Positions 1 to 64,000 of a stretch of 64,000 nt of DNA are shown here, piece after piece. Every line of letters starts with the position of its first letter. The first letter of the stretch is position 1. Both the position numbers and the translations under genes were made by a program. Below the pieces are notes generated by a model. That model was not told where the DNA came from, did not search any database, and worked only from the letters and a program-made list of their open reading frames with translations. Origin of the DNA: Allobosea sp. (lineage in GTDB: Bacteria; Pseudomonadota; Alphaproteobacteria; Rhizobiales; Beijerinckiaceae). The stretch is taken from the NCBI RefSeq assembly GCF_017308015.1, contig NZ_JAFKFW010000014.1, positions 113,345-177,344 of the forward strand. Direction: 5' to 3'.

Positions 1-1
1 A

Positions 2-1453
2 AAACTCGCGGAAACACCAGACGAGGAGGATGTGTCCAGAGACAGGACGATCCCAGAAACGCAGCCGCGAATGCTTCTCGAATATCCGCCCGGCTTGACG
101 GGGCAGTTAGCGTTCGAATTTGGCCGGATGCAGCACTACCACAATCAATCGCTGGCCGTCCTTTGGGCTGTCAGCACAATCGGCGCGTTCGCCCAGCGAT
201 CCTATTTCGTCAAAGGCGCGGCCCTGAACACCTACATCATGGCGCTGGGCTACACTGGCGAGGGCAAGGACCTGCTGGGTTCGGGGCGGACCCGTCTTTT
301 GCGAAACATGGCGGAATTCGACTCGTCGTTGGCACACGTCACGAGCAGCCGCTTTTTCGGTCCCGGCGAGTATAAATCAGGCCCGGCGATGACGAACACC
401 GTGGCCATAGAGGGTCGAACTGCCTCGGTACTCAACGAGGCCTCATTTCTCTTCGAGGGGATGGGCGCGGGCAAGAACGAGCATGCCTCTTCGCTTCGAC
501 ATTCGATACTGTTCCTCAAGACCAAGGCGGGTCAGGACAGCATGATCGACAGCATCGTGTATGCGGACAAAGTTCGCTCCATCCCGCCCGCGCACTCGCC
601 ATCTCTTTCGCTGCTTTGCGAGGGCCAGCCGAGGCGATTTTATCGGGCTCTCGGCGACGCTATGGCCGAGGACGGGCTTCTCAATCGGTTCGAGGTCTTC
701 GACGTGTCGCGCCCGTCACGAGGCGATCTCAACCGCGATCCGTGCGCTCGGTTCAGCGAGAGCCTACTCGCCAAGCTTCGCCCGCTGATTGCGAAGACGG
801 GCAATCCGGTCATCGCCAGTGCATATCCAGTCGCAACTTCAGTTAGCTTCTCTCCTGAGGCCGACAAGCGCTTTTGGAGCTTCTACCAAGACGTGGTGCA
901 TCCTCTGAACCAGCTGGATGATCCGTACAGGTACAATCTCTTTGTGCGAGCCCACGTCACGGCATGGGTTTACGCGGCGATCCTCGCAGTCGCTGACAAC
1001 CCCATTGGTCCGACGATCAGTGGCGAGCACGCGAGGTGGGCGCTGCGGACGATTTACGCCGAACGTCAGGCCCTTCTCCATCGATTTGCCACGGGTGACG
1101 TTGGGACTGGTGAGGACAAGCGCAAGGCCATCGTCATTCGCGCACTGCAAGCCTACGGCAGGTCCAAAAGCAAGAGTATCAATGTGGGCGAGGCACAGCA
1201 TAAGGCCGGCATGGTCCAGCAGTTCTGGCTGAGCCAGAAAGTGGCGGAATACGGCAAGATCGAGTTTGAGCATCCGACCAAAAACAGGCTCGCGCTCATT
1301 GAAGACATCATGCGGGAGCTCGGGCAGGAAGCATCGGTTGAGCGCTGCACACCCGGCCAACTGTATGACGCTGGCGATGGCGTGATGATCGCAGCGCCGC
1401 CGAAAGGCGTAACTTACCGCATCGTCGATTTGAAAAAATACAAGAAGTTCTAA
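2..1453 (+). CDS. DUF3987-type replication/helicase-like protein of a mobile element (5' end cut by window edge)
   Basis: The frame is open to the left edge without a stop, so the gene probably starts outside the window. A GTG at 32 with GAGGAGGA directly against it is too close to be a convincing start. The protein begins with the LEYPPGLTGQLA segment typical of DUF3987 proteins, followed by a Walker A-like GYTGEGKD (residues 73-80 counted from the GTG) and an NEASFLFEGM segment in the place of Walker B. These proteins occur in plasmids, prophages and integrative elements, usually next to or fused to a primase, and are thought to serve element replication. Here it lies at the left of the element part of the window. 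The family call is by eye and moderately sure; the enzymatic role is inferred. Confidence 0.7.
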   Translation, partial: KLAETPDEEDVSRDRTIPETQPRMLLEYPPGLTGQLAFEFGRMQHYHNQSLAVLWAVSTIGAFAQRSYFVKGAALNTYIMALGYTGEGKDLLGSGRTRLLRNMAEFDSSLAHVTSSRFFGPGEYKSGPAMTNTVAIEGRTASVLNEASFLFEGMGAGKNEHASSLRHSILFLKTKAGQDSMIDSIVYADKVRSIPPAHSPSLSLLCEGQPRRFYRALGDAMAEDGLLNRFEVFDVSRPSRGDLNRDPCARFSESLLAKLRPLIAKTGNPVIASAYPVATSVSFSPEADKRFWSFYQDVVHPLNQLDDPYRYNLFVRAHVTAWVYAAILAVADNPIGPTISGEHARWALRTIYAERQALLHRFATGDVGTGEDKRKAIVIRALQAYGRSKSKSINVGEAQHKAGMVQQFWLSQKVAEYGKIEFEHPTKNRLALIEDIMRELGQEASVERCTPGQLYDAGDGVMIAAPPKGVTYRIVDLKKYKKF

Positions 1454-1470
1454 AGGCGCCGAAACCGCGA

Positions 1471-1634
1471 AATGATAATGATTTTCAGGAGAAGATGGAA
1501 TAGTTTTCGTTAAGATCTTAACGGGACTTGCAAGGGTCTGAAATCGCTCTATGTTCCGTTAAGTCTTAATGAAACTCTCCCGTGAGGCTCTCTACAGCCA
1601 TATAGTACCCCTTAATATCTTAACAATTATCATT
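1471..1634. repeat. AT-rich region with three TTAA palindromes and flanking inverted repeats (possible origin or operator)
   Basis: Just downstream of the replication gene, an AT-rich stretch holds three related sites. The first is the perfect 16-bp palindrome CGTTAAGATCTTAACG (1508-1523); the others are CGTTAAGTCTTAATG (1557-1571) and CTTAATATCTTAAC (1611-1624). Centres are about 49 and 54 bp apart. AATGATAAT at 1471-1479 is matched by its exact inverse ATTATCATT at 1626-1634, so the three sites sit inside an inverted pair. This could be an iteron-like origin, a repressor operator set, or transcription termination for the two convergent genes that end here. Confidence 0.5.
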
Positions 1635-1965
1635 TTTGTACATTAACATATTGATTTTGTTTGATTTTCCATTCAGATTTTCGGACCTGAATGGGCCTGA
1701 ATGCCCTGAACGGCGAAAGCGCCTGTTCTGATCCCTCTACTCCTCGCCGCCGACGCGCCGTCCTTCCGTTCCGCTTTCGTGGGCGATGCGTGCAGTTGCT
1801 GATGAACAGGCCGAGCAGGTACTCTATCGTGGTCGACGCCCCGAATTCCTCGGCCAGCAGGGCGAGGCGCTTGTTCCGGTAGGTGCGGCAGCTTCGGCAG
1901 TCGAAGCGCACAACGATCCAAGGATAGAATTCCAGGGTCGTATGAACATCGGGCGGTTCGCTCAC
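1630..1965 (-). CDS. Small hypothetical protein with a CxxC motif, second gene of the LexA-boxed operon
   Basis: This is a 111-residue protein starting with GTG in a GTGA overlap with the upstream 76-residue gene, which indicates translational coupling. The central part has a RFDCRSCRTYR segment, that is a CxxC followed by basic residues, and a later Cys in SNCTH, which together could bind zinc. The C-terminal third is strongly basic, with KRNGRTARRRR. This suggests a small nucleic-acid-binding protein, but no family is recognised. The last residues run into the AT-rich palindrome region, so the true end is less certain than the middle. Confidence 0.5.
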   Translation of the reverse strand: MSEPPDVHTTLEFYPWIVVRFDCRSCRTYRNKRLALLAEEFGASTTIEYLLGLFISNCTHRPRKRNGRTARRRRGVEGSEQALSPFRAFRPIQVRKSEWKIKQNQYVNVQK

Positions 1966-2192
1966 GTTTCCGGATCACAGACGAGCCGAGCCCCTTGCGA
2001 GAATAAGCCCCGCAAGAAGCCCCGTGAAACCGAGCGATCGGCATCGTTCATCAAGACGATGAAGTCATGCGCCAACGCTCGCAGGGCTGCCGCCTCGGAG
2101 CCGTGTTCTTCCATCAGATCGGCAACGAGCCCAGCGACCTCGGCATCTAGCGTGGTGTCTTTTACGGATTGGTCGGCTGGCTGGGCTGACAT
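1962..2192 (-). CDS. Small acidic hypothetical protein under a LexA box
   Basis: This is a 76-residue, acidic, probably all-helical protein (AEVAGLVADLMEEHGSEAAALRALAHDF). It is the first gene of a leftward two-gene operon, with the next gene starting in an overlapping GTGA. GAGG lies about eight bases before the ATG. A perfect alphaproteobacterial SOS box lies 21 bp upstream of the start codon, so the pair is probably repressed by host LexA and induced by DNA damage. Function unknown; regulators or excision helpers of mobile elements are often controlled in this way, but nothing in the protein itself shows that. Confidence 0.55.
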   Translation of the reverse strand: MSAQPADQSVKDTTLDAEVAGLVADLMEEHGSEAAALRALAHDFIVLMNDADRSVSRGFLRGLFSQGARLVCDPET

Positions 2193-2212
2193 GGGTGCGT
2201 CCTCAAAAACTA

Positions 2213-2227
2213 GAACATTAAGAGAAC
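2213..2227 (-). promoter_or_regulatory. LexA (SOS) box of the mobile element
   Basis: On the minus strand the sequence reads GTTC-TCTTAAT-GTTC, a perfect match to the alphaproteobacterial LexA operator GTTC-N7-GTTC. It ends 21 bp before the ATG of the 76-residue gene. A TTGACT (-35 like) lies at 2242-2247 on the same strand, so a bound LexA would cover the downstream promoter half. No suitably spaced -10 is obvious. Confidence 0.65.
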
Positions 2228-2338
2228 AAACCGGGCGATCGAGTCAACAGCCTCCCGACGCAGCTTGCCCTTCCAACTGTGGCAAATAGGCAACTATCGT
2301 CTTACGCTGGCCGTTTTACAACCGATTCGAGGCCTACC

Positions 2339-2710
2339 ATGAAGAAGCTGCTCACCGTTGCCGCTGTGTTCGCCGCGTCGGTTTCCGTCACGATGCAGGT
2401 GCGAGCGGAGACTCTACCAGAGGCGGCAAAACGAATAGCCACTATTTACGAGCGAAGCGGGCACGGCGCTAAGTGCGATGACGCGATACTCTACCCCGGC
2501 GGAAAGCTGTCGACCGCCACTTGCCGGCACCAGAATTCGACCGCGCTATCAGTCTTAGTGGTTGGTACGAAAACAACAAAAGAATCACAGCGGAAGCATC
2601 TCGAGGCGTATTGCGAGACCATCGCTCGCGAGGACAAATCCGCGGCTATCTCTGGCTGGCCGATCGAAGCCGAAAGGTTCGCGGGCTTTTGCAACTATAA
2701 GCCGCGCTGA
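2339..2710 (+). CDS. Small secreted hypothetical protein with four cysteines
   Basis: The ATG at 2339 is chosen because it begins a clear signal peptide: two lysines, then the hydrophobic LLTVAAVFAASVSV, then a likely cleavage at VRA-E. An upstream in-frame ATG at 2279 would put 20 polar residues before the signal. The mature part of about 100 residues has four cysteines (GAKCDD, TATCRHQ, EAYCET, GFCNY), probably two disulfides, consistent with a periplasmic location. The gene stands alone between the LexA-regulated pair and the rightward operon. No family recognised; single small exported proteins of this kind are common as cargo of mobile elements. Confidence 0.55.
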   Translation: MKKLLTVAAVFAASVSVTMQVRAETLPEAAKRIATIYERSGHGAKCDDAILYPGGKLSTATCRHQNSTALSVLVVGTKTTKESQRKHLEAYCETIAREDKSAAISGWPIEAERFAGFCNYKPR

Positions 2711-2876
2711 CAAGCAGGAATTACCGATCATCCGTATAGGTCGCTACGCGGGCGATGCGGCGTGCCCGCACCCATCGCACGGCGACGACGCTCGATCGGC
2801 CTGACGCCCCAAGCAAACGCGCGTGCGCCTACGGTCACGATGCAACGTGCCCTGCGATGGCCAGCGCGCCGCTTCA

Positions 2877-2952
2877 GATTGCGATGGTTTCAATCGAACG
2901 CGGTTGAAGTCATTGGACAATAATGGTTTTCGTTGCAGTAACCTACAAAGCG
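2877..2952 (+). promoter_or_regulatory. Promoter/operator-like module, copy 1 (upstream of the rightward unknown operon)
   Basis: The conserved parts in order are GATTGC-N-AT (2877-2885), TCAATCG (2890-2896), CGGTTGAAGTC (2901-2911), 29 variable bases, and ACCTACAAAGCG (2941-2952). TCAATCG-N4-CGGTTGA is an imperfect dyad. The same blocks with the same spacings occur in reverse orientation at 5891-5966. The module ends 34 bp before the ATG at 2987, as expected for an activator site followed by a core promoter. Its role is inferred from position and the two-copy conservation. Confidence 0.55.
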
Positions 2953-2986
2953 ACTCATGATCCCGCATCGATTTCGAGGCGTGCCC

Positions 2987-3685
2987 ATGACCGATTATTC
3001 GCTCAAACCCAATCCAATGCGGCAGCACGACCCCGCTCAGGACGAGAAGGTCGTCTCCGAGCGAATGCAGCGTGCGGGGTTCGTCACCCGCATGGCCGAG
3101 CTCGACCTGTTCGAGCAGGTGCTCAACAAGGAGCCCGATGCGTCCAAGGTGGCGCAGGCCATGGACGGGCTTACGCTCGACGAGCAGGTCCGGCTTATCG
3201 ATGTGCGGACCGCGATCCGACAGGGTCAGCCGTTGACCGATGCCGACCGCGCATTGATCGACAAGGCAACGCATATAACGGAGCAGGTCTCGAAGAAGCT
3301 GAGCCGGCGAATGTTGCGATCCGTGAAGGACAGCAATGTGCAACTGCTGACGATCATGGCGCACTCGCCGATCTACCCGCATCAGGATCGGATGAAGGCG
3401 CTCAAGCAGCTCGACGATATGCGGGCGGGTGATCCCGCGATGACTCAGGATGAGGTCAACGATATCATCCGCATGCCGTTGGCGAAGGCATACGAGAAGC
3501 TCGCGGAGCTGACCCTGCTAGGGTCCATCACGAAGGAGCAGGCCGCGCAGACGATCCGCGCGCTGGACGCCCGCAATGAGGCTGAGATTCGCGATCTCAA
3601 GAACAAGTTCCTGCCCCAGGGTGTGCCGCCGTTGCCCGCAGGTGCTCTCGCGATGATCCAAGGCGGGCGTCATGGCGCGGCGTAG
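2987..3685 (+). CDS. Hypothetical helical protein, first gene of a four-gene element operon
   Basis: The ATG at 2987 is preferred to the one at 2957 because GAGGCG lies just upstream of it. The 232-residue product is charged, without membrane segments, and looks entirely helical. A central stretch (SKKLSRRMLRSVKDSNVQLLTIMAHSP) could form a helical bundle or coiled coil. The stop overlaps the next gene by 14 bp, and the following genes are also tightly packed, so this is an operon driven by the module at 2877-2952. No family recognised. The context, a mobile element with a phage-type protease further on, suggests an element-specific role such as packaging, replication control or transfer, but nothing in the sequence decides this. 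Confidence 0.6.
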   Translation: MTDYSLKPNPMRQHDPAQDEKVVSERMQRAGFVTRMAELDLFEQVLNKEPDASKVAQAMDGLTLDEQVRLIDVRTAIRQGQPLTDADRALIDKATHITEQVSKKLSRRMLRSVKDSNVQLLTIMAHSPIYPHQDRMKALKQLDDMRAGDPAMTQDEVNDIIRMPLAKAYEKLAELTLLGSITKEQAAQTIRALDARNEAEIRDLKNKFLPQGVPPLPAGALAMIQGGRHGAA

Positions 3686-4133
3686 GGCCACAGAAGCCGA
3701 GATCGCGCGCCTAGGGGAAGCGATGGCCCATGCGATGGGAATCAACCCGTATCGCATGCTCACCCGCTTCTTCAGAATGGAGCCGACGCGTCTCGACATC
3801 ATCAGCGCGCCCATGCCGACCGATGAGGCGCTCTGCGCGGATATCATCATTATTCCCCAAGGTCGGTTTCTCGCGGCAAGCCATATGAAGGCAGGTCCAT
3901 ATGCGATCGACCCAAGCAAGCCCGTGCCCCTTCCGATCCCGCCAGTTACTTACACGCAGGAGGAGGCCGCGCAGAACCTCGGCAGGACCGTGCCACCGTC
4001 AGAGCCTCCCGCGCCGATCGTAGAGTCTGTGACGCCCCCTGCCCCCACTGTGGCAACGGAACCGAAGGCCGAGGACCGGGCCGACATCGAGCGCCTATTC
4101 CACGCAATTCGGATTAGGCACGGATACAGATGA
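3672..4133 (+). CDS. Hypothetical protein with a proline-rich C-terminal linker
   Basis: This is a 153-residue protein whose start lies inside the end of the preceding gene (14-bp overlap) and whose stop overlaps the next start as ATGA. The N-terminal 90 residues look globular (AHAMGINPYRMLTRFFRM). Residues about 105-130 form a proline/alanine-rich linker (PPSEPPAPIVESVTPPAPT), followed by a short charged tail. Such a layout suggests a tethered structural or adaptor protein. No family recognised. Confidence 0.55.
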   Translation: MARRRATEAEIARLGEAMAHAMGINPYRMLTRFFRMEPTRLDIISAPMPTDEALCADIIIIPQGRFLAASHMKAGPYAIDPSKPVPLPIPPVTYTQEEAAQNLGRTVPPSEPPAPIVESVTPPAPTVATEPKAEDRADIERLFHAIRIRHGYR

Positions 4134-4486
4134 GCGTTTTCCGATACTTCTTCCAGCCGCGCCAGTCGCGGAGACCCTCCGCAATCGATTCCGAGATCGC
4201 GGAGCTTCAATCAACCGTCGTCGCCGCCCAGCGCAGGCTGGACAGTGAGCGTGTCCATCCGATGGAGAAGTACTGGCTACGGCAGAGCCTCAAGCGCGCT
4301 CTTGACCGTCACGACCAGCTTGTAGCGCGTCGAGCTAAGCTGGAACGCGAGGAGCATATTGCCAAGGCGATCAGGCCGCGTGGCCCCGATGTCGCCGGCC
4401 ACCCGTATCATCCGATGACGACACGCAAAGCATCCAAGCCACTGCCGCTCGGTGTACCTGCCCCGAATCGGTTCGACTGGGGCTGA
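4130..4486 (+). CDS. Small basic hypothetical protein
   Basis: The 118-residue protein starts in an ATGA overlap with the upstream gene, which indicates translational coupling. A helical central part rich in Arg, Gln and Glu (residues about 20-85) is likely a coiled coil: EIAELQSTVVAAQRRLDSER. The C-terminal end is basic and proline-rich. No membrane segment and no catalytic motif can be seen. Third gene of the rightward operon; function unknown. Confidence 0.55.
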   Translation: MSVFRYFFQPRQSRRPSAIDSEIAELQSTVVAAQRRLDSERVHPMEKYWLRQSLKRALDRHDQLVARRAKLEREEHIAKAIRPRGPDVAGHPYHPMTTRKASKPLPLGVPAPNRFDWG

Positions 4487-4564
4487 CGCTAGCGCCGGCT
4501 TGCACCTCTCATGTGTTCATTGGATGGTCGCCGAGGGATAGCCCGGCTTTGCGATGAGGCGACC

Positions 4565-4870
4565 ATGAACGAGCAGCAGTTCAAGCAGGCGTACCTCGCC
4601 ATGGAGAAGGCGTTCGACTCGTTACAGGGACGCATCGCTGCCATGGAGTTCGTCTCGACCCAGTTGCTCCTAACCCTCGCGGAAGCTCAGCCAGAACCCT
4701 TCGAGTTCATGCAGCAGTTCACCAACGCCGTGCGTGAAAGCTCGCGCAACGCCAAATCCGAGGAACCTGGACACGCCAGCGGGCAGCAAGCAGTCGATGA
4801 CATGCAAGATGCACTTGATGTGTATCTGGCGCAGTTGATCGCCAACGCCGGGCAGCTAAGACGCGGCTAG
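4565..4870 (+). CDS. Small acidic helical hypothetical protein
   Basis: The ATG at 4565 gives a 101-residue acidic helical protein (NEQQFKQAYLAMEKAFDSLQ). It is preferred to the upstream in-frame ATG at 4511, whose 18 extra residues look like non-coding translation. The first half resembles a helical hairpin and the rest is polar. It lies 78 bp after the previous gene and ends 28 bp before the convergent TIR gene. No family recognised. Probably the last gene of the operon that begins at 2987. Confidence 0.5.
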   Translation: MNEQQFKQAYLAMEKAFDSLQGRIAAMEFVSTQLLLTLAEAQPEPFEFMQQFTNAVRESSRNAKSEEPGHASGQQAVDDMQDALDVYLAQLIANAGQLRRG

Positions 4871-4898
4871 TACGGCTCGCGATGCTCCATGTGGCAAG

Positions 4899-5780
4899 TC
4901 AGCCGAATAGTGCCTCCAAGTCGATCTTATAGCCGGCACTTCTGAGTTCGCGGGCGAGTTCGGTACGCCAGCCGTTATCGTCGAGCGAAGTCCATGCGAT
5001 GCCGAGGATGTCGGACGGAAGTTCGATGTCACCGCTTTTCAGCGCGCAAACATTTCCGCGTCCGAGTTTTCCGATGAAATAGCCCAACTCCAGAATGACG
5101 TTCTGCCGGGCTCGTAGCGAGGTCTGCCCGTCTTTCGGCCCGCCGACATCATCGGGAGTGAGCAACACCACCGCGAAACCAACCGCCGAGTTGGCCTCAA
5201 ACTTTTCGATGATGGTTTTCCCTTCGTTGGCCTTTTCATGCAGGATGACGGGATCGAGACCGGCGCGCTGCAAGAAGCGCGCAACGGCTTCACGTGTCGC
5301 CACGTCATGACCATGGACCACAAAGACCTGTTTGGACGGCGGGCCAGCTTTCGCTAGCGGCGCCCCCAAATCGGCGACCGGACTTGCGAACTCGATCTCT
5401 TCGGTCAGGGACTTGATTGCGAGTTCAAGCAGCGCAATTCCGCGTGCTTTTCCTTCATCCAGATACCGCCGAATTTCCAAGCCTTCGTCATACAGGCCGC
5501 GGTTAGCCCAACTTCCCGCGACCGCGATCGGGCCGTTATTCAGTCTCGCAGCCCCGGCATATTGGCGAAACTCTGGTGTGTTTTCGCCGAAAATGGCCCG
5601 GAGAGTGTCTGCTATAGCCACCTCTAACGTCCGTTGAGCGGGAGAATTACGCTCCTGAATTTTATCAACGTCGAAAGCTTCAAGTTCGCTCAAGCGCCGC
5701 GACAGGCGCTGTATGCCTTGCTCCATCTCATCGACGCTGAGTTTGCGGCGTTGCGGCTCAGGAGGTGGACGGCGCGCCAT
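4899..5780 (-). CDS. TIR-like nucleotide-binding protein of the CAP12/Pycsar effector type
   Basis: The ATG at 5780 has AGGA about eight bases upstream and gives 293 residues. Residues 1-149 form an N-terminal helical region of unknown role. From residue 150 the protein shows the hallmarks of the PF10137 TIR-like family: FVVHGHD, a GLDPVILHE segment, VVLLTPDDVG, RARQNVILELGYFIG and a C-terminal SAGYKIDLEAL. Glu 231 in LELGYF is the likely catalytic residue. Relatives act as NAD+-cleaving effectors in anti-phage signalling systems, but here no cyclase gene is adjacent, so the trigger would have to be sensed by its own N-terminal part. A copy of the element's promoter-like module lies about 110 bp upstream. 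Family call strong, immune role inferred. Confidence 0.82.
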   Translation of the reverse strand: MARRPPPEPQRRKLSVDEMEQGIQRLSRRLSELEAFDVDKIQERNSPAQRTLEVAIADTLRAIFGENTPEFRQYAGAARLNNGPIAVAGSWANRGLYDEGLEIRRYLDEGKARGIALLELAIKSLTEEIEFASPVADLGAPLAKAGPPSKQVFVVHGHDVATREAVARFLQRAGLDPVILHEKANEGKTIIEKFEANSAVGFAVVLLTPDDVGGPKDGQTSLRARQNVILELGYFIGKLGRGNVCALKSGDIELPSDILGIAWTSLDDNGWRTELARELRSAGYKIDLEALFG

Positions 5781-5890
5781 GCGAAATGTCCTGAAATGCG
5801 GGAAAGAGCGACTCAATCGCCGATAGATAGCCGAAATACACCCGCAGTTGCAGTGCGCCACGCGACCTAGCGGCCAATCTTATTGTGGAC

Positions 5891-5966
5891 CGCTTTGTAG
5901 GTCGCGCCGCCCCTCTCAGTAAAAATCAAGCGACTTCAACCGGATGCGATTGACGGGATTGCAATC
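5891..5966 (-). promoter_or_regulatory. Promoter/operator-like module, copy 2 (upstream of the CAP12-type TIR gene)
   Basis: Read on the minus strand, GATTGC-N-AT (5966-5958), TCAATCG (5953-5947), CGGTTGAAGTC (5942-5932), 29 variable bases and ACCTACAAAGCG (5902-5891) follow with exactly the spacing of the copy at 2877-2952. The intervening bases differ, which argues for selected sites rather than a recent duplication. It points toward the TIR gene whose start is 110 bp further on. Confidence 0.55.
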
Positions 5967-6014
5967 GACGCAGATCATTGCGACCCAGCTATCACTATGC
6001 CTCGCTTGCGTTTC

Positions 6015-6095
6015 TTATTTTCCAGAGTTTTTCCGCAGATCGGCCTCTTCTTCCTCGGTCGCCTCTAATAGGCAGGTCCCATGTTTTTGGGTCAT
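6015..6095 (-). pseudogene. Remnant of a TIR gene 3' end
   Basis: A 26-codon minus-strand frame ends with ATEEEEADLRKNSGK. Its DNA is clearly similar to the last part of the TIR gene at 8168-9040, which ends TKEEAMADLRKKYWS: both share a TTTTTCCGYAGATCGGCC core followed by CTTCCTC on the plus strand. The similarity stops after about 45 bp. This looks like what is left of a second TIR gene copy, lost by recombination, rather than a functional peptide. Confidence 0.35.
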
Positions 6096-6185
6096 CCCCA
6101 ACGTGGCAACTCGCGCGAGCCTGCCTGAAACTCGAGAGTTCAAAGGCGTCGCTCGGCGTTCACCCGCCAACAAAATGGTGATTAC

Positions 6186-6815
6186 CTAAAGGCTCAGAAT
6201 TAGCTTATCAAGGTCTTTTAAGCCAGAAACGAGGTCAGATATACGGTCGAACTCCGACTTCGGGTCAATCTGTTGTTGTATCTTCACCGTTTTATGGGCG
6301 ATCTCACCACGCACCTTTCCAAAATCGTCCATGTTTGTTAGCCAAGTTGGGTCAATCTGATCTATTCTGATTCCTATCGGCAGGACCAATCTCTTAAAAT
6401 TCTTCTCTCGAATGCCATGATTGTTATCGTGAATTGTATTATATTGCTTGAAGGCGTTCTGTATCGCCTCTTTGATTTCTTCTTTAACTTTCTGCCGGGA
6501 AGTATCAGGGAAAGATGGCTCCAAATCCTCTCCCTCCATATCAAACCCAACGTGGTAGTGCGCGAGCAGGCAGATCAACGAATCCGAGGTTTTCTTCTTG
6601 CTAATCCAGTTGAGCACCGCGGCTTTGGCAACCTGCATAGTCACGTCTTCAAGGAAGGACTCAATCTCAGCGTGAGCTAAGAGACGATATCCTCTAGCCC
6701 GATCAAGCTGTCGCTCTGAGTAGCTTCCTGTAGGCGAGAATGTTGCTGGAAGCATGTTGGCCCGCAATGCCGCGAGCCGACGGCGAAGCTCTCTAAACCG
6801 CATCGAGTTGGCCAT
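6186..6815 (-). CDS. HEPN-domain RNase partner of the DUF262 protein
   Basis: The ATG at 6815, five bases after the DUF262 stop, gives 209 residues; a longer frame would overlap that gene by about 150 bp. The N-terminal FRELRRRLAALRANMLP and the RGYRLLAHAEIESFLED segment resemble the MAE_18760/RiboL-PSP type HEPN proteins. Residues R169 and H174 in RGEIAH form the RX4H motif of catalytic HEPN RNases. HEPN proteins typically cut RNA as toxins or abortive-infection effectors. The tight operon with DUF262 suggests a two-component defence or toxin system in which the DUF262 protein senses or controls. GC content is clearly lower than in the flanking core genes. Subfamily call tentative. Confidence 0.7.
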   Translation of the reverse strand: MANSMRFRELRRRLAALRANMLPATFSPTGSYSERQLDRARGYRLLAHAEIESFLEDVTMQVAKAAVLNWISKKKTSDSLICLLAHYHVGFDMEGEDLEPSFPDTSRQKVKEEIKEAIQNAFKQYNTIHDNNHGIREKNFKRLVLPIGIRIDQIDPTWLTNMDDFGKVRGEIAHKTVKIQQQIDPKSEFDRISDLVSGLKDLDKLILSL

Positions 6816-6820
6816 GATGG

Positions 6821-8002
6821 CTAACCAACGCGCAGGACCGGCGACCGCAAGGCTATGCCTAGCACCGCACCGAGCTCCTCCGCCCAGATAGAAAAGCGCA
6901 AAGAAGTAGCTCCGATACTTTTGGTTGTGCGCTCGATTGACCCCAAGAAATCCGCATTGGTCTCGCACAATCGGCGGAAAGCCAATTCTACGGCCTCTTT
7001 CTGAGGAATTGCGCGCTCTCTGACATTAGGCATCGCGAAATAGTACATAATGAAATCAAAGATGGCCCGATTGAACGGGCGCTCGTAGCCATCGGACGTC
7101 CATTTGCGGCAAACATTATCGCCGAATATGTCTCGCGCACACGAGTAAGCGGCTTCAAAATCTTCTAGTTTTCCAATTATTTCATTCTGAGACTGTGGCC
7201 ACCACGAATTAAGTTCTGCACAAGTGTGGTCGAGGAAGCCCTTTAAATCGCCGTTGTAGCGATCCCCAAAATATTGAAAAGCATACCACCGAATCAGGAG
7301 TTCCGCATCTCTCATGCGAAAGTCAGGTTTCTTGAGTTTCAGAAGATCACGCAACGCTTTGCTTTCGCCAGAGGCGAGATCGGCGAATTCTACGAAATCT
7401 CCGGGATGAAGTGCCTGGCGTAATTCTTGCGGTGAAAGCGGCACACTTCCCGTGTTAAGCCGAAGAAAGACCTGATATAGGAAATTATCGTTTCCCCAAT
7501 TCTTGATAACGATCGTTCTGATCGGCTGATTTTCAAATGCGGCAAGATCGTCGCTTCGGGCAGCATCCGCCCTGAGATCGAAAAGTGACAGCTTTCTCAG
7601 ATCATCCCTTATATTGAGACCGGTCAACTGTAGTCTTTGATAAATCTTGTCGTCAGGCTCCGCAGCAAATTGTCTAATGCTAAGAAGTCTTTGTTTTCCA
7701 TCAATAACGATATACGATCCCCGCTTAGTTTTTGACTCGGCCAAAACAAGCTGCGGGATAGGAAGACCAAGTATCAGAGATTCGATAAACTGACTCTTAC
7801 GTTCACGCTCCCACGCGTCTCGGCGCTGAAAACGTGGATTCAGTTGGATATTTCCTTTATTAATTTGGCTAATAATAGTTTCGGTCGTCCAATCTGTTCC
7901 ACTGACAACGGCTTGAGACACGATTTTCGGATCGAAATTCTCAATATCGGACAAATTTTCCGCTTGGTCGCTTACTTCGAACAAGTCACCGTTATCCGCC
8001 AT
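6821..8002 (-). CDS. DUF262 (ParB/GmrS-like) nucleotide-dependent protein
   Basis: The 393-residue protein shows the DUF262 pattern: a WERERKSQFIESLILGLPIP segment early, the signature VIDGKQRLLSI (the usual DGQQR with K for Q) near residue 105, and FLRLNTGSVPLSPQELR around residues 185-200. DUF262 is the NTPase/nuclease-type domain found in GmrSD type IV restriction enzymes, BrxR-like and other defence genes; alone it often pairs with a second effector. Here there is no DUF1524 HNH domain, so this is not a GmrSD enzyme; the partner is the HEPN gene five bases downstream. A strong AGGAGG lies about eight bases upstream of the ATG. Lower GC and AT-rich codons mark it as acquired. Confidence 0.82.
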   Translation of the reverse strand: MADNGDLFEVSDQAENLSDIENFDPKIVSQAVVSGTDWTTETIISQINKGNIQLNPRFQRRDAWERERKSQFIESLILGLPIPQLVLAESKTKRGSYIVIDGKQRLLSIRQFAAEPDDKIYQRLQLTGLNIRDDLRKLSLFDLRADAARSDDLAAFENQPIRTIVIKNWGNDNFLYQVFLRLNTGSVPLSPQELRQALHPGDFVEFADLASGESKALRDLLKLKKPDFRMRDAELLIRWYAFQYFGDRYNGDLKGFLDHTCAELNSWWPQSQNEIIGKLEDFEAAYSCARDIFGDNVCRKWTSDGYERPFNRAIFDFIMYYFAMPNVRERAIPQKEAVELAFRRLCETNADFLGSIERTTKSIGATSLRFSIWAEELGAVLGIALRSPVLRVG

Positions 8003-8167
8003 GCACTTCCTCCTATATGCGAGGCCGCGCTATGCACCCCGCCCATATGTCGTCCAGCATATCGCCAAATTGCGTGGCGCCAACAGAGCTTGAAAACGCT
8101 GTCTCGGAAGCCGGCAGCCGGCATTCACTAGCCCAATCGATGCAATGAGCAGCAGCTGAGAATGCGC

Positions 8168-9040
8168 TCACGCCTCCCTAGGATTTCTCGTTGACCAGTA
8201 TTTTTTCCGTAGATCGGCCATTGCTTCCTCTTTTGTTCGCCCACGGCCATTTGCCGGATCAAGCCTCCTCGCGTTTTCTGTGACCGGACTAGCAAAACAA
8301 GTCCAATCGTCATCGTCGAATAGACTCGACATGAAATAAAATGTGTATTCATTCAGATCTGGAGCATCTGGATCCTGTGGGCAGAATTTTATTAAACGTT
8401 GCCCTTCAATTTTACAGCCGCACTCGAATAACTGTAATGCCGGCACATAATTTTGGATGTCTTCACTACGAACTTCGATCAACGGAGACTTACAGTATTG
8501 ACATTGAAACGCGGATAATGCCTCCTTGGTGATACGCAATTGCGACTCAATCTCCTCTAAATCCTTTCCACTCATTCGCCTTCTCAAATCGGGAAGATTA
8601 CTCTTCTCGAATAAATCGTATCGAACTAGACGCAGCAATTCGATGGAAATATCTTCAGCTGTCATTTCTTTTGTCACCAATGCTTTTCGCAAGGCCCACG
8701 GCGGTGACTTTTTCCGGATTTGATCAGCTGTAACATTGTGCCAGATTGGAATAAGCTGGCGGACATTATCGGCAAACTGATTGCCGACTAGACCATCCAA
8801 CTCGTAGGCTGGCCACGGTTTGCGTAAGAAAAACTCGCTAAAGACGATTATTCCGCACTTAGACCGAACAAGGCCTTGATCGACCTTTTCTCTAATCGAA
8901 TCACCATATTCAATTGAGTGCTCGTCGTACCAAACCCTTACCCCAAGACTGACCAGGGCATTGGCGAGCGGCCGCACAAACACGCTTTTGTCTTCGGAAG
9001 CGTGAGAAATGAACACGTCATATTCGAAATCTAATATCAT
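8168..9040 (-). CDS. TIR-domain protein with a zinc-ribbon-like C-terminal region
   Basis: Residues 1-130 are a classical bacterial TIR domain. They begin YDVFISHASEDK, have a VWYDEHSIEYGDSI BB-loop region, and carry the catalytic Glu 80 in WPAYELDGL, the position used for NAD+ cleavage in active TIR NADases. The remaining 160 residues carry two Cys pairs (CQYC about residue 180, CGC about residue 208) that could form a zinc ribbon, and an acidic FDDDDW stretch. The C-terminal part may be the sensor for infection. It lies upstream of the DUF262-HEPN pair on the same strand, separated by 165 bp, so it is probably transcribed on its own. The sequence is AT-richer than the core genome. Confidence 0.82.
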   Translation of the reverse strand: MILDFEYDVFISHASEDKSVFVRPLANALVSLGVRVWYDEHSIEYGDSIREKVDQGLVRSKCGIIVFSEFFLRKPWPAYELDGLVGNQFADNVRQLIPIWHNVTADQIRKKSPPWALRKALVTKEMTAEDISIELLRLVRYDLFEKSNLPDLRRRMSGKDLEEIESQLRITKEALSAFQCQYCKSPLIEVRSEDIQNYVPALQLFECGCKIEGQRLIKFCPQDPDAPDLNEYTFYFMSSLFDDDDWTCFASPVTENARRLDPANGRGRTKEEAMADLRKKYWSTRNPREA

Positions 9041-9261
9041 GAAGGGCTACCGTCGAATCAGGCGAATACGTCCGCCCGCCTCAGCCTGACTTACCTAAAG
9101 ATGCCGGGGACGCACACCTTGTAGCTCACCCCTAGCTGGCTCCGGTAGTTCGGAAACCGTCTCTGGACTCACAAAGCCCGCTTGCAATGAAGTCCGTCTG
9201 AAGTAGACGAGCTGACCCGCGCATTTTTTTTTGCGGACATGGAGCCATTGGCGCGAATCCC

Positions 9262-9960
9262 ATGCGACGTGCATTCGATCTGACATCAGCGGTGCTCTTG
9301 CTTGCCGCAAATCCGAAAGCCGAGGGTTTCATCAAGGCTGTCCGAAAATTTCAATCAGCTGTTTCGGTGAGTACTGACCTTGCCGAAGTTAGGCGGTCGG
9401 TCGAAGAGCTTCAGGCTATGCGCGACGACGTTGGTGATAGGTCGCATCTCGCTAGGGCGCTCCTTACCCACGCAGTCGTGGTCTATTGCCGTGCAAGCCA
9501 TGCCAAGGCCATCGAACGATATGATGTCGGCGTTATAGGCGCGTATTCGCCTGAGCAGAGGGAAGCTCACAAGCTTATCGTCAATCTGCGGAACAAAGTT
9601 ATTGCCCATTTCGGCCCGGGTGAGAACTGGAACGACGAACGAGTGCTATACTTGGAACAAGAACACGGAGATGGCATCACAGCAGTGCACTACCGTACAA
9701 ACAGTGACAGCCAAGTGTCCGACTCCCTTGAAAGCCTCTTAGACATCGCCATCCCTTACGTTAAGTCGAAAGAATCGGAGCGCGCCGCGGAGATTGATGC
9801 TGAGCTGAGCAGAACCCCTGAGCTGTTCGACGTCATCAGCCGAATGCCATTCAACGTCGAAAAGTTTTACGATGGTGTGCCGGGTGGCGCTGAGAACTTT
9901 TGGGGTCCGAAGGGCTTCACGGCGGAACGTACGGTGAAGTCGACCATTCGAAGCGATTGA
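9262..9960 (+). CDS. HEPN-like hypothetical protein
   Basis: The 232-residue protein contains R110-N-K-V-I-A-H116, an RX5H that fits the RX4-6H motif of HEPN RNases, placed after a helical region as in that fold. The following FGPGENWNDERVLYLEQ is typical of stand-alone HEPN-like proteins of mobile elements. The ATG at 9262 has no good ribosome binding site. It is divergent from the TIR gene at 8168-9040 and faces away from it, ending the defence-like cluster. It may be a further RNase effector or toxin. Confidence in the gene is fair, in the HEPN assignment low to moderate. Confidence 0.55.
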   Translation: MRRAFDLTSAVLLLAANPKAEGFIKAVRKFQSAVSVSTDLAEVRRSVEELQAMRDDVGDRSHLARALLTHAVVVYCRASHAKAIERYDVGVIGAYSPEQREAHKLIVNLRNKVIAHFGPGENWNDERVLYLEQEHGDGITAVHYRTNSDSQVSDSLESLLDIAIPYVKSKESERAAEIDAELSRTPELFDVISRMPFNVEKFYDGVPGGAENFWGPKGFTAERTVKSTIRSD

Positions 9961-10220
9961 ATGCTCCCAGCTTACCCGGCGGCAAAGTTGGCGAAGCGGC
10001 TTGTTTTGCTCGTTGGCCTACGCTTTAGGCGGCCAGCCAATGCCGCTATCCGGCCCTTGGCTAATTGGTTGTGCGTCTACATGAAACTTGCGGGACACAG
10101 GGCGCGCGCCTAACATCATCGCAATGCCTGCCCTTGTTGGCTGTGCACAACGAATGCCCCAGCGGGCCGTTGTTGCGCAGCCGCCAACAACGATCCGACC
10201 GAACCCCGGGATCGCAGGCA

Positions 10221-10709
10221 ATGACCATCACCCGAATGGAATTTGAGAAGCGTATTGCGACCGCCGAGTACACCGGCTCCCGCAACAGGGCTCGTCGAGT
10301 AGCCAGCCTCGTTCTGACCAGCCTGCAGGGCAGGTCGAACGAAGCCTTCCAGAAGCTCCTTCCCAAGCTACAGAACTCGCCCGATGTCCCATCGACAGCG
10401 GTTGCGAAAGCTATCCTTGTTCTCGCGCAGCAGTGGCTTGGCGACGCTGCGGTCAAGAAAGTCGCACCCCAGAGCCTGCCGGAGACAGCACCGCCCGAGC
10501 GCGAACGATACGTGGCGATGACGGCGAAGGCGCTGCTTGCCACAGGTGATCTAGCCGACGAAGCCGTAGCCCGTGAAATCGCGGAGATGGGCTACGACTA
10601 TTTCATCCGGCAAGACCTTTTGGCCGTGAAGAAGCGATCCGCGCGCCACGCGCTGACCAATTCCCTTGACCGTCTGCACAAGGCGGCGGCTAACTTCGGG
10701 ACGCTTTGA
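10221..10709 (+). CDS. Hypothetical helical protein next to the prohead protease
   Basis: The ATG at 10221 is preferred to an upstream in-frame start at 10065 because the extra 52 residues look non-coding. The 162-residue product is rich in Ala, Arg and Leu and appears all-helical, without membrane segments. It ends two bases before the start of the HK97-type protease gene, so the two are one operon. No family recognised. In phages the genes beside the prohead protease are portal, scaffold or capsid, but this protein is too small and has no feature of those. Confidence 0.55.
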   Translation: MTITRMEFEKRIATAEYTGSRNRARRVASLVLTSLQGRSNEAFQKLLPKLQNSPDVPSTAVAKAILVLAQQWLGDAAVKKVAPQSLPETAPPERERYVAMTAKALLATGDLADEAVAREIAEMGYDYFIRQDLLAVKKRSARHALTNSLDRLHKAAANFGTL

Positions 10710-10711
10710 CC

Positions 10712-11227
10712 ATGCTTGTTAGAGGCATCGCATCAAAGCAGTCGCTCGATCTGCAAGGGCATCTCATCCTTGCGGGCGCGTTTGATGCGTCAATAGCCAA
10801 ACGCGGGTTGAGCGGCATCGCCCTGTTGCTCAGCCACGATAGCAGGCGCAAGGCAGGGCACATCTTCAAGCTGTTCACACAGGATCGAGCGCTTCATATC
10901 TGCGCGATCGTGGATCCTCGGCTCCCCGGCGTCAGTGAGTACCTCGCAGGCTTCAAGAAGGGCGAGACGCTCGGGTTTAGCATCGGGGCGCGTGACGTGC
11001 AGGGGATCGAGGCAGGTCCGCACAAGCTGATCACGCAGGCAGATCTCTACGAGGTCAGCCTTACGAAGCATCCCGTCAATCCGGAGTGCCTGGTCACTTT
11101 CGTCGAGCGCGACGAACCCCTGTGGCCAATCGAGTTCCGGCAAATGTTCGCCGAGCAAGATGCGGCCGTCGCCGCCTGCCCGAATCCCAGAACTTTCATC
11201 CCGACCATCCGATACGAGGACGCCTGA
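10712..11227 (+). CDS. HK97-type prohead protease (S78 family), orphan
   Basis: The 171-residue protein has the elements of caudoviral prohead proteases: a DLQGHLILAGAFD start, LLSHDSRRKAGHIF with the catalytic-type His, GETLGFSIGARDV with the Ser of the SxG/SIG motif, and YEVSLTKHPVNPECL close to the end. In phages it cleaves the scaffold and capsid delta domain during head maturation. No capsid, portal or terminase gene follows: the next two genes are unknown small proteins and then the element ends. It may therefore act on a helper phage's capsid, as in phage satellites, or be a relic. The ATG at 10712 is chosen over an in-frame TTG at 10706 that overlaps the previous stop. Confidence 0.78.
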   Translation: MLVRGIASKQSLDLQGHLILAGAFDASIAKRGLSGIALLLSHDSRRKAGHIFKLFTQDRALHICAIVDPRLPGVSEYLAGFKKGETLGFSIGARDVQGIEAGPHKLITQADLYEVSLTKHPVNPECLVTFVERDEPLWPIEFRQMFAEQDAAVAACPNPRTFIPTIRYEDA

Positions 11228-11230
11228 ACT

Positions 11231-11734
11231 ATGAGCCCCGATCGCACCAAGCGCATGCGCGCCGATATTCTGACCTTGAGCCGAGCCGATCTGCGTGACC
11301 TAGCGAAGTCAGTCGATCTGACCCGCGACGATCTGACCGACTTCGCGGAACTGGGCGGCGACTTGCCCCTCACCGCGCAGACCGCGCTCACCGCTTGGTA
11401 CGAGGTTTTTGAGACCCGCAAGCTGTTTCATCGCCCGCACGTCAACGGCCTCATCGCTTCGCTGTACGAGGCGACCGGCGTCACCGAATTTCATCGGCAA
11501 GCTTTCGTCCAAGGCGAGACGGACCTAACTGCTGAACAGCGAGACGCCATCCGCCGGCACATGATTGGCCTGCCCGATTACATCGCGCCCGCGCCTGTCA
11601 CGTTCGGATCGTCGTCAGCGTCGCTGCCGCCTGAAATTGGACGCAGGGCCGATCTGCTTAGGCAGCTTCGCCAACTCCCCATCGCCGCTCTCGAGGCGCT
11701 CGTCGCCTCCGCCCAAAAGCAGCCCCCGGCCTAA
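11231..11734 (+). CDS. Hypothetical protein downstream of the prohead protease
   Basis: The 167-residue protein starts three bases after the protease stop. Its N-terminal half has repeated acidic/basic helices (RADLRDLAKSVDLTRDDLTDFAELG). The middle, RKLFHRPHVNGLIASLYEATG, is more globular, and the end is alanine/leucine-rich. No recognised family. Position in a tight three-gene unit with the protease suggests a shared role. Confidence 0.55.
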   Translation: MSPDRTKRMRADILTLSRADLRDLAKSVDLTRDDLTDFAELGGDLPLTAQTALTAWYEVFETRKLFHRPHVNGLIASLYEATGVTEFHRQAFVQGETDLTAEQRDAIRRHMIGLPDYIAPAPVTFGSSSASLPPEIGRRADLLRQLRQLPIAALEALVASAQKQPPA

Positions 11735-11782
11735 CGGCGGAATCTCTTCCCCCCAATTGCCAGCCAGTCAGGAGCAAGCACA

Positions 11783-12181
11783 ATGAGAACTACCCACACT
11801 TATGAGTGCCTCGACATCAACCCGGAGAGGCGGATGAGGGAGGTGGGAATGGAAGTCTTAAGCGAGTACGCGCAGCGCATGAAGCCGGCCCCGACCGCGA
11901 GCATTGAGTCGTGCGGCGCGAGTCGCGAGTTCGAATTGGAGGTCCGCACTCGGCTCCGCGACCGAGCGATTCTCGCTTATGCTTCGGCGTGCATGTTAGT
12001 CAGCCGGAGCGAAAGACGCGGTCCTCATTCAGTCCGCAAAGGGGAACTGATCAAAGAAATCGGCACCGCAAACATCGATGCTATCGAGGCCGCCCTTGCC
12101 GTCGGATGGCTGTTCGAGGGGCGTGACGCCTATTTCTTCAACCGTCCCTCAAACATGAATTTTAGGACCAGAATCCAATAA
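11783..12181 (+). CDS. Hypothetical protein, last gene of the element
   Basis: This 132-residue protein is the last open frame before the element boundary and is followed by a hairpin terminator. The C-terminal half (RKGELIKEIGTANIDAIEAALAVGWLFEGRDAYFF) resembles a winged-helix or helix-turn-helix arrangement, which may bind DNA, but no helix-turn-helix signature is certain. It lies 48 bp after the previous gene. Confidence 0.5.
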   Translation: MRTTHTYECLDINPERRMREVGMEVLSEYAQRMKPAPTASIESCGASREFELEVRTRLRDRAILAYASACMLVSRSERRGPHSVRKGELIKEIGTANIDAIEAALAVGWLFEGRDAYFFNRPSNMNFRTRIQ

Positions 12182-12212
12182 ACCACTGTGGCATCATAAC
12201 AATTCGACGAAG

Positions 12213-12237
12213 TGGGGTGCATATGCGCCCCATTTTG
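12213..12237 (+). terminator. Hairpin terminator at the end of the element's rightward genes
   Basis: TGGGGTGCAT and ATGCGCCCCA pair almost perfectly (one G-T wobble), followed by a short TTTT. It stands about 30 bp after the last stop codon of the element and before the junction with comEC. Confidence 0.55.
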
Positions 12238-12294
12238 AGTTTGTGGGTCTTTTTGCGGTAATTTTCCACAGACCCCATATCAAACCTCACTAAA

Positions 12295-12324
12295 TCAACT
12301 GTTTAAGTGCCACTTTCGATTGAA
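12295..12324. other. Right junction of the integrated element inside comEC
   Basis: Read on the minus strand, ComEC-like sequence stays in frame to YHFQTFN (codons ending at 12319), continues with a possibly native Arg (12316-12318), and then changes to KWHLNS and a stop at 12295-12297. Where other ComEC proteins continue into further membrane helices, this one runs into low-GC element DNA. The crossover lies near 12313-12324. The second attachment site and the integrase are expected left of the window. Confidence 0.6.
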
Positions 12325-13731
12325 GGTCTGGAAGTGATAGGCGCCGAACGGCGCGGTCGCGGCCGTCGCCAGCATGGTGGTGACGAGGATGCCGAGTGCC
12401 GCCGTCCCGAGCGGCCAGGGCAAAGCGGTCGGCGGCTCGCTGCGGTCTCTTCTCTCCCAGCGCTCGGCGAAGGCGATCAGCGCGGCGACCGCGCCGAAGG
12501 ACATCTGGAAGCTCGGGCCGAGCAGCGCTTCCGGCTCGCGCAGCAGCACGATCAGCGCGGCGAGCGCGAGATTGCGCATGCAGAGCGCTGCACGATCGAC
12601 CAGGATCGCGCCGAGCATGACCAGCGTCATGATCAGCGAGCGTTCGGTCGCCACATCGCTGCCCGAGAAGATGCAATAGGCGGTCGCGCCGAGCATGGCC
12701 GCGATCGCAGCGAGCTTCTTGACCGGCCAGTGCAGGGCGACCGTCTGCGACAGGGCGAGCAGCGCGCGAACCAGCCAGAAGATCGTGCCGGCGGCGAGCA
12801 CCATGTGCAGGCCGGAAATCGAGACGATGTGGTAGATGCCGGCCGCCCGCAGGTCGTTGTTCGTGGCCTCCGTGATCAGGCCGCGCTTGCCGGTGACGAG
12901 CGCGGCGGCGACCGCCCCGCCCTGCTCGCTTCCGACTTCGGCGATGCGTTTGGTCAGAGCATTACGGGCCCGGTCGATCATTACGTCGATCGCGAGGCGC
13001 GTCGGCATCGGATAGGGCGCCGGCGCGAGCCCGACCTTGCCGGAGACGCTTCCGACAGCGCCGATCCCGCGGAAGAAGGCATCGCGGCCGAAATCATAGC
13101 CGCCCGCCCGCGCCGGTCCTGGCGGCGGCAGCAAGCGCGCGGTCGCGACGATATGATCGCCCGGCGCGACGGAGCCCTGCCGGATATTGACGCGGACCCG
13201 CTTTGGCCGCTGGTCCGCCGGCACATTTGCGAGATCCGTCACCAGCAAAACCAGACGTGCGCCACTGTCGCGGGCTTCGACGCTCTCGACGAAACCGGCC
13301 AGCTTGCCGATTCGTGGTCGCTCCAGCATCGGCGCCGCGATATCGGCCGTGCGCCAGACCCCGGCCGCAAATCCTGCAAAGGCGGCTGCCGCAGCAAGGC
13401 AGGCCATCGATGCGAAGCGCCGCCTGCGCAGAAGGAAGGAGGCTACGGCGCTCAATATCAGGCCGAGAAGCGGCGCCCAAAATGCCGGTTCCCGATCGGC
13501 GGCGAAATAGAGCAGGATGCCGAAGCCCATGGCGATGGGCAGCCAGAGGAACGGGCGCCGCCGTTCGGTTTCGAGAGCCCATCCCTGCTGAAGACGGAGC
13601 CAAAGCCGCCGCAACGGCGGCCGGAGGCTTGACGCAAACGAGGCCGTAGCGCCGAACCGAGCCGGCAGGATATCGGCGCGCGCCCCGCGCCGGCCCTGTG
13701 CCTGCCCCTGCCCCGGCGGCGCCGGCTGCAT
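12295..13731 (-). pseudogene. comEC: comEC, DNA-uptake channel gene interrupted by the mobile element
   Basis: ComEC/Rec2 transports single-stranded DNA across the inner membrane in natural transformation and is normally about 700-800 residues. This copy has 478 codons. Its first 80 residues are a cytoplasmic and membrane start; then follow the OB-like DUF4131 region and the competence domain with its conserved SISGLHMVLAAG and several membrane helices (ALVTGKRGLI, TERSLIMTLVMLGA). It stops after HFQTFN, losing the last membrane helices and the C-terminal metallo-beta-lactamase-like domain. The loss coincides with the element junction, so the missing 3' part should lie on the far side of the element. 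The ATG at 13731 is divergent from gltX. The product is very likely non-functional for DNA uptake. Confidence 0.8.
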
Positions 13732-13883
13732 CGCCCGCCTCCCCTGCCGGCGCTGCGATTTGACCGCTTAACCTTTCCGGCCAAGCCATGTTACAGGGCG
13801 CGCGCCGGTTGTCATGTCATGACCTGCACCTTTCCCTGTCTTGCCCCGGACGGCCCTAAGCCGCCCGGCCGGAGTTTCCTCCC

Positions 13884-15305
13884 ATGAGCAACGCCGTCGT
13901 CACGCGCTTTGCGCCCTCGCCCACCGGATTCCTGCATATCGGCGGAGCCCGGACCGCGCTGTTCAACTGGCTTTATGCCCGCCGGCAAGGCGGCAAGATG
14001 CTGCTGCGCATCGAGGATACCGACCGGGAACGCTCGACCGAGGCCGCCATCGCGGCGATCCTCGACGGGCTCGAGTGGCTCGGGCTCGATTGGGACGGCC
14101 AGACCGTCTACCAGTTCCAGCGCGCCGCACGGCATCGCGAGGTCGCCGAGCAGATGCTCGCCGCCGGCCGGGCCTATCATTGCTACGCGACGCAGGCCGA
14201 GCTCGAGGAGATGCGCGAGAAGGCGCGCGCCGAGGGCAAGCCGCTCCGCTATGACGGGCGCTGGCGCGATCGCGATCCGTCGACTGCGCCGGAAGGCGTG
14301 AAGCCGGTGATCCGTCTCAAGGCGCCGCAGACGGGCGAGACCGTGGTCAATGACGAGGTCCAGGGCCGCGTCGTCTGGCAGAACGAGAATCTCGACGATC
14401 TCGTGCTGCTGCGCTCCGACGGCACGCCGACCTATATGCTCGCCGTGGTGGTCGACGACCACGACATGGGCGTGACCCATATCATCCGCGGCGACGACCA
14501 CCTGACCAATGCCGCCCGCCAGACCCAGATCTACGACGCGCTCGGCTGGGATGTGCCGAGCATGTCGCATATCCCGCTGATCCACGGGCCGGATGGTGCC
14601 AAGCTTTCGAAGCGCCATGGCGCGCTCGGCATCGATGCCTATCGCTCGATGGGCTACCTGCCGGCGGCCTTGCGCAACTATCTGGTGCGGCTGGGCTGGA
14701 GCCATGGCGACCAGGAGGTCTTCTCCACGCAGGAGATGATCGACGCCTTCAACCTATCCTCGATCGGCCGCTCCCCGGCCCGCTTCGACTACGCCAAGCT
14801 GGAGAACCTGAACGGGCTCTACATGCGCCAGTCGAGCGACCAGGATCTGCTCGATGCGCTCAAGGTCATCCTGCCGGAGATCGGGCCGGCGCGCGGGCTG
14901 GGCGGTACGCTCTCGCCAGAGCTGGAGGTGAAGTTCCTCGCCGCCATGCCCGGCCTCAAGGAGCGCGCCAAGACGCTGATCGAACTGCTCGACAGCGCCT
15001 TCTATCTCTATGCCCAGCGCCCGCTGCAGCTCGACGACAAGGCCAAGGGCCTGCTCGACGAGGCGGCGCGCCAGCGCCTGCCGAAGATCGCGGAAAAGCT
15101 CGCCGCCGTCGGCGACTGGACGCCGGCGCCGCTGGAGGCGGCGGTACGTGCCTATGTCGAAGAGGCTGGACTGAAGCTCGGCCAGGCCGCGCAGCCGCTG
15201 CGCGCCGCGCTGACCGGCCGGGCGATGTCGCCAGGCCTCTTCGACGTCATGGCGGTTCTCGGCCGGGACGAGACGCTGGCGCGGCTCGCCGATCAGGCAG
15301 CGTGA
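13884..15305 (+). CDS. gltX: Glutamyl-tRNA synthetase
   Basis: This cytoplasmic enzyme charges tRNA(Glu) with glutamate using ATP, for protein synthesis. The 473-residue protein has the class I signatures: HIGG (HIGH-like) at residues 18-21 within [20 protein letters not shown], and KLSKR (KMSKS-like) near residue 240. A normal-length anticodon-binding C-terminal part follows. Divergent from comEC, with about 150 bp between the starts, and followed by a 370-bp leader before gltA. Confidence 0.96.
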
Positions 15306-15675
15306 GGGCTCCGGCCCGGTTTTCAGCCGGGCTGGAGCAGCCTGACCACCCATCGTCCGATATGCTCGCCGCTCCCCGTAAATGGGGGCGGCACGGGCGC
15401 TCGCGCAGATATGAGCGCAACGCGGTTCAAACCGCCTTTTGGCTCGGTTGAATGCACTGCGCAAATGGTCTAGTGACGCGCAAGTGCATTGCATCGCGGC
15501 AACGCGGGCGGTCACGGATATTGCTTGTAAATCAGTCACATGGCTCGCCTTCTCCCGTCTCCTTCCAACATCTGCCCATGATATTGCGGCCTTCGGAAGA
15601 GAGATGCCCCGCGCGAAAAGGCGGAGAGGCGAAACCGGGGCTGAACAGCAGCGAGCCTTGAAAGGATCGGTATCG
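15306..15675. other. gltX-gltA intergenic leader of 370 bp
   Basis: No gene is visible. An imperfect hairpin after gltX (15308-15338, stems GCTCCGGCCCGG and CCGGGCTGGAGC with one mismatch, no T run) may stop gltX transcription. The rest is presumably the gltA promoter and leader; it is somewhat AT-richer around 15520-15545. Confidence 0.4.
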
Positions 15676-16965
15676 ATGAGCGGAAATACCAGCCAGCTCC
15701 AGGTCGGCGACAAGACCGTCGACATGGCGATCAAGAAGGGGTCGGTCGGCCCCGCCGTCATCGACATCGCCAAGCTCTACGCCCAGACGGGCATGTTCAC
15801 CTACGATCCCGGCTTCACCTCGACGGCGAGCTGCGAGTCGCACATCACCTATATCGATGGCGACAAGGGCGTGCTGCTCTACCGCGGCTATCCGATCGAG
15901 CAGCTCGCCGAGCATGGCGACTTCCTCGAGACCTGCTACCTGCTGCTGGAAGGCGAGCTGCCGACGGCGGCCCAGAAGGCCGATTTCGACTATCGCATCA
16001 CGCGCCACACCATGGTGCACGAGCAGATGGCCCGCTTCTTCCAGGGCTTCCGCCGCGACGCGCACCCGATGGCGGTCATGGTCGCCTCGATCGGCGCTAT
16101 GTCGGCCTTCTATCACGACTCGACCGACATCTCGGACCCGCATCAGCGCATGATCGCCTCGATGCGCATGATCGCGAAGGTGCCGACGCTCGCCGCGATG
16201 GCCTACAAGTACTCGATCGGCCAGCCCTTCGTGTACCCGCTGAACTCGCTCGACTACACCTCGAACTTCCTGCGCATGTGCTTCGCGGTGCCGGCCGAGG
16301 AGTACAAGGTCAATCCGGTGCTGTCGCGCGCGCTCGACCGCATCTTCATCCTGCATGCCGACCACGAGCAGAACGCCTCGACCTCGACGGTGCGGCTCGC
16401 CGGCTCGTCGGGCGCCAATCCCTTCGCCTGCATCGCGGCCGGCACGGCCTGCCTGTGGGGCCCCGCCCATGGCGGCGCCAACGAGGCCGCCCTCAAGATG
16501 CTCGAGGAGATCGGCTCGGTCGACAACATCCCGAAATATATCGCCAAGGCGAAGGACAAGAACGATCCGTTCCGCCTGATGGGCTTCGGTCACCGGGTCT
16601 ACAAGAACTATGACCCACGCGCCAAGATCATGCAGAAGACCACGCATGAGGTACTGAACGAGCTCGGGATCAAGGACGATCCACTGCTCGACGTTGCGGT
16701 CGAGCTGGAGCGCATCGCGCTGTCGGACGAGTATTTCATCGAAAAGAAGCTCTATCCCAACATCGATTTCTATTCGGGCATCACCCTGAAGGCGATGGGC
16801 TTCCCCACCTCGATGTTCACGGTCCTCTTTGCCGTCGCCCGCACCGTCGGCTGGATCGCTCAGTGGAAGGAGATGATCGAGGACCCGTCCCAGAAGATCG
16901 GCCGTCCGCGCCAGCTCTATACCGGCTCGCCGCAGCGCGACTACCTGCCGATCGGCCGCCGCTGA
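15676..16965 (+). CDS. gltA: Citrate synthase
   Basis: Condenses acetyl-CoA and oxaloacetate to citrate at the entry of the TCA cycle. The ATG at 15676 is preceded by AAAGGA and gives 429 residues, the usual length of the hexameric, NADH-sensitive bacterial type. Clear motifs are [12 protein letters not shown] and [14 protein letters not shown], which contain the active-site histidines. An upstream in-frame ATG at 15439 would add 79 residues of non-coding character. Followed by a strong terminator. Confidence 0.97.
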
Positions 16966-16987
16966 ACACAGCATCCCGGTTATCCGG

Positions 16988-17020
16988 AAAGGCGCGAGGC
17001 GACAGCCCCGCGCCTTTTTT
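16988..17020 (+). terminator. Rho-independent terminator of gltA
   Basis: AAAGGCGCG (16988-16996) pairs with CGCGCCTTT (17009-17017) around a 12-base loop, followed by a T run to 17020. It lies about 22 bp after the gltA stop codon. Confidence 0.85.
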
Positions 17021-17237
17021 CATGGTGAGTGCTTGCGGTCGCCCAGACGGTCCCAATCGGATGAAACCATCCGGGCGTTCCGGCGCTGCGTGCAGCGAAA
17101 CCCGGGCCTCGACACGGCAAACCGCCGCAGCGAGGCAGGAAAGCTCGTATCCGATCGCGGGTTCCGGGCTCACCCAGCGGCGCGCGCGGGGTGGCGCCAC
17201 CAGGGTTCAAATCCGTCGTGATGAGAGGCCGGAGCGC

Positions 17238-18410
17238 TTACTCGCCCCGCTCCGCCCGCAAGAGCGCGAGTGACGCAGCGACCGCGTTGGCTGCCGGGCT
17301 CGGGCCGGCCGAGCGCATGATGGCCTCGACCTCGGCGAAGCCGTCGAGCTGCTCCCGGCGCTTTTCGCCCTCGGCCATGGCTGCGAGCAGGCGGCTGCCC
17401 AACGCATCGGCCGTCACGTCCTCCTGGATGAACTCCGGGACGACGCTGCGACCGAGGATCAGGTTGGGCAGGATCACGCTGGGCAGCTTGATGAGGCGCC
17501 GGGCGAGGAAGGCTTCCCAATTGGCTCCGCGATAGGCCGCGACCGTCGGGACCTGCGACAGGGCGAGCTCCAGCGTCACGGTGCCGGATGCCGCCAGCGC
17601 GACGCGCGCCTCGCGGAAAGCGGCGAGCTTGGCCGGCTCGCCGCTCACGATCTCCGGCATGACCTGCCAGCGCGCTGCAGCCTCGACGATCATCGGCCGG
17701 AGCCGCTCCACTGCCGGCAGAACGAAACGCGCACCGGGCACCGCCGCCGCGACCTTCGCCACCGCCTCCCCGAAGACCGGCATCAGGTGGTGGATCTCGG
17801 AGCGCCGGCTGCCGGGAAGGACGAGCACAAGTGGCCTCGCCGCGTCATCGCGGCGGCGCTGTTCCTCCGCATCGGGACGCAGCTCGGCGAGCCGCTCCAT
17901 CAGGGGATGACCGACATAGACAGTCTCGGGACCATGCAGACGGGCAAGCGCGGCAGGCTCGAAGGGCAGCAAGGCGAGAATGCGATCGACATGCGGGGCC
18001 ATCCGTCGTGCACGGCCAGAGCGCCAGGCCCAGACGCTGGGACAGACCCAGTGCACGATCGGGATGGCGGGCGCCCGGGCCCTCACCTTCTTCGCGACGC
18101 GCAGACAGAAATCCGGGCTGTCGATCGTCAGCAGCAGATCGGGCTGGAACGCCGCGATGCCGCGGGCCGCATCTTCGATCCGCCGCAACAGCAGCGGCAG
18201 GCGCGCGATCACCGGGCCGAAGCCCATCACCGCGATGTCAGCCTGGGGGAAAAGCGGCCTGAGCCCGGCTTCGGGCAAGCCGTGATCGCCGACGCCGCAA
18301 AGCTCGATCGGGCGATCTCCCAACCGGTCGCGCAGAGCGGCCAGGAAGCGCAGTGCCAGTGCATCGCCCGACGCTTCGCCAGCGATGATCGCCAGACGGA
18401 ACGGCCGCAT
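17238..18410 (-). CDS. lpxB: Lipid-A-disaccharide synthase
   Basis: Joins UDP-2,3-diacylglucosamine with lipid X to give the lipid A disaccharide; a peripheral inner-membrane GT19 glycosyltransferase. The 390-residue protein has the family features AGEASGD at residues 10-16, IVHWVCPSVWAWR near residue 120, and LVLPGSRRSEI near residue 195. It is the last gene of the long leftward envelope cluster. Its ATG overlaps the lpxI stop by one base (TAATG), so the two are translationally coupled. Confidence 0.96.
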   Translation of the reverse strand: MRPFRLAIIAGEASGDALALRFLAALRDRLGDRPIELCGVGDHGLPEAGLRPLFPQADIAVMGFGPVIARLPLLLRRIEDAARGIAAFQPDLLLTIDSPDFCLRVAKKVRARAPAIPIVHWVCPSVWAWRSGRARRMAPHVDRILALLPFEPAALARLHGPETVYVGHPLMERLAELRPDAEEQRRRDDAARPLVLVLPGSRRSEIHHLMPVFGEAVAKVAAAVPGARFVLPAVERLRPMIVEAAARWQVMPEIVSGEPAKLAAFREARVALAASGTVTLELALSQVPTVAAYRGANWEAFLARRLIKLPSVILPNLILGRSVVPEFIQEDVTADALGSRLLAAMAEGEKRREQLDGFAEVEAIMRSAGPSPAANAVAASLALLRAERGE

Positions 18411-19270
18411 TACGGAAAGCCTTCGACGAACAGGCCGAGCCGATCGGCCTGCCGCCCGAGCGCCGACCGATCGCCGACCAAGACCTCGCCGGCACGGACC
18501 CCGATGCCGGAAAGCCCAGCCTCGACGATGTTCCTCAGGGTATCCGGGCCGATGGCGGGCATGTCGACGCGCAGGTCCTGCCCGGCCTTCGGAGCCTTCA
18601 CGAGGAAGCCGTCCCCCTTACCGATCTTGAGCCGCCCGCGCGAGACCAGATCGGCAACCCGCAGGATCATCGCATCCGTGCCTTCGGCCGCCTCGATCGC
18701 AACGACGCGATGATCGGCGAGGATCGCCGCCTGCCCGACATCGAAGGGAGACAGCGTCGCCAGCAGGGCGAAACCGCGTTCCAACTCCGCACGCTGTTCA
18801 GGAGCAGCCACCCGGCTGCCGAGCGCTCCGCGCGGCGCCGCCATTTCCGGGGCGATCTCCGCCGGCCCGTGGACACGAAAGCCCTGCATCTCGAAGAAGC
18901 GAACGACACCGCGCAGCAGATGATCGTCTCCGCCCTGAAAGGCCCTGGCGAAATGCGGCAGGTATTTCAGCGTCGAAACCTCGGGGCGCAGCGCACCGAA
19001 GCTCGGCCTCGGCAAAGCGCCGAGCATGACGATATCGACGATGCCGCGCCGGCGCAGCTCTTCGAGGAGGCTGCCGAGTTGACCGAGCCGATACGTCCTG
19101 ATGTCGGCGCCGTCGCCGAAGGCTGCTGGATCAGCCGCCCCTTCGAGCGCCGCGATATAGGGGCGCTCGCCACCGCTCGCCAGGATGCGGGCGAGCTGGA
19201 GCGGGTAGTCACCGCTCCCCACGATCATCGCGAGCGGTCCGCGCGGGGCGGACGGGCTCCCGGCGCTCAC
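18410..19270 (-). CDS. lpxI: UDP-2,3-diacylglucosamine pyrophosphatase, LpxI type
   Basis: Hydrolyses UDP-2,3-diacylglucosamine to lipid X, the step done by the unrelated LpxH in enterobacteria. The 286-residue protein has the DUF1009/LpxI start LAMIVGSGDYPLQLARIL, the SFGALRPEVSTLKYLP segment and a C-terminal GKGDGFLVKAPKAGQDLRVDMPAIG. LpxI is the usual version in alphaproteobacteria. Position between lpxA and lpxB, with overlapping start and stop codons on both sides, confirms the role. Confidence 0.95.
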   Translation of the reverse strand: MSAGSPSAPRGPLAMIVGSGDYPLQLARILASGGERPYIAALEGAADPAAFGDGADIRTYRLGQLGSLLEELRRRGIVDIVMLGALPRPSFGALRPEVSTLKYLPHFARAFQGGDDHLLRGVVRFFEMQGFRVHGPAEIAPEMAAPRGALGSRVAAPEQRAELERGFALLATLSPFDVGQAAILADHRVVAIEAAEGTDAMILRVADLVSRGRLKIGKGDGFLVKAPKAGQDLRVDMPAIGPDTLRNIVEAGLSGIGVRAGEVLVGDRSALGRQADRLGLFVEGFP

Positions 19271-20076
19271 CGCTCAGCGACGGTGGCGTCCCGCGGCATA
19301 CAGAGTGCCTTGTCGCCGCCTTCCCTGATGAAATTCAGAATCTCGTGAACCAGAGGATGCTCGACAAACTCGGTCGCGACATCGTCGACACGCTCGGTCA
19401 AGGTTCCTTCGGCCGCGAAAAGCAGCCGATAGGCTCGGCGCAGCTCGTGGATCTGCTCGCGCGTGAAGCCGCGCCGCTTAAGACCGACGAGATTGAGTCC
19501 AACCAGATGCGCAGGGTTGTCCCGCACCGTGCCGAACGGGATGATGTCGCTCAACACTCCGGCGCCGCCGCCGATAAAGGCGTGGTCGCCGATGCGCACG
19601 AATTGCTGCAGGCCGGCGCCACCACCGACGATGACATAGTTCCCGATAGTGACATGGCCCGCGCACATCACATTGTTCGAGAAAATGATGTTGTCGCCGA
19701 GGCGGCTGTCATGGCCGACATGGGAATTGGCCAGGAAAAAGCAGCGGTCACCAACGCTGGTGACCATGCCGCCGCCTTCCGTGCCCGGATTCATCGTGAC
19801 GCCCTCGCGGATCTGGCAGTCCGCCCCGATGGTCAGCGTCGAGGGCTCGCCACGATACTTCACGTCCTGCGGCGGATGCCCGATCGAGGCGAAGGGGTAG
19901 ATCCGCGTGCGCGGGCCGATCGTCGTCCGGCCGGCCACGACCGCATGGCTGACAAGCTCGACGCCTTCGCCGAGCACCACATCGGGCCCGACCTCGCAGA
20001 ACGGCCCGATCTTTACGCCTGCACCGAGCTGGGCCTTCGGGTCGACGAGCGACATGGGATGGATGGTGACGCTCAT
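19267..20076 (-). CDS. lpxA: UDP-N-acetylglucosamine acyltransferase
   Basis: First step of lipid A synthesis: transfers a 3-hydroxyacyl chain from ACP to UDP-GlcNAc. The 269-residue protein is built of left-handed beta-helix hexapeptide repeats (IGPFCEVGPD, VVLGEGVELV, ARTTIGPRTRI type) followed by a helical C-terminal region. Catalytic His lies in LANSHVGHDSRLG. I chose the ATG at 20076 with CAGGG upstream; an in-frame TTG at 20115 would overlap the fabZ stop and remains possible. It overlaps the lpxI start by four bases. Confidence 0.95.
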   Translation of the reverse strand: MSVTIHPMSLVDPKAQLGAGVKIGPFCEVGPDVVLGEGVELVSHAVVAGRTTIGPRTRIYPFASIGHPPQDVKYRGEPSTLTIGADCQIREGVTMNPGTEGGGMVTSVGDRCFFLANSHVGHDSRLGDNIIFSNNVMCAGHVTIGNYVIVGGGAGLQQFVRIGDHAFIGGGAGVLSDIIPFGTVRDNPAHLVGLNLVGLKRRGFTREQIHELRRAYRLLFAAEGTLTERVDDVATEFVEHPLVHEILNFIREGGDKALCMPRDATVAER

Positions 20077-20111
20077 CGAGACGCTGCCCTGATCCTGAAC
20101 CGATCCGATGC

Positions 20112-20570
20112 TCAAACGACCATTGCCGAAATCTCGGCTTCGGCCACGAGCACTCCGTCGACGCGCGCCTCGCCCCGATAGAAGAAGATGTTGCGCTTGC
20201 GGGCGAGCTTGGTGAGATGGAAGCGCAACTGATCGCCTGGCGTGACCGGCTTGCGGAACTTCGCCTTGTCGATCGTGGTGAAGAGAACGGTCTGGACCGA
20301 CTTCTCCTCCGGCCCGCGCGCGTTGACGACGAGGACGCCCGCCGTCTGTGCCATCGCCTCGATCATCAGAACGCCCGGAAACACCGGCCGCTCCGGGAAA
20401 TGGCCGGTGAACTGCGGCTCGTTGACCGTCACGTTCTTGATGCCCACGCCGGAGTTATCACCGTCGATCTCGACAACCCGATCGACCAGCAGAAACGGAT
20501 AGCGGTGGGGGATGCTGGCCATGATCTTCTGGATGTCGATTACACCCAGTGCTGTCGTCGCCTCGCTCAT
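20112..20570 (-). CDS. fabZ: 3-hydroxyacyl-ACP dehydratase
   Basis: Dehydrates 3-hydroxyacyl-ACP in fatty-acid elongation and competes with LpxA and LpxD for the same substrate, which explains its place between them. The 152-residue hotdog-fold protein has IPHRYPFLLVDRV, the catalytic His in FTGHFPERPVFPGVL, and the catalytic Glu in IEAMAQTAG. About 200 bp without a gene separate it from lpxD. Confidence 0.96.
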   Translation of the reverse strand: MSEATTALGVIDIQKIMASIPHRYPFLLVDRVVEIDGDNSGVGIKNVTVNEPQFTGHFPERPVFPGVLMIEAMAQTAGVLVVNARGPEEKSVQTVLFTTIDKAKFRKPVTPGDQLRFHLTKLARKRNIFFYRGEARVDGVLVAEAEISAMVV

Positions 20571-20766
20571 GGTCTGTCTTCTCCCGCGGGCCGCCGCCGC
20601 GGCCGCGCCTCACATTCACTTCTGCGACCGGAGGCAGGCAACACTCCTGCAACCGGCCACGATTTCAAAGCCTGTCGCCGCTTTGCCGGAAACCAGGCTG
20701 GTTGGGCAACAAAATTCTCAGCATCGAAACAGAAAGAGCTCATCCGGCGGTCGACGCGCGCTGTAC

Positions 20767-21828
20767 TCAATCCTGACTTGCGCCCGGCTTCCGGCCCCGG
20801 TTGGCAACCAGCGTCTTGAGCAGCGCGGTTTCGCGCGCCCAGCCGAGCGCGGGCTGTGCCGGATATCCGCCATAGCGGGCACCGCGTGGAACGTCGCCGG
20901 CAACCCCGCTTTGCGCCGCGATCTGTGCGCCGACACCGATAACGAGATGACCGGCAAGCCCGACCTGGCCGCCTAGCACGACGAAATCCTCGAGCGTCGA
21001 GGAGCCCGCGAGGCCGGTCTGGGCGCAGATCACGCAATGGCGCCCGATGACGCAGTTATGGCCGATCTGGACGAGATTATCGATCTTGGTGCCCTCGCCG
21101 ATCACCGTGTCGCGGCTGGCGCCGCGATCGATCGTGGTGTTGGCACCGATCTCGACATCGTCCTGGATGATGACGCGGCCGACCTGCGGCACCTTCATAT
21201 GGCCCTTGGGGCTCATCGCGAAGCCGAAGCCGTCCTGCCCGATCCGGGCGCCGGGATGGACGATGACGCGGTTTCCGATCAGGGATGCCTGGATCGTGCT
21301 ACCCGCTCCGATCGAACAGTTGCGCCCAATCCTGACCTGCGGGCCGATGATCGCATGCGCGGCCACGACGGTACCGGCTCCGATCTCGGCCCCTGGACCG
21401 ATCACGGCCCCTGGATCGACGGTGACGCCGGCTTCGAGGACGGCGGTGGCATGAACGATGGCGCCCGGCGCGACACCTTGCGACGCGAAGATCGATTCCG
21501 GCCTCAGGGCATTCGGGAAGCAGTGCGCCATCACCTTCGCAAAGGCGTGATAGGGCGCCGGCGAAACCAGGGCCACCGTTCCCGCCGGCACACGATCGGC
21601 GAAGCGGGGCGAGACGAGGCACAAGCCCGCCTTGGTCGCGGCCAGGGCGTCCGTGTATTTCGGGTTGTCCATATAGGCGAGATCGGACGGACCGGCATTT
21701 TCGAGAGCGGCGATGCCATCAAGCCGCCGAGCCGGCTCCGCACCGTCCGGCAAGACAGCACCCGAAATGCTTGCGACCTCGCCGAAGTCCAGCGAGGTCG
21801 CGAAGGGAAAGAAAACTGGCTCTGCCAT
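20767..21828 (-). CDS. lpxD: UDP-3-O-(3-hydroxyacyl)glucosamine N-acyltransferase
   Basis: Adds the second hydroxyacyl chain to the glucosamine amine in lipid A synthesis. The ATG at 21828 gives 353 residues; a start at 21885 would add residues not seen in the family. The N-terminal uridine-binding domain (to about residue 105) is followed by hexapeptide repeats forming the left-handed beta-helix. The conserved IGQDGFGFA and [18 protein letters not shown] carry the catalytic His. It lies between bamA and fabZ in the envelope cluster. Confidence 0.96.
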
Positions 21829-21957
21829 GATCCGATCCGGAGCGGATCGCCATGCATCCCGCGGGATCTGAAGATGGCAATCCATGTCATTGTCATCGCA
21901 TCGATTTCTCCCGGGAAGCGGAATCCACTTCCCGGTCGATGCCCAAGCCCGCTTATG

Positions 21958-24468
21958 TCAGAAGCGGGTACCGCCCGAGAAGCGGAAGGCCTGGAGACGG
22001 TCGCCACCGTATTTGCCGAACACGCCCGTCACCGGATGCATGCCCCACTGGCCGTCATCCTTGGTCAGAGCATAGGCATAGTCGAACCGGATCGGTCCGA
22101 GCGGTGACTGCCACAGCAAGCTCACGCCGACCGAGGAGCGCAGAACGTTCTTGTCGCGGATACAGCCGATATTCGACTGGGCGCCGCCCGTGACGACATT
22201 GTACTGGCGCGCCTCGGAGCCGGCGGGGCAGCCATAAACCACCGCCTTCGAACCGCCGTCATAGTTGAACAGCGTCCCTGCATCGGCGAAGATCGCGCCG
22301 CGCAGGCCGAGGTCACGCGGCAAGCCGAAGAGCGGGAACTGCACCTCGACCGTACCGCCAAAATAGGTCGTGCCGCCCACTGCGTTAGCCGTCGGGTCGT
22401 TCAGCACGTCGCGCGGGCCGATGCCGGACGGTGCGAAACCACGCACCAGCGACGGGCCGAGGAAGTAGTGATCGACCATGCGCAGATTGCCGCTGGTCGC
22501 CTGGACATGACCGCCCTGGACGCGAAGAAGGCCGACCACATCGTCGAAGATCTCGCGATAGTAGCGGGCATCCGCCGCGATGCGCAGGAACTTCGAGTCG
22601 CCGCCGAGACCCGCGAATTCCGGCTTCAGTTCCGCCGCGAAGCCGTTGCGCGGGTTCTGGACGCTGTCGAGCGAGTTGTAATTGAAGTTCAGGCCGACGA
22701 GCGAGGTCAGGGTCCTGCCCTGAGCCTCCTTGACCGCCACGGTCGCCTCGCCGTTGGTCACGCAATTGAAGGTCGAATCGGAAGCGACTGCTCCAGGCGT
22801 GCCGGGCGTGATGCCCGCGATCGGATAGGTACAGTCGTTATAAGGCCGGCTGACATCATTCGGAATGTCGATCTCGGTCTGGTACAGCGAGTAACGCGGC
22901 GTGATCGAAAACTCTTCCGTGATCGGGAAGGTGAAGCGCACCTGCCCGCCGGTCACGCGGCTCTCGAAGCGGCCGGTGTTGTAGTTGTCGTTGAACTTCG
23001 AGAACAGGTCGATACCCGCCGCCACGCGATAACCCAGGAAATAGGGCTCCGTGAACGAGAAATCGACACCCTGCGTCCTTTGACCGAGCGTACCCGCGAT
23101 GCGGACGAACTGGCCGCGACCGAGGAAGTTCGATTCCGACAGGGAGATCTCACCGATCACGCCGTCCGAGGTCGAGTAGCCACCGGCAACCGAGAAGGAG
23201 CCGGTCGCCTTGTCCTCGACGTCGATATTGACGACCACGCGATCCGGAGCCGAACCCGGCTCGTTGGTGATGCGAACCTTGGTGAAGAAGCCGAGATTGT
23301 TCAGGCGACGCTCGGCGCGATCGACCATGACCTTGTTGTAGGCGTCGCCCTCGCCGAGATCGAGCTCACGGCGAACGACATAGTCGCGGGTCCGGGTGTT
23401 GCCACGCACGTTGATGCGCTCGACATAGACCCGCGGCCCCTCATCGACGACATAGGTGATGCCGATCAGACGACCCGAGGGATCGCGATCGCCGCGCGGA
23501 CGAACCTGGGCGAAGGCATGGCCGCGGCGCGCCACTTCCGTGGTGAGCGCTACCAGAGACTTCTCGACCGCCTCGGCATTGTAGGTATCCCCCGTCGAGG
23601 TCGCGACATAGCGCTGCAGGGCAGCGGCATCGACATCACGCAGCGCGGAATCGACCGAAACATTGCCGACCTGATAGCGTTGCCCCTCTTCGACCTGAAT
23701 ATCGACAACCCAGCCGCCGGCCGCCTCATCGAAGCGGGCGCCACTGTTGACGATCTGGAAATCGGCATAGCCGTTCTTCAGGTAGAAGCGACGGATGAGG
23801 TCCAGATCCGAATTGATCCGGTCGGAATCATAGACGTCGGAGGTCTTGATCCAGCTCAGGAAATTCGTTTCCGTCGAGGTCATCAGACCGCGCAGACGCC
23901 CGGCCGAATACGCATGGTTGCCGGTGAAATTGATCGACTTGATGCCGGTCTTGCCGCTCTCGTTGATGGTGAAGACGAGATCCTGACGACCATTCGGCAG
24001 CGGCGCGAGGCGCGCACTGACCGACGACAGGCCATAGCCGACGCGCCTGTAAGCCTCGCGCAGGCGCTCGACATCGGAATTCATCAGCGCCTGGCTGACC
24101 GGGCCACCCGCGCGCGACTGAACGACCTGCGAAAGCTGGTCGCCCTTCAGCTTGCGATTGCCCTCGAAGGCGACGCGATTGACCGTACCGCCCTGCTCCT
24201 GGACCGAAACGACGATCTGCGAGCCGCGCCGGTTGACCTGCACGCTGCTGAACAGGCCAGTCGCCAGCAGGCTCTCACGGATCTCCTGGGGGCTCTCGCG
24301 GCCGGCGGCGTAGGAGCGGATCGTCTCCGCATCGACCCGCCGATTGCCGTGGACAACCACAGCCTGCGCGAAAGCCACACCACCACTCACGGCCAGCATC
24401 AAAGCCGAAAGTCCGATCGATCGAGAGAGCCGCATCTTGATCGTCCGGCTCTGTTGGGTCGACGTCAT
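21958..24468 (-). CDS. bamA: Outer-membrane protein assembly factor BamA
   Basis: Essential core of the BAM complex that inserts beta-barrel proteins into the outer membrane. The ATG at 24468 gives 836 residues: a signal peptide (SIGLSALMLAVSGGVAFA), five POTRA repeats (to about residue 400), then a 16-strand barrel. The last residue is Phe, as in outer-membrane barrels that are recognised by BAM itself. The barrel region contains GGTTYFGGTVEVQFPLFG and ends with GGDRLQAFRFSGGTRF. Upstream is rseP and downstream lpxD, the conserved alphaproteobacterial order. An alternative ATG at 24435 is also possible. Confidence 0.96.
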   Translation of the reverse strand: MTSTQQSRTIKMRLSRSIGLSALMLAVSGGVAFAQAVVVHGNRRVDAETIRSYAAGRESPQEIRESLLATGLFSSVQVNRRGSQIVVSVQEQGGTVNRVAFEGNRKLKGDQLSQVVQSRAGGPVSQALMNSDVERLREAYRRVGYGLSSVSARLAPLPNGRQDLVFTINESGKTGIKSINFTGNHAYSAGRLRGLMTSTETNFLSWIKTSDVYDSDRINSDLDLIRRFYLKNGYADFQIVNSGARFDEAAGGWVVDIQVEEGQRYQVGNVSVDSALRDVDAAALQRYVATSTGDTYNAEAVEKSLVALTTEVARRGHAFAQVRPRGDRDPSGRLIGITYVVDEGPRVYVERINVRGNTRTRDYVVRRELDLGEGDAYNKVMVDRAERRLNNLGFFTKVRITNEPGSAPDRVVVNIDVEDKATGSFSVAGGYSTSDGVIGEISLSESNFLGRGQFVRIAGTLGQRTQGVDFSFTEPYFLGYRVAAGIDLFSKFNDNYNTGRFESRVTGGQVRFTFPITEEFSITPRYSLYQTEIDIPNDVSRPYNDCTYPIAGITPGTPGAVASDSTFNCVTNGEATVAVKEAQGRTLTSLVGLNFNYNSLDSVQNPRNGFAAELKPEFAGLGGDSKFLRIAADARYYREIFDDVVGLLRVQGGHVQATSGNLRMVDHYFLGPSLVRGFAPSGIGPRDVLNDPTANAVGGTTYFGGTVEVQFPLFGLPRDLGLRGAIFADAGTLFNYDGGSKAVVYGCPAGSEARQYNVVTGGAQSNIGCIRDKNVLRSSVGVSLLWQSPLGPIRFDYAYALTKDDGQWGMHPVTGVFGKYGGDRLQAFRFSGGTRF

Positions 24469-24685
24469 CGGGTCGCCTATTCCATCTCTCTGGTCACCAC
24501 CCCAAACGGGGACCGCCATCAACCGATGGCAGCAAGGGGACATTGCGGTTCAAACGCTTCTACAAAGTTTCCAGCAGGGTGCAAACCGCGATCATCGTTA
24601 ATAAAGCGTTTTTAGAAGTCTCGTTGCCGACGGGCCACGCGGGGCGCCGTTCTTCCGCCACAAAACACGGCCCGGACGGTGGTTT

Positions 24686-25834
24686 TCAGAGCATACCGCG
24701 GACGTGGACGATGTCGTTCCAGGTCACGAACAGCATCAGCATCAGCACAAGCGCAAGGCCCAGCCGGAATCCGATCTCCTGCGCGCGCGGGCTCAGCGGC
24801 CGGCCGCGGAGCGCCTCGTAGAGATAGAACAGCAGATGTCCGCCATCGAGCATCGGAACCGGCACGAGATTCATCAGGCCGATCGAAACCGAGAGGATGG
24901 CGGCGAGATTGATCAACCCGAGCAGGCCGCCATTCGAGGCGACGATGCCGGAGACCTGCGCGATCCGAATCGGACCGGACAACTGGTCGGTGGATTCACG
25001 TCCGGTCACCAGCTTGGCGATGTAGTCGTAAGTCCGGGTCACGACGAACCAGGTCTCGACGAAGCCGGTCCTGGCGGAATCGAGCAGCCCGAATCGTTGC
25101 GTCCGCCAGTCCTCAGGTCGCGGCGAGGCCCTGACGCCGATCACGCCGATGCGCTGCGTGCCGAGCTCGGTCTTCATCTCGGTGAGCGCAGGCGTCACCG
25201 GCAGCGTCATCAGGCTGCCGTCGCGCTCGACTGAAACCTCGAGGCGCTCCTCGGGCCGGATCGAGACGATGCGCTGCATGTCGGAGAAGCTGTCGACCTT
25301 CTGGCCGTCGATGGCGATCACGATGTCGCCCGCCTTCAATCCGGCCTTCTCCGCGGCGCTACCGGCAACGACCGCATCGACGCGCGGGATGAGCACCTGC
25401 TTGCCGAAGAAGAAGGCCGAGCCGGCGAAGATCAGGATCGCCAGCAGGAAATTCGCGATCGGGCCGGCGGCGACGATCGCCGCCCGCTCACCCAGCGACT
25501 GCGCCGGGAAGGAGCGCGCGCGGTCCTGAGGCGACATCCGGTCCACCGCGGCGGCGTCGGGCGCGCTGGAGGCGTCGGCATCGCCCGAGAACTTGACGTA
25601 GCCACCGAGCGGGATCAGCGCGAAGCGCCAGCGCGTGCCATGCCGGTCGTTGAAGCCGAAGAGCTCGCGGCCGAAGCCGATGGAGAACGTCTTGACGTCG
25701 ACCCCGCACCAGCGCCCGACCAGGAAATGGCCGAGTTCATGGACGAAGACGACGATGGTCAGGACGAACAGGAACGGCAGCAGATAGCCGAGCATGAAGT
25801 GCCCGGCGTTCCAGAGCGGCGCTGCGAATTCCAT
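24686..25834 (-). CDS. rseP: Site-2 metalloprotease RseP/RIP
   Basis: Intramembrane zinc protease that cleaves anti-sigma factors and signal-peptide remnants within the inner membrane. The 382-residue protein has HELGHFLVGRW at residues 33-43 with the zinc ligands, a PDZ domain around residues 140-215 (AEKAGLKAGDIVIAIDGQKV), and the second zinc motif LVPVPMLDGGH near residue 332. Four membrane helices are apparent. It lies between dxr and bamA in the envelope cluster. Confidence 0.95.
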   Translation of the reverse strand: MEFAAPLWNAGHFMLGYLLPFLFVLTIVVFVHELGHFLVGRWCGVDVKTFSIGFGRELFGFNDRHGTRWRFALIPLGGYVKFSGDADASSAPDAAAVDRMSPQDRARSFPAQSLGERAAIVAAGPIANFLLAILIFAGSAFFFGKQVLIPRVDAVVAGSAAEKAGLKAGDIVIAIDGQKVDSFSDMQRIVSIRPEERLEVSVERDGSLMTLPVTPALTEMKTELGTQRIGVIGVRASPRPEDWRTQRFGLLDSARTGFVETWFVVTRTYDYIAKLVTGRESTDQLSGPIRIAQVSGIVASNGGLLGLINLAAILSVSIGLMNLVPVPMLDGGHLLFYLYEALRGRPLSPRAQEIGFRLGLALVLMLMLFVTWNDIVHVRGML

Positions 25835-25875
25835 CGAACTTATCCCCCCGGGGTCCTGACAGCCTTGAAAGACTG

Positions 25876-27057
25876 TTAGGTGACAGTGAACCGCGCTTGC
25901 GACAAGAGCGAGGCAGCCCGCCGTCTCGAATCGTGGTCAATGGCCAGCGCCTCCGCCACGTCGCCCGGAGCCTCCGATCCGGCGGGAGAAGCTGCGCAGA
26001 CCGCCTCCACCAGCGCCGCAATATCGGGAAAGCGGAGCCGACGCTCCAGGAACGCGGCCACGGCCACCTCGTTGGCGGCGTTGAGTACGGCCGGCGCGGC
26101 GCCGCCCTCGCGCAAAGCGGCCATGGCGAGGCCGAGCGCCGGGAAGCGGGCGAGATCGGGCCGCTCGAAGCTCAGTGGCGCCGACACCGCCAGATCCAGG
26201 AAGCGTTGCGGCGGCGCATCGAGGCGGCCGTCGATGCCGAGGCAATGCGCCGCAGCGACCCGCATGTCCGGTACGGCCATGCCGGCGCTGACCGAGCCGT
26301 CGCGGAACGTGACGAGGCCATGGACGATCTGCTGGGGATGGACGAGCACATCGAGCTGGTCCGGCTGCAGATCGAACAGGAAGCGGGCCTCGATCAGCTC
26401 CAGCCCCTTGTTCATCATGCTGGCGGAATCGATCGTGATCTTGGCACCCATCGCATAGTTCGGGTGCTTCAGCGCCTGATCCGGCGTCGCCGCGGCGATG
26501 CGCTCGGCGCTCCAGGTCCGGAACGGGCCGCCGGAGGCGGTGAGCGTCATGCTGCGGACCGATGAGAGCGGCTCGGCGCCGAGAACCTGGAATAGCGCAT
26601 TGTGCTCGGAATCGAGCGGCAACAGGCGGGCTCCGACCTCGGCTGCCCGCGCCATCACGGCTGCGCCGGCACAGACGAGGCTTTCCTTGTTGGCGAGCGC
26701 GATCGTCCGCTCGGGCCGGAGCGCGGCGAAGGTCGCTTCCAGCCCGGCTGCGCCGGAAATCGCGCTGACCACGATATCGGCGGGGTGATCGACCGCCTCC
26801 AGCACGGCGGAACGCCCTGCACCGCTGGCGATACCCGTGCCGGAAAGTGCCTGCTTCAGGGCCTCGCCTCCGGCGGCATCGGCCAGCGCGGCAAAGGACG
26901 CGCCCACCTCGACCGCGGTCCGGGCCAGCGCTTCCGCATCCCGGCCACCGACCACGGTCGCGATCGACAGGCGCTCGGGATTCTCGGCGACAATGTCGCG
27001 AACCGAACGTCCGACGGAGCCGGTCGCTCCCAGAAGCGTGACGCTGCGTAGGGGCAT
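25876..27057 (-). CDS. dxr: 1-deoxy-D-xylulose 5-phosphate reductoisomerase
   Basis: Second enzyme of the MEP pathway: converts DXP to MEP with NADPH, which feeds isoprenoids including undecaprenyl phosphate. The ATG at 27057 starts MPLRSVTLLGATGSVG with the NADPH-binding motif; the product is 393 residues, the normal length. SASGGPFR and LKHPNYAMGAKITIDSASMM form the metal and substrate site. The open frame continues further upstream but that part overlaps cdsA. Confidence 0.96.
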   Translation of the reverse strand: MPLRSVTLLGATGSVGRSVRDIVAENPERLSIATVVGGRDAEALARTAVEVGASFAALADAAGGEALKQALSGTGIASGAGRSAVLEAVDHPADIVVSAISGAAGLEATFAALRPERTIALANKESLVCAGAAVMARAAEVGARLLPLDSEHNALFQVLGAEPLSSVRSMTLTASGGPFRTWSAERIAAATPDQALKHPNYAMGAKITIDSASMMNKGLELIEARFLFDLQPDQLDVLVHPQQIVHGLVTFRDGSVSAGMAVPDMRVAAAHCLGIDGRLDAPPQRFLDLAVSAPLSFERPDLARFPALGLAMAALREGGAAPAVLNAANEVAVAAFLERRLRFPDIAALVEAVCAASPAGSEAPGDVAEALAIDHDSRRRAASLLSQARFTVT

Positions 27058-27062
27058 CGCGA

Positions 27063-27890
27063 TCAAAGGTTGAGATGCAGGGCGAAGAGCGCGAAGCCAG
27101 CCAGGACCAGAACCGCCCAGTAGCCGTCGAGCCGGTCGAGGAAGCCGCCATGACCGGGAATGAACTTGCTCGAATCCTTGGCATCGAAGCGGCGCTTGAG
27201 CGAAGACTCGAACAGATCGCCCGCCTGGCTGACGATCGAGCCCGCGAACGAGGCGGCGACCACCGGACCGGCCGCCGTCATGCCCTGCAGCGCCGGCATC
27301 AGTCGCCAGACCAGATAGCCGCCGATCATACCCGCGACAGCCCCGCCGATCGCTCCCGACCAGGTTTTCTTCGGGCTGACCGCCGGCATCAGCTTCGGCC
27401 CGCCCAGTTTGCGGCCCGTGAAATAGGCGGCAATGTCGGTGAGCCAGACGACGGCGAAGCTCCACAGGATCAGGGCAAGGCCGATCCCCGGAAGATCACG
27501 CAATGCCGGCGTGACCAGCGCGAAGGCGAGAGCATAGGCCACGCCGCAGAGTTCGAGCGCCAGACGCGAGCGCACGAAAGGCGTTGCGAGAGCGCCGAGA
27601 AGGGCAGCGGCCGCCGCCGTCCCGGCAAGCGCTGCGGGACTCGCCGAGGAGAAGCCCAGCACGAGACCGGCGATGACCACCCCGATGCCGGCGGGAATCG
27701 CATTGCCGCGGCCGATGATCGCGAGCCATTCATAAGCGACGAGGCCGGCGACGAGGATCCAGACCAGCCGGAACGGCCAGCCGCCCCAGAGCGTGACCAG
27801 CAGGATCAGCGCGCCGAGCACCAGCGCCGAGACGACCCTGAGCTTCAGCTCGGAGTTCGCGCGCGGCGCGGAAGGGGACGGCGCATTCAC
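27063..27890 (-). CDS. cdsA: Phosphatidate cytidylyltransferase
   Basis: Makes CDP-diacylglycerol from phosphatidic acid and CTP in the inner membrane, the branch point of phospholipid synthesis. The 275-residue protein has about eight hydrophobic segments and the signature region [21 protein letters not shown] followed by LDRLDG. It starts with GTG in a GTGA overlap with the uppS stop, so the two are coupled, and ends five bases before dxr. Confidence 0.95.
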
Positions 27891-28645
27891 GCGACGCCTA
27901 CGCTGCGGTCTGACGGGGTGGACAGCCCGCCGAAGCGGCGCTCGCGCTGACGATACTGGGTCAGGGCTTCCTCGAAAGCGGCGCGGTCGAAATCAGGCCA
28001 CATCACCGGGGCGAAGATGAACTCGGCATAGGCGGCCTGCCAAAGCAGGAAATTCGAGATCCGGGTTTCCCCCGATGTCCGGATGACCAGCTCCGGGTCT
28101 GGAAGATCGTGGGTGTCGAGCTGGCGCGCGATCGCCGCCTCGTCGATCGCGGCGGGGTCGATCCGGCCGGCCGCGGCGTCCGCCGCCAGCCGGCGTGTCG
28201 CGCGCATGATCTCGTCGCGGGAGCCGTAATTGAAGGCGATCACCAGCACGAGGCCGGTATTGGTACGGGTGCTGGCTTCGGCATGCTCGACGAGGCGGCG
28301 CAGATCGGCCGCCAGGTCGTCCCTGCTGCCGATGATCCGCACCCGGACATTGGCGGCAGAGAGTTCGGCGAGGTCCTTCTCGATGAAATGCTTCAGAAGC
28401 CCCATCAGGAAGGAGACTTCGGCATAGGGACGGCGCCAGTTCTCGGTCGAGAAGCTGTACAGCGTCAGAACCCGGAGCCCGAGATCGCTGGCATTGCGCA
28501 CGGTGCGCCGCAACGCGTCCAGCCCGCGGCGGTGGCCCTCCTGCCGCGGCAGTCCGCGCATCTGCGCCCAGCGCCCGTTCCCGTCCATGATGATGGCGAC
28601 ATGGGCCGGGTTGGACACGCCTGCGTCGTGCTGACCGGATGACAT
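27887..28645 (-). CDS. uppS: Undecaprenyl diphosphate synthase
   Basis: Extends farnesyl diphosphate to undecaprenyl diphosphate, the lipid carrier for peptidoglycan and O-antigen. The ATG at 28645 gives 252 residues, the typical length. Motifs are [10 protein letters not shown] with the catalytic Asp, [22 protein letters not shown] and DLVIRTSGE-like [20 protein letters not shown]. It sits between frr and cdsA as in most proteobacteria. A longer start at 28720 would run into the frr end. Confidence 0.96.
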
Positions 28646-28720
28646 GCGGATGAGCCTCGCTCGGCTGCGGACGAAGGAACGCGGGAAGTCCCCCGCGCGG
28701 GAGATCGAACGTCCAGGCAA

Positions 28721-29284
28721 TCAGACGTGCAGGATTTCCTTTTCCTTCGCCGCGAGCGCCTGGTCGATCTCGGCGATGTGCTGGTCGGTCGCCTTCTGGA
28801 CCAGATCGGAATTGCGGGCAGCATCGTCCTTGGTCATGTCGCCATCCTTCTCCAGCTTCTTGACGACGTCGATGCCGTCGCGGCGAACGTGGCGCACCGA
28901 GATCTTGGCCTCCTCGGCGTATTTATGCGCGACCTTGACCATCTCCTTGCGGCGCTGCTCGTTCAGCTCGGGGATGCGGATACGCAGAACCTGGCCTTCC
29001 GTCTGCGGGTTGAGGCCGAGATCGGATTCGCGGACCGCCTTGTCGACGGCCTGGACCATCGAGCGATCCCAGACCTGGACGCTGAGCAGGCGCGGTTCCG
29101 GTACGGAGACCGTGGCGAGCTGGCTTAGCGGGGTGCGGGCGCCATAGGCTTCGACCATGATCGGATCGAGCATGTTGGCGGAGGCGCGGCCGGAGCGCAG
29201 CGAGGCGAGATCGCCCTTGAAGGACTGCACCGCACCGGCCATGCGGCGCTTGATGTCGGCGAGATCGAACGTCGTCTGGGCCAT
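28721..29284 (-). CDS. frr: Ribosome recycling factor
   Basis: Splits the post-termination ribosome together with EF-G. The 187-residue helical protein has the family features [17 protein letters not shown] and [13 protein letters not shown]-like [20 protein letters not shown], and RVRRDGID-like [18 protein letters not shown]. It follows pyrH in the cluster, separated from it by the opposite-strand VOC gene. Confidence 0.96.
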
Positions 29285-29532
29285 TTCAATCGAGACCTTG
29301 CAGAAATTTCAAAATCGGCGCGACCATGGCGGCGGTGCCGCGCAGGGTCAAGAATTACATCCTCGAACAGCATTTTCCCCCGCGATGAGCAAGGGAAAAG
29401 CGCCGATACCCGACGCTCATGGCCGATCCGCGGAGCTGCCCGCTGTTTCGCCCGGAAACAGCCCGATGTCCACCGCGCGGATCGGCGCGGCCGCTGGCCG
29501 GCCCGAAAGCAAGAAATGACGGAGAACCGGAC

Positions 29533-29946
29533 GTGCCACGCCTCAACCGCATCGTCGAGACCGCGCTCTATGTCGACGATCTAGAATGCTCCGGCGCCTT
29601 CTACCAGGGCAAGCTCGGGCTCGTTCCCCTGCTCACGACCAGAACGCTCCTGGCCTACGATGTCGGCGGATCGAGCGTGCTGCTGCTGTTCCAGCGTGGC
29701 GCCTCGCTCCAGACCCAGAACTCGGCCGGCGGCAGCATTCCACCGCATGACGGCAGCGGGCCGCTCCACATCGCCTTCGCGATCGACAAGGAGGAACTCC
29801 CGGCCTGGGAAGCAAAGCTGGACGCTCTCGGCATTGCCGTGGAAGGGCGGATGCAATGGGAGCACGGCAGCACGAGCCTGTATGTCCGCGATCCGGACGG
29901 GCATCTGCTCGAACTGGCGACGCCCGGCCTGTGGAAGACCTACTGA
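29533..29946 (+). CDS. VOC (glyoxalase/bleomycin-resistance) family protein
   Basis: The 137-residue protein has one VOC fold unit: ETALYVDDLECSGAFYQGKLGL at the N terminus, GPLHIAFAID in the middle and YVRDPDGHLLELATPGLW at the end, with the usual metal-ligand positions (Thr/Ala start, His, Glu). I chose GTG 29533 because GGAG lies about nine bases upstream. It is transcribed against the surrounding cluster, between frr and pyrH, an insertion that breaks the pyrH-frr pair. Substrate unknown: relatives act as dioxygenases, glyoxalases or fosfomycin-resistance-type enzymes. Confidence 0.8.
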   Translation: MPRLNRIVETALYVDDLECSGAFYQGKLGLVPLLTTRTLLAYDVGGSSVLLLFQRGASLQTQNSAGGSIPPHDGSGPLHIAFAIDKEELPAWEAKLDALGIAVEGRMQWEHGSTSLYVRDPDGHLLELATPGLWKTY

Positions 29947-29956
29947 GGCAGACGCC

Positions 29957-30664
29957 TCAGGGCGTCACATAGGTCGCCCTGCCCTCGCCACGCAGGACGG
30001 CAGCGAGCATGCCGGGCTCGGCGATCGAGAAGACGACGATGGTCAGGCTCGCATCGCGAGCGAGCGCGAAGGCCGCCGTATCCATCACCTTGAGGTCTCG
30101 CCTGATCGCATCCTCATGAGTGAGCGTATCGTAGCGGGTCGCAGCCGGGTCCTTCTTGGGGTCGGCGCTATAGACGCCGTCGACCTGCGTGGCCTTGAGC
30201 AGATGACTGCAGCCCAGTTCGGCCGCGCGCAGCGCAGCACCGGTATCGGTGGTGAAGTACGGGTTGCCGGTGCCGCCCCCCAGGATGACGACCTTGCCGT
30301 TGCTGAGATGGTCGAGCGCGCGCTTGCGGGCATAGCTCTCGCAGAGCGAGGGCATCGGCACCGCCGACATGGCGCGCGCCGGCGCGCCGGCCGCCTCGAT
30401 CGAATGCTCCAGCGCCAACGCGTTCATCACCGTGCCGAGCATGCCGATCGAATCGGCGGTGGTGCGATCGAGGCCCTTGTTGAGGCCCTGGACGCCACGG
30501 AAGAAATTGCCGCCGCCGACGACGATGCCGATCTCGACGCCCTCGCGCGAGGCATGGGCGATATCGGCCGCGAGCGCCGTCAGCGTGGCGCCGTCGAGCC
30601 CATTGCCGACGGGGCCGGCAAGGGCTTCGCCGGAGAGCTTCACGAGAACGCGTTGGGGTCTCAT
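29957..30664 (-). CDS. pyrH: UMP kinase
   Basis: Phosphorylates UMP to UDP in pyrimidine nucleotide synthesis; hexameric amino-acid-kinase fold. The 235-residue protein has VLVKLSGEALAG, the GIVVGGGNFFRG loop, the ILGGGTGNPYFTTDTGAALRA stretch split over the phosphate and UMP sites, and the KATQVDGVYSADPKKDP segment. It lies downstream of tsf and, with the VOC gene between, upstream of frr. Confidence 0.96.
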   Translation of the reverse strand: MRPQRVLVKLSGEALAGPVGNGLDGATLTALAADIAHASREGVEIGIVVGGGNFFRGVQGLNKGLDRTTADSIGMLGTVMNALALEHSIEAAGAPARAMSAVPMPSLCESYARKRALDHLSNGKVVILGGGTGNPYFTTDTGAALRAAELGCSHLLKATQVDGVYSADPKKDPAATRYDTLTHEDAIRRDLKVMDTAAFALARDASLTIVVFSIAEPGMLAAVLRGEGRATYVTP

Positions 30665-30721
30665 CGATGTCTCTCCGTCGTGTTGGGGCCAGCCGCGATT
30701 CGACGCAGCCCTGTCTTCCTA

Positions 30722-30750
30722 CAAAAAAGGCCGCGCGATGCGCGGCCTTT
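30722..30750 (-). terminator. Rho-independent terminator of tsf
   Basis: On the minus strand AAAGGCCGCGC and GCGCGGCCTTT form an 11-bp stem around a three-base loop, followed by a run of T's. It begins about 20 bp after the tsf stop and lies before pyrH, so rpsB-tsf is largely a separate transcription unit. Confidence 0.88.
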
Positions 30751-30772
30751 CTGTCATCTGGAAGCGAGCTTG

Positions 30773-31696
30773 TCAGCCCGCGGTGCCACCGGCGGCAGCG
30801 ACCTCGGCCGCGAAGTCCTGCTCTTCCTTCTCGATCCCTTCGCCGAGCGCGAAGCGGGCGAAGCCGGCGAGCTTGACCGGAGCGCCGACCTTGCCCTCGA
30901 TCTCCTTGAGGACCTGGGAGACCGACTTCGAGCCGTCATGGATATAGGCCTGATCGAGCAGGCAAAATTCCTTGGCGTAGCTCTTCAGGCCGCTCTCGAT
31001 GATCTTCTCGAGGACATTGGCAGGCTTGCCGGCGTTCTTCTCGGCCAGGATCGCCTTCTCGCGCTCCAGGACGTCGGGAGCGACCGAAGCGAGGTCGAGC
31101 GCGACGGGGTTCGTCGCAGCGACATGCATGGCAAGCTGACGGCCGAGCGCAGCGAGCTCATCGCCCTTGCCGGTCGACTCGAGCGCGACGATGACGCCGA
31201 TCTTGCCCAGGCCATCGGCGATCGCGCCGTGGACATAGGAACCGATCACGCCCGAGGAGACCTTCAGCGAGGCGACACGGCGCAGCGTCATGTTCTCGCC
31301 GATCGTGGCGATGGCGTTGGCGATCGCGTCCTGGACGGTGCCGCCGCCCGGATAGTGATGGCCGAGCAGCGCCTCGACGTCGCCGCCGCGCTCCAGCGCG
31401 ACATCGGCGATGGTCTTGGCGAGCGCCTGAAACTCGGGGTTGCGCGCGACGAAGTCGGTCTCGGAATTGACCTCGGCGACGACGCCTTCGTTGCCCTGCA
31501 CCGAGACGGCAACGAGGCCCTCGGCGGCGACGCGGTCGGCCTTCTTGGCAGCCTTGGAGAGGCCCTTGGCGCGCAGCCAGTCGATGGCCGCCTCCATGTT
31601 GCCGTCGGTCGCCGAAAGGGCTGCCTTACAATCCATCATGCCCGCGCCAGTCTTGTCGCGGAGTTCCTTCACGAGCGCGGCGGTGATCGCTGCCAT
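30773..31696 (-). CDS. tsf: Elongation factor Ts
   Basis: Exchanges GDP on EF-Tu. The ATG at 31696 gives 307 residues; upstream in-frame sequence belongs to the leader. It starts with the UBA-like domain ([22 protein letters not shown]), followed by the TDFVARN motif that contacts EF-Tu near residue 82, and the dimerization and C-terminal modules. Encoded with rpsB upstream, as in most bacteria, with about 200 bp between them. Confidence 0.97.
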
Positions 31697-31893
31697 CTGT
31701 CTTGTCCTTGCTGTCGGTGCGGCGCGGGCCCTCAGGGGCCAGCCGCGGATCGGAAGATACGGACGCCTGTATGGGGAAACGCCGACGCTCCGTTTCCGGC
31801 CGTCGGCGCACCCGCCCAACTTGTAAAAGCCGGCGTCAAATCGAGATCCTGATTGCGACGCGCGAATGACGCGCCGCAGTCAGGAGGCCTGCA

Positions 31894-32883
<990 letters not shown>

Positions 32884-33066
32884 CGTATTCTAGTCCTTCC
32901 GGTTGAGCCTCTGGAGCGCGAATGAACAAGGCATGAGCTGCCACGTCACCGGAACGCCTCGGGAGATCGAGGCGATGCGCTCCATGTGGGATGGGCTGCG
33001 CCTTACAGGGGTTGGCGCCGCATTGCAAGCAGTTGCGACCGAGAAAACGGAGCGCATCTCATGGCA

Positions 33067-33093
33067 AGGCCCATGCGGCATCCGCATGGGCCT
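33067..33093 (-). terminator. Inverted repeat after the secreted protein gene
   Basis: AGGCCCATGCGG and CCGCATGGGCCT form a perfect 12-bp stem around a three-base loop. It lies 40 bp past the minus-strand stop at 33134, with no T run, so it is only a probable terminator. It also stands upstream of the rpsB promoter. Confidence 0.5.
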
Positions 33094-33133
33094 GTCTAGA
33101 GTCACTCGCCCCGGAAGGGAGCGGGCTCCCGCC

Positions 33134-33526
33134 TTAATGCGGCAGCTTGGCGCCCATCTGCTTCACGAGATCGCCGATCTGCTTGCAATAGGCGGCGGGG
33201 CTGCCGTTCTGCGCCTTGGCGATGACCTCGATGTCCTGCTCCATGCCCATGGCCGAGATTGTGCCCTTCCGGCCGGCGGCCTCGGCGGCATCCCCCCCGC
33301 TGAGATCGGACGGCGCGGGAATCATCGCGATCAGCTTCTTCTGGACATCAGCAGCGGCCGCGTCGGTGTAACCCTTGTCGGCGCAATAGCCGAGGATTCC
33401 GAGCTGGTTGCGGGCGGCCTGATAGGCAACCTTGAGCTGGTCGGCCTGTGTCTGGGCAAAGGACGGGGCCACCGAGCCCAAAAACACGACCGCGGAGACG
33501 GCCATCAACGACTTGTAAAAGTTCAT
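33134..33526 (-). CDS. Small secreted hypothetical protein
   Basis: The ATG at 33526 has GAGG at the right distance and begins a clear signal peptide (MNFYKSLMAVSAVVFLG, cleavage near SFA-Q). The mature part of about 106 residues contains two cysteines (GYCADKG, AAYCKQI), likely a disulfide, with helices between. It resembles small periplasmic proteins of Hyphomicrobiales for which no function is known. Single gene, divergent from the diguanylate cyclase. Confidence 0.75.
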   Translation of the reverse strand: MNFYKSLMAVSAVVFLGSVAPSFAQTQADQLKVAYQAARNQLGILGYCADKGYTDAAAADVQKKLIAMIPAPSDLSGGDAAEAAGRKGTISAMGMEQDIEVIAKAQNGSPAAYCKQIGDLVKQMGAKLPH

Positions 33527-33741
33527 GGGGAATATCCTCAGGCTATCATGGTCTCTAGCATGCCAAGATGCTCTATCCCCCACGCCAACTGGCCTAGCGC
33601 ACACAGCGAGCCCGGGCAACCCGGAACGCCGTGGCATGGCCGGCGGCGTCGCCGTGTTTCACGGCAGGAGCGGAGGGACTCCCACGCAGGCGTACTGCCC
33701 GGCTCCCTTCGCCGGAGCGACAGGGGGGGGTCGAAATCGGC

Positions 33742-34896
33742 GTGACCCTCGACCTGCGGACGATATTCGTAACCGGTGCGCTGACCTGCTTCATCATCGG
33801 CGCGATGCAGTTGATGACTTTCGCGACCGGCCGCTTCACCCGCAGCCCGGTCTGGTGGGGCGTCAGCAGCCTGTGCATCGGCACCGGCCTGCTCGGCGCG
33901 GCCTTCCGCGGCGCGATCCCTGACATCCTCTCGATCGAGTTCGCCAACACCATCATGCTCGCGGGCTGCCTGCTGCTGCTCTTCGGCATCCGCAACTTTG
34001 CCGGCCGGGAGCTGAACTGGTTCGGATTCGGGGTGGTTCTCCTCGGCACCTGGGCCTTGCTCGCGCTGTCACCCGGGGCAGAAGGCTATTCGACACGCGT
34101 CATGGTCGTGGCGACGGTCATGGCTCTCTGCGACGCGGCGATCGTCCGCGAAGCCGTCAGGCTCGGCCGGCTGGAGAAGCTGCGCTCCGCCTGGCTGCTC
34201 GCCGCCCTGTTCTCGCCGACGGTGCTGATCTATGCCGGGCGCATCACACTGGCAGCGCTGGATCAGGTCGGCACGATGCTGTTCCCGGCCGATGCGGGAG
34301 CGACCGGCTGGCTCGCTGCGGCCGGCGTGGCTTTCGTCATCCTGAGAGGGCAGGCCCTGCTGCTGCTGGCGGCCGAGCGCAGTAACCGCATGCTGGCCAC
34401 ATTGGCCCGACGCGACCCGTTGACCGGGGCGATGAACCGCTCCGGCCTCGAACAGTGGCTGGTCCAGCAATCGCGCGGCGAAGGCCGGGCTGCGCTCCTG
34501 CTCGTCGACATCGACCATTTCAAGAAGCTCAACGACACGCTCGGCCATGCGGCCGGCGACCGCATCCTGCGCCTGTTCGCGGAGACGGTGCGGGAGCAAC
34601 TGCGCAGCACCGACATCCTGGCCCGGCAAGGTGGCGACGAGTTCGCGATCATCCTGCCCGATGTCGGCGTCCGGGAATCTGTCCGGGTGGCGGAACGCAT
34701 CCGCCACGCCTTCCGCGACAAGCTCGCCGATTTCGCCGAGCTCAGGCTGCTGCCGACGCTCAGCATCGGCGTGGCCGAGGTCGAACTCGGCCAGCGCGAG
34801 CTCGACGACCTGCTGGTCGAGGCGGATGAGGCACTTTATCGCGCAAAGCGGCTGGGGCGCGACCGCGTCCAGGCACAGCTCAAGCCCGTGGCTTGA
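33742..34896 (+). CDS. Membrane-bound diguanylate cyclase (GGDEF)
   Basis: Makes cyclic-di-GMP from two GTP. The GTG at 33742 has a long G-rich ribosome binding site (AGGGGGGGG) just upstream and gives 384 residues. The first 210 residues contain about six membrane segments (MLAGCLLLLFGI, VVLLGTWALLALSPG). The C-terminal half is a GGDEF domain: RRDPLTGAMNRSG, DIDHFKKLNDTLGH, then RQGGDEFAIIL with the intact GGDEF and the following DLLVEADEALYRAKRLGRD. No inhibitory RxxD site is certain. Regulation and signal unknown. Confidence 0.92.
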   Translation: MTLDLRTIFVTGALTCFIIGAMQLMTFATGRFTRSPVWWGVSSLCIGTGLLGAAFRGAIPDILSIEFANTIMLAGCLLLLFGIRNFAGRELNWFGFGVVLLGTWALLALSPGAEGYSTRVMVVATVMALCDAAIVREAVRLGRLEKLRSAWLLAALFSPTVLIYAGRITLAALDQVGTMLFPADAGATGWLAAAGVAFVILRGQALLLLAAERSNRMLATLARRDPLTGAMNRSGLEQWLVQQSRGEGRAALLLVDIDHFKKLNDTLGHAAGDRILRLFAETVREQLRSTDILARQGGDEFAIILPDVGVRESVRVAERIRHAFRDKLADFAELRLLPTLSIGVAEVELGQRELDDLLVEADEALYRAKRLGRDRVQAQLKPVA

Positions 34897-34909
34897 AGGC
34901 AGCCCCGCA

Positions 34910-35536
34910 TCACAGCGCCATGGCGGCGGCGCGGATACGCCTGATCCCGGCCGCAGCCATCTCGGCCCAGGCTCGATCCAGCGAGCCGTCGAGATCGATG
35001 GCGCGGCAGGCATCCTCGACCACGATGGTCTCGAAACCCGCGCGGGCGGCGTCCAGCGCCGTCCAGTTCACGCAGAAATCGGTGGCGAGCCCGGCGATGA
35101 TCACCTTCGCGATGCCGCGTTCGCGCAGATACCCCTCCAGCCCCGTCGGTGTCCGACGGTCAGCCTCGATAAAGCCGGAATAGCTGTCGATGCCCTGGCG
35201 AAAGCCCCTGCGGATCACCGCCTCGGCATGGGGCAGATCGAGTCCGGCATGGAAGGCAGCCCCAGTCGAGCCCTGAACGCAATGATCCGGCCAGAGCACC
35301 TGCGGGCCATAGGCCAGCTCGATCGTCTCAAACGGCTTTCGGCCGGGATGGCTGGAAGCGAAGGAGGCGTGGCCAGCCGGGTGCCAATCCTGCGTCAGCA
35401 CGACATGACGGAAGCGGCGACCGAACGCATTGATAACGGGCACGACGGCCTCGCCATCCCGAACCGCGAGATTGCCGCCGGTACAGAAATCGTTCTGGAC
35501 GTCGACGACGAGCAGAACGGTCCGGTCGTCGGCCAT
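34910..35536 (-). CDS. pncA: Nicotinamidase
   Basis: Hydrolyses nicotinamide to nicotinate for NAD salvage, and also activates pyrazinamide in other bacteria. The 208-residue isochorismatase-fold protein shows VVDVQNDFCTGGNLAV (catalytic Asp), LTQDWHPAGHASF (metal-binding Asp and His), the RRGFRQGIDSYSGF Lys/Arg region and GLATDFCVNWTAL with the catalytic Cys. It ends close before the convergent GGDEF gene stop and lies 12 bp downstream of dnaE on the same strand. Confidence 0.93.
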   Translation of the reverse strand: MADDRTVLLVVDVQNDFCTGGNLAVRDGEAVVPVINAFGRRFRHVVLTQDWHPAGHASFASSHPGRKPFETIELAYGPQVLWPDHCVQGSTGAAFHAGLDLPHAEAVIRRGFRQGIDSYSGFIEADRRTPTGLEGYLRERGIAKVIIAGLATDFCVNWTALDAARAGFETIVVEDACRAIDLDGSLDRAWAEMAAAGIRRIRAAAMAL

Positions 35537-35547
35537 AGGCCTGGCTC

Positions 35548-38500
35548 CTATTGCAGCCTGACATCGACCACGCCGGGCGCGGCGCGCACGGCATTGGCGA
35601 TCTGCTGGTTGACCGGGAACTTGCCGGGCAGTTCGATCTCGACCTCCTGGGCGCCGTCGTCGATGATCATGACGATCGAGACCTTGCCCTCGGCGCGCAT
35701 CGCCTCACGCGGGCGAAGGCGTTCGGCAACGGAAGCCACAGCCTTGTCGTCGCGGAGATAGACGACGAGATCCTGCTTCTGGCGCGCGGCGAGGCCATCG
35801 AGCTCCTCGGCATCCTCGATGCGCGGGCGTACCTCTTCGCCGTCGAGCACGGCGGAGAGCCGCAGCACCAGCGCCCTGCCCGGCTCGAGCAGGTCGCGCA
35901 GCTTCATCAGCCCTTCCGAGAACAGCACGGCCTCGAACTGGCCGCTCGGATCGGACAGGTTGACGATGCCCATCTTGGAGCCGGATTTGGTGCGCCGCTC
36001 CGACTTGTCGATGACGGAAACAGCGACCTTGCCGACGCCGGTGCCGTTGACCTTCACCGTCTGCGCGAAATCGGCATAGCGCTGCACGCGCAGGCGCTTC
36101 AGCACATGCTCGTAATCGTCCAGCGGGTGGCCGGAGAGGAAGAAACCGACCGCCTCATGCTCGCGCCTGAGCTTCTCGGCCGGCGCCCAAGGCTCGACCT
36201 GCGGGATGCGGAAGGCCTCCTGCACCACGCCACCGCCGAGCAGGTCGAACTGGCCCGCCGCGGCCTCGTCGCGGGTGCGGTTCGAGAGCGCCAGCATGCC
36301 GTCGAGCGCCGCAACCGCTCGTGCGCGATCCGCCTCCAGCTCGTCGAGTGCGCCGGCAGCGATCAGTGCTTCCAGCGTGCGGCGGTTGACGAGCCGGGTG
36401 TCGATGCGCCGCGCGAGATCGGCGAGATCGCGGAACGGGCCATTCGCCTGCCGCGCCGCCACGAGCGATTCCACGGCCGCCGTGCCGACGCCCTTGATGG
36501 CACCGAGGGCATAGAAGATCTTGCCATCGGCCACGTCGAACTCGACGCCGGACTGGTTGATCGCCGGCCGCTCGACCTTGATGCCCAGACGCTCGGCATC
36601 GCGGCGGAATTCCGAGAGCTTGTCGGTATTGCCCATGTCGAGCGTCATCGACGCGGCCAGGAACTCGACCGGAAAATTCGCCTTCAGATAGGCGGTCTGG
36701 AAGGCGACGATGGCATAGGCCGCCGCGTGGCTCTTGTTGAAGCCGTAATCGGCGAACTTCGCCAGCAGGTCGAAAATCTCGGAGGCGACGTCCTTCTTGA
36801 TGCCGCCCTCGATCGCGCCCTTCACGAAGCGGTCGCGCTGGGCGTCCATCTCCGCCTTGATCTTCTTGCCCATGGCGCGGCGCAAGAGGTCCGCTTCGCC
36901 GAGCGAATAGCCCGAGAGCGCCTGCGCCACCTGCATCACCTGTTCCTGGTAGACGATGATGCCGTGGGTCTCGCGCAGATAGGGCTCCATGCCGGGGTGG
37001 AGATAGGTCGGATCCTCCAGCCCGAGCTTGCGGCGGCAATAGGTCGGGATGTTGTCCATCGGGCCCGGCCGGTAGAGCGCCACCAGCGCGATCAGGTCCT
37101 CGATCCGGTCGGCCTTCATCTCGACCAGCGCCTTGCGCATGCCGACCGATTCCACCTGGAACACGCCGACCGTCTCGCCGCGGGCCAGCATGGCGTAGGT
37201 CGTCGGATCGTCGAAGGGCAGTTTGGCGAGATCGATATCGATGCCGCGCTGGGCGATGAGCTTCACGGCCGTGGTCAGCGTGGTCAGCGTCTTCAGGCCG
37301 AGGAAGTCGAACTTCACCAGCCCGGCCTGCTCGACCCATTTCATGTTGAACTGGGTCACGCGCATGCCGGTGCGCGGATCGACCGAGAGGGCGACGAGCT
37401 GTTCGAGCGGCCGGTCACCGATCACCACGCCTGCGGCGTGAGTCGAAGCATGGCGGTGAAGCCCTTCCAGCTTCTGGCCAATTTCGAGCAGGCGCGCGAC
37501 GATCGGCTCCTCCTCGGCCGCCTGCTGCAGCTTGGGCTCGCCCTCGATCGCATCCTTCAGCGAGATCGGCTTGGCCGGGTTCTGCGGCACGAGCTTGGTC
37601 AGCTTGTCGACCTGGCCATAGGGCATCTCCAGCACGCGGCCGACGTCGCGCAGCACGCCGCGGGCGAGCAGCGTGCCGAAGGTGATGATCTGGGCGACGC
37701 GCTCCTGCCCGTAATGACGCTTGACGTAGTCGATCACCTCTTCACGCCGGTTCTGGCAGAAGTCGATGTCGAAGTCCGGCATCGAGACACGGTCGGGGTT
37801 GAGGAAGCGCTCGAAGAGCAGGCCGAAGCGCAGCGGATCGACGTCGGTGATGGTCAAGGCATAGGCAACGAGCGAGCCCGCGCCCGAGCCGCGCCCCGGA
37901 CCGACCGGGATGTCCTGGTTCTTCGCCCATTTGATGAAGTCCGAGACGATCAGGAAGTAGCCCGGAAACTTCATCCGGGTGATGATCGAGAGCTCGAAAT
38001 CGAGCCGCTTCTCGTAATCCTCGACGCTGAAGCCTTCGGCCGGGCCGTGCTTGGCGAGCCGCGCGGCGAGGCCGGCGCGCGCCTGTTCCTGAAGCTCCTC
38101 CGCCTCGTCACGGCCCTCCTCGCCGAAGCGCGGCAGGATCGGCTTGCGGGTGGTGACGCGCCAATGGCAGCGCATCGCGATCTCGACCGTATTCGCCAGC
38201 GCCTCCGGCAGATCGGCGAAGCGCTTCTTCATCTCGGCGCGCGAGGCGAAATAATGCTCCGGCGAGACGCGGCGGCGCGTGCCATCGGAAACAAGGCGGC
38301 CTTCGGCGACAGCCAGCAGCGCATCATGCGCGTCGAAATCGGCGGGCTTGGCGAAGAAGGGCTCGTTGGTCGCGACGATCGGCAGATCGGCATCATAGGC
38401 GAGCCGCAGAAGATGGGCCTCGCGCGCCGCCTCACCGTCGCCGCCGTGGCGCTGGATCTCGACATAGAGCCGGTCGCCATAGATGCCGGCGAGCGTCGCG

Positions 38501-39021
38501 AGGCGCGACGCCGCCTGCGGGAGCTGGCCGAGACGCAAGGCAACGTCGATCGGCCCGCCCTGCCCGCCGGTCAGCGCGATCAGGCCGGTATCGTAGGCGG
38601 CGAGGCGCTCGATCGTAGTGACCGGCTGGCCGGAACCGCCGGTCGCCAGAGCCGCCTCGCTGACGAGCTTCATCAGGTTGCCGTACCCGCCCTCGTCCAT
38701 GGCCAACAGGACGATATGCGGCAGGCGCTGCGGCTGCGTCGGCTTGCGGCTGCCCTCGCCCTCATCGGCGAAATCGACCGAGAGCTGCACGCCGACGATC
38801 GGCTGCAGGCCCGAGCCCGCCAGCTTCTCCGAGAATTCGAGGCCGCCGAAGAGATTGTCGGTATCAGTCAGCGCCAAAGCTGGCTGGCCGTCGGCCGCGG
38901 CCATCTTGGCGAGCGTCGCGATCGTCATCGCGCCTTCGAGCAGCGAATAGCTCGAATGGACATGCAGGTGGACGAAGCCGATCTCCTGGAGAACGCGCGC
39001 CTCGCCAGCTTCCCGACCCAT
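35548..39021 (-). CDS. dnaE: DNA polymerase III alpha subunit
   Basis: Replicative polymerase of the chromosome. The ATG at 39021 with AGGAG upstream gives 1157 residues. The PHP domain starts at FVHLHVHSSYSLLEGAM; the polymerase palm has GRGSGAGSLVAYAL and the catalytic aspartates in MPDFDIDFCQNRR; the C-terminal part has the HhH region, the OB fold and the tau-binding end. A 36-residue SOS peptide gene lies 116 bp upstream on the same strand, and the SOS promoter there may also feed dnaE. Confidence 0.97.
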   Translation of the reverse strand: MGREAGEARVLQEIGFVHLHVHSSYSLLEGAMTIATLAKMAAADGQPALALTDTDNLFGGLEFSEKLAGSGLQPIVGVQLSVDFADEGEGSRKPTQPQRLPHIVLLAMDEGGYGNLMKLVSEAALATGGSGQPVTTIERLAAYDTGLIALTGGQGGPIDVALRLGQLPQAASRLATLAGIYGDRLYVEIQRHGGDGEAAREAHLLRLAYDADLPIVATNEPFFAKPADFDAHDALLAVAEGRLVSDGTRRRVSPEHYFASRAEMKKRFADLPEALANTVEIAMRCHWRVTTRKPILPRFGEEGRDEAEELQEQARAGLAARLAKHGPAEGFSVEDYEKRLDFELSIITRMKFPGYFLIVSDFIKWAKNQDIPVGPGRGSGAGSLVAYALTITDVDPLRFGLLFERFLNPDRVSMPDFDIDFCQNRREEVIDYVKRHYGQERVAQIITFGTLLARGVLRDVGRVLEMPYGQVDKLTKLVPQNPAKPISLKDAIEGEPKLQQAAEEEPIVARLLEIGQKLEGLHRHASTHAAGVVIGDRPLEQLVALSVDPRTGMRVTQFNMKWVEQAGLVKFDFLGLKTLTTLTTAVKLIAQRGIDIDLAKLPFDDPTTYAMLARGETVGVFQVESVGMRKALVEMKADRIEDLIALVALYRPGPMDNIPTYCRRKLGLEDPTYLHPGMEPYLRETHGIIVYQEQVMQVAQALSGYSLGEADLLRRAMGKKIKAEMDAQRDRFVKGAIEGGIKKDVASEIFDLLAKFADYGFNKSHAAAYAIVAFQTAYLKANFPVEFLAASMTLDMGNTDKLSEFRRDAERLGIKVERPAINQSGVEFDVADGKIFYALGAIKGVGTAAVESLVAARQANGPFRDLADLARRIDTRLVNRRTLEALIAAGALDELEADRARAVAALDGMLALSNRTRDEAAAGQFDLLGGGVVQEAFRIPQVEPWAPAEKLRREHEAVGFFLSGHPLDDYEHVLKRLRVQRYADFAQTVKVNGTGVGKVAVSVIDKSERRTKSGSKMGIVNLSDPSGQFEAVLFSEGLMKLRDLLEPGRALVLRLSAVLDGEEVRPRIEDAEELDGLAARQKQDLVVYLRDDKAVASVAERLRPREAMRAEGKVSIVMIIDDGAQEVEIELPGKFPVNQQIANAVRAAPGVVDVRLQ

Positions 39022-39137
39022 GTCCCACTCCTGTCGCCGCAACCGGGCGACTCGTCGATCCCGGCTCTTCTTATGCGTCCGGGACGTGGCCGGCGTCGAG
39101 GCCCAGGAGCCCGGTCTGTGGATGGCTGCTGCCGCCT

Positions 39138-39248
39138 TCAGACATGCGGGCCCGAGAGGATGGCAGCCCAGAGCCAGATCATGCCGAGGAAGACGCCGAG
39201 CGAGGCGATCTCGGCCAGGCCGGCGGCGAATTTACGCGCTGCAGTCAT
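39138..39248 (-). CDS. 36-residue membrane peptide under LexA boxes (SidA-like candidate)
   Basis: A minus-strand ATG at 39248 preceded by AGGAGG at an eight-base distance opens a 36-codon frame ending with TGA at 39138. The peptide begins with MTAARKF and continues in one hydrophobic segment, about residues 8-31 (LAEIASLGVFLGMIWLWAAI), then SGPHV. It is thus a single-span inner-membrane peptide with its positive charge inside. Two perfect LexA boxes lie over the promoter. Caulobacter SidA, a 29-residue LexA-controlled membrane peptide, blocks division through FtsW after DNA damage; this gene has the same design, but sequence homology was not tested. TisB-like toxins are the other option. Too short for routine gene callers. 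Confidence 0.72.
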   Translation of the reverse strand: MTAARKFAAGLAEIASLGVFLGMIWLWAAILSGPHV

Positions 39249-39261
39249 GAAAACCTCCTGT

Positions 39262-39304
39262 GTTCTCGATAAGTTCAGTTTAGTTCACTTTTTGTTCTCG
39301 TCAA
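39262..39304 (-). promoter_or_regulatory. SOS promoter: two LexA boxes and sigma70-like promoter
   Basis: GTTC-N7-GTTC occurs twice: at 39262-39276 (GTTC TCGATAA GTTC) and 39283-39297 (GTTC ACTTTTT GTTC). On the minus strand a TTGACG (39304-39299) and TAAACT (39282-39277) separated by 16 bases form a sigma70-type promoter overlapped by both boxes. The start codon of the small peptide follows 14 bases after the nearer box. This is a textbook arrangement for LexA repression. Confidence 0.8.
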
Positions 39305-39622
39305 TGTCGATAGGGAAACCAGGCCGGCAATCCCGGCACGGAGGTTAATGAAACCTTGCCGGCATTCTGAGGCGGTACCAGCGATCAGCGGTGCTGCTCG
39401 AAGATTGCCACGGATACGAGGGGTCGACGTGAACCGGACCTTCCGCGCCCTGTTTCGGCGACACCTGGTCTCAAGACGCGGACGCTCGCCACGAGGGCGA
39501 GCATGACACGATGTCGTTTCCGGGCGGAAATCTTCGCCACCCTTCCGCGGCGTGCCGAAAGCCCGAAGCCAGCATGTCGCAGGTCATTGCTGGCAAGGAT
39601 CTGGCCGATGGGAACCAGCCGC
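39305..39622. other. Gap of about 320 bp between the SOS promoter and lolD
   Basis: No gene, repeat or hairpin is apparent. The stretch separates the dnaE/SOS unit from the 3' end of lolD. Confidence 0.4.
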
Positions 39623-40309
39623 CTACAGCTTGACCACCAACCCGTCGCGGATCGTGACCTGCCTGTCCATCTGACCGGCAAGTTCGAGGTTGTGCGTCGC
39701 GATCAGCGCCGCCAATCCCGAGGCCCGCGCCAGCGCCATCAGCGTGCCGAAGACATGCTGCGCGGTCTGCGGGTCGAGATTGCCCGTCGGCTCGTCGGCC
39801 AGCAGCAGGCGCGGGCCGTTGGCGACGGCGCGGCCGATAGCGACGCGCTGCTGTTCACCGCCAGACAACTCGCTCGGCAGATGGTCGAGCCGCTCGCCGA
39901 GACCAAGGAAGGTCAGAAGCTCGGAGGCGCGCTCCTCGGCGATTCCACGCGAGAGGCCGCGGATGCGCTGCGGCAGCACGACATTCTCCAGCGCCGTGAA
40001 CTCGGGCAGGAGATGGTGGAACTGGTAGACGAAGCCGATCTCGGTGCGACGCAGGCGCGTGCGCCCCTTGTCGTCGAGCTTAGTCGTGGCAAGCCCGCCG
40101 ACAAAGACCTCGCCGGCATCGGGCTTCTCCAGGAGGCCTGCGACATGCAACAGCGTCGACTTGCCAGTGCCGCTCGGCGCGACCAGCGCGACGACCTCGC
40201 CCGGCCAGAGCGCGAAATCGGCCTTGCGGAGCACTTCGAGCGGTGCGTCGCTCTGCGGATAGTAGCGCTCGACCTGGGAGAGGAAGAGCGCGGGCATTTC
40301 TTGCGCCAT
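39623..40309 (-). CDS. lolD: Lipoprotein-releasing ABC transporter ATP-binding protein
   Basis: ATPase of the LolCDE complex, which extracts mature lipoproteins from the inner membrane for transfer to LolA. The 228-residue protein has Walker [10 protein letters not shown] (residues 44-52), the Q-loop [15 protein letters not shown] typical of LolD, the LSGGEQQR signature and Walker [13 protein letters not shown]. It starts five bases after the stop of the permease gene, so both are one operon. Confidence 0.94.
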
Positions 40310-40313
40310 CGCG

Positions 40314-41606
40314 TCAGCCCATCCTCAGCGCTTCGACCGGGTCGAGGCGCGCCGCCTTCCAGGCCGGGTAGAGCGTCGCCAGGAGCGACAGCGTCAGCGC
40401 CATCAGCACCACGCTCACCACCTCGCGCCAGTCGGTAACAGAGGGGATGTCACTCAGGAAGCGCACGGTCGGGTCCCAGAGATTGGCGCCGGTGATCCAG
40501 TTCAGCGCCGCCATGATCGACTTGATGTTCTTGGCGAAGACGACGCCGAGCGCGAGGCCGGCCAGCGTGCCGATGACGCCGATCGCAGCCCCGGTGATCA
40601 GGAAGACGCGCAGCACCGTGCCGCGCGTGCAGCCCATGGTGCGCATGATCGCGATATCGGCGGTCTTGTCCTTCACCAGCATGATCAGACCGGAGACGAT
40701 GTTCAAAGCCGCGACCAGCACGATCAGCGTCAGGATGATGAACATCACGTTCCGCTCGACTTCCAGAGCGTTGAAGAACGAGCGATTGCGCTGGCGCCAG
40801 TCGGAAAGCACGAGCGGGCGTGGCGCATCGGCCTCGATCGCGTCGCGGACGGCCTGGGTCCTATCGGGATTGTCGACGAAGATCTCGATGACGTTCACGT
40901 CGCCGTCGCGGTTGAAATAGGCCTGCGCTTCGGCAAGCGGCATGTAGACGAAGGTGCCGTCGAATTCGGTCATGCCGATCTCGAAGATCGCCTTGACCGG
41001 ATAGGCCTTGATCCGCGGCGCAGTGCCGAAAGGCGTCGAGGCGCCCTGCGGCGAAACCAGCGTCATCATGTCGCCAGCCTGGATGCCCAGCGCATTGGCG
41101 AGGCGCCGGCCGATGGCGACGCCGGGCGTCCCGCCGTCGAAACCGTCGAGCGTGCCGGACTTGATGTTGCCGCCGATGAACGGAATCGCCTTGATGTCGC
41201 TCTCGCGCACGCCGCGCACCAGCACGCCGTTATTGCCGGTCTGCGAGGAGGCGAGCGCCTGCCCTTCGACCAGCGGAATAGCGAGCTTGATGCCGGGAAT
41301 CTTGGCGAGCCTGGCCGCAACACTGTCATAATCGTCCAGCGGGCGGTCGATCGGAGTCGCGAAGATATGGCCGTTCACGCCGACGATCTTGCTGAGCAGT
41401 TCGATCCGGAAGCCGTTCATCACCGACATCACGATGATCAGCGTGGCGACGCCGAGCATGATGCCGAGGAAGGAGAAGCCGGCGATGACCGAGACGAAGC
41501 CCTCGCGCCGGCGGGTGCGCAGATAGCGCCCGGCGAGTTGCCACTCGAAACCGGCGAAGGCCTTGGTTCCGGTCGGGATATCGGCGCTGTCGGCGACGGC
41601 GCTCAT
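40314..41606 (-). CDS. lolC: Lipoprotein-releasing ABC transporter permease LolC/LolE
   Basis: Permease of the LolCDE complex in the inner membrane. The 430-residue protein has the MacB/FtsX-type layout: one membrane helix after [16 protein letters not shown], a periplasmic domain (residues about 50-280) and three helices at the C-terminal end ending in [18 protein letters not shown]. Alphaproteobacteria usually have one LolC/E-type permease acting as a homodimer. Lies between proS and lolD in the same direction. Confidence 0.94.
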
Positions 41607-41649
41607 GCGGCAGCTCCCATCCGATGCATCTGCATGATGGTGTCCGCCG

Positions 41650-42981
41650 TCACGCCGCCCTGCCCTTGAAGCGGTCGAGCGCGGCTTCCAGCGAAACGAG
41701 CTCGCGCTCGCCGCCGTTACGGCGCTTGATCTCGACTTTGCCCTCGGCCAGCCCCTTCGGGCCGACGATGATCTGCCAGGGCACGCCGATCAGGTCAGCG
41801 GTGGCGAACTTGGCGCCCGGCCGGTCGTCGGTGTCGTCGAGCACGGCGTCGTAGCCCTTGGCGAGCAGGTCCTTGTAGATGCGCTCGGCCGCGCCGTCGG
41901 TCGCCGCGTCGCCGGCCTTGAGATTGATGACCGCAATGTCGAAGGGCGCGATCTCCTCGGGCCAGACGATGCCGGCATCGTCGTGGCCGGCCTCGATCAG
42001 CGCCGCGACGAGGCGGCTCGGGCCGATGCCATAGGAGCCGCCATGCAGCAGCACGGGCTGGCCGTCCGGCCCGGCGACGGCCGCGCCCATCGGCTCGGAA
42101 TATTTCGTGCCGAAATAGAAGATATGGCCGACCTCGATGCCGCGCGCCGAGACGCGCTTGTCTTCCGGAACCGCCTCGAAGGCGGCCTTGTCGTGCATTT
42201 CCTCGGTCGCGGCGTAGAGGCTCGTCCACTTGTCGAAGACGCCCTGCAGACCGGCGACGCTGTCGAAATCGGTGTCGGCGGCCGGCGTTTCGAAATTCAG
42301 GTAGTCGCTGTGGCAGAACACCTCGCTCTCGCCGGTCGAGGCGAGCACGATGAACTCGTGGGAGAGATCGCCGCCGATCGGGCCGGTATCGGCCTTCATC
42401 GGGATCGCCTTCAGGCCGAGCCGCGCGAAGGTGCGCAGATAGGCCGTGAACATGCGGTTATAGGCGTGGCGCGCCGCGTCCTTGTCGAGATCGAAGGAGT
42501 AGGCGTCCTTCATCAGGAACTCGCGGCCGCGCATCACGCCGAAGCGCGGACGGACCTCGTCACGGAACTTCCACTGGATGTGGTAGAGATTGAGCGGCAG
42601 GTCCTTGTAGGACTTGACATAGGAACGGACAATCTCGGTGACCATCTCCTCGTTGGTCGGGCCGTAGAGCATGTCGCGATCATGCCGGTCCTTGATGCGC
42701 AGCATCTCCTTGCCATAGGCGTCGTAGCGCCCGCTTTCGCGCCAGAGATCCGCCGACTGGATGGTCGGCATCAGGATCTCGACGGCACCCGAGCGGTTCT
42801 GCTCCTCGCGGATGACATTGCTGATCTTGTTGAGCACGCGCAGGCCGAGGGGCAGCCAGGAATAGATGCCCGCCGATTGCTGGCGGATCATGCCGGCGCG
42901 CAGCATCAGCCGGTGCGAGACGATCTCCGCTTCCTTGGGCGTGTCGCGCAGAAGGGGCAGGAAATAGCGGGAAAGACGCAT
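41650..42981 (-). CDS. proS: Prolyl-tRNA synthetase, short form without editing insert
   Basis: Charges tRNA(Pro). At 443 residues it is the short alphaproteobacterial type that lacks the INS editing domain found in enterobacterial ProS of about 570 residues. Motif 1 is around [14 protein letters not shown]; motif 2 contains [20 protein letters not shown]; motif 3 is in [16 protein letters not shown]. Removal of mischarged Ala-tRNA(Pro) must then rely on a trans-editing protein elsewhere. 43 bp upstream of lolC in the same direction. Confidence 0.95.
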
Positions 42982-43146
42982 CGGAAAACCTGTCGGAGGG
43001 CCCCGCGCGCAGAATCGCGCCGGGAGATCGGAGAGCGAGTCGGCCTAGCTGAGAGACACCATCGCTCTCGGCAAAATGCAAACCAAAATCAGCAGGAAGC
43101 GGCGGAAGATGGCGAAGTTATGTGCCTTTCGCCGTGGATCGTGCCA

Positions 43147-43647
43147 TCAGCCCCCGGCAAAGCGCGCCTTCAGCGCAGCAAGTACCGGCGCCGGCACGAA
43201 GGGCGAGACGTCACCGCCCATCGCCGCGATCTGCCGCACCAGCGTCGCGGTGATGTAGCGCACGCCGGGCGAGGCCGGCAGAAAGACGGTCTGCACGTCT
43301 GGCGCCATCGTGCCGTTCATGCCGGCCATCTGCATCTCGTAGTCGAGGTCGCTGCCGTCGCGCAGGCCGCGGATGATGATCGAGGCCCCGGCACGGCGCG
43401 CCGCGTCGACGGCGAGATCGTCGAAGGTCACGACGTCGAGCGCGGCGCCCTTGGCCGCCAGCAATGGCGTAGCGACCTGACGCAGCAGTTCGGCGCGCTG
43501 CTCGACGGTGAGCAGCGGCGTCTTTCCGGGATGGACCCCGATCGCCAGGACGAGCCTGTCGCAGAGGCCGGCGGCGGCGGCAATGACGTCGGCATGGCCG
43601 TTGGTCACTGGATCGAAGGAGCCGGTGTAGAAAGCGATGCGTGCCAT
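43147..43647 (-). CDS. coaD: Phosphopantetheine adenylyltransferase
   Basis: Fourth step of coenzyme A synthesis: adds AMP to 4'-phosphopantetheine. The ATG at 43647 gives 166 residues and starts [18 protein letters not shown], containing the nucleotidyltransferase TxGH motif. [21 protein letters not shown] is the family signature, and ISSTLVR-like [11 protein letters not shown] follows near the end. It lies between proS and the divergent ABC-F gene. Confidence 0.95.
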
Positions 43648-43706
43648 GAGGCCAGCGTTAGCCGCTGGGCCGGGAGACGACAAGTCTTCTCAGGGGCTTG
43701 GGGGCC

Positions 43707-43829
43707 TCAGGTCAGCGGCACGAGGGCGGCCAGCGCTGCCGCACTGCCGATGATGATCGAGACGAGAACCATAAGAGAGGCCGTAGCGGAAGCACGGCGG
43801 GAACTGGCATAGGACAGGCGGGCATCCAT
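43707..43829 (-). CDS. 40-residue membrane peptide (hypothetical)
   Basis: A minus-strand ATG at 43829, with GAGG eight bases upstream, opens a 40-codon frame: MDARLSYASSRRASATAS, then one hydrophobic segment (LMVLVSIIIGSAAALAALV) and PLT. The positive N terminus and single span make a plausible small inner-membrane protein. It ends 60 bp before coaD and is divergent from the ABC-F gene. Function unknown; existence supported only by ribosome binding site and composition. Confidence 0.45.
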   Translation of the reverse strand: MDARLSYASSRRASATASLMVLVSIIIGSAAALAALVPLT

Positions 43830-43986
43830 GAAGTCAGCCTCGGCGAATCGGGAGTTATCCGGTTTCCTTTGGGTGAGGGCCGCTGCGGGCCGTCCCAAGG
43901 CGAGATTTTGACGAAACGGTGACATCGGCCACCTGTTCCGGCTTTCGATTGCCTTTTCGACCGTCTCGCGCGTAAACGGGCGCGCC

Positions 43987-45858
43987 ATGCTGACGATCAA
44001 CGACATCACATACCGCCTCGGCGAGCGCCTGCTGCTCGACCATACCGGCGCCGCCATCCCCGACGGCGCGCGTGTCGGCTTCGTCGGCCGCAACGGCACC
44101 GGCAAGACCACGCTGTTCAAGATCATCACCGGCGATCTCGGCACCGAGAGCGGCAATATCAGCTTGCCCAAGGGCCGGCGCATCGGCGGCGTGGCGCAAG
44201 AAGCGCCCGGCGGCCCGGAAACGCTGATCGAAGTCGTGCTCGCCGCCGATACCGAGCGCACGGCGCTGATGAAGGAAGCGGAGACCGCGACCGATCCACA
44301 CCGCATCGCCGAGATCGGCACGCGGCTCGCCGATATCGGCGCGCATTCGGCGCCGGCGCGCGCCGCGATGGTGCTGCACGGGCTGGGCTTCAACGAAGAG
44401 GCGCAACAGCGCCCCTGCTCCGATTTCTCCGGCGGCTGGCGCATGCGCGTCGCGCTTGCGGCCGTGCTGTTCTCCGAGCCCGACCTGCTGCTGCTCGACG
44501 AGCCGACCAACTATCTCGATCTCGAAGGCACGCTCTGGCTCTACGATTATCTGGAGCGCTACCCGCATACCGTGATCGTCATCAGCCACGACCGCGAACT
44601 GCTGGACACTTCGGTCGACCACATCATGCATCTCGACCAGGGCAAGCTTACACTCTATCGCGGCGGCTATTCCTCCTTCGAGAAGCAGCGCGCCGAGAAA
44701 CAGATGCAGCTCGCCCGTGCCAAGGAAAAGCAGGACGCCGAGCGCAAGCATCTCCAGTCCTTCGTCGACCGCTTCAAGGCCAAGGCGACCAAAGCCCGGC
44801 AGGCGCAGTCGCGCGTCAAGCGGCTGGAGAAGATGCAGACCATCGCGACGATCATCGACCGCGACGTGCAGCCCTTCGTCTTCCCCGGCCCGGAAAAGCC
44901 GCTCTCACCGCCGATGATCGTGCTGGAGGATGCCAGCGCCGGCTATGGCGAGCGCAAGGTCTTGTCCCGCCTCAACCTCTCGCTGGCGCCGGACGACCGC
45001 ATCGCCCTGCTCGGCTCGAACGGCAACGGCAAGTCGACCTTCTGCAAGCTGATCGGCGGACGGCTCGACGCCATGTCCGGCGAGATGAAGAAGTCGAGCA
45101 AGCTGGAGACCGCCTATTTCGCCCAGCACCAGCTCGACGAACTGCGGATCGAGGATACGCCCGTCGGCCATCTGCGCGACCTGATGCCCGATGCGCCCGA
45201 GGCCAAGGTCCGCTCCAAGGCGGCGCAGATCGGCTTTCCCGCCAGCAAGGCCGACACGCCGGTGAAGCTGCTGTCAGGCGGCGAGAAGGCACGCCTGATG
45301 CTGGGTCTGGCGACCTTCCACGGGCCGCATCTGCTCATCCTCGACGAGCCGACCAACCATCTCGACATCGACAGCCGGACCGCGCTGGTCACCGCGATCA
45401 ACGACTATCCGGGTGCCGTCATCCTCGTCAGCCACGACCGCTTCCTGATCGAGGCCTGCGCCGACCGGCTCTGGCTCGTCGGCGGCGGCACGGTGAAGAA
45501 TTTCGACGGCGACATGGACGATTACCGGACCTATGTCCTGGGTGCCGCCAAAGCCGAGAAGCGCGGCAAACCCGCCCCCGAAGCCGCCGCCAAGCCCAAG
45601 GCCGACGAGCGCAAGGAAGCGGCGACGAAGCGGGCCGCGCAGGGACCGCTGCGGCAGAAGCTCAATCTCGCCGAAGCGCGCATCGCCAAGCTGACGGGCT
45701 TGATCGAAAAAGTGGACGCGGCGCTCGCCAACGGCGCCTTCTCGCGCGAGCCGGACAAGGCGCTGCAGCTCTCGCGCCAGCGCGCGGAATTGTCCGAGGC
45801 GCTGACGGCAGCGGAGGAAGAGTGGCTGCTGCTCGGCGAGGAACTCGAGAGCGCCTGA
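43987..45858 (+). CDS. ABC-F family ribosome-associated ATPase (YheS-like)
   Basis: Soluble protein with two ABC domains and no membrane segments, the ABC-F family that acts on the ribosome as translation factor. The 623 residues contain Walker A GRNGTGKTT near residue 36 and GSNGNGKST near 340, signatures FSGGWRMRVALA and LSGGEKARLMLG, and Walker B LLLLDEPTNYLD and LILDEPTNHLD. A linker between the two domains (EKQRAEKQMQLARAKEKQ) is the P-site-tRNA-interaction motif region. The C-terminal tail of about 100 residues is charged and coiled, as in Uup/YheS types. Subfamily call by eye. Confidence 0.88.
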   Translation: MLTINDITYRLGERLLLDHTGAAIPDGARVGFVGRNGTGKTTLFKIITGDLGTESGNISLPKGRRIGGVAQEAPGGPETLIEVVLAADTERTALMKEAETATDPHRIAEIGTRLADIGAHSAPARAAMVLHGLGFNEEAQQRPCSDFSGGWRMRVALAAVLFSEPDLLLLDEPTNYLDLEGTLWLYDYLERYPHTVIVISHDRELLDTSVDHIMHLDQGKLTLYRGGYSSFEKQRAEKQMQLARAKEKQDAERKHLQSFVDRFKAKATKARQAQSRVKRLEKMQTIATIIDRDVQPFVFPGPEKPLSPPMIVLEDASAGYGERKVLSRLNLSLAPDDRIALLGSNGNGKSTFCKLIGGRLDAMSGEMKKSSKLETAYFAQHQLDELRIEDTPVGHLRDLMPDAPEAKVRSKAAQIGFPASKADTPVKLLSGGEKARLMLGLATFHGPHLLILDEPTNHLDIDSRTALVTAINDYPGAVILVSHDRFLIEACADRLWLVGGGTVKNFDGDMDDYRTYVLGAAKAEKRGKPAPEAAAKPKADERKEAATKRAAQGPLRQKLNLAEARIAKLTGLIEKVDAALANGAFSREPDKALQLSRQRAELSEALTAAEEEWLLLGEELESA

Positions 45859-45861
45859 GCG

Positions 45862-46200
45862 CTAGCTCGCCGGATCGTACATGAATTCGCGCAGTTCCTG
45901 TGCGCAGCCGCAGGCTCGTGCGAGCTTCGCGGCCCATTTCACGGCCTCCTCGCGCGTCGGCAGTTCGAGCACCGTAAAGCCGCCACTGAGGCGGCTGCCC
46001 CGATAAATCTGCCCGGACACCGAGCCATCCGCGGAGACGAGCACGGGGGCGACCGGCTCGTTGACCCCGCCGGCGAAGACATAGACGCCGGCGGCCTTGG
46101 CCTCCTCGATCACGGCACGAGAATCGACGCCGGCGGCGGCCAGTTGCTCGTCCGTGAGCACCATCGCCTCGCTCGGAAAGGAGATGAGGTATTTCGTCAT
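45862..46200 (-). CDS. YciI-like (YCII-related) protein
   Basis: The ATG at 46200 gives 112 residues: MTKYLISFPSEAMVLTDEQLAAAG, then VYVFAGGVNEPVAPVLVSADG, SGGFTVLELPTREEAVKWAAKLARACGC. This pattern, with the conserved start and the GGFTVLE/DREEAxxWA segment, belongs to the YCII family, small dimeric proteins often next to extracytoplasmic sigma factors. The exact reaction is unknown; some family members are dehalogenase- or muconolactone-isomerase-like. Convergent with ABC-F (stops three bases apart) and divergent from the methyltransferase. Confidence 0.75.
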   Translation of the reverse strand: MTKYLISFPSEAMVLTDEQLAAAGVDSRAVIEEAKAAGVYVFAGGVNEPVAPVLVSADGSVSGQIYRGSRLSGGFTVLELPTREEAVKWAAKLARACGCAQELREFMYDPAS

Positions 46201-46372
46201 GTCGCGATGATGCGTTGCGGATCTGGCGGAGACAAGCGGATCGCTGCCGGTTTGGTTCTCATTGCGGTTATACCTGAAGCGGGCAGATGGCCGAGCGAGA
46301 AAACAGAACACTATCTCGACGCTCAGCGACGCCATAAGCTCGCTTGCGCATGTGAGCACGGAGCTTCCGGCC

Positions 46373-47014
46373 ATGGATTGGCGGGCCTGGCACGAGAAGT
46401 ACGACAGCCGGGATTCGCGGATGGCGCGGCGGCTGCGAACCGTTCAGGATCAAATTCGGTTCGTGCTCGACCACACCCGGTCCGGACCTTTTCGGGCCAT
46501 CAGCCTGTGCGCGGGACAAGGACGCGATCTGCTCGAGGTCCTGGCTTGCCATCCAAAACGTGGCGACGTCCGGGCTCGCCTCGTGGAGCTCGACGAGCAG
46601 AACACGGCGGTCGCCGCGGAATTCGCGCGTGCCAACATGCTCGATCAGGTCGAGATCGTGACGGGCGATGCCTCGCTGACCGACCAGTACCGAAGTATGG
46701 CACCGGCGGATCTCGTGCTGATCTGCGGCCTGTTCGGCAACATCTCCGATGACGACATCAAGCGCACGATCGACGCCTGTCCGCAGCTATGCGCGACAGG
46801 CGGACATGTGATCTGGACCCGCCATCGCCGCACGCCCGACCGCGTGCCATCGATCTGCGAGCGCTTCGAAGCGCTCGGTTTCGACCAACGCTGGCTGTCC
46901 GGGGACGATACGGAACTGGGTGTCGGCGTGCACCGCTTCGCGGGGGCGCCTCGACCGCTCGAAACCGGGCGGAGCCTGTTCCGGTTCATCGGATACGACC
47001 GGCTCGTGAGCTGA
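46373..47014 (+). CDS. Class I SAM-dependent methyltransferase-like protein
   Basis: The ATG at 46373 with GGAG upstream gives 213 residues. The Rossmann motif I region is FRAISLCAGQGRDLLEVLA (residues about 38-55), followed by ARLVELDEQNTAVAA (acidic residue for the SAM ribose) and VEIVTGDASLTDQ, then LVLICGLFGNISDDD. This is a complete SAM-binding core. The acceptor is unknown; the C-terminal VIWTRHRRTPDRVPSICERFEALGF resembles uncharacterised bacterial small-molecule methyltransferases. No operon partner. Confidence 0.8.
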   Translation: MDWRAWHEKYDSRDSRMARRLRTVQDQIRFVLDHTRSGPFRAISLCAGQGRDLLEVLACHPKRGDVRARLVELDEQNTAVAAEFARANMLDQVEIVTGDASLTDQYRSMAPADLVLICGLFGNISDDDIKRTIDACPQLCATGGHVIWTRHRRTPDRVPSICERFEALGFDQRWLSGDDTELGVGVHRFAGAPRPLETGRSLFRFIGYDRLVS

Positions 47015-47134
47015 GCGAGGCGGCGTCCGCATCGCGCGGCGGGCCATTCCGGTACACGTCTGGATGAGGTGGATTGTGCAGAACAGATCCGAAGCGGACA
47101 TCTCACTCCAAGAAGCGCTTGCGGCCTTTCCCGC

Positions 47135-47545
47135 TCATCCCTGCCCGGGCTTCACAATCCGGCTCAGGCGGTTGTCGGTGAACATGTAGATCTCGCGGCC
47201 GCCAGGCTCGGAATAGAGTACCTGGACCTCACGCTGACCCTTGCCACTCTCGCCGACGAGCACGTCGGTCGGGCGCGCGCCCTTCAGCTTCACCAGTTCG
47301 CATTCGGTGATGCCGGGCGCAATCTCCTTCGGCAGCGGCCGGGTCGAGGGATCGAGCGAGGCACCGACGCTGCACTCGCCTTCGGGCGTCAGCACCGGCT
47401 CCTGCGTCGAGATGCCGGCACTGGCCGAGGCGGTCTTCGTCGTGGTGACGCCACCCCTCGTTTCGGACTGGAAGGCGAAACCGCCCATATCGACCGAGCA
47501 GCCGGCAAGGGCCGCGGTGCAGAGCAACAGAACAGGCAGTCTCAC
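47135..47545 (-). CDS. Small lipoprotein coupled to holC
   Basis: Starts with GTG at 47545 in a GTGA overlap with the holC stop. A short signal (VRLPVLLLCTAALAGC) ends in the lipobox LAGC, so Cys 16 would be lipidated; the mature protein is about 120 residues. The C-terminal half (TECELVKLKGARPTDVLVGESGKGQREVQVLYSEPGGREIYMFTDNRL, in parts) resembles small envelope proteins with a BamE-like fold, but this is weak. It is probably exported by Lol to the outer membrane. Function unknown; the coupling to holC is likely fortuitous. Confidence 0.75.
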   Translation of the reverse strand: MRLPVLLLCTAALAGCSVDMGGFAFQSETRGGVTTTKTASASAGISTQEPVLTPEGECSVGASLDPSTRPLPKEIAPGITECELVKLKGARPTDVLVGESGKGQREVQVLYSEPGGREIYMFTDNRLSRIVKPGQG

Positions 47546-47994
47546 GCTTTCTTCTCCCAACGGCCGGCCTCGTCCTGCTGCCAGTAGCTGGCGGCATGGC
47601 CCGAGGCCCTGGCCTTCTTCCAATCCTCGCGAGCGGCGGCGAGCGCCTCGGGATCGTCGCCGTCGAATATCAGAACGACGCGCTCGTAGTCCTGCATTGC
47701 GTCGGGAATGCGGACCCCATCGGCACAGATCCGGACCTGAGCGGCGTTCGGATTATGCGCCTGCGTCGTCAGGACGACCGGATTTAACGCCGCATCCGCC
47801 TCCAGCGCCGTGACATGCGGCAGGAAGCTCTCGTCCGCATAGGTCCAGAGGTGGTCGTCGAGCACGCTCATGCGCTCCTGGCCACCGACCTGGACGACGA
47901 CCTTCTGGCCGCGCGACAGCGCGCGGTCGAGAATCGTCGGCAGAACCTGCTCGAGCGGACGGGACTGCAGATGGAAGAACAGGATCTCGGCCAT
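47542..47994 (-). CDS. holC: DNA polymerase III chi subunit
   Basis: Links the clamp loader to SSB on the lagging strand. The 150-residue protein has the family features EILFFHLQSRPLEQVLPTILDRAL, GQKVVVQVGGQERM, LDDHLWTYADESFLPH and the C-terminal VLIFDGDDPEALAAAREDWKKAR. In alphaproteobacteria it follows pepA, as here (about 50 bp between them on the same strand). Confidence 0.93.
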   Translation of the reverse strand: MAEILFFHLQSRPLEQVLPTILDRALSRGQKVVVQVGGQERMSVLDDHLWTYADESFLPHVTALEADAALNPVVLTTQAHNPNAAQVRICADGVRIPDAMQDYERVVLIFDGDDPEALAAAREDWKKARASGHAASYWQQDEAGRWEKKA

Positions 47995-48043
47995 CGAAAC
48001 CCTTTTCTCCTAACGGGTTACCGGCATTTCCGCAGAAAGCGAA

Positions 48044-49537
48044 TCAGTCTTCGTAGTGATCCGCGATCAGCCGGTCGAGCAGGCGTACGCCCCAGCCCGG
48101 CCCCCAGGAGCGGTTGATCTCCGAATTCGCGGCAGCCATTCCGGTTCCCGCGATGTCGAGATGGGCCCATGGCGTGTCGTTGACATGGCGCTGCAGGAAT
48201 TGCGCCGCCGTGATCGAGCCGCCATAGCGGCCGGCAGAGTTCTTCATGTCGGCGAATTTCGAGTCGATCAGCTTGTCGTAACCCTTGCCGAGCGGCATGC
48301 GCCAGACCGTCTCGCCCGTGGCTATGCCGGCCGCAGTCAGGCGCTGCGAGAGCTCGTCGTCATTGCTGAACAGGCCGGCATTCTCCTGGCCGAGCGCCAC
48401 CATGATCGCGCCGGTCAGCGTCGCCAGGTTGATCATGAAACGTGGCGCGAAACGCTCCTGCGTGTACCAGAGCACATCTGCGAGCACGAGCCGGCCCTCG
48501 GCATCGGTATTGATGATCTCGATGGTCTGGCCCGAGAGCGAGGTGACGATGTCGCCCGGGCGCTGGGCATTGCCGTCGGGCATGTTTTCGACGAGGCCGA
48601 TGACGCCGATGGCGTTGACCTTGGCCTTGCGGCCAGCCAATGCCTGCATCAGGCCGACGACGCAGGCCGCACCGGCCATGTCGCCCTTCATGTCCTCCAT
48701 GCCGGCGCCCGGCTTCAGCGAGATGCCGCCGGTGTCGAAGGTGACGCCCTTGCCGATGAAGGCGACGGGTTTCTCGTCCTTCTTCGCACCGTTCCAGCGC
48801 ATGATGACGACGCGGCTCTCGCGGCGCGAGCCCTGCCCGACGCCGAGCAGCGCGCGCATGCCGATCTTCTTCAGCGCCTTCTCGTCGAGTATCTCGATCT
48901 CGACGCCGAGCTTCTCGAGCTTGGCGGCACGGTCGGCGAACTCCTCGGGATAGAGCACGTTCGGCGGCTCATTGACGAGATCGCGCGCCTGCGTCACGCC
49001 GGCAGCGACCGCATCGGCCGCCTTGAAGGCCTTTTTCGCCGCAGACGGCTCAGCCATGCGCAAGGTGACCGTGAACGGCTCGGCCTCGTCCTTATCCTTG
49101 CTCTTGGTCTTGTAGCGATCGAAGGCATAGGCACGCAGCTTCAGGCCCAGCGCGATATCGGCGGCGTGCCTCGCCTGGATCGTGCCCTCCGGCATCGCGA
49201 GGACGACTTCCGCACTGCGGCCGGCACCGAGCCGTCCGGCGATGGCACCGCCCAGCTTGACGAAATCCAGCTTGGCGCGCTCGTCCTCGGGGCCGACGCC
49301 GACGACGATCAGGCGCTCGTAGGGCGAGCCCTCAGGGGACGGCAGCGTCAGTCCGGCCAGCGCCTTGCCCTTGAAACGATCCGCCGCGGCGGCCCGCGTC
49401 AGCAATGCCTGCGTCCCCTCGCCCGCCCATTCCCGCGCGGCTTCGGGCAGAGCCAGTTGGTCCGAAACGAGGATCACGAGGTCCTGCCCCTCGACGGCAT
49501 CCAGGGCTTTGATCTCGAGCTTCAGGCGCTGCGACAT
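48044..49537 (-). CDS. pepA: Leucyl aminopeptidase (cytosol aminopeptidase)
   Basis: Hexameric M17 metallopeptidase that removes N-terminal residues from peptides; in enterobacteria it also binds DNA. The 497-residue protein has the N-terminal macro-like domain and a catalytic domain with [31 protein letters not shown] and the signature [12 protein letters not shown]. Key lysine and metal ligands are present. Divergent from lptF; upstream of holC. Confidence 0.96.
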
Positions 49538-49691
49538 GATCCGCTCACAATCTTGCGAAAATGGCTTGGAAAGAACAGTTGAAGGCAGGCAGCAAACGAT
49601 TCCCGTTTGCGCCCTCGCCGCGCCTATACCATAGGGTGTGTCCGCCGAACCACCTCGGAGGGCTCACTCTCTCCAGCTCCGGAACCGACGC

Positions 49692-50885
49692 GTGCTTCTC
49701 AACCGCCTCGATCGCTATATCCTGAAGATCGCGGCGGTCGCAGCGATCGTGCTTCTACTCGGCCTGACCGGTGTGATCTGGGTCACGCAGGCGCTCCGCG
49801 AGGTCGATCTCATCACCGGCAAGGGTCAGACGATCCTGATCTTCCTGACCGTGACGCTGCTCTCGCTGCCGGCGCTGATCGCCGGCATCGCGCCGGTCGC
49901 GCTGTTCATGTCGACGCTCTACACGCTCAACAGGCTCAACGGCGATTCCGAGCTGATCGTAATGAACGCTGCCGGCGTGGCGCCGCAGCGCATCACGCGG
50001 CCCTTCCTCGTGCTCACGCTCGCGACATCGCTCATCGTCGCCTGGATGATGATCTCGGTCATGCCGGCGAGCTTTCGCATGCTGCGCGACCTGATCACAT
50101 TGATCCGCGCCGATTTCGTCGCCAACGTGGTCAAGGAAGGCCAGTTCGTCTCGCTCGATTCCGGCGTGACCTTCCATTACCGCGAGAAGGTGGGCGATGC
50201 GCTGGTCGGCATCTTCATGCAGGATCGCCGCGACCCGGCGCAGCCGTCGATCTATCTCGCCGAGCGCGGCCGGACAGTCGAGGCCGAGGGCCAGAGCTTC
50301 CTGATGCTGGAAAAGGGCACGATCCAGCGCGAAACCAAGAACACCAGTACGACCTCGATCATCTCCTTCGAGCGTTATGCCCTGAACCTGTCGGCGCTCA
50401 CAGGCGATTCCAGCGGCGGCCCCGGCGAGGGCGACGGCGACAAGGTGATCTACAAGCCGCGCGAACGCTCGACCTGGCAGCTCCTCCGGCAAAATCCGAA
50501 CGAAGCCTATTACAAGATTCAGGAAGGCCGCTTCCGGGCGGAACTGCACAACCGGCTGTCGTCCCCTCTCTACCCTCTCGCCTTCATGCTGATCGCGTTT
50601 GCCGCCATCGGCGAGGCGCGCACCACCCGTCAGGGGCGCGCTCTGGCGATCCAGTCGGCGATCATGATCGTCGGCGCCACACGCATCGCCGCCTACGCCG
50701 CCTGGACCGCGAGCGTACGCTCGCCCTTCGCCGCCGCGCTGCTCTACATCCTGCCGATCCTGGCCATCGTCATGGCCACGGGTTTCATCTTCTACGGCGG
50801 ACGGATTCAACCGGTCCTGGCCCGCCTGCTTGCCCCTCTCACAACGCCGCTGGTCAATCTCGCGGCCCGTTTCCGGCGCGCCTGA
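49692..50885 (+). CDS. lptF: LPS export ABC transporter permease LptF
   Basis: One of the two permeases of LptB2FG that extract LPS from the inner membrane. I chose the GTG at 49692, which gives VLLNRLDRYILKIAAVAA, the normal LptF start (397 residues); a GTG at 49638 would add 18 residues. Three membrane helices, a periplasmic beta-jellyroll domain (residues about 130-250) and three more helices are visible (LTGVIWVTQALREVDLITGKGQ; LYPLAFMLIAFAAIGEARTTRQGR). It overlaps the lptG start by one base (TGATG). Confidence 0.93.
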   Translation: MLLNRLDRYILKIAAVAAIVLLLGLTGVIWVTQALREVDLITGKGQTILIFLTVTLLSLPALIAGIAPVALFMSTLYTLNRLNGDSELIVMNAAGVAPQRITRPFLVLTLATSLIVAWMMISVMPASFRMLRDLITLIRADFVANVVKEGQFVSLDSGVTFHYREKVGDALVGIFMQDRRDPAQPSIYLAERGRTVEAEGQSFLMLEKGTIQRETKNTSTTSIISFERYALNLSALTGDSSGGPGEGDGDKVIYKPRERSTWQLLRQNPNEAYYKIQEGRFRAELHNRLSSPLYPLAFMLIAFAAIGEARTTRQGRALAIQSAIMIVGATRIAAYAAWTASVRSPFAAALLYILPILAIVMATGFIFYGGRIQPVLARLLAPLTTPLVNLAARFRRA

Positions 50886-51976
50886 TGCTCCTGTTCACGA
50901 CTTTCGGCCGCTATCTGACGAAGCGTTTCACCCGCGCCATCCTCGGGGTGTTCAGCACGTTCTTCTTCCTGATCGGGACACTCGATTTCGTCGAATTGAT
51001 GCGCCGCGCCGGGGATTCCCCGATCGCGACGACACCGCGCATCGTACAGCTCGCCCTGTTCCGGGTCCCCGCCGTGGCCGAGCAGATCTTCCCCTTCGCC
51101 GCGCTCTTCGGCGGCATGTTCGCGCTGCTGACGCTCAGCCGAAAGCTCGAGCTCGTCGTCGCCCGCTCGGTCGGCATCTCGGCCTGGCAGTTCCTGCAGC
51201 CCGCCGCGACGGTCGCAGGAGTGCTCGGGCTGATCTCGATCATGATCTACAACCCGGTCGCAGCCGAGTTGAAGCGGAAGGCCACGGCTCTGGAGACGCG
51301 GCTGTTCGTCCGCTCCGGCGGCAAATCCGCCCTCTCCAAGGAAATCTGGCTGAGGCAGCGCAGCGTCGACGGCCAAGCGATCATCCGCGCCGCCGGTGCC
51401 TTGCCCGACGAGGACGGCCTGTCCCAGGTCACCTTCTTCATCTTCAATCCGAACGGCAGCTTCAAGGAGCGAATCGATGCCCGGCAGGCCCTGCTGCGTC
51501 CGGGGCACTGGGAGCTCGCCGATGCGCGCTCCACCTCCGCCACGGAAGAGCCACAGAGCTATAAGAGCTACGTGCTCGCCACGACGCTGGAGCCGGAACA
51601 GATGCGCCAGAGCTTCACCCCACCCGACGCGGTGGGCTTCTGGTCCATGCCGGGCGTAATCGACCGGACACAGCGCGCCGGGCTCGATACCACCCCCTAT
51701 GAGCTGCGCTATCAATCGCTTATGGCGCGCCCGCTGCTGCTGATCGCCATGGTGCTGGTGGCAGCATCCGTTTCTTTAAGATTTTTCAGATTTGGTGGTG
51801 TGACCAAACTGGTGATAGGTGGCGTCGCCGCCGGCTTCGTGCTCTATGTGGCGACACAACTGTCGGAGGAACTCGGATCGTCGGGAATCGTCAATCCGAT
51901 CGTCGCGGCGTGGTTGCCTGCAGCATTGGGGGCAATGCTGGGAGCACTCGCCCTCCTCCATCAGGAAGATGGGTGA
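50885..51976 (+). CDS. lptG: LPS export ABC transporter permease LptG
   Basis: Partner of LptF in LPS extraction. The ATG at 50885 overlaps the lptF stop by one base and gives 363 residues. It shows RYLTKRFTRAILGVFSTFFFLIGTLDFVELMRR, the EQIFPFAALFGGMFALLTLSRKLELVVARSVG region and the C-terminal GVTKLVIGGVAAGFVLYV and LPAALGAMLGALALL helices. A longer open frame continues upstream in another frame than lptF and is not coding. lptD follows 38 bp downstream. Confidence 0.94.
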   Translation: MLLFTTFGRYLTKRFTRAILGVFSTFFFLIGTLDFVELMRRAGDSPIATTPRIVQLALFRVPAVAEQIFPFAALFGGMFALLTLSRKLELVVARSVGISAWQFLQPAATVAGVLGLISIMIYNPVAAELKRKATALETRLFVRSGGKSALSKEIWLRQRSVDGQAIIRAAGALPDEDGLSQVTFFIFNPNGSFKERIDARQALLRPGHWELADARSTSATEEPQSYKSYVLATTLEPEQMRQSFTPPDAVGFWSMPGVIDRTQRAGLDTTPYELRYQSLMARPLLLIAMVLVAASVSLRFFRFGGVTKLVIGGVAAGFVLYVATQLSEELGSSGIVNPIVAAWLPAALGAMLGALALLHQEDG

Positions 51977-52013
51977 AACGTACTGTGCCTATGGTTAATT
52001 TCGAGTTTACGCG

Positions 52014-54575
52014 ATGGGACCAGGAGTGAACCGGCTGGCACGCTTTGCGGCGGCGACGGCTCTCGCCTCCAGTCTGGCCTATCTGCTGGCCGGGCCGGCC
52101 CATGCCCAGAATCGGGTGGCCGGCGCGCAGCCCAAGCCTGCGGCCGCGGCTTCCACCAAGCCGCAGGACCGGATGGTCGTGGATGCGCGCGAACTCGTCT
52201 ACGACAACGACAAGAAGACGGTCGCGGCCGTCGGCGACGTTCAGATCCTGTACCAGGGCCGGACGATCGAGGCCGATCGGGTCACCTACGACCAGGGCAA
52301 CAAGCGCGTCACAGCCATCGGCAACGCCCGGATCACCGAAGCAAACGGCACGGTGATCACCGGCGACAAGTTCAACCTGACCGACGACTTCCGCGACGGC
52401 TTCATCGACTCGCTACGCGTCGTTAACCCGGACAAGACCCGTTTCTCGGCGCCACGCGCCGAGCGCACGGACGGCGAGACCTTCGTCTTCGAGAAGGGCA
52501 TCTACACGGCCTGCGAATCCTGCAAGGACAACCCCGAGCGGCCGCCGCTCTGGCAGGTCCGCGCGGCACGGATCATCCACAAGAAGTCCGAGCAGACGAT
52601 CTATTACGAGGATGCGCGCGTCGAGTTCGCCGGCATTCCGATGGCCTATATCCCGTATATGTCGGGCCCGGATTCGACGGTGAAGCGCAAGTCCGGCTTC
52701 CTGTCGCCGAAATTCGTCAATACCTCGGCGCTCGGCTACGGCGTCGGCCTGCCCTATTTCCTCAACCTGGCACCCAATTACGACCTGACGTTCACGCCAA
52801 GCTATTTCAGCCGCCAGGGCTTCCTGGGCCAGGCGGAATGGCGGCACCGCCTGATGAACGGCTCCTACACGATCCGGGCCTCGGGCATCTTCCAGCAGGA
52901 CAAGAATGCCTTTCTGCCGAGCCCGCTCGGCCCGCGCGACAAGGAATTCCGCGGCTCGGTGGAAACGAACGGCAAGTTCTTCATCAATCCGCGCTGGACG
53001 GTCGGCTGGAACGCCGCAATGTCGACGGATCGCTGGTTCTACAAGAACTACCGGATCCGCAACGAGAGCCTCAGCACCACCACCTATCTGCAGGAATCGA
53101 TCTCGACCGCCTATCTGAACGGCCAGAGCGAGAGCGCCTGGTTCGATCTGCGCGGCTACTACTTCCAGCCCCTGAACTACCAGGACTGGCAGAAGCAGCA
53201 GCCCGTCGTGCTGCCGGTTCTGGACTACGACAAGCGCGTCCACAAACCGTCCTTCCTCGGCGGCGAGCTCTCCTTCACCGCCAATATCACGAGCCTGACG
53301 CGCGACACCGCCGCTTTCGCCGAATTGCCGCAGCAGAAGACCTACCTGGTCACGACGCCGAGCTACTCGCTCTATGACGGCTGCGCCGTCTACGACAAGA
53401 ACCGCTGCCTCGTGCGCGGCCTGGCGGGCAATGTCTCCCGGGCGACGGCCCAGGTTTCCTGGCGGCGCAACTTCATCGACCCGATCGGCCAGATGTGGAC
53501 GCCCTACGCCTCGGTGCGGGCCGACATCTTCTCGGTCAATCCCGACACCACCGGGCCGATCAACTCGCGCGTCGCGACCATCGCCGACACCTCGGACGAG
53601 GTCTTCGGCCGGGTGATGCCTGCGATCGGGCTGATGTATCGGTATCCGTTCGTCGCCAAGACGGACTGGGGAACCCATATCATCGAGCCGGTCGCGCAGA
53701 TCGTCGCCCGCCCGAACGAGACCAACAGCCTGCGCGTCGCCAACGAGGACGCGCAGAGTCTCGTCTTCGACGCCAACAACCTGTTCGAGTGGAGCGGAAA
53801 GTTCTCCGGCTTCGACCGCGTGGAGGGCGGTACCCGCGCGAATGTCGGGGCGCTCTATACCGGGCGCTTCGGCAAGGAAGCCTTCGCCAACCTGCTGCTG
53901 GGCCAGTCCTTCCAGCTCGGCGGACGCAATTCCTTCGCCAGCGGCGACCTGCTCAATACCGGCCTGAACTCCGGCCTCGAGACCCGCAGCTCCGACTATG
54001 TCGCGCGTGCCCAGGTGTCGCCCTTCAAAGGCTTCTTCCTGACCGGCGCGACCCGCCTCAACGCGACGACCTTCGAAGCCCAGCGGATCGACGCCGCCGC
54101 GACGTATGCCAACAGCGTCATCACCGCCTCGGTCGGCTATGGGCGCTACGAGCCGCAACCCGATCTCGGCATTCAACGCCGCCGTGAAGGCCTTTCACTC
54201 AACGGCTCGCTGCGCGTCGCCGAGAACTGGCGCGTGCGCGCAGGCGTGCTGTTCGACCTGGACAAGTACAAATACGACCGCGAGATGTACCGGACCGCTT
54301 ATGCGTCCTATCTTGCCGCTCCGACGGTCGCCGCCGTGCCGGTCTATCCGAATACCGGCCCGTTCCAGACGGCCTCGACCTCGTTCGGGCTCAACTATAC
54401 GGACGAGTGCACGATCTTCGACATCAGCTACTCGCAGAGCTACGCTGATCGCCAGGCCGGGGCGACGAAGGATACGCGCACGGTCATGTTCCGCCTCGAG
54501 CTGCGTACGCTCGGCGAGATCAGCTACTCGCAGAATCTCGGTTCGAGCTCGAGTGACGGTGTCGGCTCGAACTGA
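52014..54575 (+). CDS. lptD: LPS assembly protein LptD
   Basis: Outer-membrane barrel that, with LptE, inserts LPS into the outer leaflet. The 853-residue protein has a signal (residues about 1-31, ending GPAHAQ), an N-terminal jellyroll (VVDARELVYDNDKKTVAAVGDVQI) and a large beta-barrel. Cysteine pairs in ACESCKD and GCAVYDKNRC and a later DEC could form disulfides. The ATG at 52014 lies 38 bp after lptG, so it is co-transcribed with it. Usually surA follows lptD in this group; here none does. Confidence 0.94.
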   Translation: MGPGVNRLARFAAATALASSLAYLLAGPAHAQNRVAGAQPKPAAAASTKPQDRMVVDARELVYDNDKKTVAAVGDVQILYQGRTIEADRVTYDQGNKRVTAIGNARITEANGTVITGDKFNLTDDFRDGFIDSLRVVNPDKTRFSAPRAERTDGETFVFEKGIYTACESCKDNPERPPLWQVRAARIIHKKSEQTIYYEDARVEFAGIPMAYIPYMSGPDSTVKRKSGFLSPKFVNTSALGYGVGLPYFLNLAPNYDLTFTPSYFSRQGFLGQAEWRHRLMNGSYTIRASGIFQQDKNAFLPSPLGPRDKEFRGSVETNGKFFINPRWTVGWNAAMSTDRWFYKNYRIRNESLSTTTYLQESISTAYLNGQSESAWFDLRGYYFQPLNYQDWQKQQPVVLPVLDYDKRVHKPSFLGGELSFTANITSLTRDTAAFAELPQQKTYLVTTPSYSLYDGCAVYDKNRCLVRGLAGNVSRATAQVSWRRNFIDPIGQMWTPYASVRADIFSVNPDTTGPINSRVATIADTSDEVFGRVMPAIGLMYRYPFVAKTDWGTHIIEPVAQIVARPNETNSLRVANEDAQSLVFDANNLFEWSGKFSGFDRVEGGTRANVGALYTGRFGKEAFANLLLGQSFQLGGRNSFASGDLLNTGLNSGLETRSSDYVARAQVSPFKGFFLTGATRLNATTFEAQRIDAAATYANSVITASVGYGRYEPQPDLGIQRRREGLSLNGSLRVAENWRVRAGVLFDLDKYKYDREMYRTAYASYLAAPTVAAVPVYPNTGPFQTASTSFGLNYTDECTIFDISYSQSYADRQAGATKDTRTVMFRLELRTLGEISYSQNLGSSSSDGVGSN

Positions 54576-54781
54576 AGCAATTCCGCGGTCCGTGAGGCTG
54601 GGAGCTTTCTCCCCGCCGCTCTCGGGTTTTTCCGTAATTCTCCCAATTGCGGAAAAGCCCTGCATTCCTGTCTGTCGCAGTGCCTTCGCGCGAACCGGTG
54701 GCCGGTTAGCCTGAAAATGCTCAGTCTTCACCCTGGCCCGCAGCGACGGGCCAGCTTCCTCTTCGAGGCGCGGAGTTCGTC

Positions 54782-55804
54782 TTGCCGGCAACGCCGCTCG
54801 CATTGACACAAGGAGATCCCGCCGGGATCGGACCGGAGCTGACGCTGCGCGCCTGGCTGGAGCGCCGCGAACGCGCGCTTCCGCCTTTCGCCTGTATCGC
54901 CGATCCCGGCCATCTCGCCGATATCGCCCGCCAGCTCGGCTGGAGCGTTCCGCTGCGCCTCTGCGACTGGGGCGAGGTCCGCGCGAGCTTTGCCGAAGCG
55001 CTGCCCGTCATCCCGCTCGCGCCTGATGCGGGCAGGGTCGTTCCGGGCAAGCCCGATGCGGCCACGGCCGCCGGCACGATCGCCTCCATCGACCGGGCAG
55101 TCGAGGCGGCCCGCCACGGTGATGTCGCGGCCGTCGTAACGAATCCAATCGCCAAATCAGTGCTTTACAGCGCCGGCTTCAAGCATCCCGGCCATACCGA
55201 ATATCTGGCGCATCTTGCAGCCCGGGACGGCGTCGAGCCACGTCCCGTGATGATGCTCTGGTGCGAGGAGCTCGCCGTCGTGCCGGTCACGATCCACGAG
55301 CCGCTGCGACGCGTGCCGGAGCTGCTGACCACCGCGTTGATCGTCGAGACCGGCCGGATCGTCGCGGCGGAGCTGCGCAGCCGGTTCGGCATCGCCGCGC
55401 CGAAGCTCGCGATCAGCGGGCTCAACCCCCATGCCGGGGAGAACGGCACGATGGGCCATGAAGATGCGGCGATCGTCGCGCCCGCCATCGCCCAGTTGCG
55501 AGCAGAAGGCATCGACGCCCGCGGCCCCTATCCCGCCGACACGATGTTCCATGCGCGGGCTCGCGCCGGCTATGACGCGGCGCTTGCGATGTATCACGAC
55601 CAGGCCCTGATCCCGATCAAGACGATCGCCTTCGACGAGGGGGTGAACGTCACGCTCGGCCTGCCCTTCATCCGGACCTCGCCGGACCACGGCACGGCCT
55701 TCGATATCGCGGGCCGGGGCGTCGCTCGGCCGGACAGCCTCTGCGCTGCCCTGAAGCTCGCGGCCCGCATGGCCGAGCGCGCCGCCACGGACCCTACCTC
55801 ATGA
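54782..55804 (+). CDS. pdxA: 4-hydroxythreonine-4-phosphate dehydrogenase
   Basis: NAD-dependent step of DXP-dependent pyridoxal phosphate synthesis. The 340-residue protein starts with TTG at 54782 with GGAG about eight bases upstream and begins [16 protein letters not shown]. Metal and substrate motifs are [36 protein letters not shown] and [11 protein letters not shown], which hold the zinc-binding histidines. Its stop overlaps the rsmA start (ATGA). In most relatives surA stands directly upstream. Confidence 0.95.
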
Positions 55805-56649
55805 GCCAGATCGACGACCTGCCGCCGCTGCGCGAGGTGGTGGAGCGCCATGGCCTGATGGCGCAGAAGGCGCTCGGCCAGAATTTCCTGTTCGACCTCA
55901 ACCTGACGAGCCGCATCGCGCGCTCTGCCGGGCCGCTGGAGGGCCAGACGGTGGTCGAGATCGGCCCTGGTCCCGGCGGGTTGACGCGGGCGCTGCTGGC
56001 CAATGGCGCCGGGCGCGTCATCGCGATCGAGCGCGACCGACGCTGCCTGCCGGCGCTCGCCGAAATCGCGGCGCATTATCCGGGCCGGCTCGAGGTCGTC
56101 GACGGCGATGCGCTCGCAGTCGATCTGACACCCCATCTCGGTGGCGGGCGGGCGCGGATCGTCGCCAACCTGCCCTATAATATCGGCACGCCCCTGCTGG
56201 TCGGTTGGCTGAGCCTGGAACCCTGGCCCTCCTGGTGGGATTCGCTGACGCTGATGTTCCAGCGCGAAGTGGCCGAGCGCATCGTCGCCTCGCCCGAGGA
56301 GCGGGCCGACTATGGCCGCCTTGCGGTGCTGTCGAACTGGCGCTGCGAGACCAGGATCCTGTTCGACGTGCCGCGCAGCGCCTTCGTGCCGCCGCCGAAG
56401 ATCACCTCGTCGATCGTGCAATTGATCCCGCGTGCCCAGCCGGAGCCCTGCGACCGGCGACTGCTGGAGCGCATAACGCTTGCAGCCTTCGGCCAGCGCC
56501 GCAAGATGCTGCGACAGAGCCTGAAGGCTGTGCTGCCGGACCCGTCGGCAATCATCGCCGCTGCCGGCCTCGCCGAGACGGCGCGCGCCGAGGAGATCCC
56601 GGTCCCGGGCTTCGTGCGGCTGGCGAATGCGCTCGCCGCGCAGCGCTAG
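55801..56649 (+). CDS. rsmA: 16S rRNA (adenine(1518)-N6/adenine(1519)-N6)-dimethyltransferase
   Basis: Dimethylates two adjacent adenines in helix 45 of 16S rRNA. The 282-residue protein has [10 protein letters not shown], motif [16 protein letters not shown], the acidic [12 protein letters not shown] and motif [13 protein letters not shown], followed by [19 protein letters not shown] in the C-terminal region. The ATG overlaps the pdxA stop by four bases, indicating coupling. Sensitivity to kasugamycin depends on this gene in other bacteria. Confidence 0.96.
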
Positions 56650-56689
56650 GGGATTGTGAGCGCTTGCTGGAGCGCGTCTGATCGCAACC

Positions 56690-56741
56690 ACCCTTGTCAT
56701 TCCGGGGCGCGCCGCAGGAGCGAACCCGGAATGACAAGGGT
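56690..56741. repeat. REP-like palindromic element between rsmA and gmk
   Basis: ACCCTTGTCATTCCGGG (56690-56706) and CCCGGAATGACAAGGGT (56725-56741) form a perfect 17-bp inverted repeat around an 18-base loop. The TTGTCATTCCGGG arm looks like the dispersed palindromes common in alphaproteobacterial intergenic regions. Placed between two convergent genes, it may also serve as a bidirectional terminator. Confidence 0.7.
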
Positions 56742-56757
56742 CGCAGCGCCCTGCTGA

Positions 56758-57411
56758 TCAGGGCAGCTGTTCGGTCAGGAGCTGGTCGACGAAATCGTTG
56801 AGGCCGACGGCACGGCTGCGCTTCAGGCGCTCGGCCGTCAGGATCGCCTTGATCTGCTCGTAGGCCGTTTGAAGGTCGTGATTGACGATGACGTAGTCGT
56901 ACTGGCTCCAGCGCGCGATCTCGTCCCGGGCATTGGCGAGGCGCTTGACGATCACGTCCTCGGCATCCTCGGCTCGGCGGATCAGGCGCGAGCGCAACTC
57001 CGCCATCGAGGGCGGCAGAATGAAGATGGTGACCACGTCGGCCCGCGCCTTCTTCACGATCTGCTGGGTGCCCTGCCAGTCGATGTCGAAGAGCACGTCG
57101 CGCCCGGCCGCCAGCGAGGCCTCGACCTCCTTGCGCGGCGTGCCGTAGCCGTTGCCATGGACCTCCGCCCATTCCAGCAGGTCGTTATGCTGGCGCATGG
57201 TGTCGAAGGCCGCGCGGTCGATGAAACGGTAATGCACGCCCTCGATCTCGGAGGGGCGCTTGGTGCGGGTCGTGACCGAGATCGACAGGTCGAGATTATT
57301 CTCGCTCTTGAGATTGCGGGTGAGCGTCGTCTTGCCGGCGCCGGAGGGCGAGGACAGGATCAGCATGAGGCCGCGGCGGGCCGGGTGAAGGGTCTCGGCC
57401 ATCGGGCTCAC
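56758..57411 (-). CDS. gmk: Guanylate kinase
   Basis: Phosphorylates GMP to GDP. The 217-residue protein has SSPSGAGKTTL (P-loop) at residues 20-30, SVTTRTKRPSE for GMP binding and HGNGYGTPRKEVE. It starts with GTG at 57411 in a GTGA overlap with the yicC stop; an ATG at 57402 is also possible. Functionally coupled with the yicC-mltG unit upstream. Confidence 0.95.
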   Translation of the reverse strand: MSPMAETLHPARRGLMLILSSPSGAGKTTLTRNLKSENNLDLSISVTTRTKRPSEIEGVHYRFIDRAAFDTMRQHNDLLEWAEVHGNGYGTPRKEVEASLAAGRDVLFDIDWQGTQQIVKKARADVVTIFILPPSMAELRSRLIRRAEDAEDVIVKRLANARDEIARWSQYDYVIVNHDLQTAYEQIKAILTAERLKRSRAVGLNDFVDQLLTEQLP

Positions 57412-58289
57412 TCTACGTTCTGAACCTGCTCGCGCATCTGGTCGACGACCGTGCGGAGCTCGAGCCCGATGCGCGACAGGCCGGGATCATTGGCCTTGGC
57501 GCAGAGCGTCGAAGCCTCGCGGCCGAATTCCTGCGAGAGGAAGTCGAGCTTGCGGCCGATCGGCCCGCCCTTGGCCAGCAATTCGCGCAAAGCGTCGACA
57601 TGGGCGTGCAGGCGGTCGATCTCCTCGCGGATATCGGCGCGCACGGCAATCAGCGCCGCCTCCTGATGGAGGCGCTGCGGATCGAAACCGTTACTCGCTC
57701 CCAGAAGCGCCTCGACCTGTGCCGCGATCCGGGCGCGGATCGCCTCACTGCTGCGGGCGGGGTGCTGTTCCGCTTCACCGGCGAGCCGGGCGATGGTTTC
57801 GAGATGCCCGAGAACTATGGTTTCCAGCGCGCGGCCCTCGGCAGCACGTGCTTCCTTCAGAGCTGCGGTGACAGCTTCGAGGCCGGCAAGCGCCGGAGCC
57901 TCGACTGCGCCCAGCACATCCTGCGCCTCGTCGGCATAGTCGACGACCCCCCGAATCCCGAGCAGCCCGTCATAGGAAGGCGGATTGATGCCGGCGGCCG
58001 GCGGGAGCCGCTCCACAGCCTCGAGCAAGGCGGCCAGAACGGCCTCGTTGACGCGCGGGCGCGGAGGACCGGCATCACTGGTGACCGCGAGATTGACGTG
58101 CAGCGTTCCGCGCGAGAAGGCGGCGCCCAGCTTCTTGCGGGCCGCCTCGGCAAGAACCTCGAAGCCGGGCGGGACACGGACACGCAGATCAAGCCCGCGC
58201 CCGTTGACGCTGCGGATTTCCCAGGCCCAACCATGGGCGCCGGCCGTCCCTGCTTCACGGGCAAACCCCGTCATGCTCTCGATGGCCAT
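57408..58289 (-). CDS. yicC: YicC family endoribonuclease
   Basis: YicC proteins are conserved bacterial endoribonucleases, shown in other bacteria to act on small RNAs such as RyhB. The 293-residue protein starts MAIESMTGFAREAG and contains SVNGRGLDLRVRVPPGFE, and the C-terminal EIDRLHAHVDALRELLAKGGPIGRKLDFLSQEFGREASTLCAKAND (signature read in parts) typical of the family. It is coupled to gmk downstream and follows mltG, the usual alphaproteobacterial order. Confidence 0.93.
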   Translation of the reverse strand: MAIESMTGFAREAGTAGAHGWAWEIRSVNGRGLDLRVRVPPGFEVLAEAARKKLGAAFSRGTLHVNLAVTSDAGPPRPRVNEAVLAALLEAVERLPPAAGINPPSYDGLLGIRGVVDYADEAQDVLGAVEAPALAGLEAVTAALKEARAAEGRALETIVLGHLETIARLAGEAEQHPARSSEAIRARIAAQVEALLGASNGFDPQRLHQEAALIAVRADIREEIDRLHAHVDALRELLAKGGPIGRKLDFLSQEFGREASTLCAKANDPGLSRIGLELRTVVDQMREQVQNVE

Positions 58290-58399
58290 TGTCCCTGCCG
58301 CCTTCGTTCAAGATCGGCGGGACCGTAGTGGCGCGCCCCCGCGACAGCAAGCGCCTCGCAGCGGGAAAATGGGGATGGCGCGCCTTGCGGGCCTGCAGT

Positions 58400-59743
58400 T
58401 CAGGGCTTGAGCTGCGGCACCTGCTTCGGCGAATTCAGGTCGAAGCTCTTGTTGAGCAGCGGATCCCGCACCGTCCCCTCCGAAGCATCGAAGGCGCGAG
58501 CCCGTGTTCCGGCGACCGTCCCGGTCGGCTGAGCGACGGCCGATCCGGCATTGTCGGCTGCCGGCTGCGTCGTCGCGGGAGCCTCGGTACGGTTGTCGGG
58601 GCCGGCCGGCGGCTCGACCTTGTCGACACTGTCGGCGGGAGGCTTGCCGCCCTGCTGCTGCGAACGCGTCGTCTCGATCTGGCGCCAGCGCCCGACATTG
58701 CGGTTATGCTGTTCCAGGGTCTCGGCGAAGGCATGGCCGCCGCTGCCATCCGCGACGAAATAGAGTTCCTTGGTCCGCGAATGGTTGACCACCGCCTCCA
58801 TGGCGGCGCGGCCCGGATTGGCGATCGGTCCCGGCGGCAGGCCGCTGATGACATAGGTGTTGTAGGGCGTCGCCTGCGTGATCTCGTTGCGCTGGATCGG
58901 CCGCCCAAGGGTGCCCTTGCCGCCAACCAGGCCATAGACGATCGTCGGATCGGATTGCAGCCGCATCTTCTGGTTCAGGCGGTTAATGAAGACGCCGGCG
59001 ACGCGCGGGCGTTCGTCGGCGCGGCCGGTCTCCTTCTCGACGATCGAAGCGAGAATCACGAGTTCCTGCGGCGTCTTGATCGGCAGGTCGGCCGGCTTCC
59101 TGGCCCAGATCCGCTCCAGAACCACGTTCTGGTCCCGGGCCATGCGGTCCAAGATGGCCTTGCGCGAGAAGCCACGCGGGAAGCGATAGGTATCGGGCAG
59201 GATCGAGCCCTCCTTCGGCACCTGCGCGATCTCGCCGGTCAGCAACTCGTTATTGCGCAAGCGCTCGACGATCTGTTCGCTCGTCAACCCCTCCGGAACC
59301 GTGATCGAATGCTCGACCACCTTTCCGCTGGAAATGATGCCGAGGATTTCCTGCGGGCTGACACGCGCCTTGAACAGGTACTCTCCGGCCTGAAGCTTGT
59401 GCCAGTCGCCGCCCATGATCGCGGAGACGCGGAAGCTGAGCGGGTGCTCGATCAGGCCTTCCCGCTGCAGCAATTCGGTGATCTCGGTAAGCCCGCTTTC
59501 CTTCGGAATGATGAGGGTGCGATCGCTGGCGAGAGGCCCCGGAGCCCTGCTCTGGTTCGAGACGATCGCGATGCCGGCTCCAACCACGCCCGCACCGACG
59601 AGTGCGATCGTGAACAGCCCGCTGAGCATCGACAGGAAAGGACTGCGCCGGCGGCGACGGACCTTGGGCGGCGGCGCAGGCGGCGCTACGGGCTTGAGGG
59701 CCTCGCTCGGACTTTTCGGGGCGACGCGGGGCGTATCATTCAC
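58400..59743 (-). CDS. mltG: Endolytic murein transglycosylase MltG
   Basis: Inner-membrane lytic transglycosylase that ends growing glycan strands. I chose the GTG at 59743 (447 residues); the true start may lie a few codons away. A basic cytoplasmic part (KVRRRRRSPF) and a single membrane helix (residues about 40-63) precede the LysM-like region and the YceG catalytic domain, with the catalytic Glu in LASIVEKETGRADERP. The C-terminal 100 residues after GHAFAETLEQHNRNVGRWR are a proline/alanine/threonine-rich tail of unknown role. fabF lies 208 bp upstream. Confidence 0.92.
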   Translation of the reverse strand: MNDTPRVAPKSPSEALKPVAPPAPPPKVRRRRRSPFLSMLSGLFTIALVGAGVVGAGIAIVSNQSRAPGPLASDRTLIIPKESGLTEITELLQREGLIEHPLSFRVSAIMGGDWHKLQAGEYLFKARVSPQEILGIISSGKVVEHSITVPEGLTSEQIVERLRNNELLTGEIAQVPKEGSILPDTYRFPRGFSRKAILDRMARDQNVVLERIWARKPADLPIKTPQELVILASIVEKETGRADERPRVAGVFINRLNQKMRLQSDPTIVYGLVGGKGTLGRPIQRNEITQATPYNTYVISGLPPGPIANPGRAAMEAVVNHSRTKELYFVADGSGGHAFAETLEQHNRNVGRWRQIETTRSQQQGGKPPADSVDKVEPPAGPDNRTEAPATTQPAADNAGSAVAQPTGTVAGTRARAFDASEGTVRDPLLNKSFDLNSPKQVPQLKP

Positions 59744-59951
59744 GATCAAGACGCTCGCAGCACGGGGTAGATGATCTCGGCGCGGTAAAACTGGACCGCG
59801 CCTGCCGGAGTGGGCTTGCAGCCGCACCAACGCCGGACGGTCGCATTAGAGCCGGTTTCCTTGCGGCTGTGAACGCGGAATCACGCATTCGGCCGCAGCT
59901 ACCGCGAACTCTACCCAAGATTATGGCGAAACCGCGCTGTGTCGCGGCGGC

Positions 59952-61244
59952 TCACTGTTCGGGTCGGTAGCGCCGCATCACCAGCGAGGCATTGGTCCCG
60001 CCGAAGCCGAACGAATTCGATAGCGCGTAGTCGATCTCGCGCTTGCGGGCGACATGCGGCACCAGATCGATCTCGGTCTCGACGGAAGGGTTGTCGAGAT
60101 TGATCGTCGGCGGCGCAACCTGATCGCGAATCGCGAGCACGGTGAAGATCGCCTCGATCGCGCCGGCAGCGCCAAGCAGATGGCCGGTCGCCGACTTGGT
60201 CGAAGACATGGACGGGCGCCTGGGCGCATTGGCCAGCAGGCGCTCGACAGCGCGCAGCTCGATCTCGTCGCCGAGCGGCGTCGAGGTGCCGTGGGCATTG
60301 ATGTAGTCGAGGTCGGAAGCCGTGATGCCGGCGCGATCGAGCGCGGCCTGCATGCAACGATAGGCGCCGTCGCCATCCTCGGAGGGCGAGGTGATGTGAT
60401 AGGCGTCGCCCGACATTCCGTAGCCGACGACTTCGGCGTAGATACGTGCACCGCGGGCCAGAGCGTGTTCGAGCTCCTCGAGCACAAGCACCCCGGCACC
60501 CTCGCCCATCACGAAGCCGTCGCGGTCCTTGTCATAGGGGCGCGAGGCCTTTTCAGGCGTGTCATTGAAACTGGTGGAAAGCGCGCGGCAGGCGCAGAAG
60601 CCTGCGATGCCGATGCGGTTGATCGCCGATTCGGCGCCACCGGCCACCATCACCTCGGCATCGCCCAGCGCGATCATGCGGGCGGCGTCGCCGACGGCAT
60701 GCGCACCGGTCGAGCAGGCGGTCACGACGGCATGGTTCGGGCCTTTCAGCCCGTGCTCGATCGAGACGTAGCCCGCCGCCAGATTGCTCAGGCGGCCGGG
60801 AATGAAGAACGGCGAGAGGCGGCGCGGGCCGCGCTCCTTGAGCAGGAGCGAGGCGTCGTAGATGCCGCCGAGCCCACCGATGCCGGAGCCGATGGCGACG
60901 CCGGTCCGGATCTGGTCCTCGTAGCTTTCCGGCTTCCAGCCGGCGTCCTGCAACGCCTGCGTGGCAGCAGCCATGGCGAAGACGATGAAATCGTCGACCT
61001 TGCGCTGCTCCTTCGGCTCCATCCAGTCGTCGGGATTGAACGTCCCGTCGCTGCCGTCACCCCGCGGGATGTTGCAGGCGATCCGCGCCGGCAGGTCGCT
61101 GGCGTCGAAGCTGGTGATGGGGCCGGCGCCGCTGGCACCGGCCAGAAGCCGCGACCAGGTCGGCTCGACGCCGCAGGCAAGCGGCGTCACCATGCCGAGT
61201 CCGGTCACGACGACACGCCGCATCGGATAACTACGAGAAGCCAT
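59952..61244 (-). CDS. fabF: 3-oxoacyl-ACP synthase II
   Basis: Condensing enzyme of fatty-acid elongation. The 430-residue protein starts with RRVVVTGLGMVTPLACG; catalytic Cys is in VVTACSTGAHAVG and the two histidines are in NAHGTSTPLGD and KSATGHLLGAAGA. The ATG at 61244 has AGAAAGAG upstream; an internal ATG at 61223 is possible. Downstream of acpP in the same direction, as in the standard fab cluster. Confidence 0.96.
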   Translation of the reverse strand: MASRSYPMRRVVVTGLGMVTPLACGVEPTWSRLLAGASGAGPITSFDASDLPARIACNIPRGDGSDGTFNPDDWMEPKEQRKVDDFIVFAMAAATQALQDAGWKPESYEDQIRTGVAIGSGIGGLGGIYDASLLLKERGPRRLSPFFIPGRLSNLAAGYVSIEHGLKGPNHAVVTACSTGAHAVGDAARMIALGDAEVMVAGGAESAINRIGIAGFCACRALSTSFNDTPEKASRPYDKDRDGFVMGEGAGVLVLEELEHALARGARIYAEVVGYGMSGDAYHITSPSEDGDGAYRCMQAALDRAGITASDLDYINAHGTSTPLGDEIELRAVERLLANAPRRPSMSSTKSATGHLLGAAGAIEAIFTVLAIRDQVAPPTINLDNPSVETEIDLVPHVARKREIDYALSNSFGFGGTNASLVMRRYRPEQ

Positions 61245-61277
61245 GGCTCTTTCTGCGTGGACCGACCGAAAGGCCGA

Positions 61278-61514
61278 TCAGGCGCTCTTCGACGACAGGA
61301 ACTTGACGGCGTCGCCGACGGTCACGATCGTCTCCGCGGCATCGTCCGGGATTTCGACGCCGAACTCTTCCTCGAAGGCCATCACGAGCTCGACGGTGTC
61401 GAGGCTGTCCGCGCCCAGGTCCTCGATGAAGTTGGCGCCGTCGACGACCTTGTCGGCCTCAACGCCGAGGTGCTCGACCACGATCTTCTTCACGCGCTCG
61501 GCAACATCGCTCAT
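61278..61514 (-). CDS. acpP: Acyl carrier protein
   Basis: Carries growing fatty acids and hydroxyacyl chains for lipid A on its 4'-phosphopantetheine. The ATG at 61514 gives 78 acidic residues with the attachment Ser 37 in [11 protein letters not shown]. Located between fabG and fabF, the classical order. The upstream 260 bp contain the promoter region. Confidence 0.97.
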
Positions 61515-61778
61515 GGGTCTCTTCCTTAGACTTAGAAACTGAAAACGCATCGCAGGGATGCGACGCGGTGGAGGGATCTCATTCCGAGCCGCCGCGCCAT
61601 CTGATGATGTCCGCGATCCGGAAAGCTCGAAGCCTGCACAAACGCAACAACCGAGGTTTCGTCAAGTCCCCTCGGATCGCCCAGCGCCAGCGCGACGGCG
61701 CTAGTTAACATACCCCTCAAGGGCTGGCGAGTGTGACGCAAACTTATGAAAACCGATCTGAAACTGGCGCTAACGCAC

Positions 61779-62516
61779 CTAGATCATTGCCATTCCGCCA
61801 TTGACGTGCAGCGTCTGCCCGGTCACGTAGCCAGCCTCGGTGCTGGCCAGAAAGGCCACGGCCGCGGCCACATCCGTACCCTGGCCGAGCCGCCCCATCG
61901 GCACGCCCGAGAGAATGCCCTCGCGCTGCTTGTCATTGAGAGCTTGCGTCATCGGCGACTCGATGAAGCCCGGCGCGACCACGTTGACCGTGATGTTGCG
62001 GCTCGCGACCTCGGCGGCGAGCGCCTTGGACATGCCGATCAGGCCGGCCTTGGCGGCGGCATAATTGCCCTGACCGGGATTGCCGGTCGTGCCGACGACG
62101 GAGCCGATCGCGACGATTCGGCCGTAGCGCCGGCGCATCATCGATTTGACGGCCGCGCGCGACAAGCGGAACGCCGCGGTCAGATTGACCGCGAGCACGC
62201 TGTCCCAGTCCTCGTCCTTGAGGCGCATGAACAGGCTGTCGCGGGTGATACCGGCATTGTTGACGAGAATGTCGAGCCCGCCGAGCTTCTCCTCGGCCGT
62301 CGGTACCAGCGCCTCGACCGAATCCTTATCGGAGAGATTGCAGGGCGCGATCACCACGCGCTCGCCAAGCTCGGCAGCCAGCGCCTCCAGGGCTTCCGCG
62401 CGCGTGCCGGAGATCGCGACGCTGGCGCCCTGCGCATGCAGCGTCCGGGCGATGGCTCCGCCGAGGCCGCCGGTCGCACCGGTGACCAGGGCCTTGCGGC
62501 CGGTCAGATCAAACAT
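61779..62516 (-). CDS. fabG: 3-oxoacyl-ACP reductase
   Basis: NADPH-dependent reduction of 3-oxoacyl-ACP. The 245-residue SDR protein has the TGATGGLGGAIA cofactor motif, LVNNAGITRD, the catalytic Ser in IVAIGSVVGTTGNPG, and the YxxxK in NYAAAKAGLIG. It ends GQTLHVNGGMAMI as in family members. Downstream of fabD in the fab cluster. Confidence 0.97.
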   Translation of the reverse strand: MFDLTGRKALVTGATGGLGGAIARTLHAQGASVAISGTRAEALEALAAELGERVVIAPCNLSDKDSVEALVPTAEEKLGGLDILVNNAGITRDSLFMRLKDEDWDSVLAVNLTAAFRLSRAAVKSMMRRRYGRIVAIGSVVGTTGNPGQGNYAAAKAGLIGMSKALAAEVASRNITVNVVAPGFIESPMTQALNDKQREGILSGVPMGRLGQGTDVAAAVAFLASTEAGYVTGQTLHVNGGMAMI

Positions 62517-62571
62517 GTTCGCTCCCCTTGTTCGGCATCCTGCCGCTGCAGCCCATCCTGGGTTTCTGCGC

Positions 62572-63516
62572 TTATGCGTTACGGCCCTTGTAAGCCGCGA
62601 TGTCCTCAGCCGTGCCGATCGAGACCGGAGTCACGCCCGCGACGATGCGCTTGACGAGGCCAGCCAGCACCTTGCCGCTGCCGGCCTCGACGAAATCGCC
62701 GACGCCCGCGGCAGCCATCGCCTGCACGCATTCGCGCCAACGCACCGTGCCGGTGACCTGAGCGACGAGCGAGGCCCGAATCGCATCCGGATCGCTCAGC
62801 GGCGCGGCGCCGACATTGGCGACGACCGGCACGACCGGCGCCCGCATCGAGACCTGGGCGAGGGCATCACGCATCGCGTCGGCCGCCGGTTGCATCAGGG
62901 CGCAATGGAAAGGCGCGGAAACAGGCAGCAGCATGGCGCGCTTCACGCCGCGCTCACCTGCCAGCGCGATGGCGCGTTCGATCGCCGCCTTGGCGCCGGA
63001 CAGCACGACCTGCCCCCCGCCATTGTCGTTGGCGGCTTCGCAGACCTCGCCCTGGGCCGCCGCTACAGCGATCTCGCGGGCGAGATCGAGCTCGGCCCCG
63101 AGCAGAGCGGCCATCGCGCCCTGTCCGGCCGGCACGGCCTTCTGCATGGCGTCGCCGCGGATGCGCAGCAGGCGGGCGGCATCGCTGATCGAGAAGGTAC
63201 CGGCGGCGGCCAGCGCCGAATACTCGCCGAGCGAATGACCGGCGACGAAGGCGGCGTCACGCTTGAGATCGAGTCCGGCCTCGGCCTCCAGCACGCGCAC
63301 CACCGCGAGGCTGACGGCCATCAGCGCCGGCTGGGCGTTGGCGGTCAGGGTCAGCTCCTCGGAAGGACCGTCCCACATCACGGTGGAGAGTTTCTGCGAC
63401 AGGGCCGCATCGACCTCGTCGAACACCGACTTCGCGACGGAGAAGTTATCGGCAAGGCTCTTGCCCATGCCGACGGCCTGCGAACCCTGGCCCGGGAAGA
63501 TGAAGGCTGTGGTCAT
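62572..63516 (-). CDS. fabD: Malonyl-CoA:ACP transacylase
   Basis: Loads malonyl groups onto ACP. The 314-residue protein has FIFPGQGSQAVGMG, the catalytic Ser in FVAGHSLGEYSAL, and the C-terminal GTVRWRECVQAM with the essential His replaced context VSAPFHCALM around residue 200. First gene of the leftward fab cluster and divergent from rpsF. Confidence 0.95.
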   Translation of the reverse strand: MTTAFIFPGQGSQAVGMGKSLADNFSVAKSVFDEVDAALSQKLSTVMWDGPSEELTLTANAQPALMAVSLAVVRVLEAEAGLDLKRDAAFVAGHSLGEYSALAAAGTFSISDAARLLRIRGDAMQKAVPAGQGAMAALLGAELDLAREIAVAAAQGEVCEAANDNGGGQVVLSGAKAAIERAIALAGERGVKRAMLLPVSAPFHCALMQPAADAMRDALAQVSMRAPVVPVVANVGAAPLSDPDAIRASLVAQVTGTVRWRECVQAMAAAGVGDFVEAGSGKVLAGLVKRIVAGVTPVSIGTAEDIAAYKGRNA

Positions 63517-63853
63517 GCGCGGAACGCCTCGTTCTTCACTACTTATGTATTATGACGCGGCTGTCACATCGGTTTAACTGCCAAGTCAAGCACAGCGCCC
63601 ATCTTTTCGGCCGGATGGGCCGTCTTCCACATCAGATTCCGGTTGCCATGGCGCGCCGGACACTGTAACGACCGCCTTCTGCTTGTTCGGCCGGAGGCTG
63701 AACGGATGGCGCATGTCCGAAAGGACCGGCGCAGGCTCGTTTCCCGAACCGTCATCCCGTGTCTCCGCCTTCGATGAAATCCTGTCGGGCCTTTTCCAGG
63801 GCTCGGAGGGCTCCGCGCCGGGCGAAGCAGGGTGAAACCAAGGAAGGCCAGAT
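63517..63853. other. Divergent promoter region between fabD and rpsF (337 bp)
   Basis: No gene is seen. The stretch should hold the fabD and rpsF promoters; no clear hexamers or repeats stand out. Confidence 0.4.
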
Positions 63854-64000
63854 ATGGCATTGTACGAGCATGTGCTGCTCGCGCGGCAGGATGTCAGCGC
63901 GCAGCAGGTCGAAGCCCTCGTCGAGCAGTTCAAGGGCGTGATCGAAGCGAATGGCGGCGCCATCCGCAAGGTCGAGTACTGGGGCGTCAAGTCCCTCGGC
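63854..64000 (+). CDS. rpsF: Ribosomal protein S6 (3' end outside the window)
   Basis: Starts with ATG at 63854 after GGAAGG. The first 49 residues read [25 protein letters not shown] and continue to [11 protein letters not shown], the beginning of S6, a 30S subunit protein. The frame is open at the right edge. In alphaproteobacteria rpsF is followed by rpsR and rplI. Confidence 0.9.

What the first reader, a model, noticed from the sequence alone, without database searches (positions are those of the whole stretch)
39138..39304. Unlisted SOS-controlled 36-residue membrane peptide upstream of dnaE
A short frame with AGGAGG and one membrane span lies downstream of two perfect GTTC-N7-GTTC boxes that overlap a TTGACG-N16-TAAACT promoter. 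The design equals that of Caulobacter SidA, an SOS division inhibitor that acts on FtsW. Its position directly before dnaE could also bring dnaE under SOS control.
Basis: partly seen in the sequence, partly recalled or inferred. Interest (0 to 1): 0.8.

Follow-up and report, generated by a model that had tools for sequence, protein, structure and literature searches.

The report
SidA-like SOS cell-division brake before dnaE
A tiny, previously unlisted membrane protein that this bacterium probably makes when its DNA is damaged turns out to be a distant relative of SidA, the Caulobacter protein that stops cells dividing after DNA damage, and it sits at the same place, just before the gene dnaE, in the genomes of many related bacteria.

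Summary
In detail: a 36-codon frame (39138-39248, minus strand) with AGGAGG and one membrane span lies behind two perfect GTTC-N7-GTTC boxes on a TTGACG-N16-TAAACT promoter, 116 nt before dnaE. It is conserved: 42 of 42 dnaE loci of its genus carry it, and 62 of 108 from other genera of its family (57 of those 62 with a perfect box). In Caulobacteraceae, 62 of 63 dnaE loci (59 distinct) carry a 28-30 aa frame with a box at the same place; the three tested score above NCBI's SidA cut-off, so Caulobacter sidA sits directly before dnaE. The window's family and SidA are homologous by profile-profile comparison (E 2e-6; 0 of 300 permutations in each of two nulls) and by iterative search started from SidA-type peptides. 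The window peptide on its own does not match a SidA model; the link runs through intermediates and position. Best reading: a divergent SidA homologue, LexA-repressed, blocking septation after DNA damage, probably at FtsW. LexA boxes that earlier studies assigned to dnaE probably belong first to this gene. Induction, FtsW binding and filamentation are untested.

The parts
39138..39248 (-). 36-aa single-span membrane peptide, SidA-like
   Evidence: present in 42 of 42 genus dnaE loci; pN/pS 0.40; family homologous to SidA by profile
39254..39259 (-). Shine-Dalgarno AGGAGG, 5 nt before the ATG
   Evidence: GGAG, GAGG or AGGA next to codon 1 in 40 of 42 genus loci
39262..39276 (+). LexA-type box 2 (GTTCTCGATAAGTTC), between the -10 and the ATG
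   Evidence: two strict boxes within 70 nt in 13 of 42 genus loci
39283..39297 (+). LexA-type box 1 (GTTCACTTTTTGTTC), in the spacer between -35 and -10
   Evidence: a box with at most 1 mismatch within 110 nt of the start in 39 of 42 genus loci and in 61 of the 62 peptide-bearing loci of other genera
39277..39282 (-). -10 hexamer TAAACT
39299..39304 (-). -35 hexamer TTGACG
   Evidence: TTGAC 2-4 nt before a GAAC upstream of dnaE in 40 of 42 genus loci
35548..39021 (-). dnaE, DNA polymerase III alpha subunit (start ATG 39021 inferred)
   Evidence: NF004226 1443 bits, cut-off 1002
39623..40309 (-). lolD-like ABC ATPase upstream
   Evidence: best model TIGR02211 LolD 237 bits, below its cut-off 307.75
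40314..41606 (-). lolC/E permease upstream
   Evidence: TIGR02212 478 bits, cut-off 362

Best explanation
This is a divergent homologue of Caulobacter SidA at the sidA locus. In undamaged cells LexA sits on one or both boxes, which cover the promoter's spacer and the region between the -10 and the start codon, and keeps the gene off. After DNA damage RecA-driven LexA cleavage frees the promoter, a 36-residue peptide with one membrane helix (basic end inside, C-terminus outside) is made, and it holds the late divisome (FtsW/FtsI/FtsN) inactive until LexA returns, so that cells elongate but do not divide. Shown here: gene, boxes, promoter match, purifying selection, conserved linkage to dnaE, homology of the two families. 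Inferred: LexA repression in vivo, topology, target and phenotype. Possible but secondary: read-through into dnaE raises the replicative polymerase at the same time.
For: Conservation: 42 of 42 genus dnaE loci and 62 of 108 loci of other genera of the family carry the peptide; of these 62, 57 have a perfect box and 61 one with at most 1 mismatch within 110 nt of the start. The HMM had 18 seeds, 17 from this family and many among the loci counted, so part is by construction; an iterative search from SidA-type peptides alone gives 41 of 41 (window left out) and again 62 of 108, with two loci exchanged. All 8 other hits of the bare 36-aa search over 297 genomes of the order have a box just upstream; the four whose ORFs I listed (L002, L004, L008, L009) lie between lolD and dnaE. 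Caulobacteraceae: 62 of 63 loci (59 with distinct upstream DNA) carry a frame of 28-30 aa, 58 exactly 29 aa, box with 0 mismatches in 33 and 1 in 29 (2 of 65 loci dropped for short flanks). NF033228 'cell division inhibitor SidA' matches the three tested: C. vibrioides OR37 72.7 bits, unnamed L105 59.7, C. segnis 57.5, cut-off 35. SidA is a 29-aa membrane protein acting on FtsW (PMC4211646 passages). Profile-profile: E 2.2e-6, score 25.1; 0 of 300 permutations reach it in either of two nulls (maxima 16.6 and 19.5). Iteration from 21 Caulobacteraceae SidA-type peptides: round 1 gathers 9 loci, none of the own genus; with these, round 2 ranks the window frame first of 1395 window frames, E 0.011; at convergence 117 of 172 loci forward, no shuffled sequence, one reverse hit, which is a real inverted copy. 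Boxes of the same type in the own genome stand before an imuA-like gene, a YifB/ComM-type gene and a PA0069-type radical SAM gene (3 of the 13 box regions I fetched).
Against: A SidA-only HMM does not pick the window peptide out of the window: rank 6, E 6.1 with 13 seeds; rank 23, E 22 with 21 seeds. NCBIfam gives the window peptide no match at E up to 10, and no SidA match for 11 other non-Caulobacteraceae peptides (one has a weak YmiC match, E 0.11). The window family's HMM finds the Caulobacteraceae frames only weakly: 19 of 63 at E below 1, with 2 reverse-strand hits. 46 of 108 other-genera loci lack it in the forward sense, L217 among them. Of 15 class-level loci with box and membrane-span frame, 9 were not recruited by the converged profile, so the class-wide picture is part homology, part similar design. 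An ABC-ATPase signature within 1500 nt upstream was found in 0 of 34 named Caulobacter-type and 7 of 30 unnamed Caulobacteraceae loci, so mainly the dnaE side of the synteny is shared. The model strain C. crescentus NA1000 itself was not among the records seen. No expression, binding or phenotype data.
Confidence: 0.8

Rival explanations
1. It is a SidA homologue under SOS control whose target is not FtsW but another divisome or envelope protein (for example FtsN, as for DidA).
For: Few positions are kept in the 12-sequence alignment from the window peptide to SidA: F20 invariant, L14 and M23 nearly so. The FVWMM stretch of SidA is not kept.
Against: Similar size, same position, same kind of regulation, one span. 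SidA's FtsW contact is reported for Caulobacter (PMC4211646 passages), so nothing here tests it in this genus.
Confidence: 0.12
2. It is an SOS-induced membrane-active peptide of the TisB/DinQ kind that lowers the membrane potential rather than blocking septation.
For: LexA-controlled short single-span peptides of that kind exist (TisB recalled; DinQ from the PMC3567139 abstract in the listing).
Against: Homology of its family to SidA. Antisense RNA control was not looked for.
Confidence: 0.06
3. It is a leader frame whose purpose is to control dnaE, by coupling or by bringing dnaE under LexA.
For: Conserved place before dnaE; no terminator-like site found between; dnaE cited as SOS-regulated in C. 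crescentus.
Against: Selection acts on the amino-acid sequence, pN/pS 0.40. The distance from the peptide's stop to the dnaE FVHL codons ranges from 35 to 408 nt in the other genera. L217 has the gene inverted relative to dnaE.
Confidence: 0.04
4. The frame and boxes are chance.
For: A lone box is expected about 1.4 times in 64 kb.
Against: All conservation results above; two boxes in 0 of 20,000 shuffles.
Confidence: 0.005

Closest known systems
SidA of Caulobacter (NF033228, 29 aa)
   Same: Directly before dnaE, LexA-type box at the promoter, one membrane span, similar length, family homologous by profile, F20/L14/M23 kept.
   Different: 36 aa instead of 29; no match to the NCBI SidA model; two perfect boxes within 36 nt; lolD-like gene upstream here, but no ABC signature within 1500 nt in 34 of 34 named Caulobacter-type loci (L161 has only 161 nt of flank).
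DidA of Caulobacter
   Same: Small single-span division inhibitor acting on the FtsW/I/N complex (PMC4211646 passages).
   Different: 71 aa, SOS-independent (DriD-controlled), binds FtsN, other locus.
YneA, SosA, ChiZ of Gram-positives
   Same: DNA-damage-induced membrane inhibitors of late division; YneA binds FtsW (PMC13396833, listing and passages).
   Different: Larger proteins (recalled); relation to SidA not claimed in those passages and not tested here.
TisB / DinQ of E. coli
   Same: LexA-controlled short membrane peptides (TisB recalled; DinQ abstract in a listing).
   Different: Act on the membrane itself; no homology was sought.

Membership tests
SidA (as a homologous family) | Gene lies directly before dnaE | tested here: met
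   Window: 116 nt before dnaE; Caulobacteraceae 62 of 63
SidA (as a homologous family) | LexA-type boxes at its promoter | tested here: met
   sequence only, LexA binding not tested
SidA (as a homologous family) | About 30 aa, one membrane span | tested here: met
   36 aa, highest 17-residue Kyte-Doolittle mean 2.11; membrane location itself not tested
SidA (as a homologous family) | Sequence homology by profile and through intermediates | tested here: met
SidA (as a homologous family) | Direct match of this one peptide to a SidA-only model | tested here: not met
   Rank 6 (E 6.1) and rank 23 (E 22) of 1395 window frames
NCBIfam equivalog NF033228 | Score above 35 bits | tested here: not met
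   0 families at E up to 10: it is not filed in this equivalog
SidA (as a function) | Induced by DNA damage through RecA/LexA | not testable with these tools
   -
SidA (as a function) | Blocks division, binds FtsW | not testable with these tools
   -

The most novel reading that the evidence does not exclude
SidA is not a Caulobacter speciality but an old SOS division checkpoint of Alphaproteobacteria, kept beside dnaE for most of the class's history and missed because the gene is too short to be annotated. LexA sites credited to dnaE in published regulons are then mainly sidA sites, and linkage to dnaE may tie the division stop to extra replicative polymerase.
Probability: 0.55. Interest if true: 0.72.

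Novelty: new member of a known kind. Interest (0 to 1): 0.62.

Why it matters
In the listings of my searches I saw no report of the SOS division inhibitor of alphaproteobacteria other than Caulobacter; the 2011 SidA paper and the 2004 LexA-regulon paper are not held, so the check is incomplete. This gives a concrete, testable candidate in one genus and a family profile that finds it in others. It also offers another reading of a published point, that dnaE is LexA-regulated in Caulobacter: the box stands in front of a division-inhibitor gene. It supplies natural variation (29 to about 44 aa, few fixed residues) for asking which residues of SidA touch FtsW.

Tried and rejected
LolD as a guide to the locus: most of the 30 loci brought by the best LolD-model hits were not beside dnaE; dnaE replaced it as the anchor. 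A class search with one dnaE did not bring Caulobacteraceae up at its cut-off. Pfam has no model for the peptides (for the L008 peptide two hits far below their cut-offs, E 0.03 and 0.07). Parsing slips: some loci were misoriented or unparsed (L053, L058, L074, L076, L083, L085, L088, L090, L092); one search used a motif-based orientation and still lost L058. An exonuclease I gene with a GTTC-N7-GTTC (L242) was first taken as a LexA target; one search shows that the repeat lies inside its coding frame, so it was dropped. The other own-genome box regions were not resolved. Named non-Caulobacteraceae records (L165-L173; Dongia, Cypionkella, Pseudorhodobacter, Rhodospirillaceae and a MAG) showed no strict box in the last 500 nt before dnaE, 0 of 9 (L166 has 321 nt). 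G042, one of the 109 other-genera genomes with a dnaE match, was left out of the 108 because it was already in the class set (L044, box and peptide, weak profile match).

Full report
OBSERVATION. The minus strand of 39138-39304 reads, in order: TTGACG, GAAC-N7-GAAC, TAAACT, GAAC-N7-GAAC, AGGAGG, ATG and 36 codons. Lone boxes are not rare in 64 kb (3 found, 1.4 expected), but two in the 110 nt before the start codon arose in 0 of 20,000 shuffles of that stretch. Downstream lies dnaE (NF004226) after 116 nt, upstream lolD-like and lolC/E genes. No terminator-like site was found in 38950-39620, which covers the gap.

IS IT A GENE. In 42 of 42 dnaE loci of the same genus the frame is present (loci, the window included; 42 distinct upstream stretches). 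Pairwise pN/pS over these 42 is 0.40 in frame and 1.23 and 1.86 out of frame, and differences fall mainly on third codon positions (8429, 4994, 13725 for positions 1, 2, 3). A box with at most one mismatch precedes 39 of 42, a strict box within 70 nt 28 of 42, two strict boxes 13 of 42, and TTGAC stands 2-4 nt before a GAAC in 40 of 42. In other genera of the family 62 of 108 dnaE loci carry it, 57 of these with a strict box (108 of the 109 other-genera genomes with a dnaE match). The HMM was seeded with 18 sequences, 17 of them from this family; the search started from SidA-type peptides gives 41 of 41 (window left out) and 62 of 108, where L273 and L285 are lost and L316 and L320 gained.

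HOW FAR IT REACHES. The bare peptide searched over 297 genomes of the order gave 8 other hits, E 6.6e-5 to 0.01; all 8 have a box just upstream, and the four loci whose ORFs I listed lie between lolD and dnaE. Over the class, 53 distinct dnaE loci (the 60 best matches of two dnaE searches over 385 genomes, duplicates merged, L058 lost) had the strict box in gene sense within 500 nt in 18, in the other sense in 8, and the reversed control pattern on either strand in 1; in 17 of the 18 a small membrane-span frame starts within about 95 nt of the box, against 75 of 1750 random points in box-less loci. Of 15 such class loci (the 17 without the window and a near-duplicate) 6 are recruited by the final profile, so for the other 9 homology is open.

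WHAT IT IS. The NCBIfam SidA model NF033228 (29 positions, cut-off 35 bits) matches the three tested with 72.7 (C. vibrioides OR37), 59.7 and 57.5 bits. This agrees with print: SidA is a 29-aa inner-membrane protein (PMC4211646 passages), sidA is CCNA_02004 (PMC10769358 passage), and dnaE is CC1926 (PMC1839093 table passage). So sidA lies directly before dnaE in Caulobacter and the window gene occupies the same place; strain NA1000 itself was not among the records. An ABC-ATPase signature (as of lolD) is within 1500 nt upstream in 26 of 33 own-genus loci tested, 7 of 30 unnamed Caulobacteraceae and 0 of 34 named Caulobacter-type loci: the lasting link is to dnaE.

HOMOLOGY. A 27-sequence profile of the window's family aligns over 30 columns with a 21-sequence Caulobacteraceae profile: probability 89, E 2.2e-6, score 25.1; 300 full-column permutations reach at most 16.6, 300 membrane-part permutations at most 19.5, reversed 6.5. 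Iterating from the 21 Caulobacteraceae peptides alone over forward, reverse and shuffled dnaE-upstream frames of 172 loci: 9 loci in round 1, none of the own genus; with these, round 2 puts the window frame first of 1395 window frames at E 0.011; at convergence 117 forward, 0 shuffled and 1 reverse. The converged E for the window (6.8e-14) owes to near-identical genus sequences by then in the profile. The reverse hit, L217, is a true member with its boxes, inverted relative to dnaE. Against this: SidA-only models rank the window frame 6th and 23rd, the window family's HMM sees 19 of 63 Caulobacteraceae frames at E below 1 with 2 reverse hits, and NCBIfam gives the peptide nothing. The claim is a distant homologue, not a member of the NCBI equivalog.

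MECHANISM. The genome's GTTC-N7-GTTC repeats are enriched (123 against 62 for the reversed pattern). Of 13 box regions that I picked from the capped list, mostly for AT-rich spacers, one precedes an imuA-like gene (58.9 bits, model cut-off 150), one a YifB/ComM-type gene and one a PA0069-family radical SAM gene; one (L242) lies inside an exonuclease I frame and is no evidence. comM and splB are named among SOS genes reported or predicted for alphaproteobacteria (PMC3323433 section 8; that the radical SAM gene is their splB is my reading). LexA repression and SOS induction are therefore the expected control. By homology the peptide should hold FtsW/I/N inactive, as SidA does (PMC4211646 passages); a 2026 paper reports models, not of high confidence, placing SidA on FtsW TM7 (PMC13396833 passages). 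None of this was tested here.

dnaE. PMC3323433 section 8 cites dnaE as SOS-regulated in C. crescentus. Given the box-peptide-dnaE order, that box is first of all sidA's. Whether dnaE is co-induced is open; the inverted L217 shows that the arrangement is not required.

VERDICT. Observation confirmed, interpretation supported and strengthened. It is a new member of a known kind; the interest lies in its breadth and in the re-assignment of the dnaE boxes. The genus is unnamed in the tools; Bosea is my guess from genome sizes only and comes from no call.

Noticed in passing
window 1962-2227: A third LexA-type box (2213-2227, GTTCTCTTAATGTTC on the minus strand) lies 20 nt before a 76-aa minus-strand frame (MSAQPADQSVKDTTLDAEVAGL...). 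A paralogue of 75 aa with its own box (GTTCTCATAATGTTC) lies elsewhere in the same genome (L233). No Pfam match for either, no NCBIfam match for the first: a possible second unlisted SOS small-protein family.
   Followed up: partly
L217, about 290-445 nt before dnaE: The SidA-like gene (-344 to -443) and its two boxes (-328, -307) are inverted relative to dnaE in this relative, which separates its control from that of dnaE.
   Followed up: partly
window 39262-39297: Four GAACs at 11, 10 and 11 nt spacing; the second and third are 6 nt apart, so LexA could bind as two boxes or in a shifted register. The four positions recur in the genus.
   Followed up: partly
46 loci of the family, e.g. L211, L212, L221, L222, L226: dnaE loci of the same family in which the profile found no forward copy of the peptide; apart from the inverted L217, whether the gene moved, diverged or was lost was not followed.
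   Followed up: no
L232, box at G000:C16:562263: A LexA-type box stands before a PA0069-family radical SAM gene (541 bits, cut-off 360), which may correspond to the SOS-regulated splB of PMC3323433.
   Followed up: no
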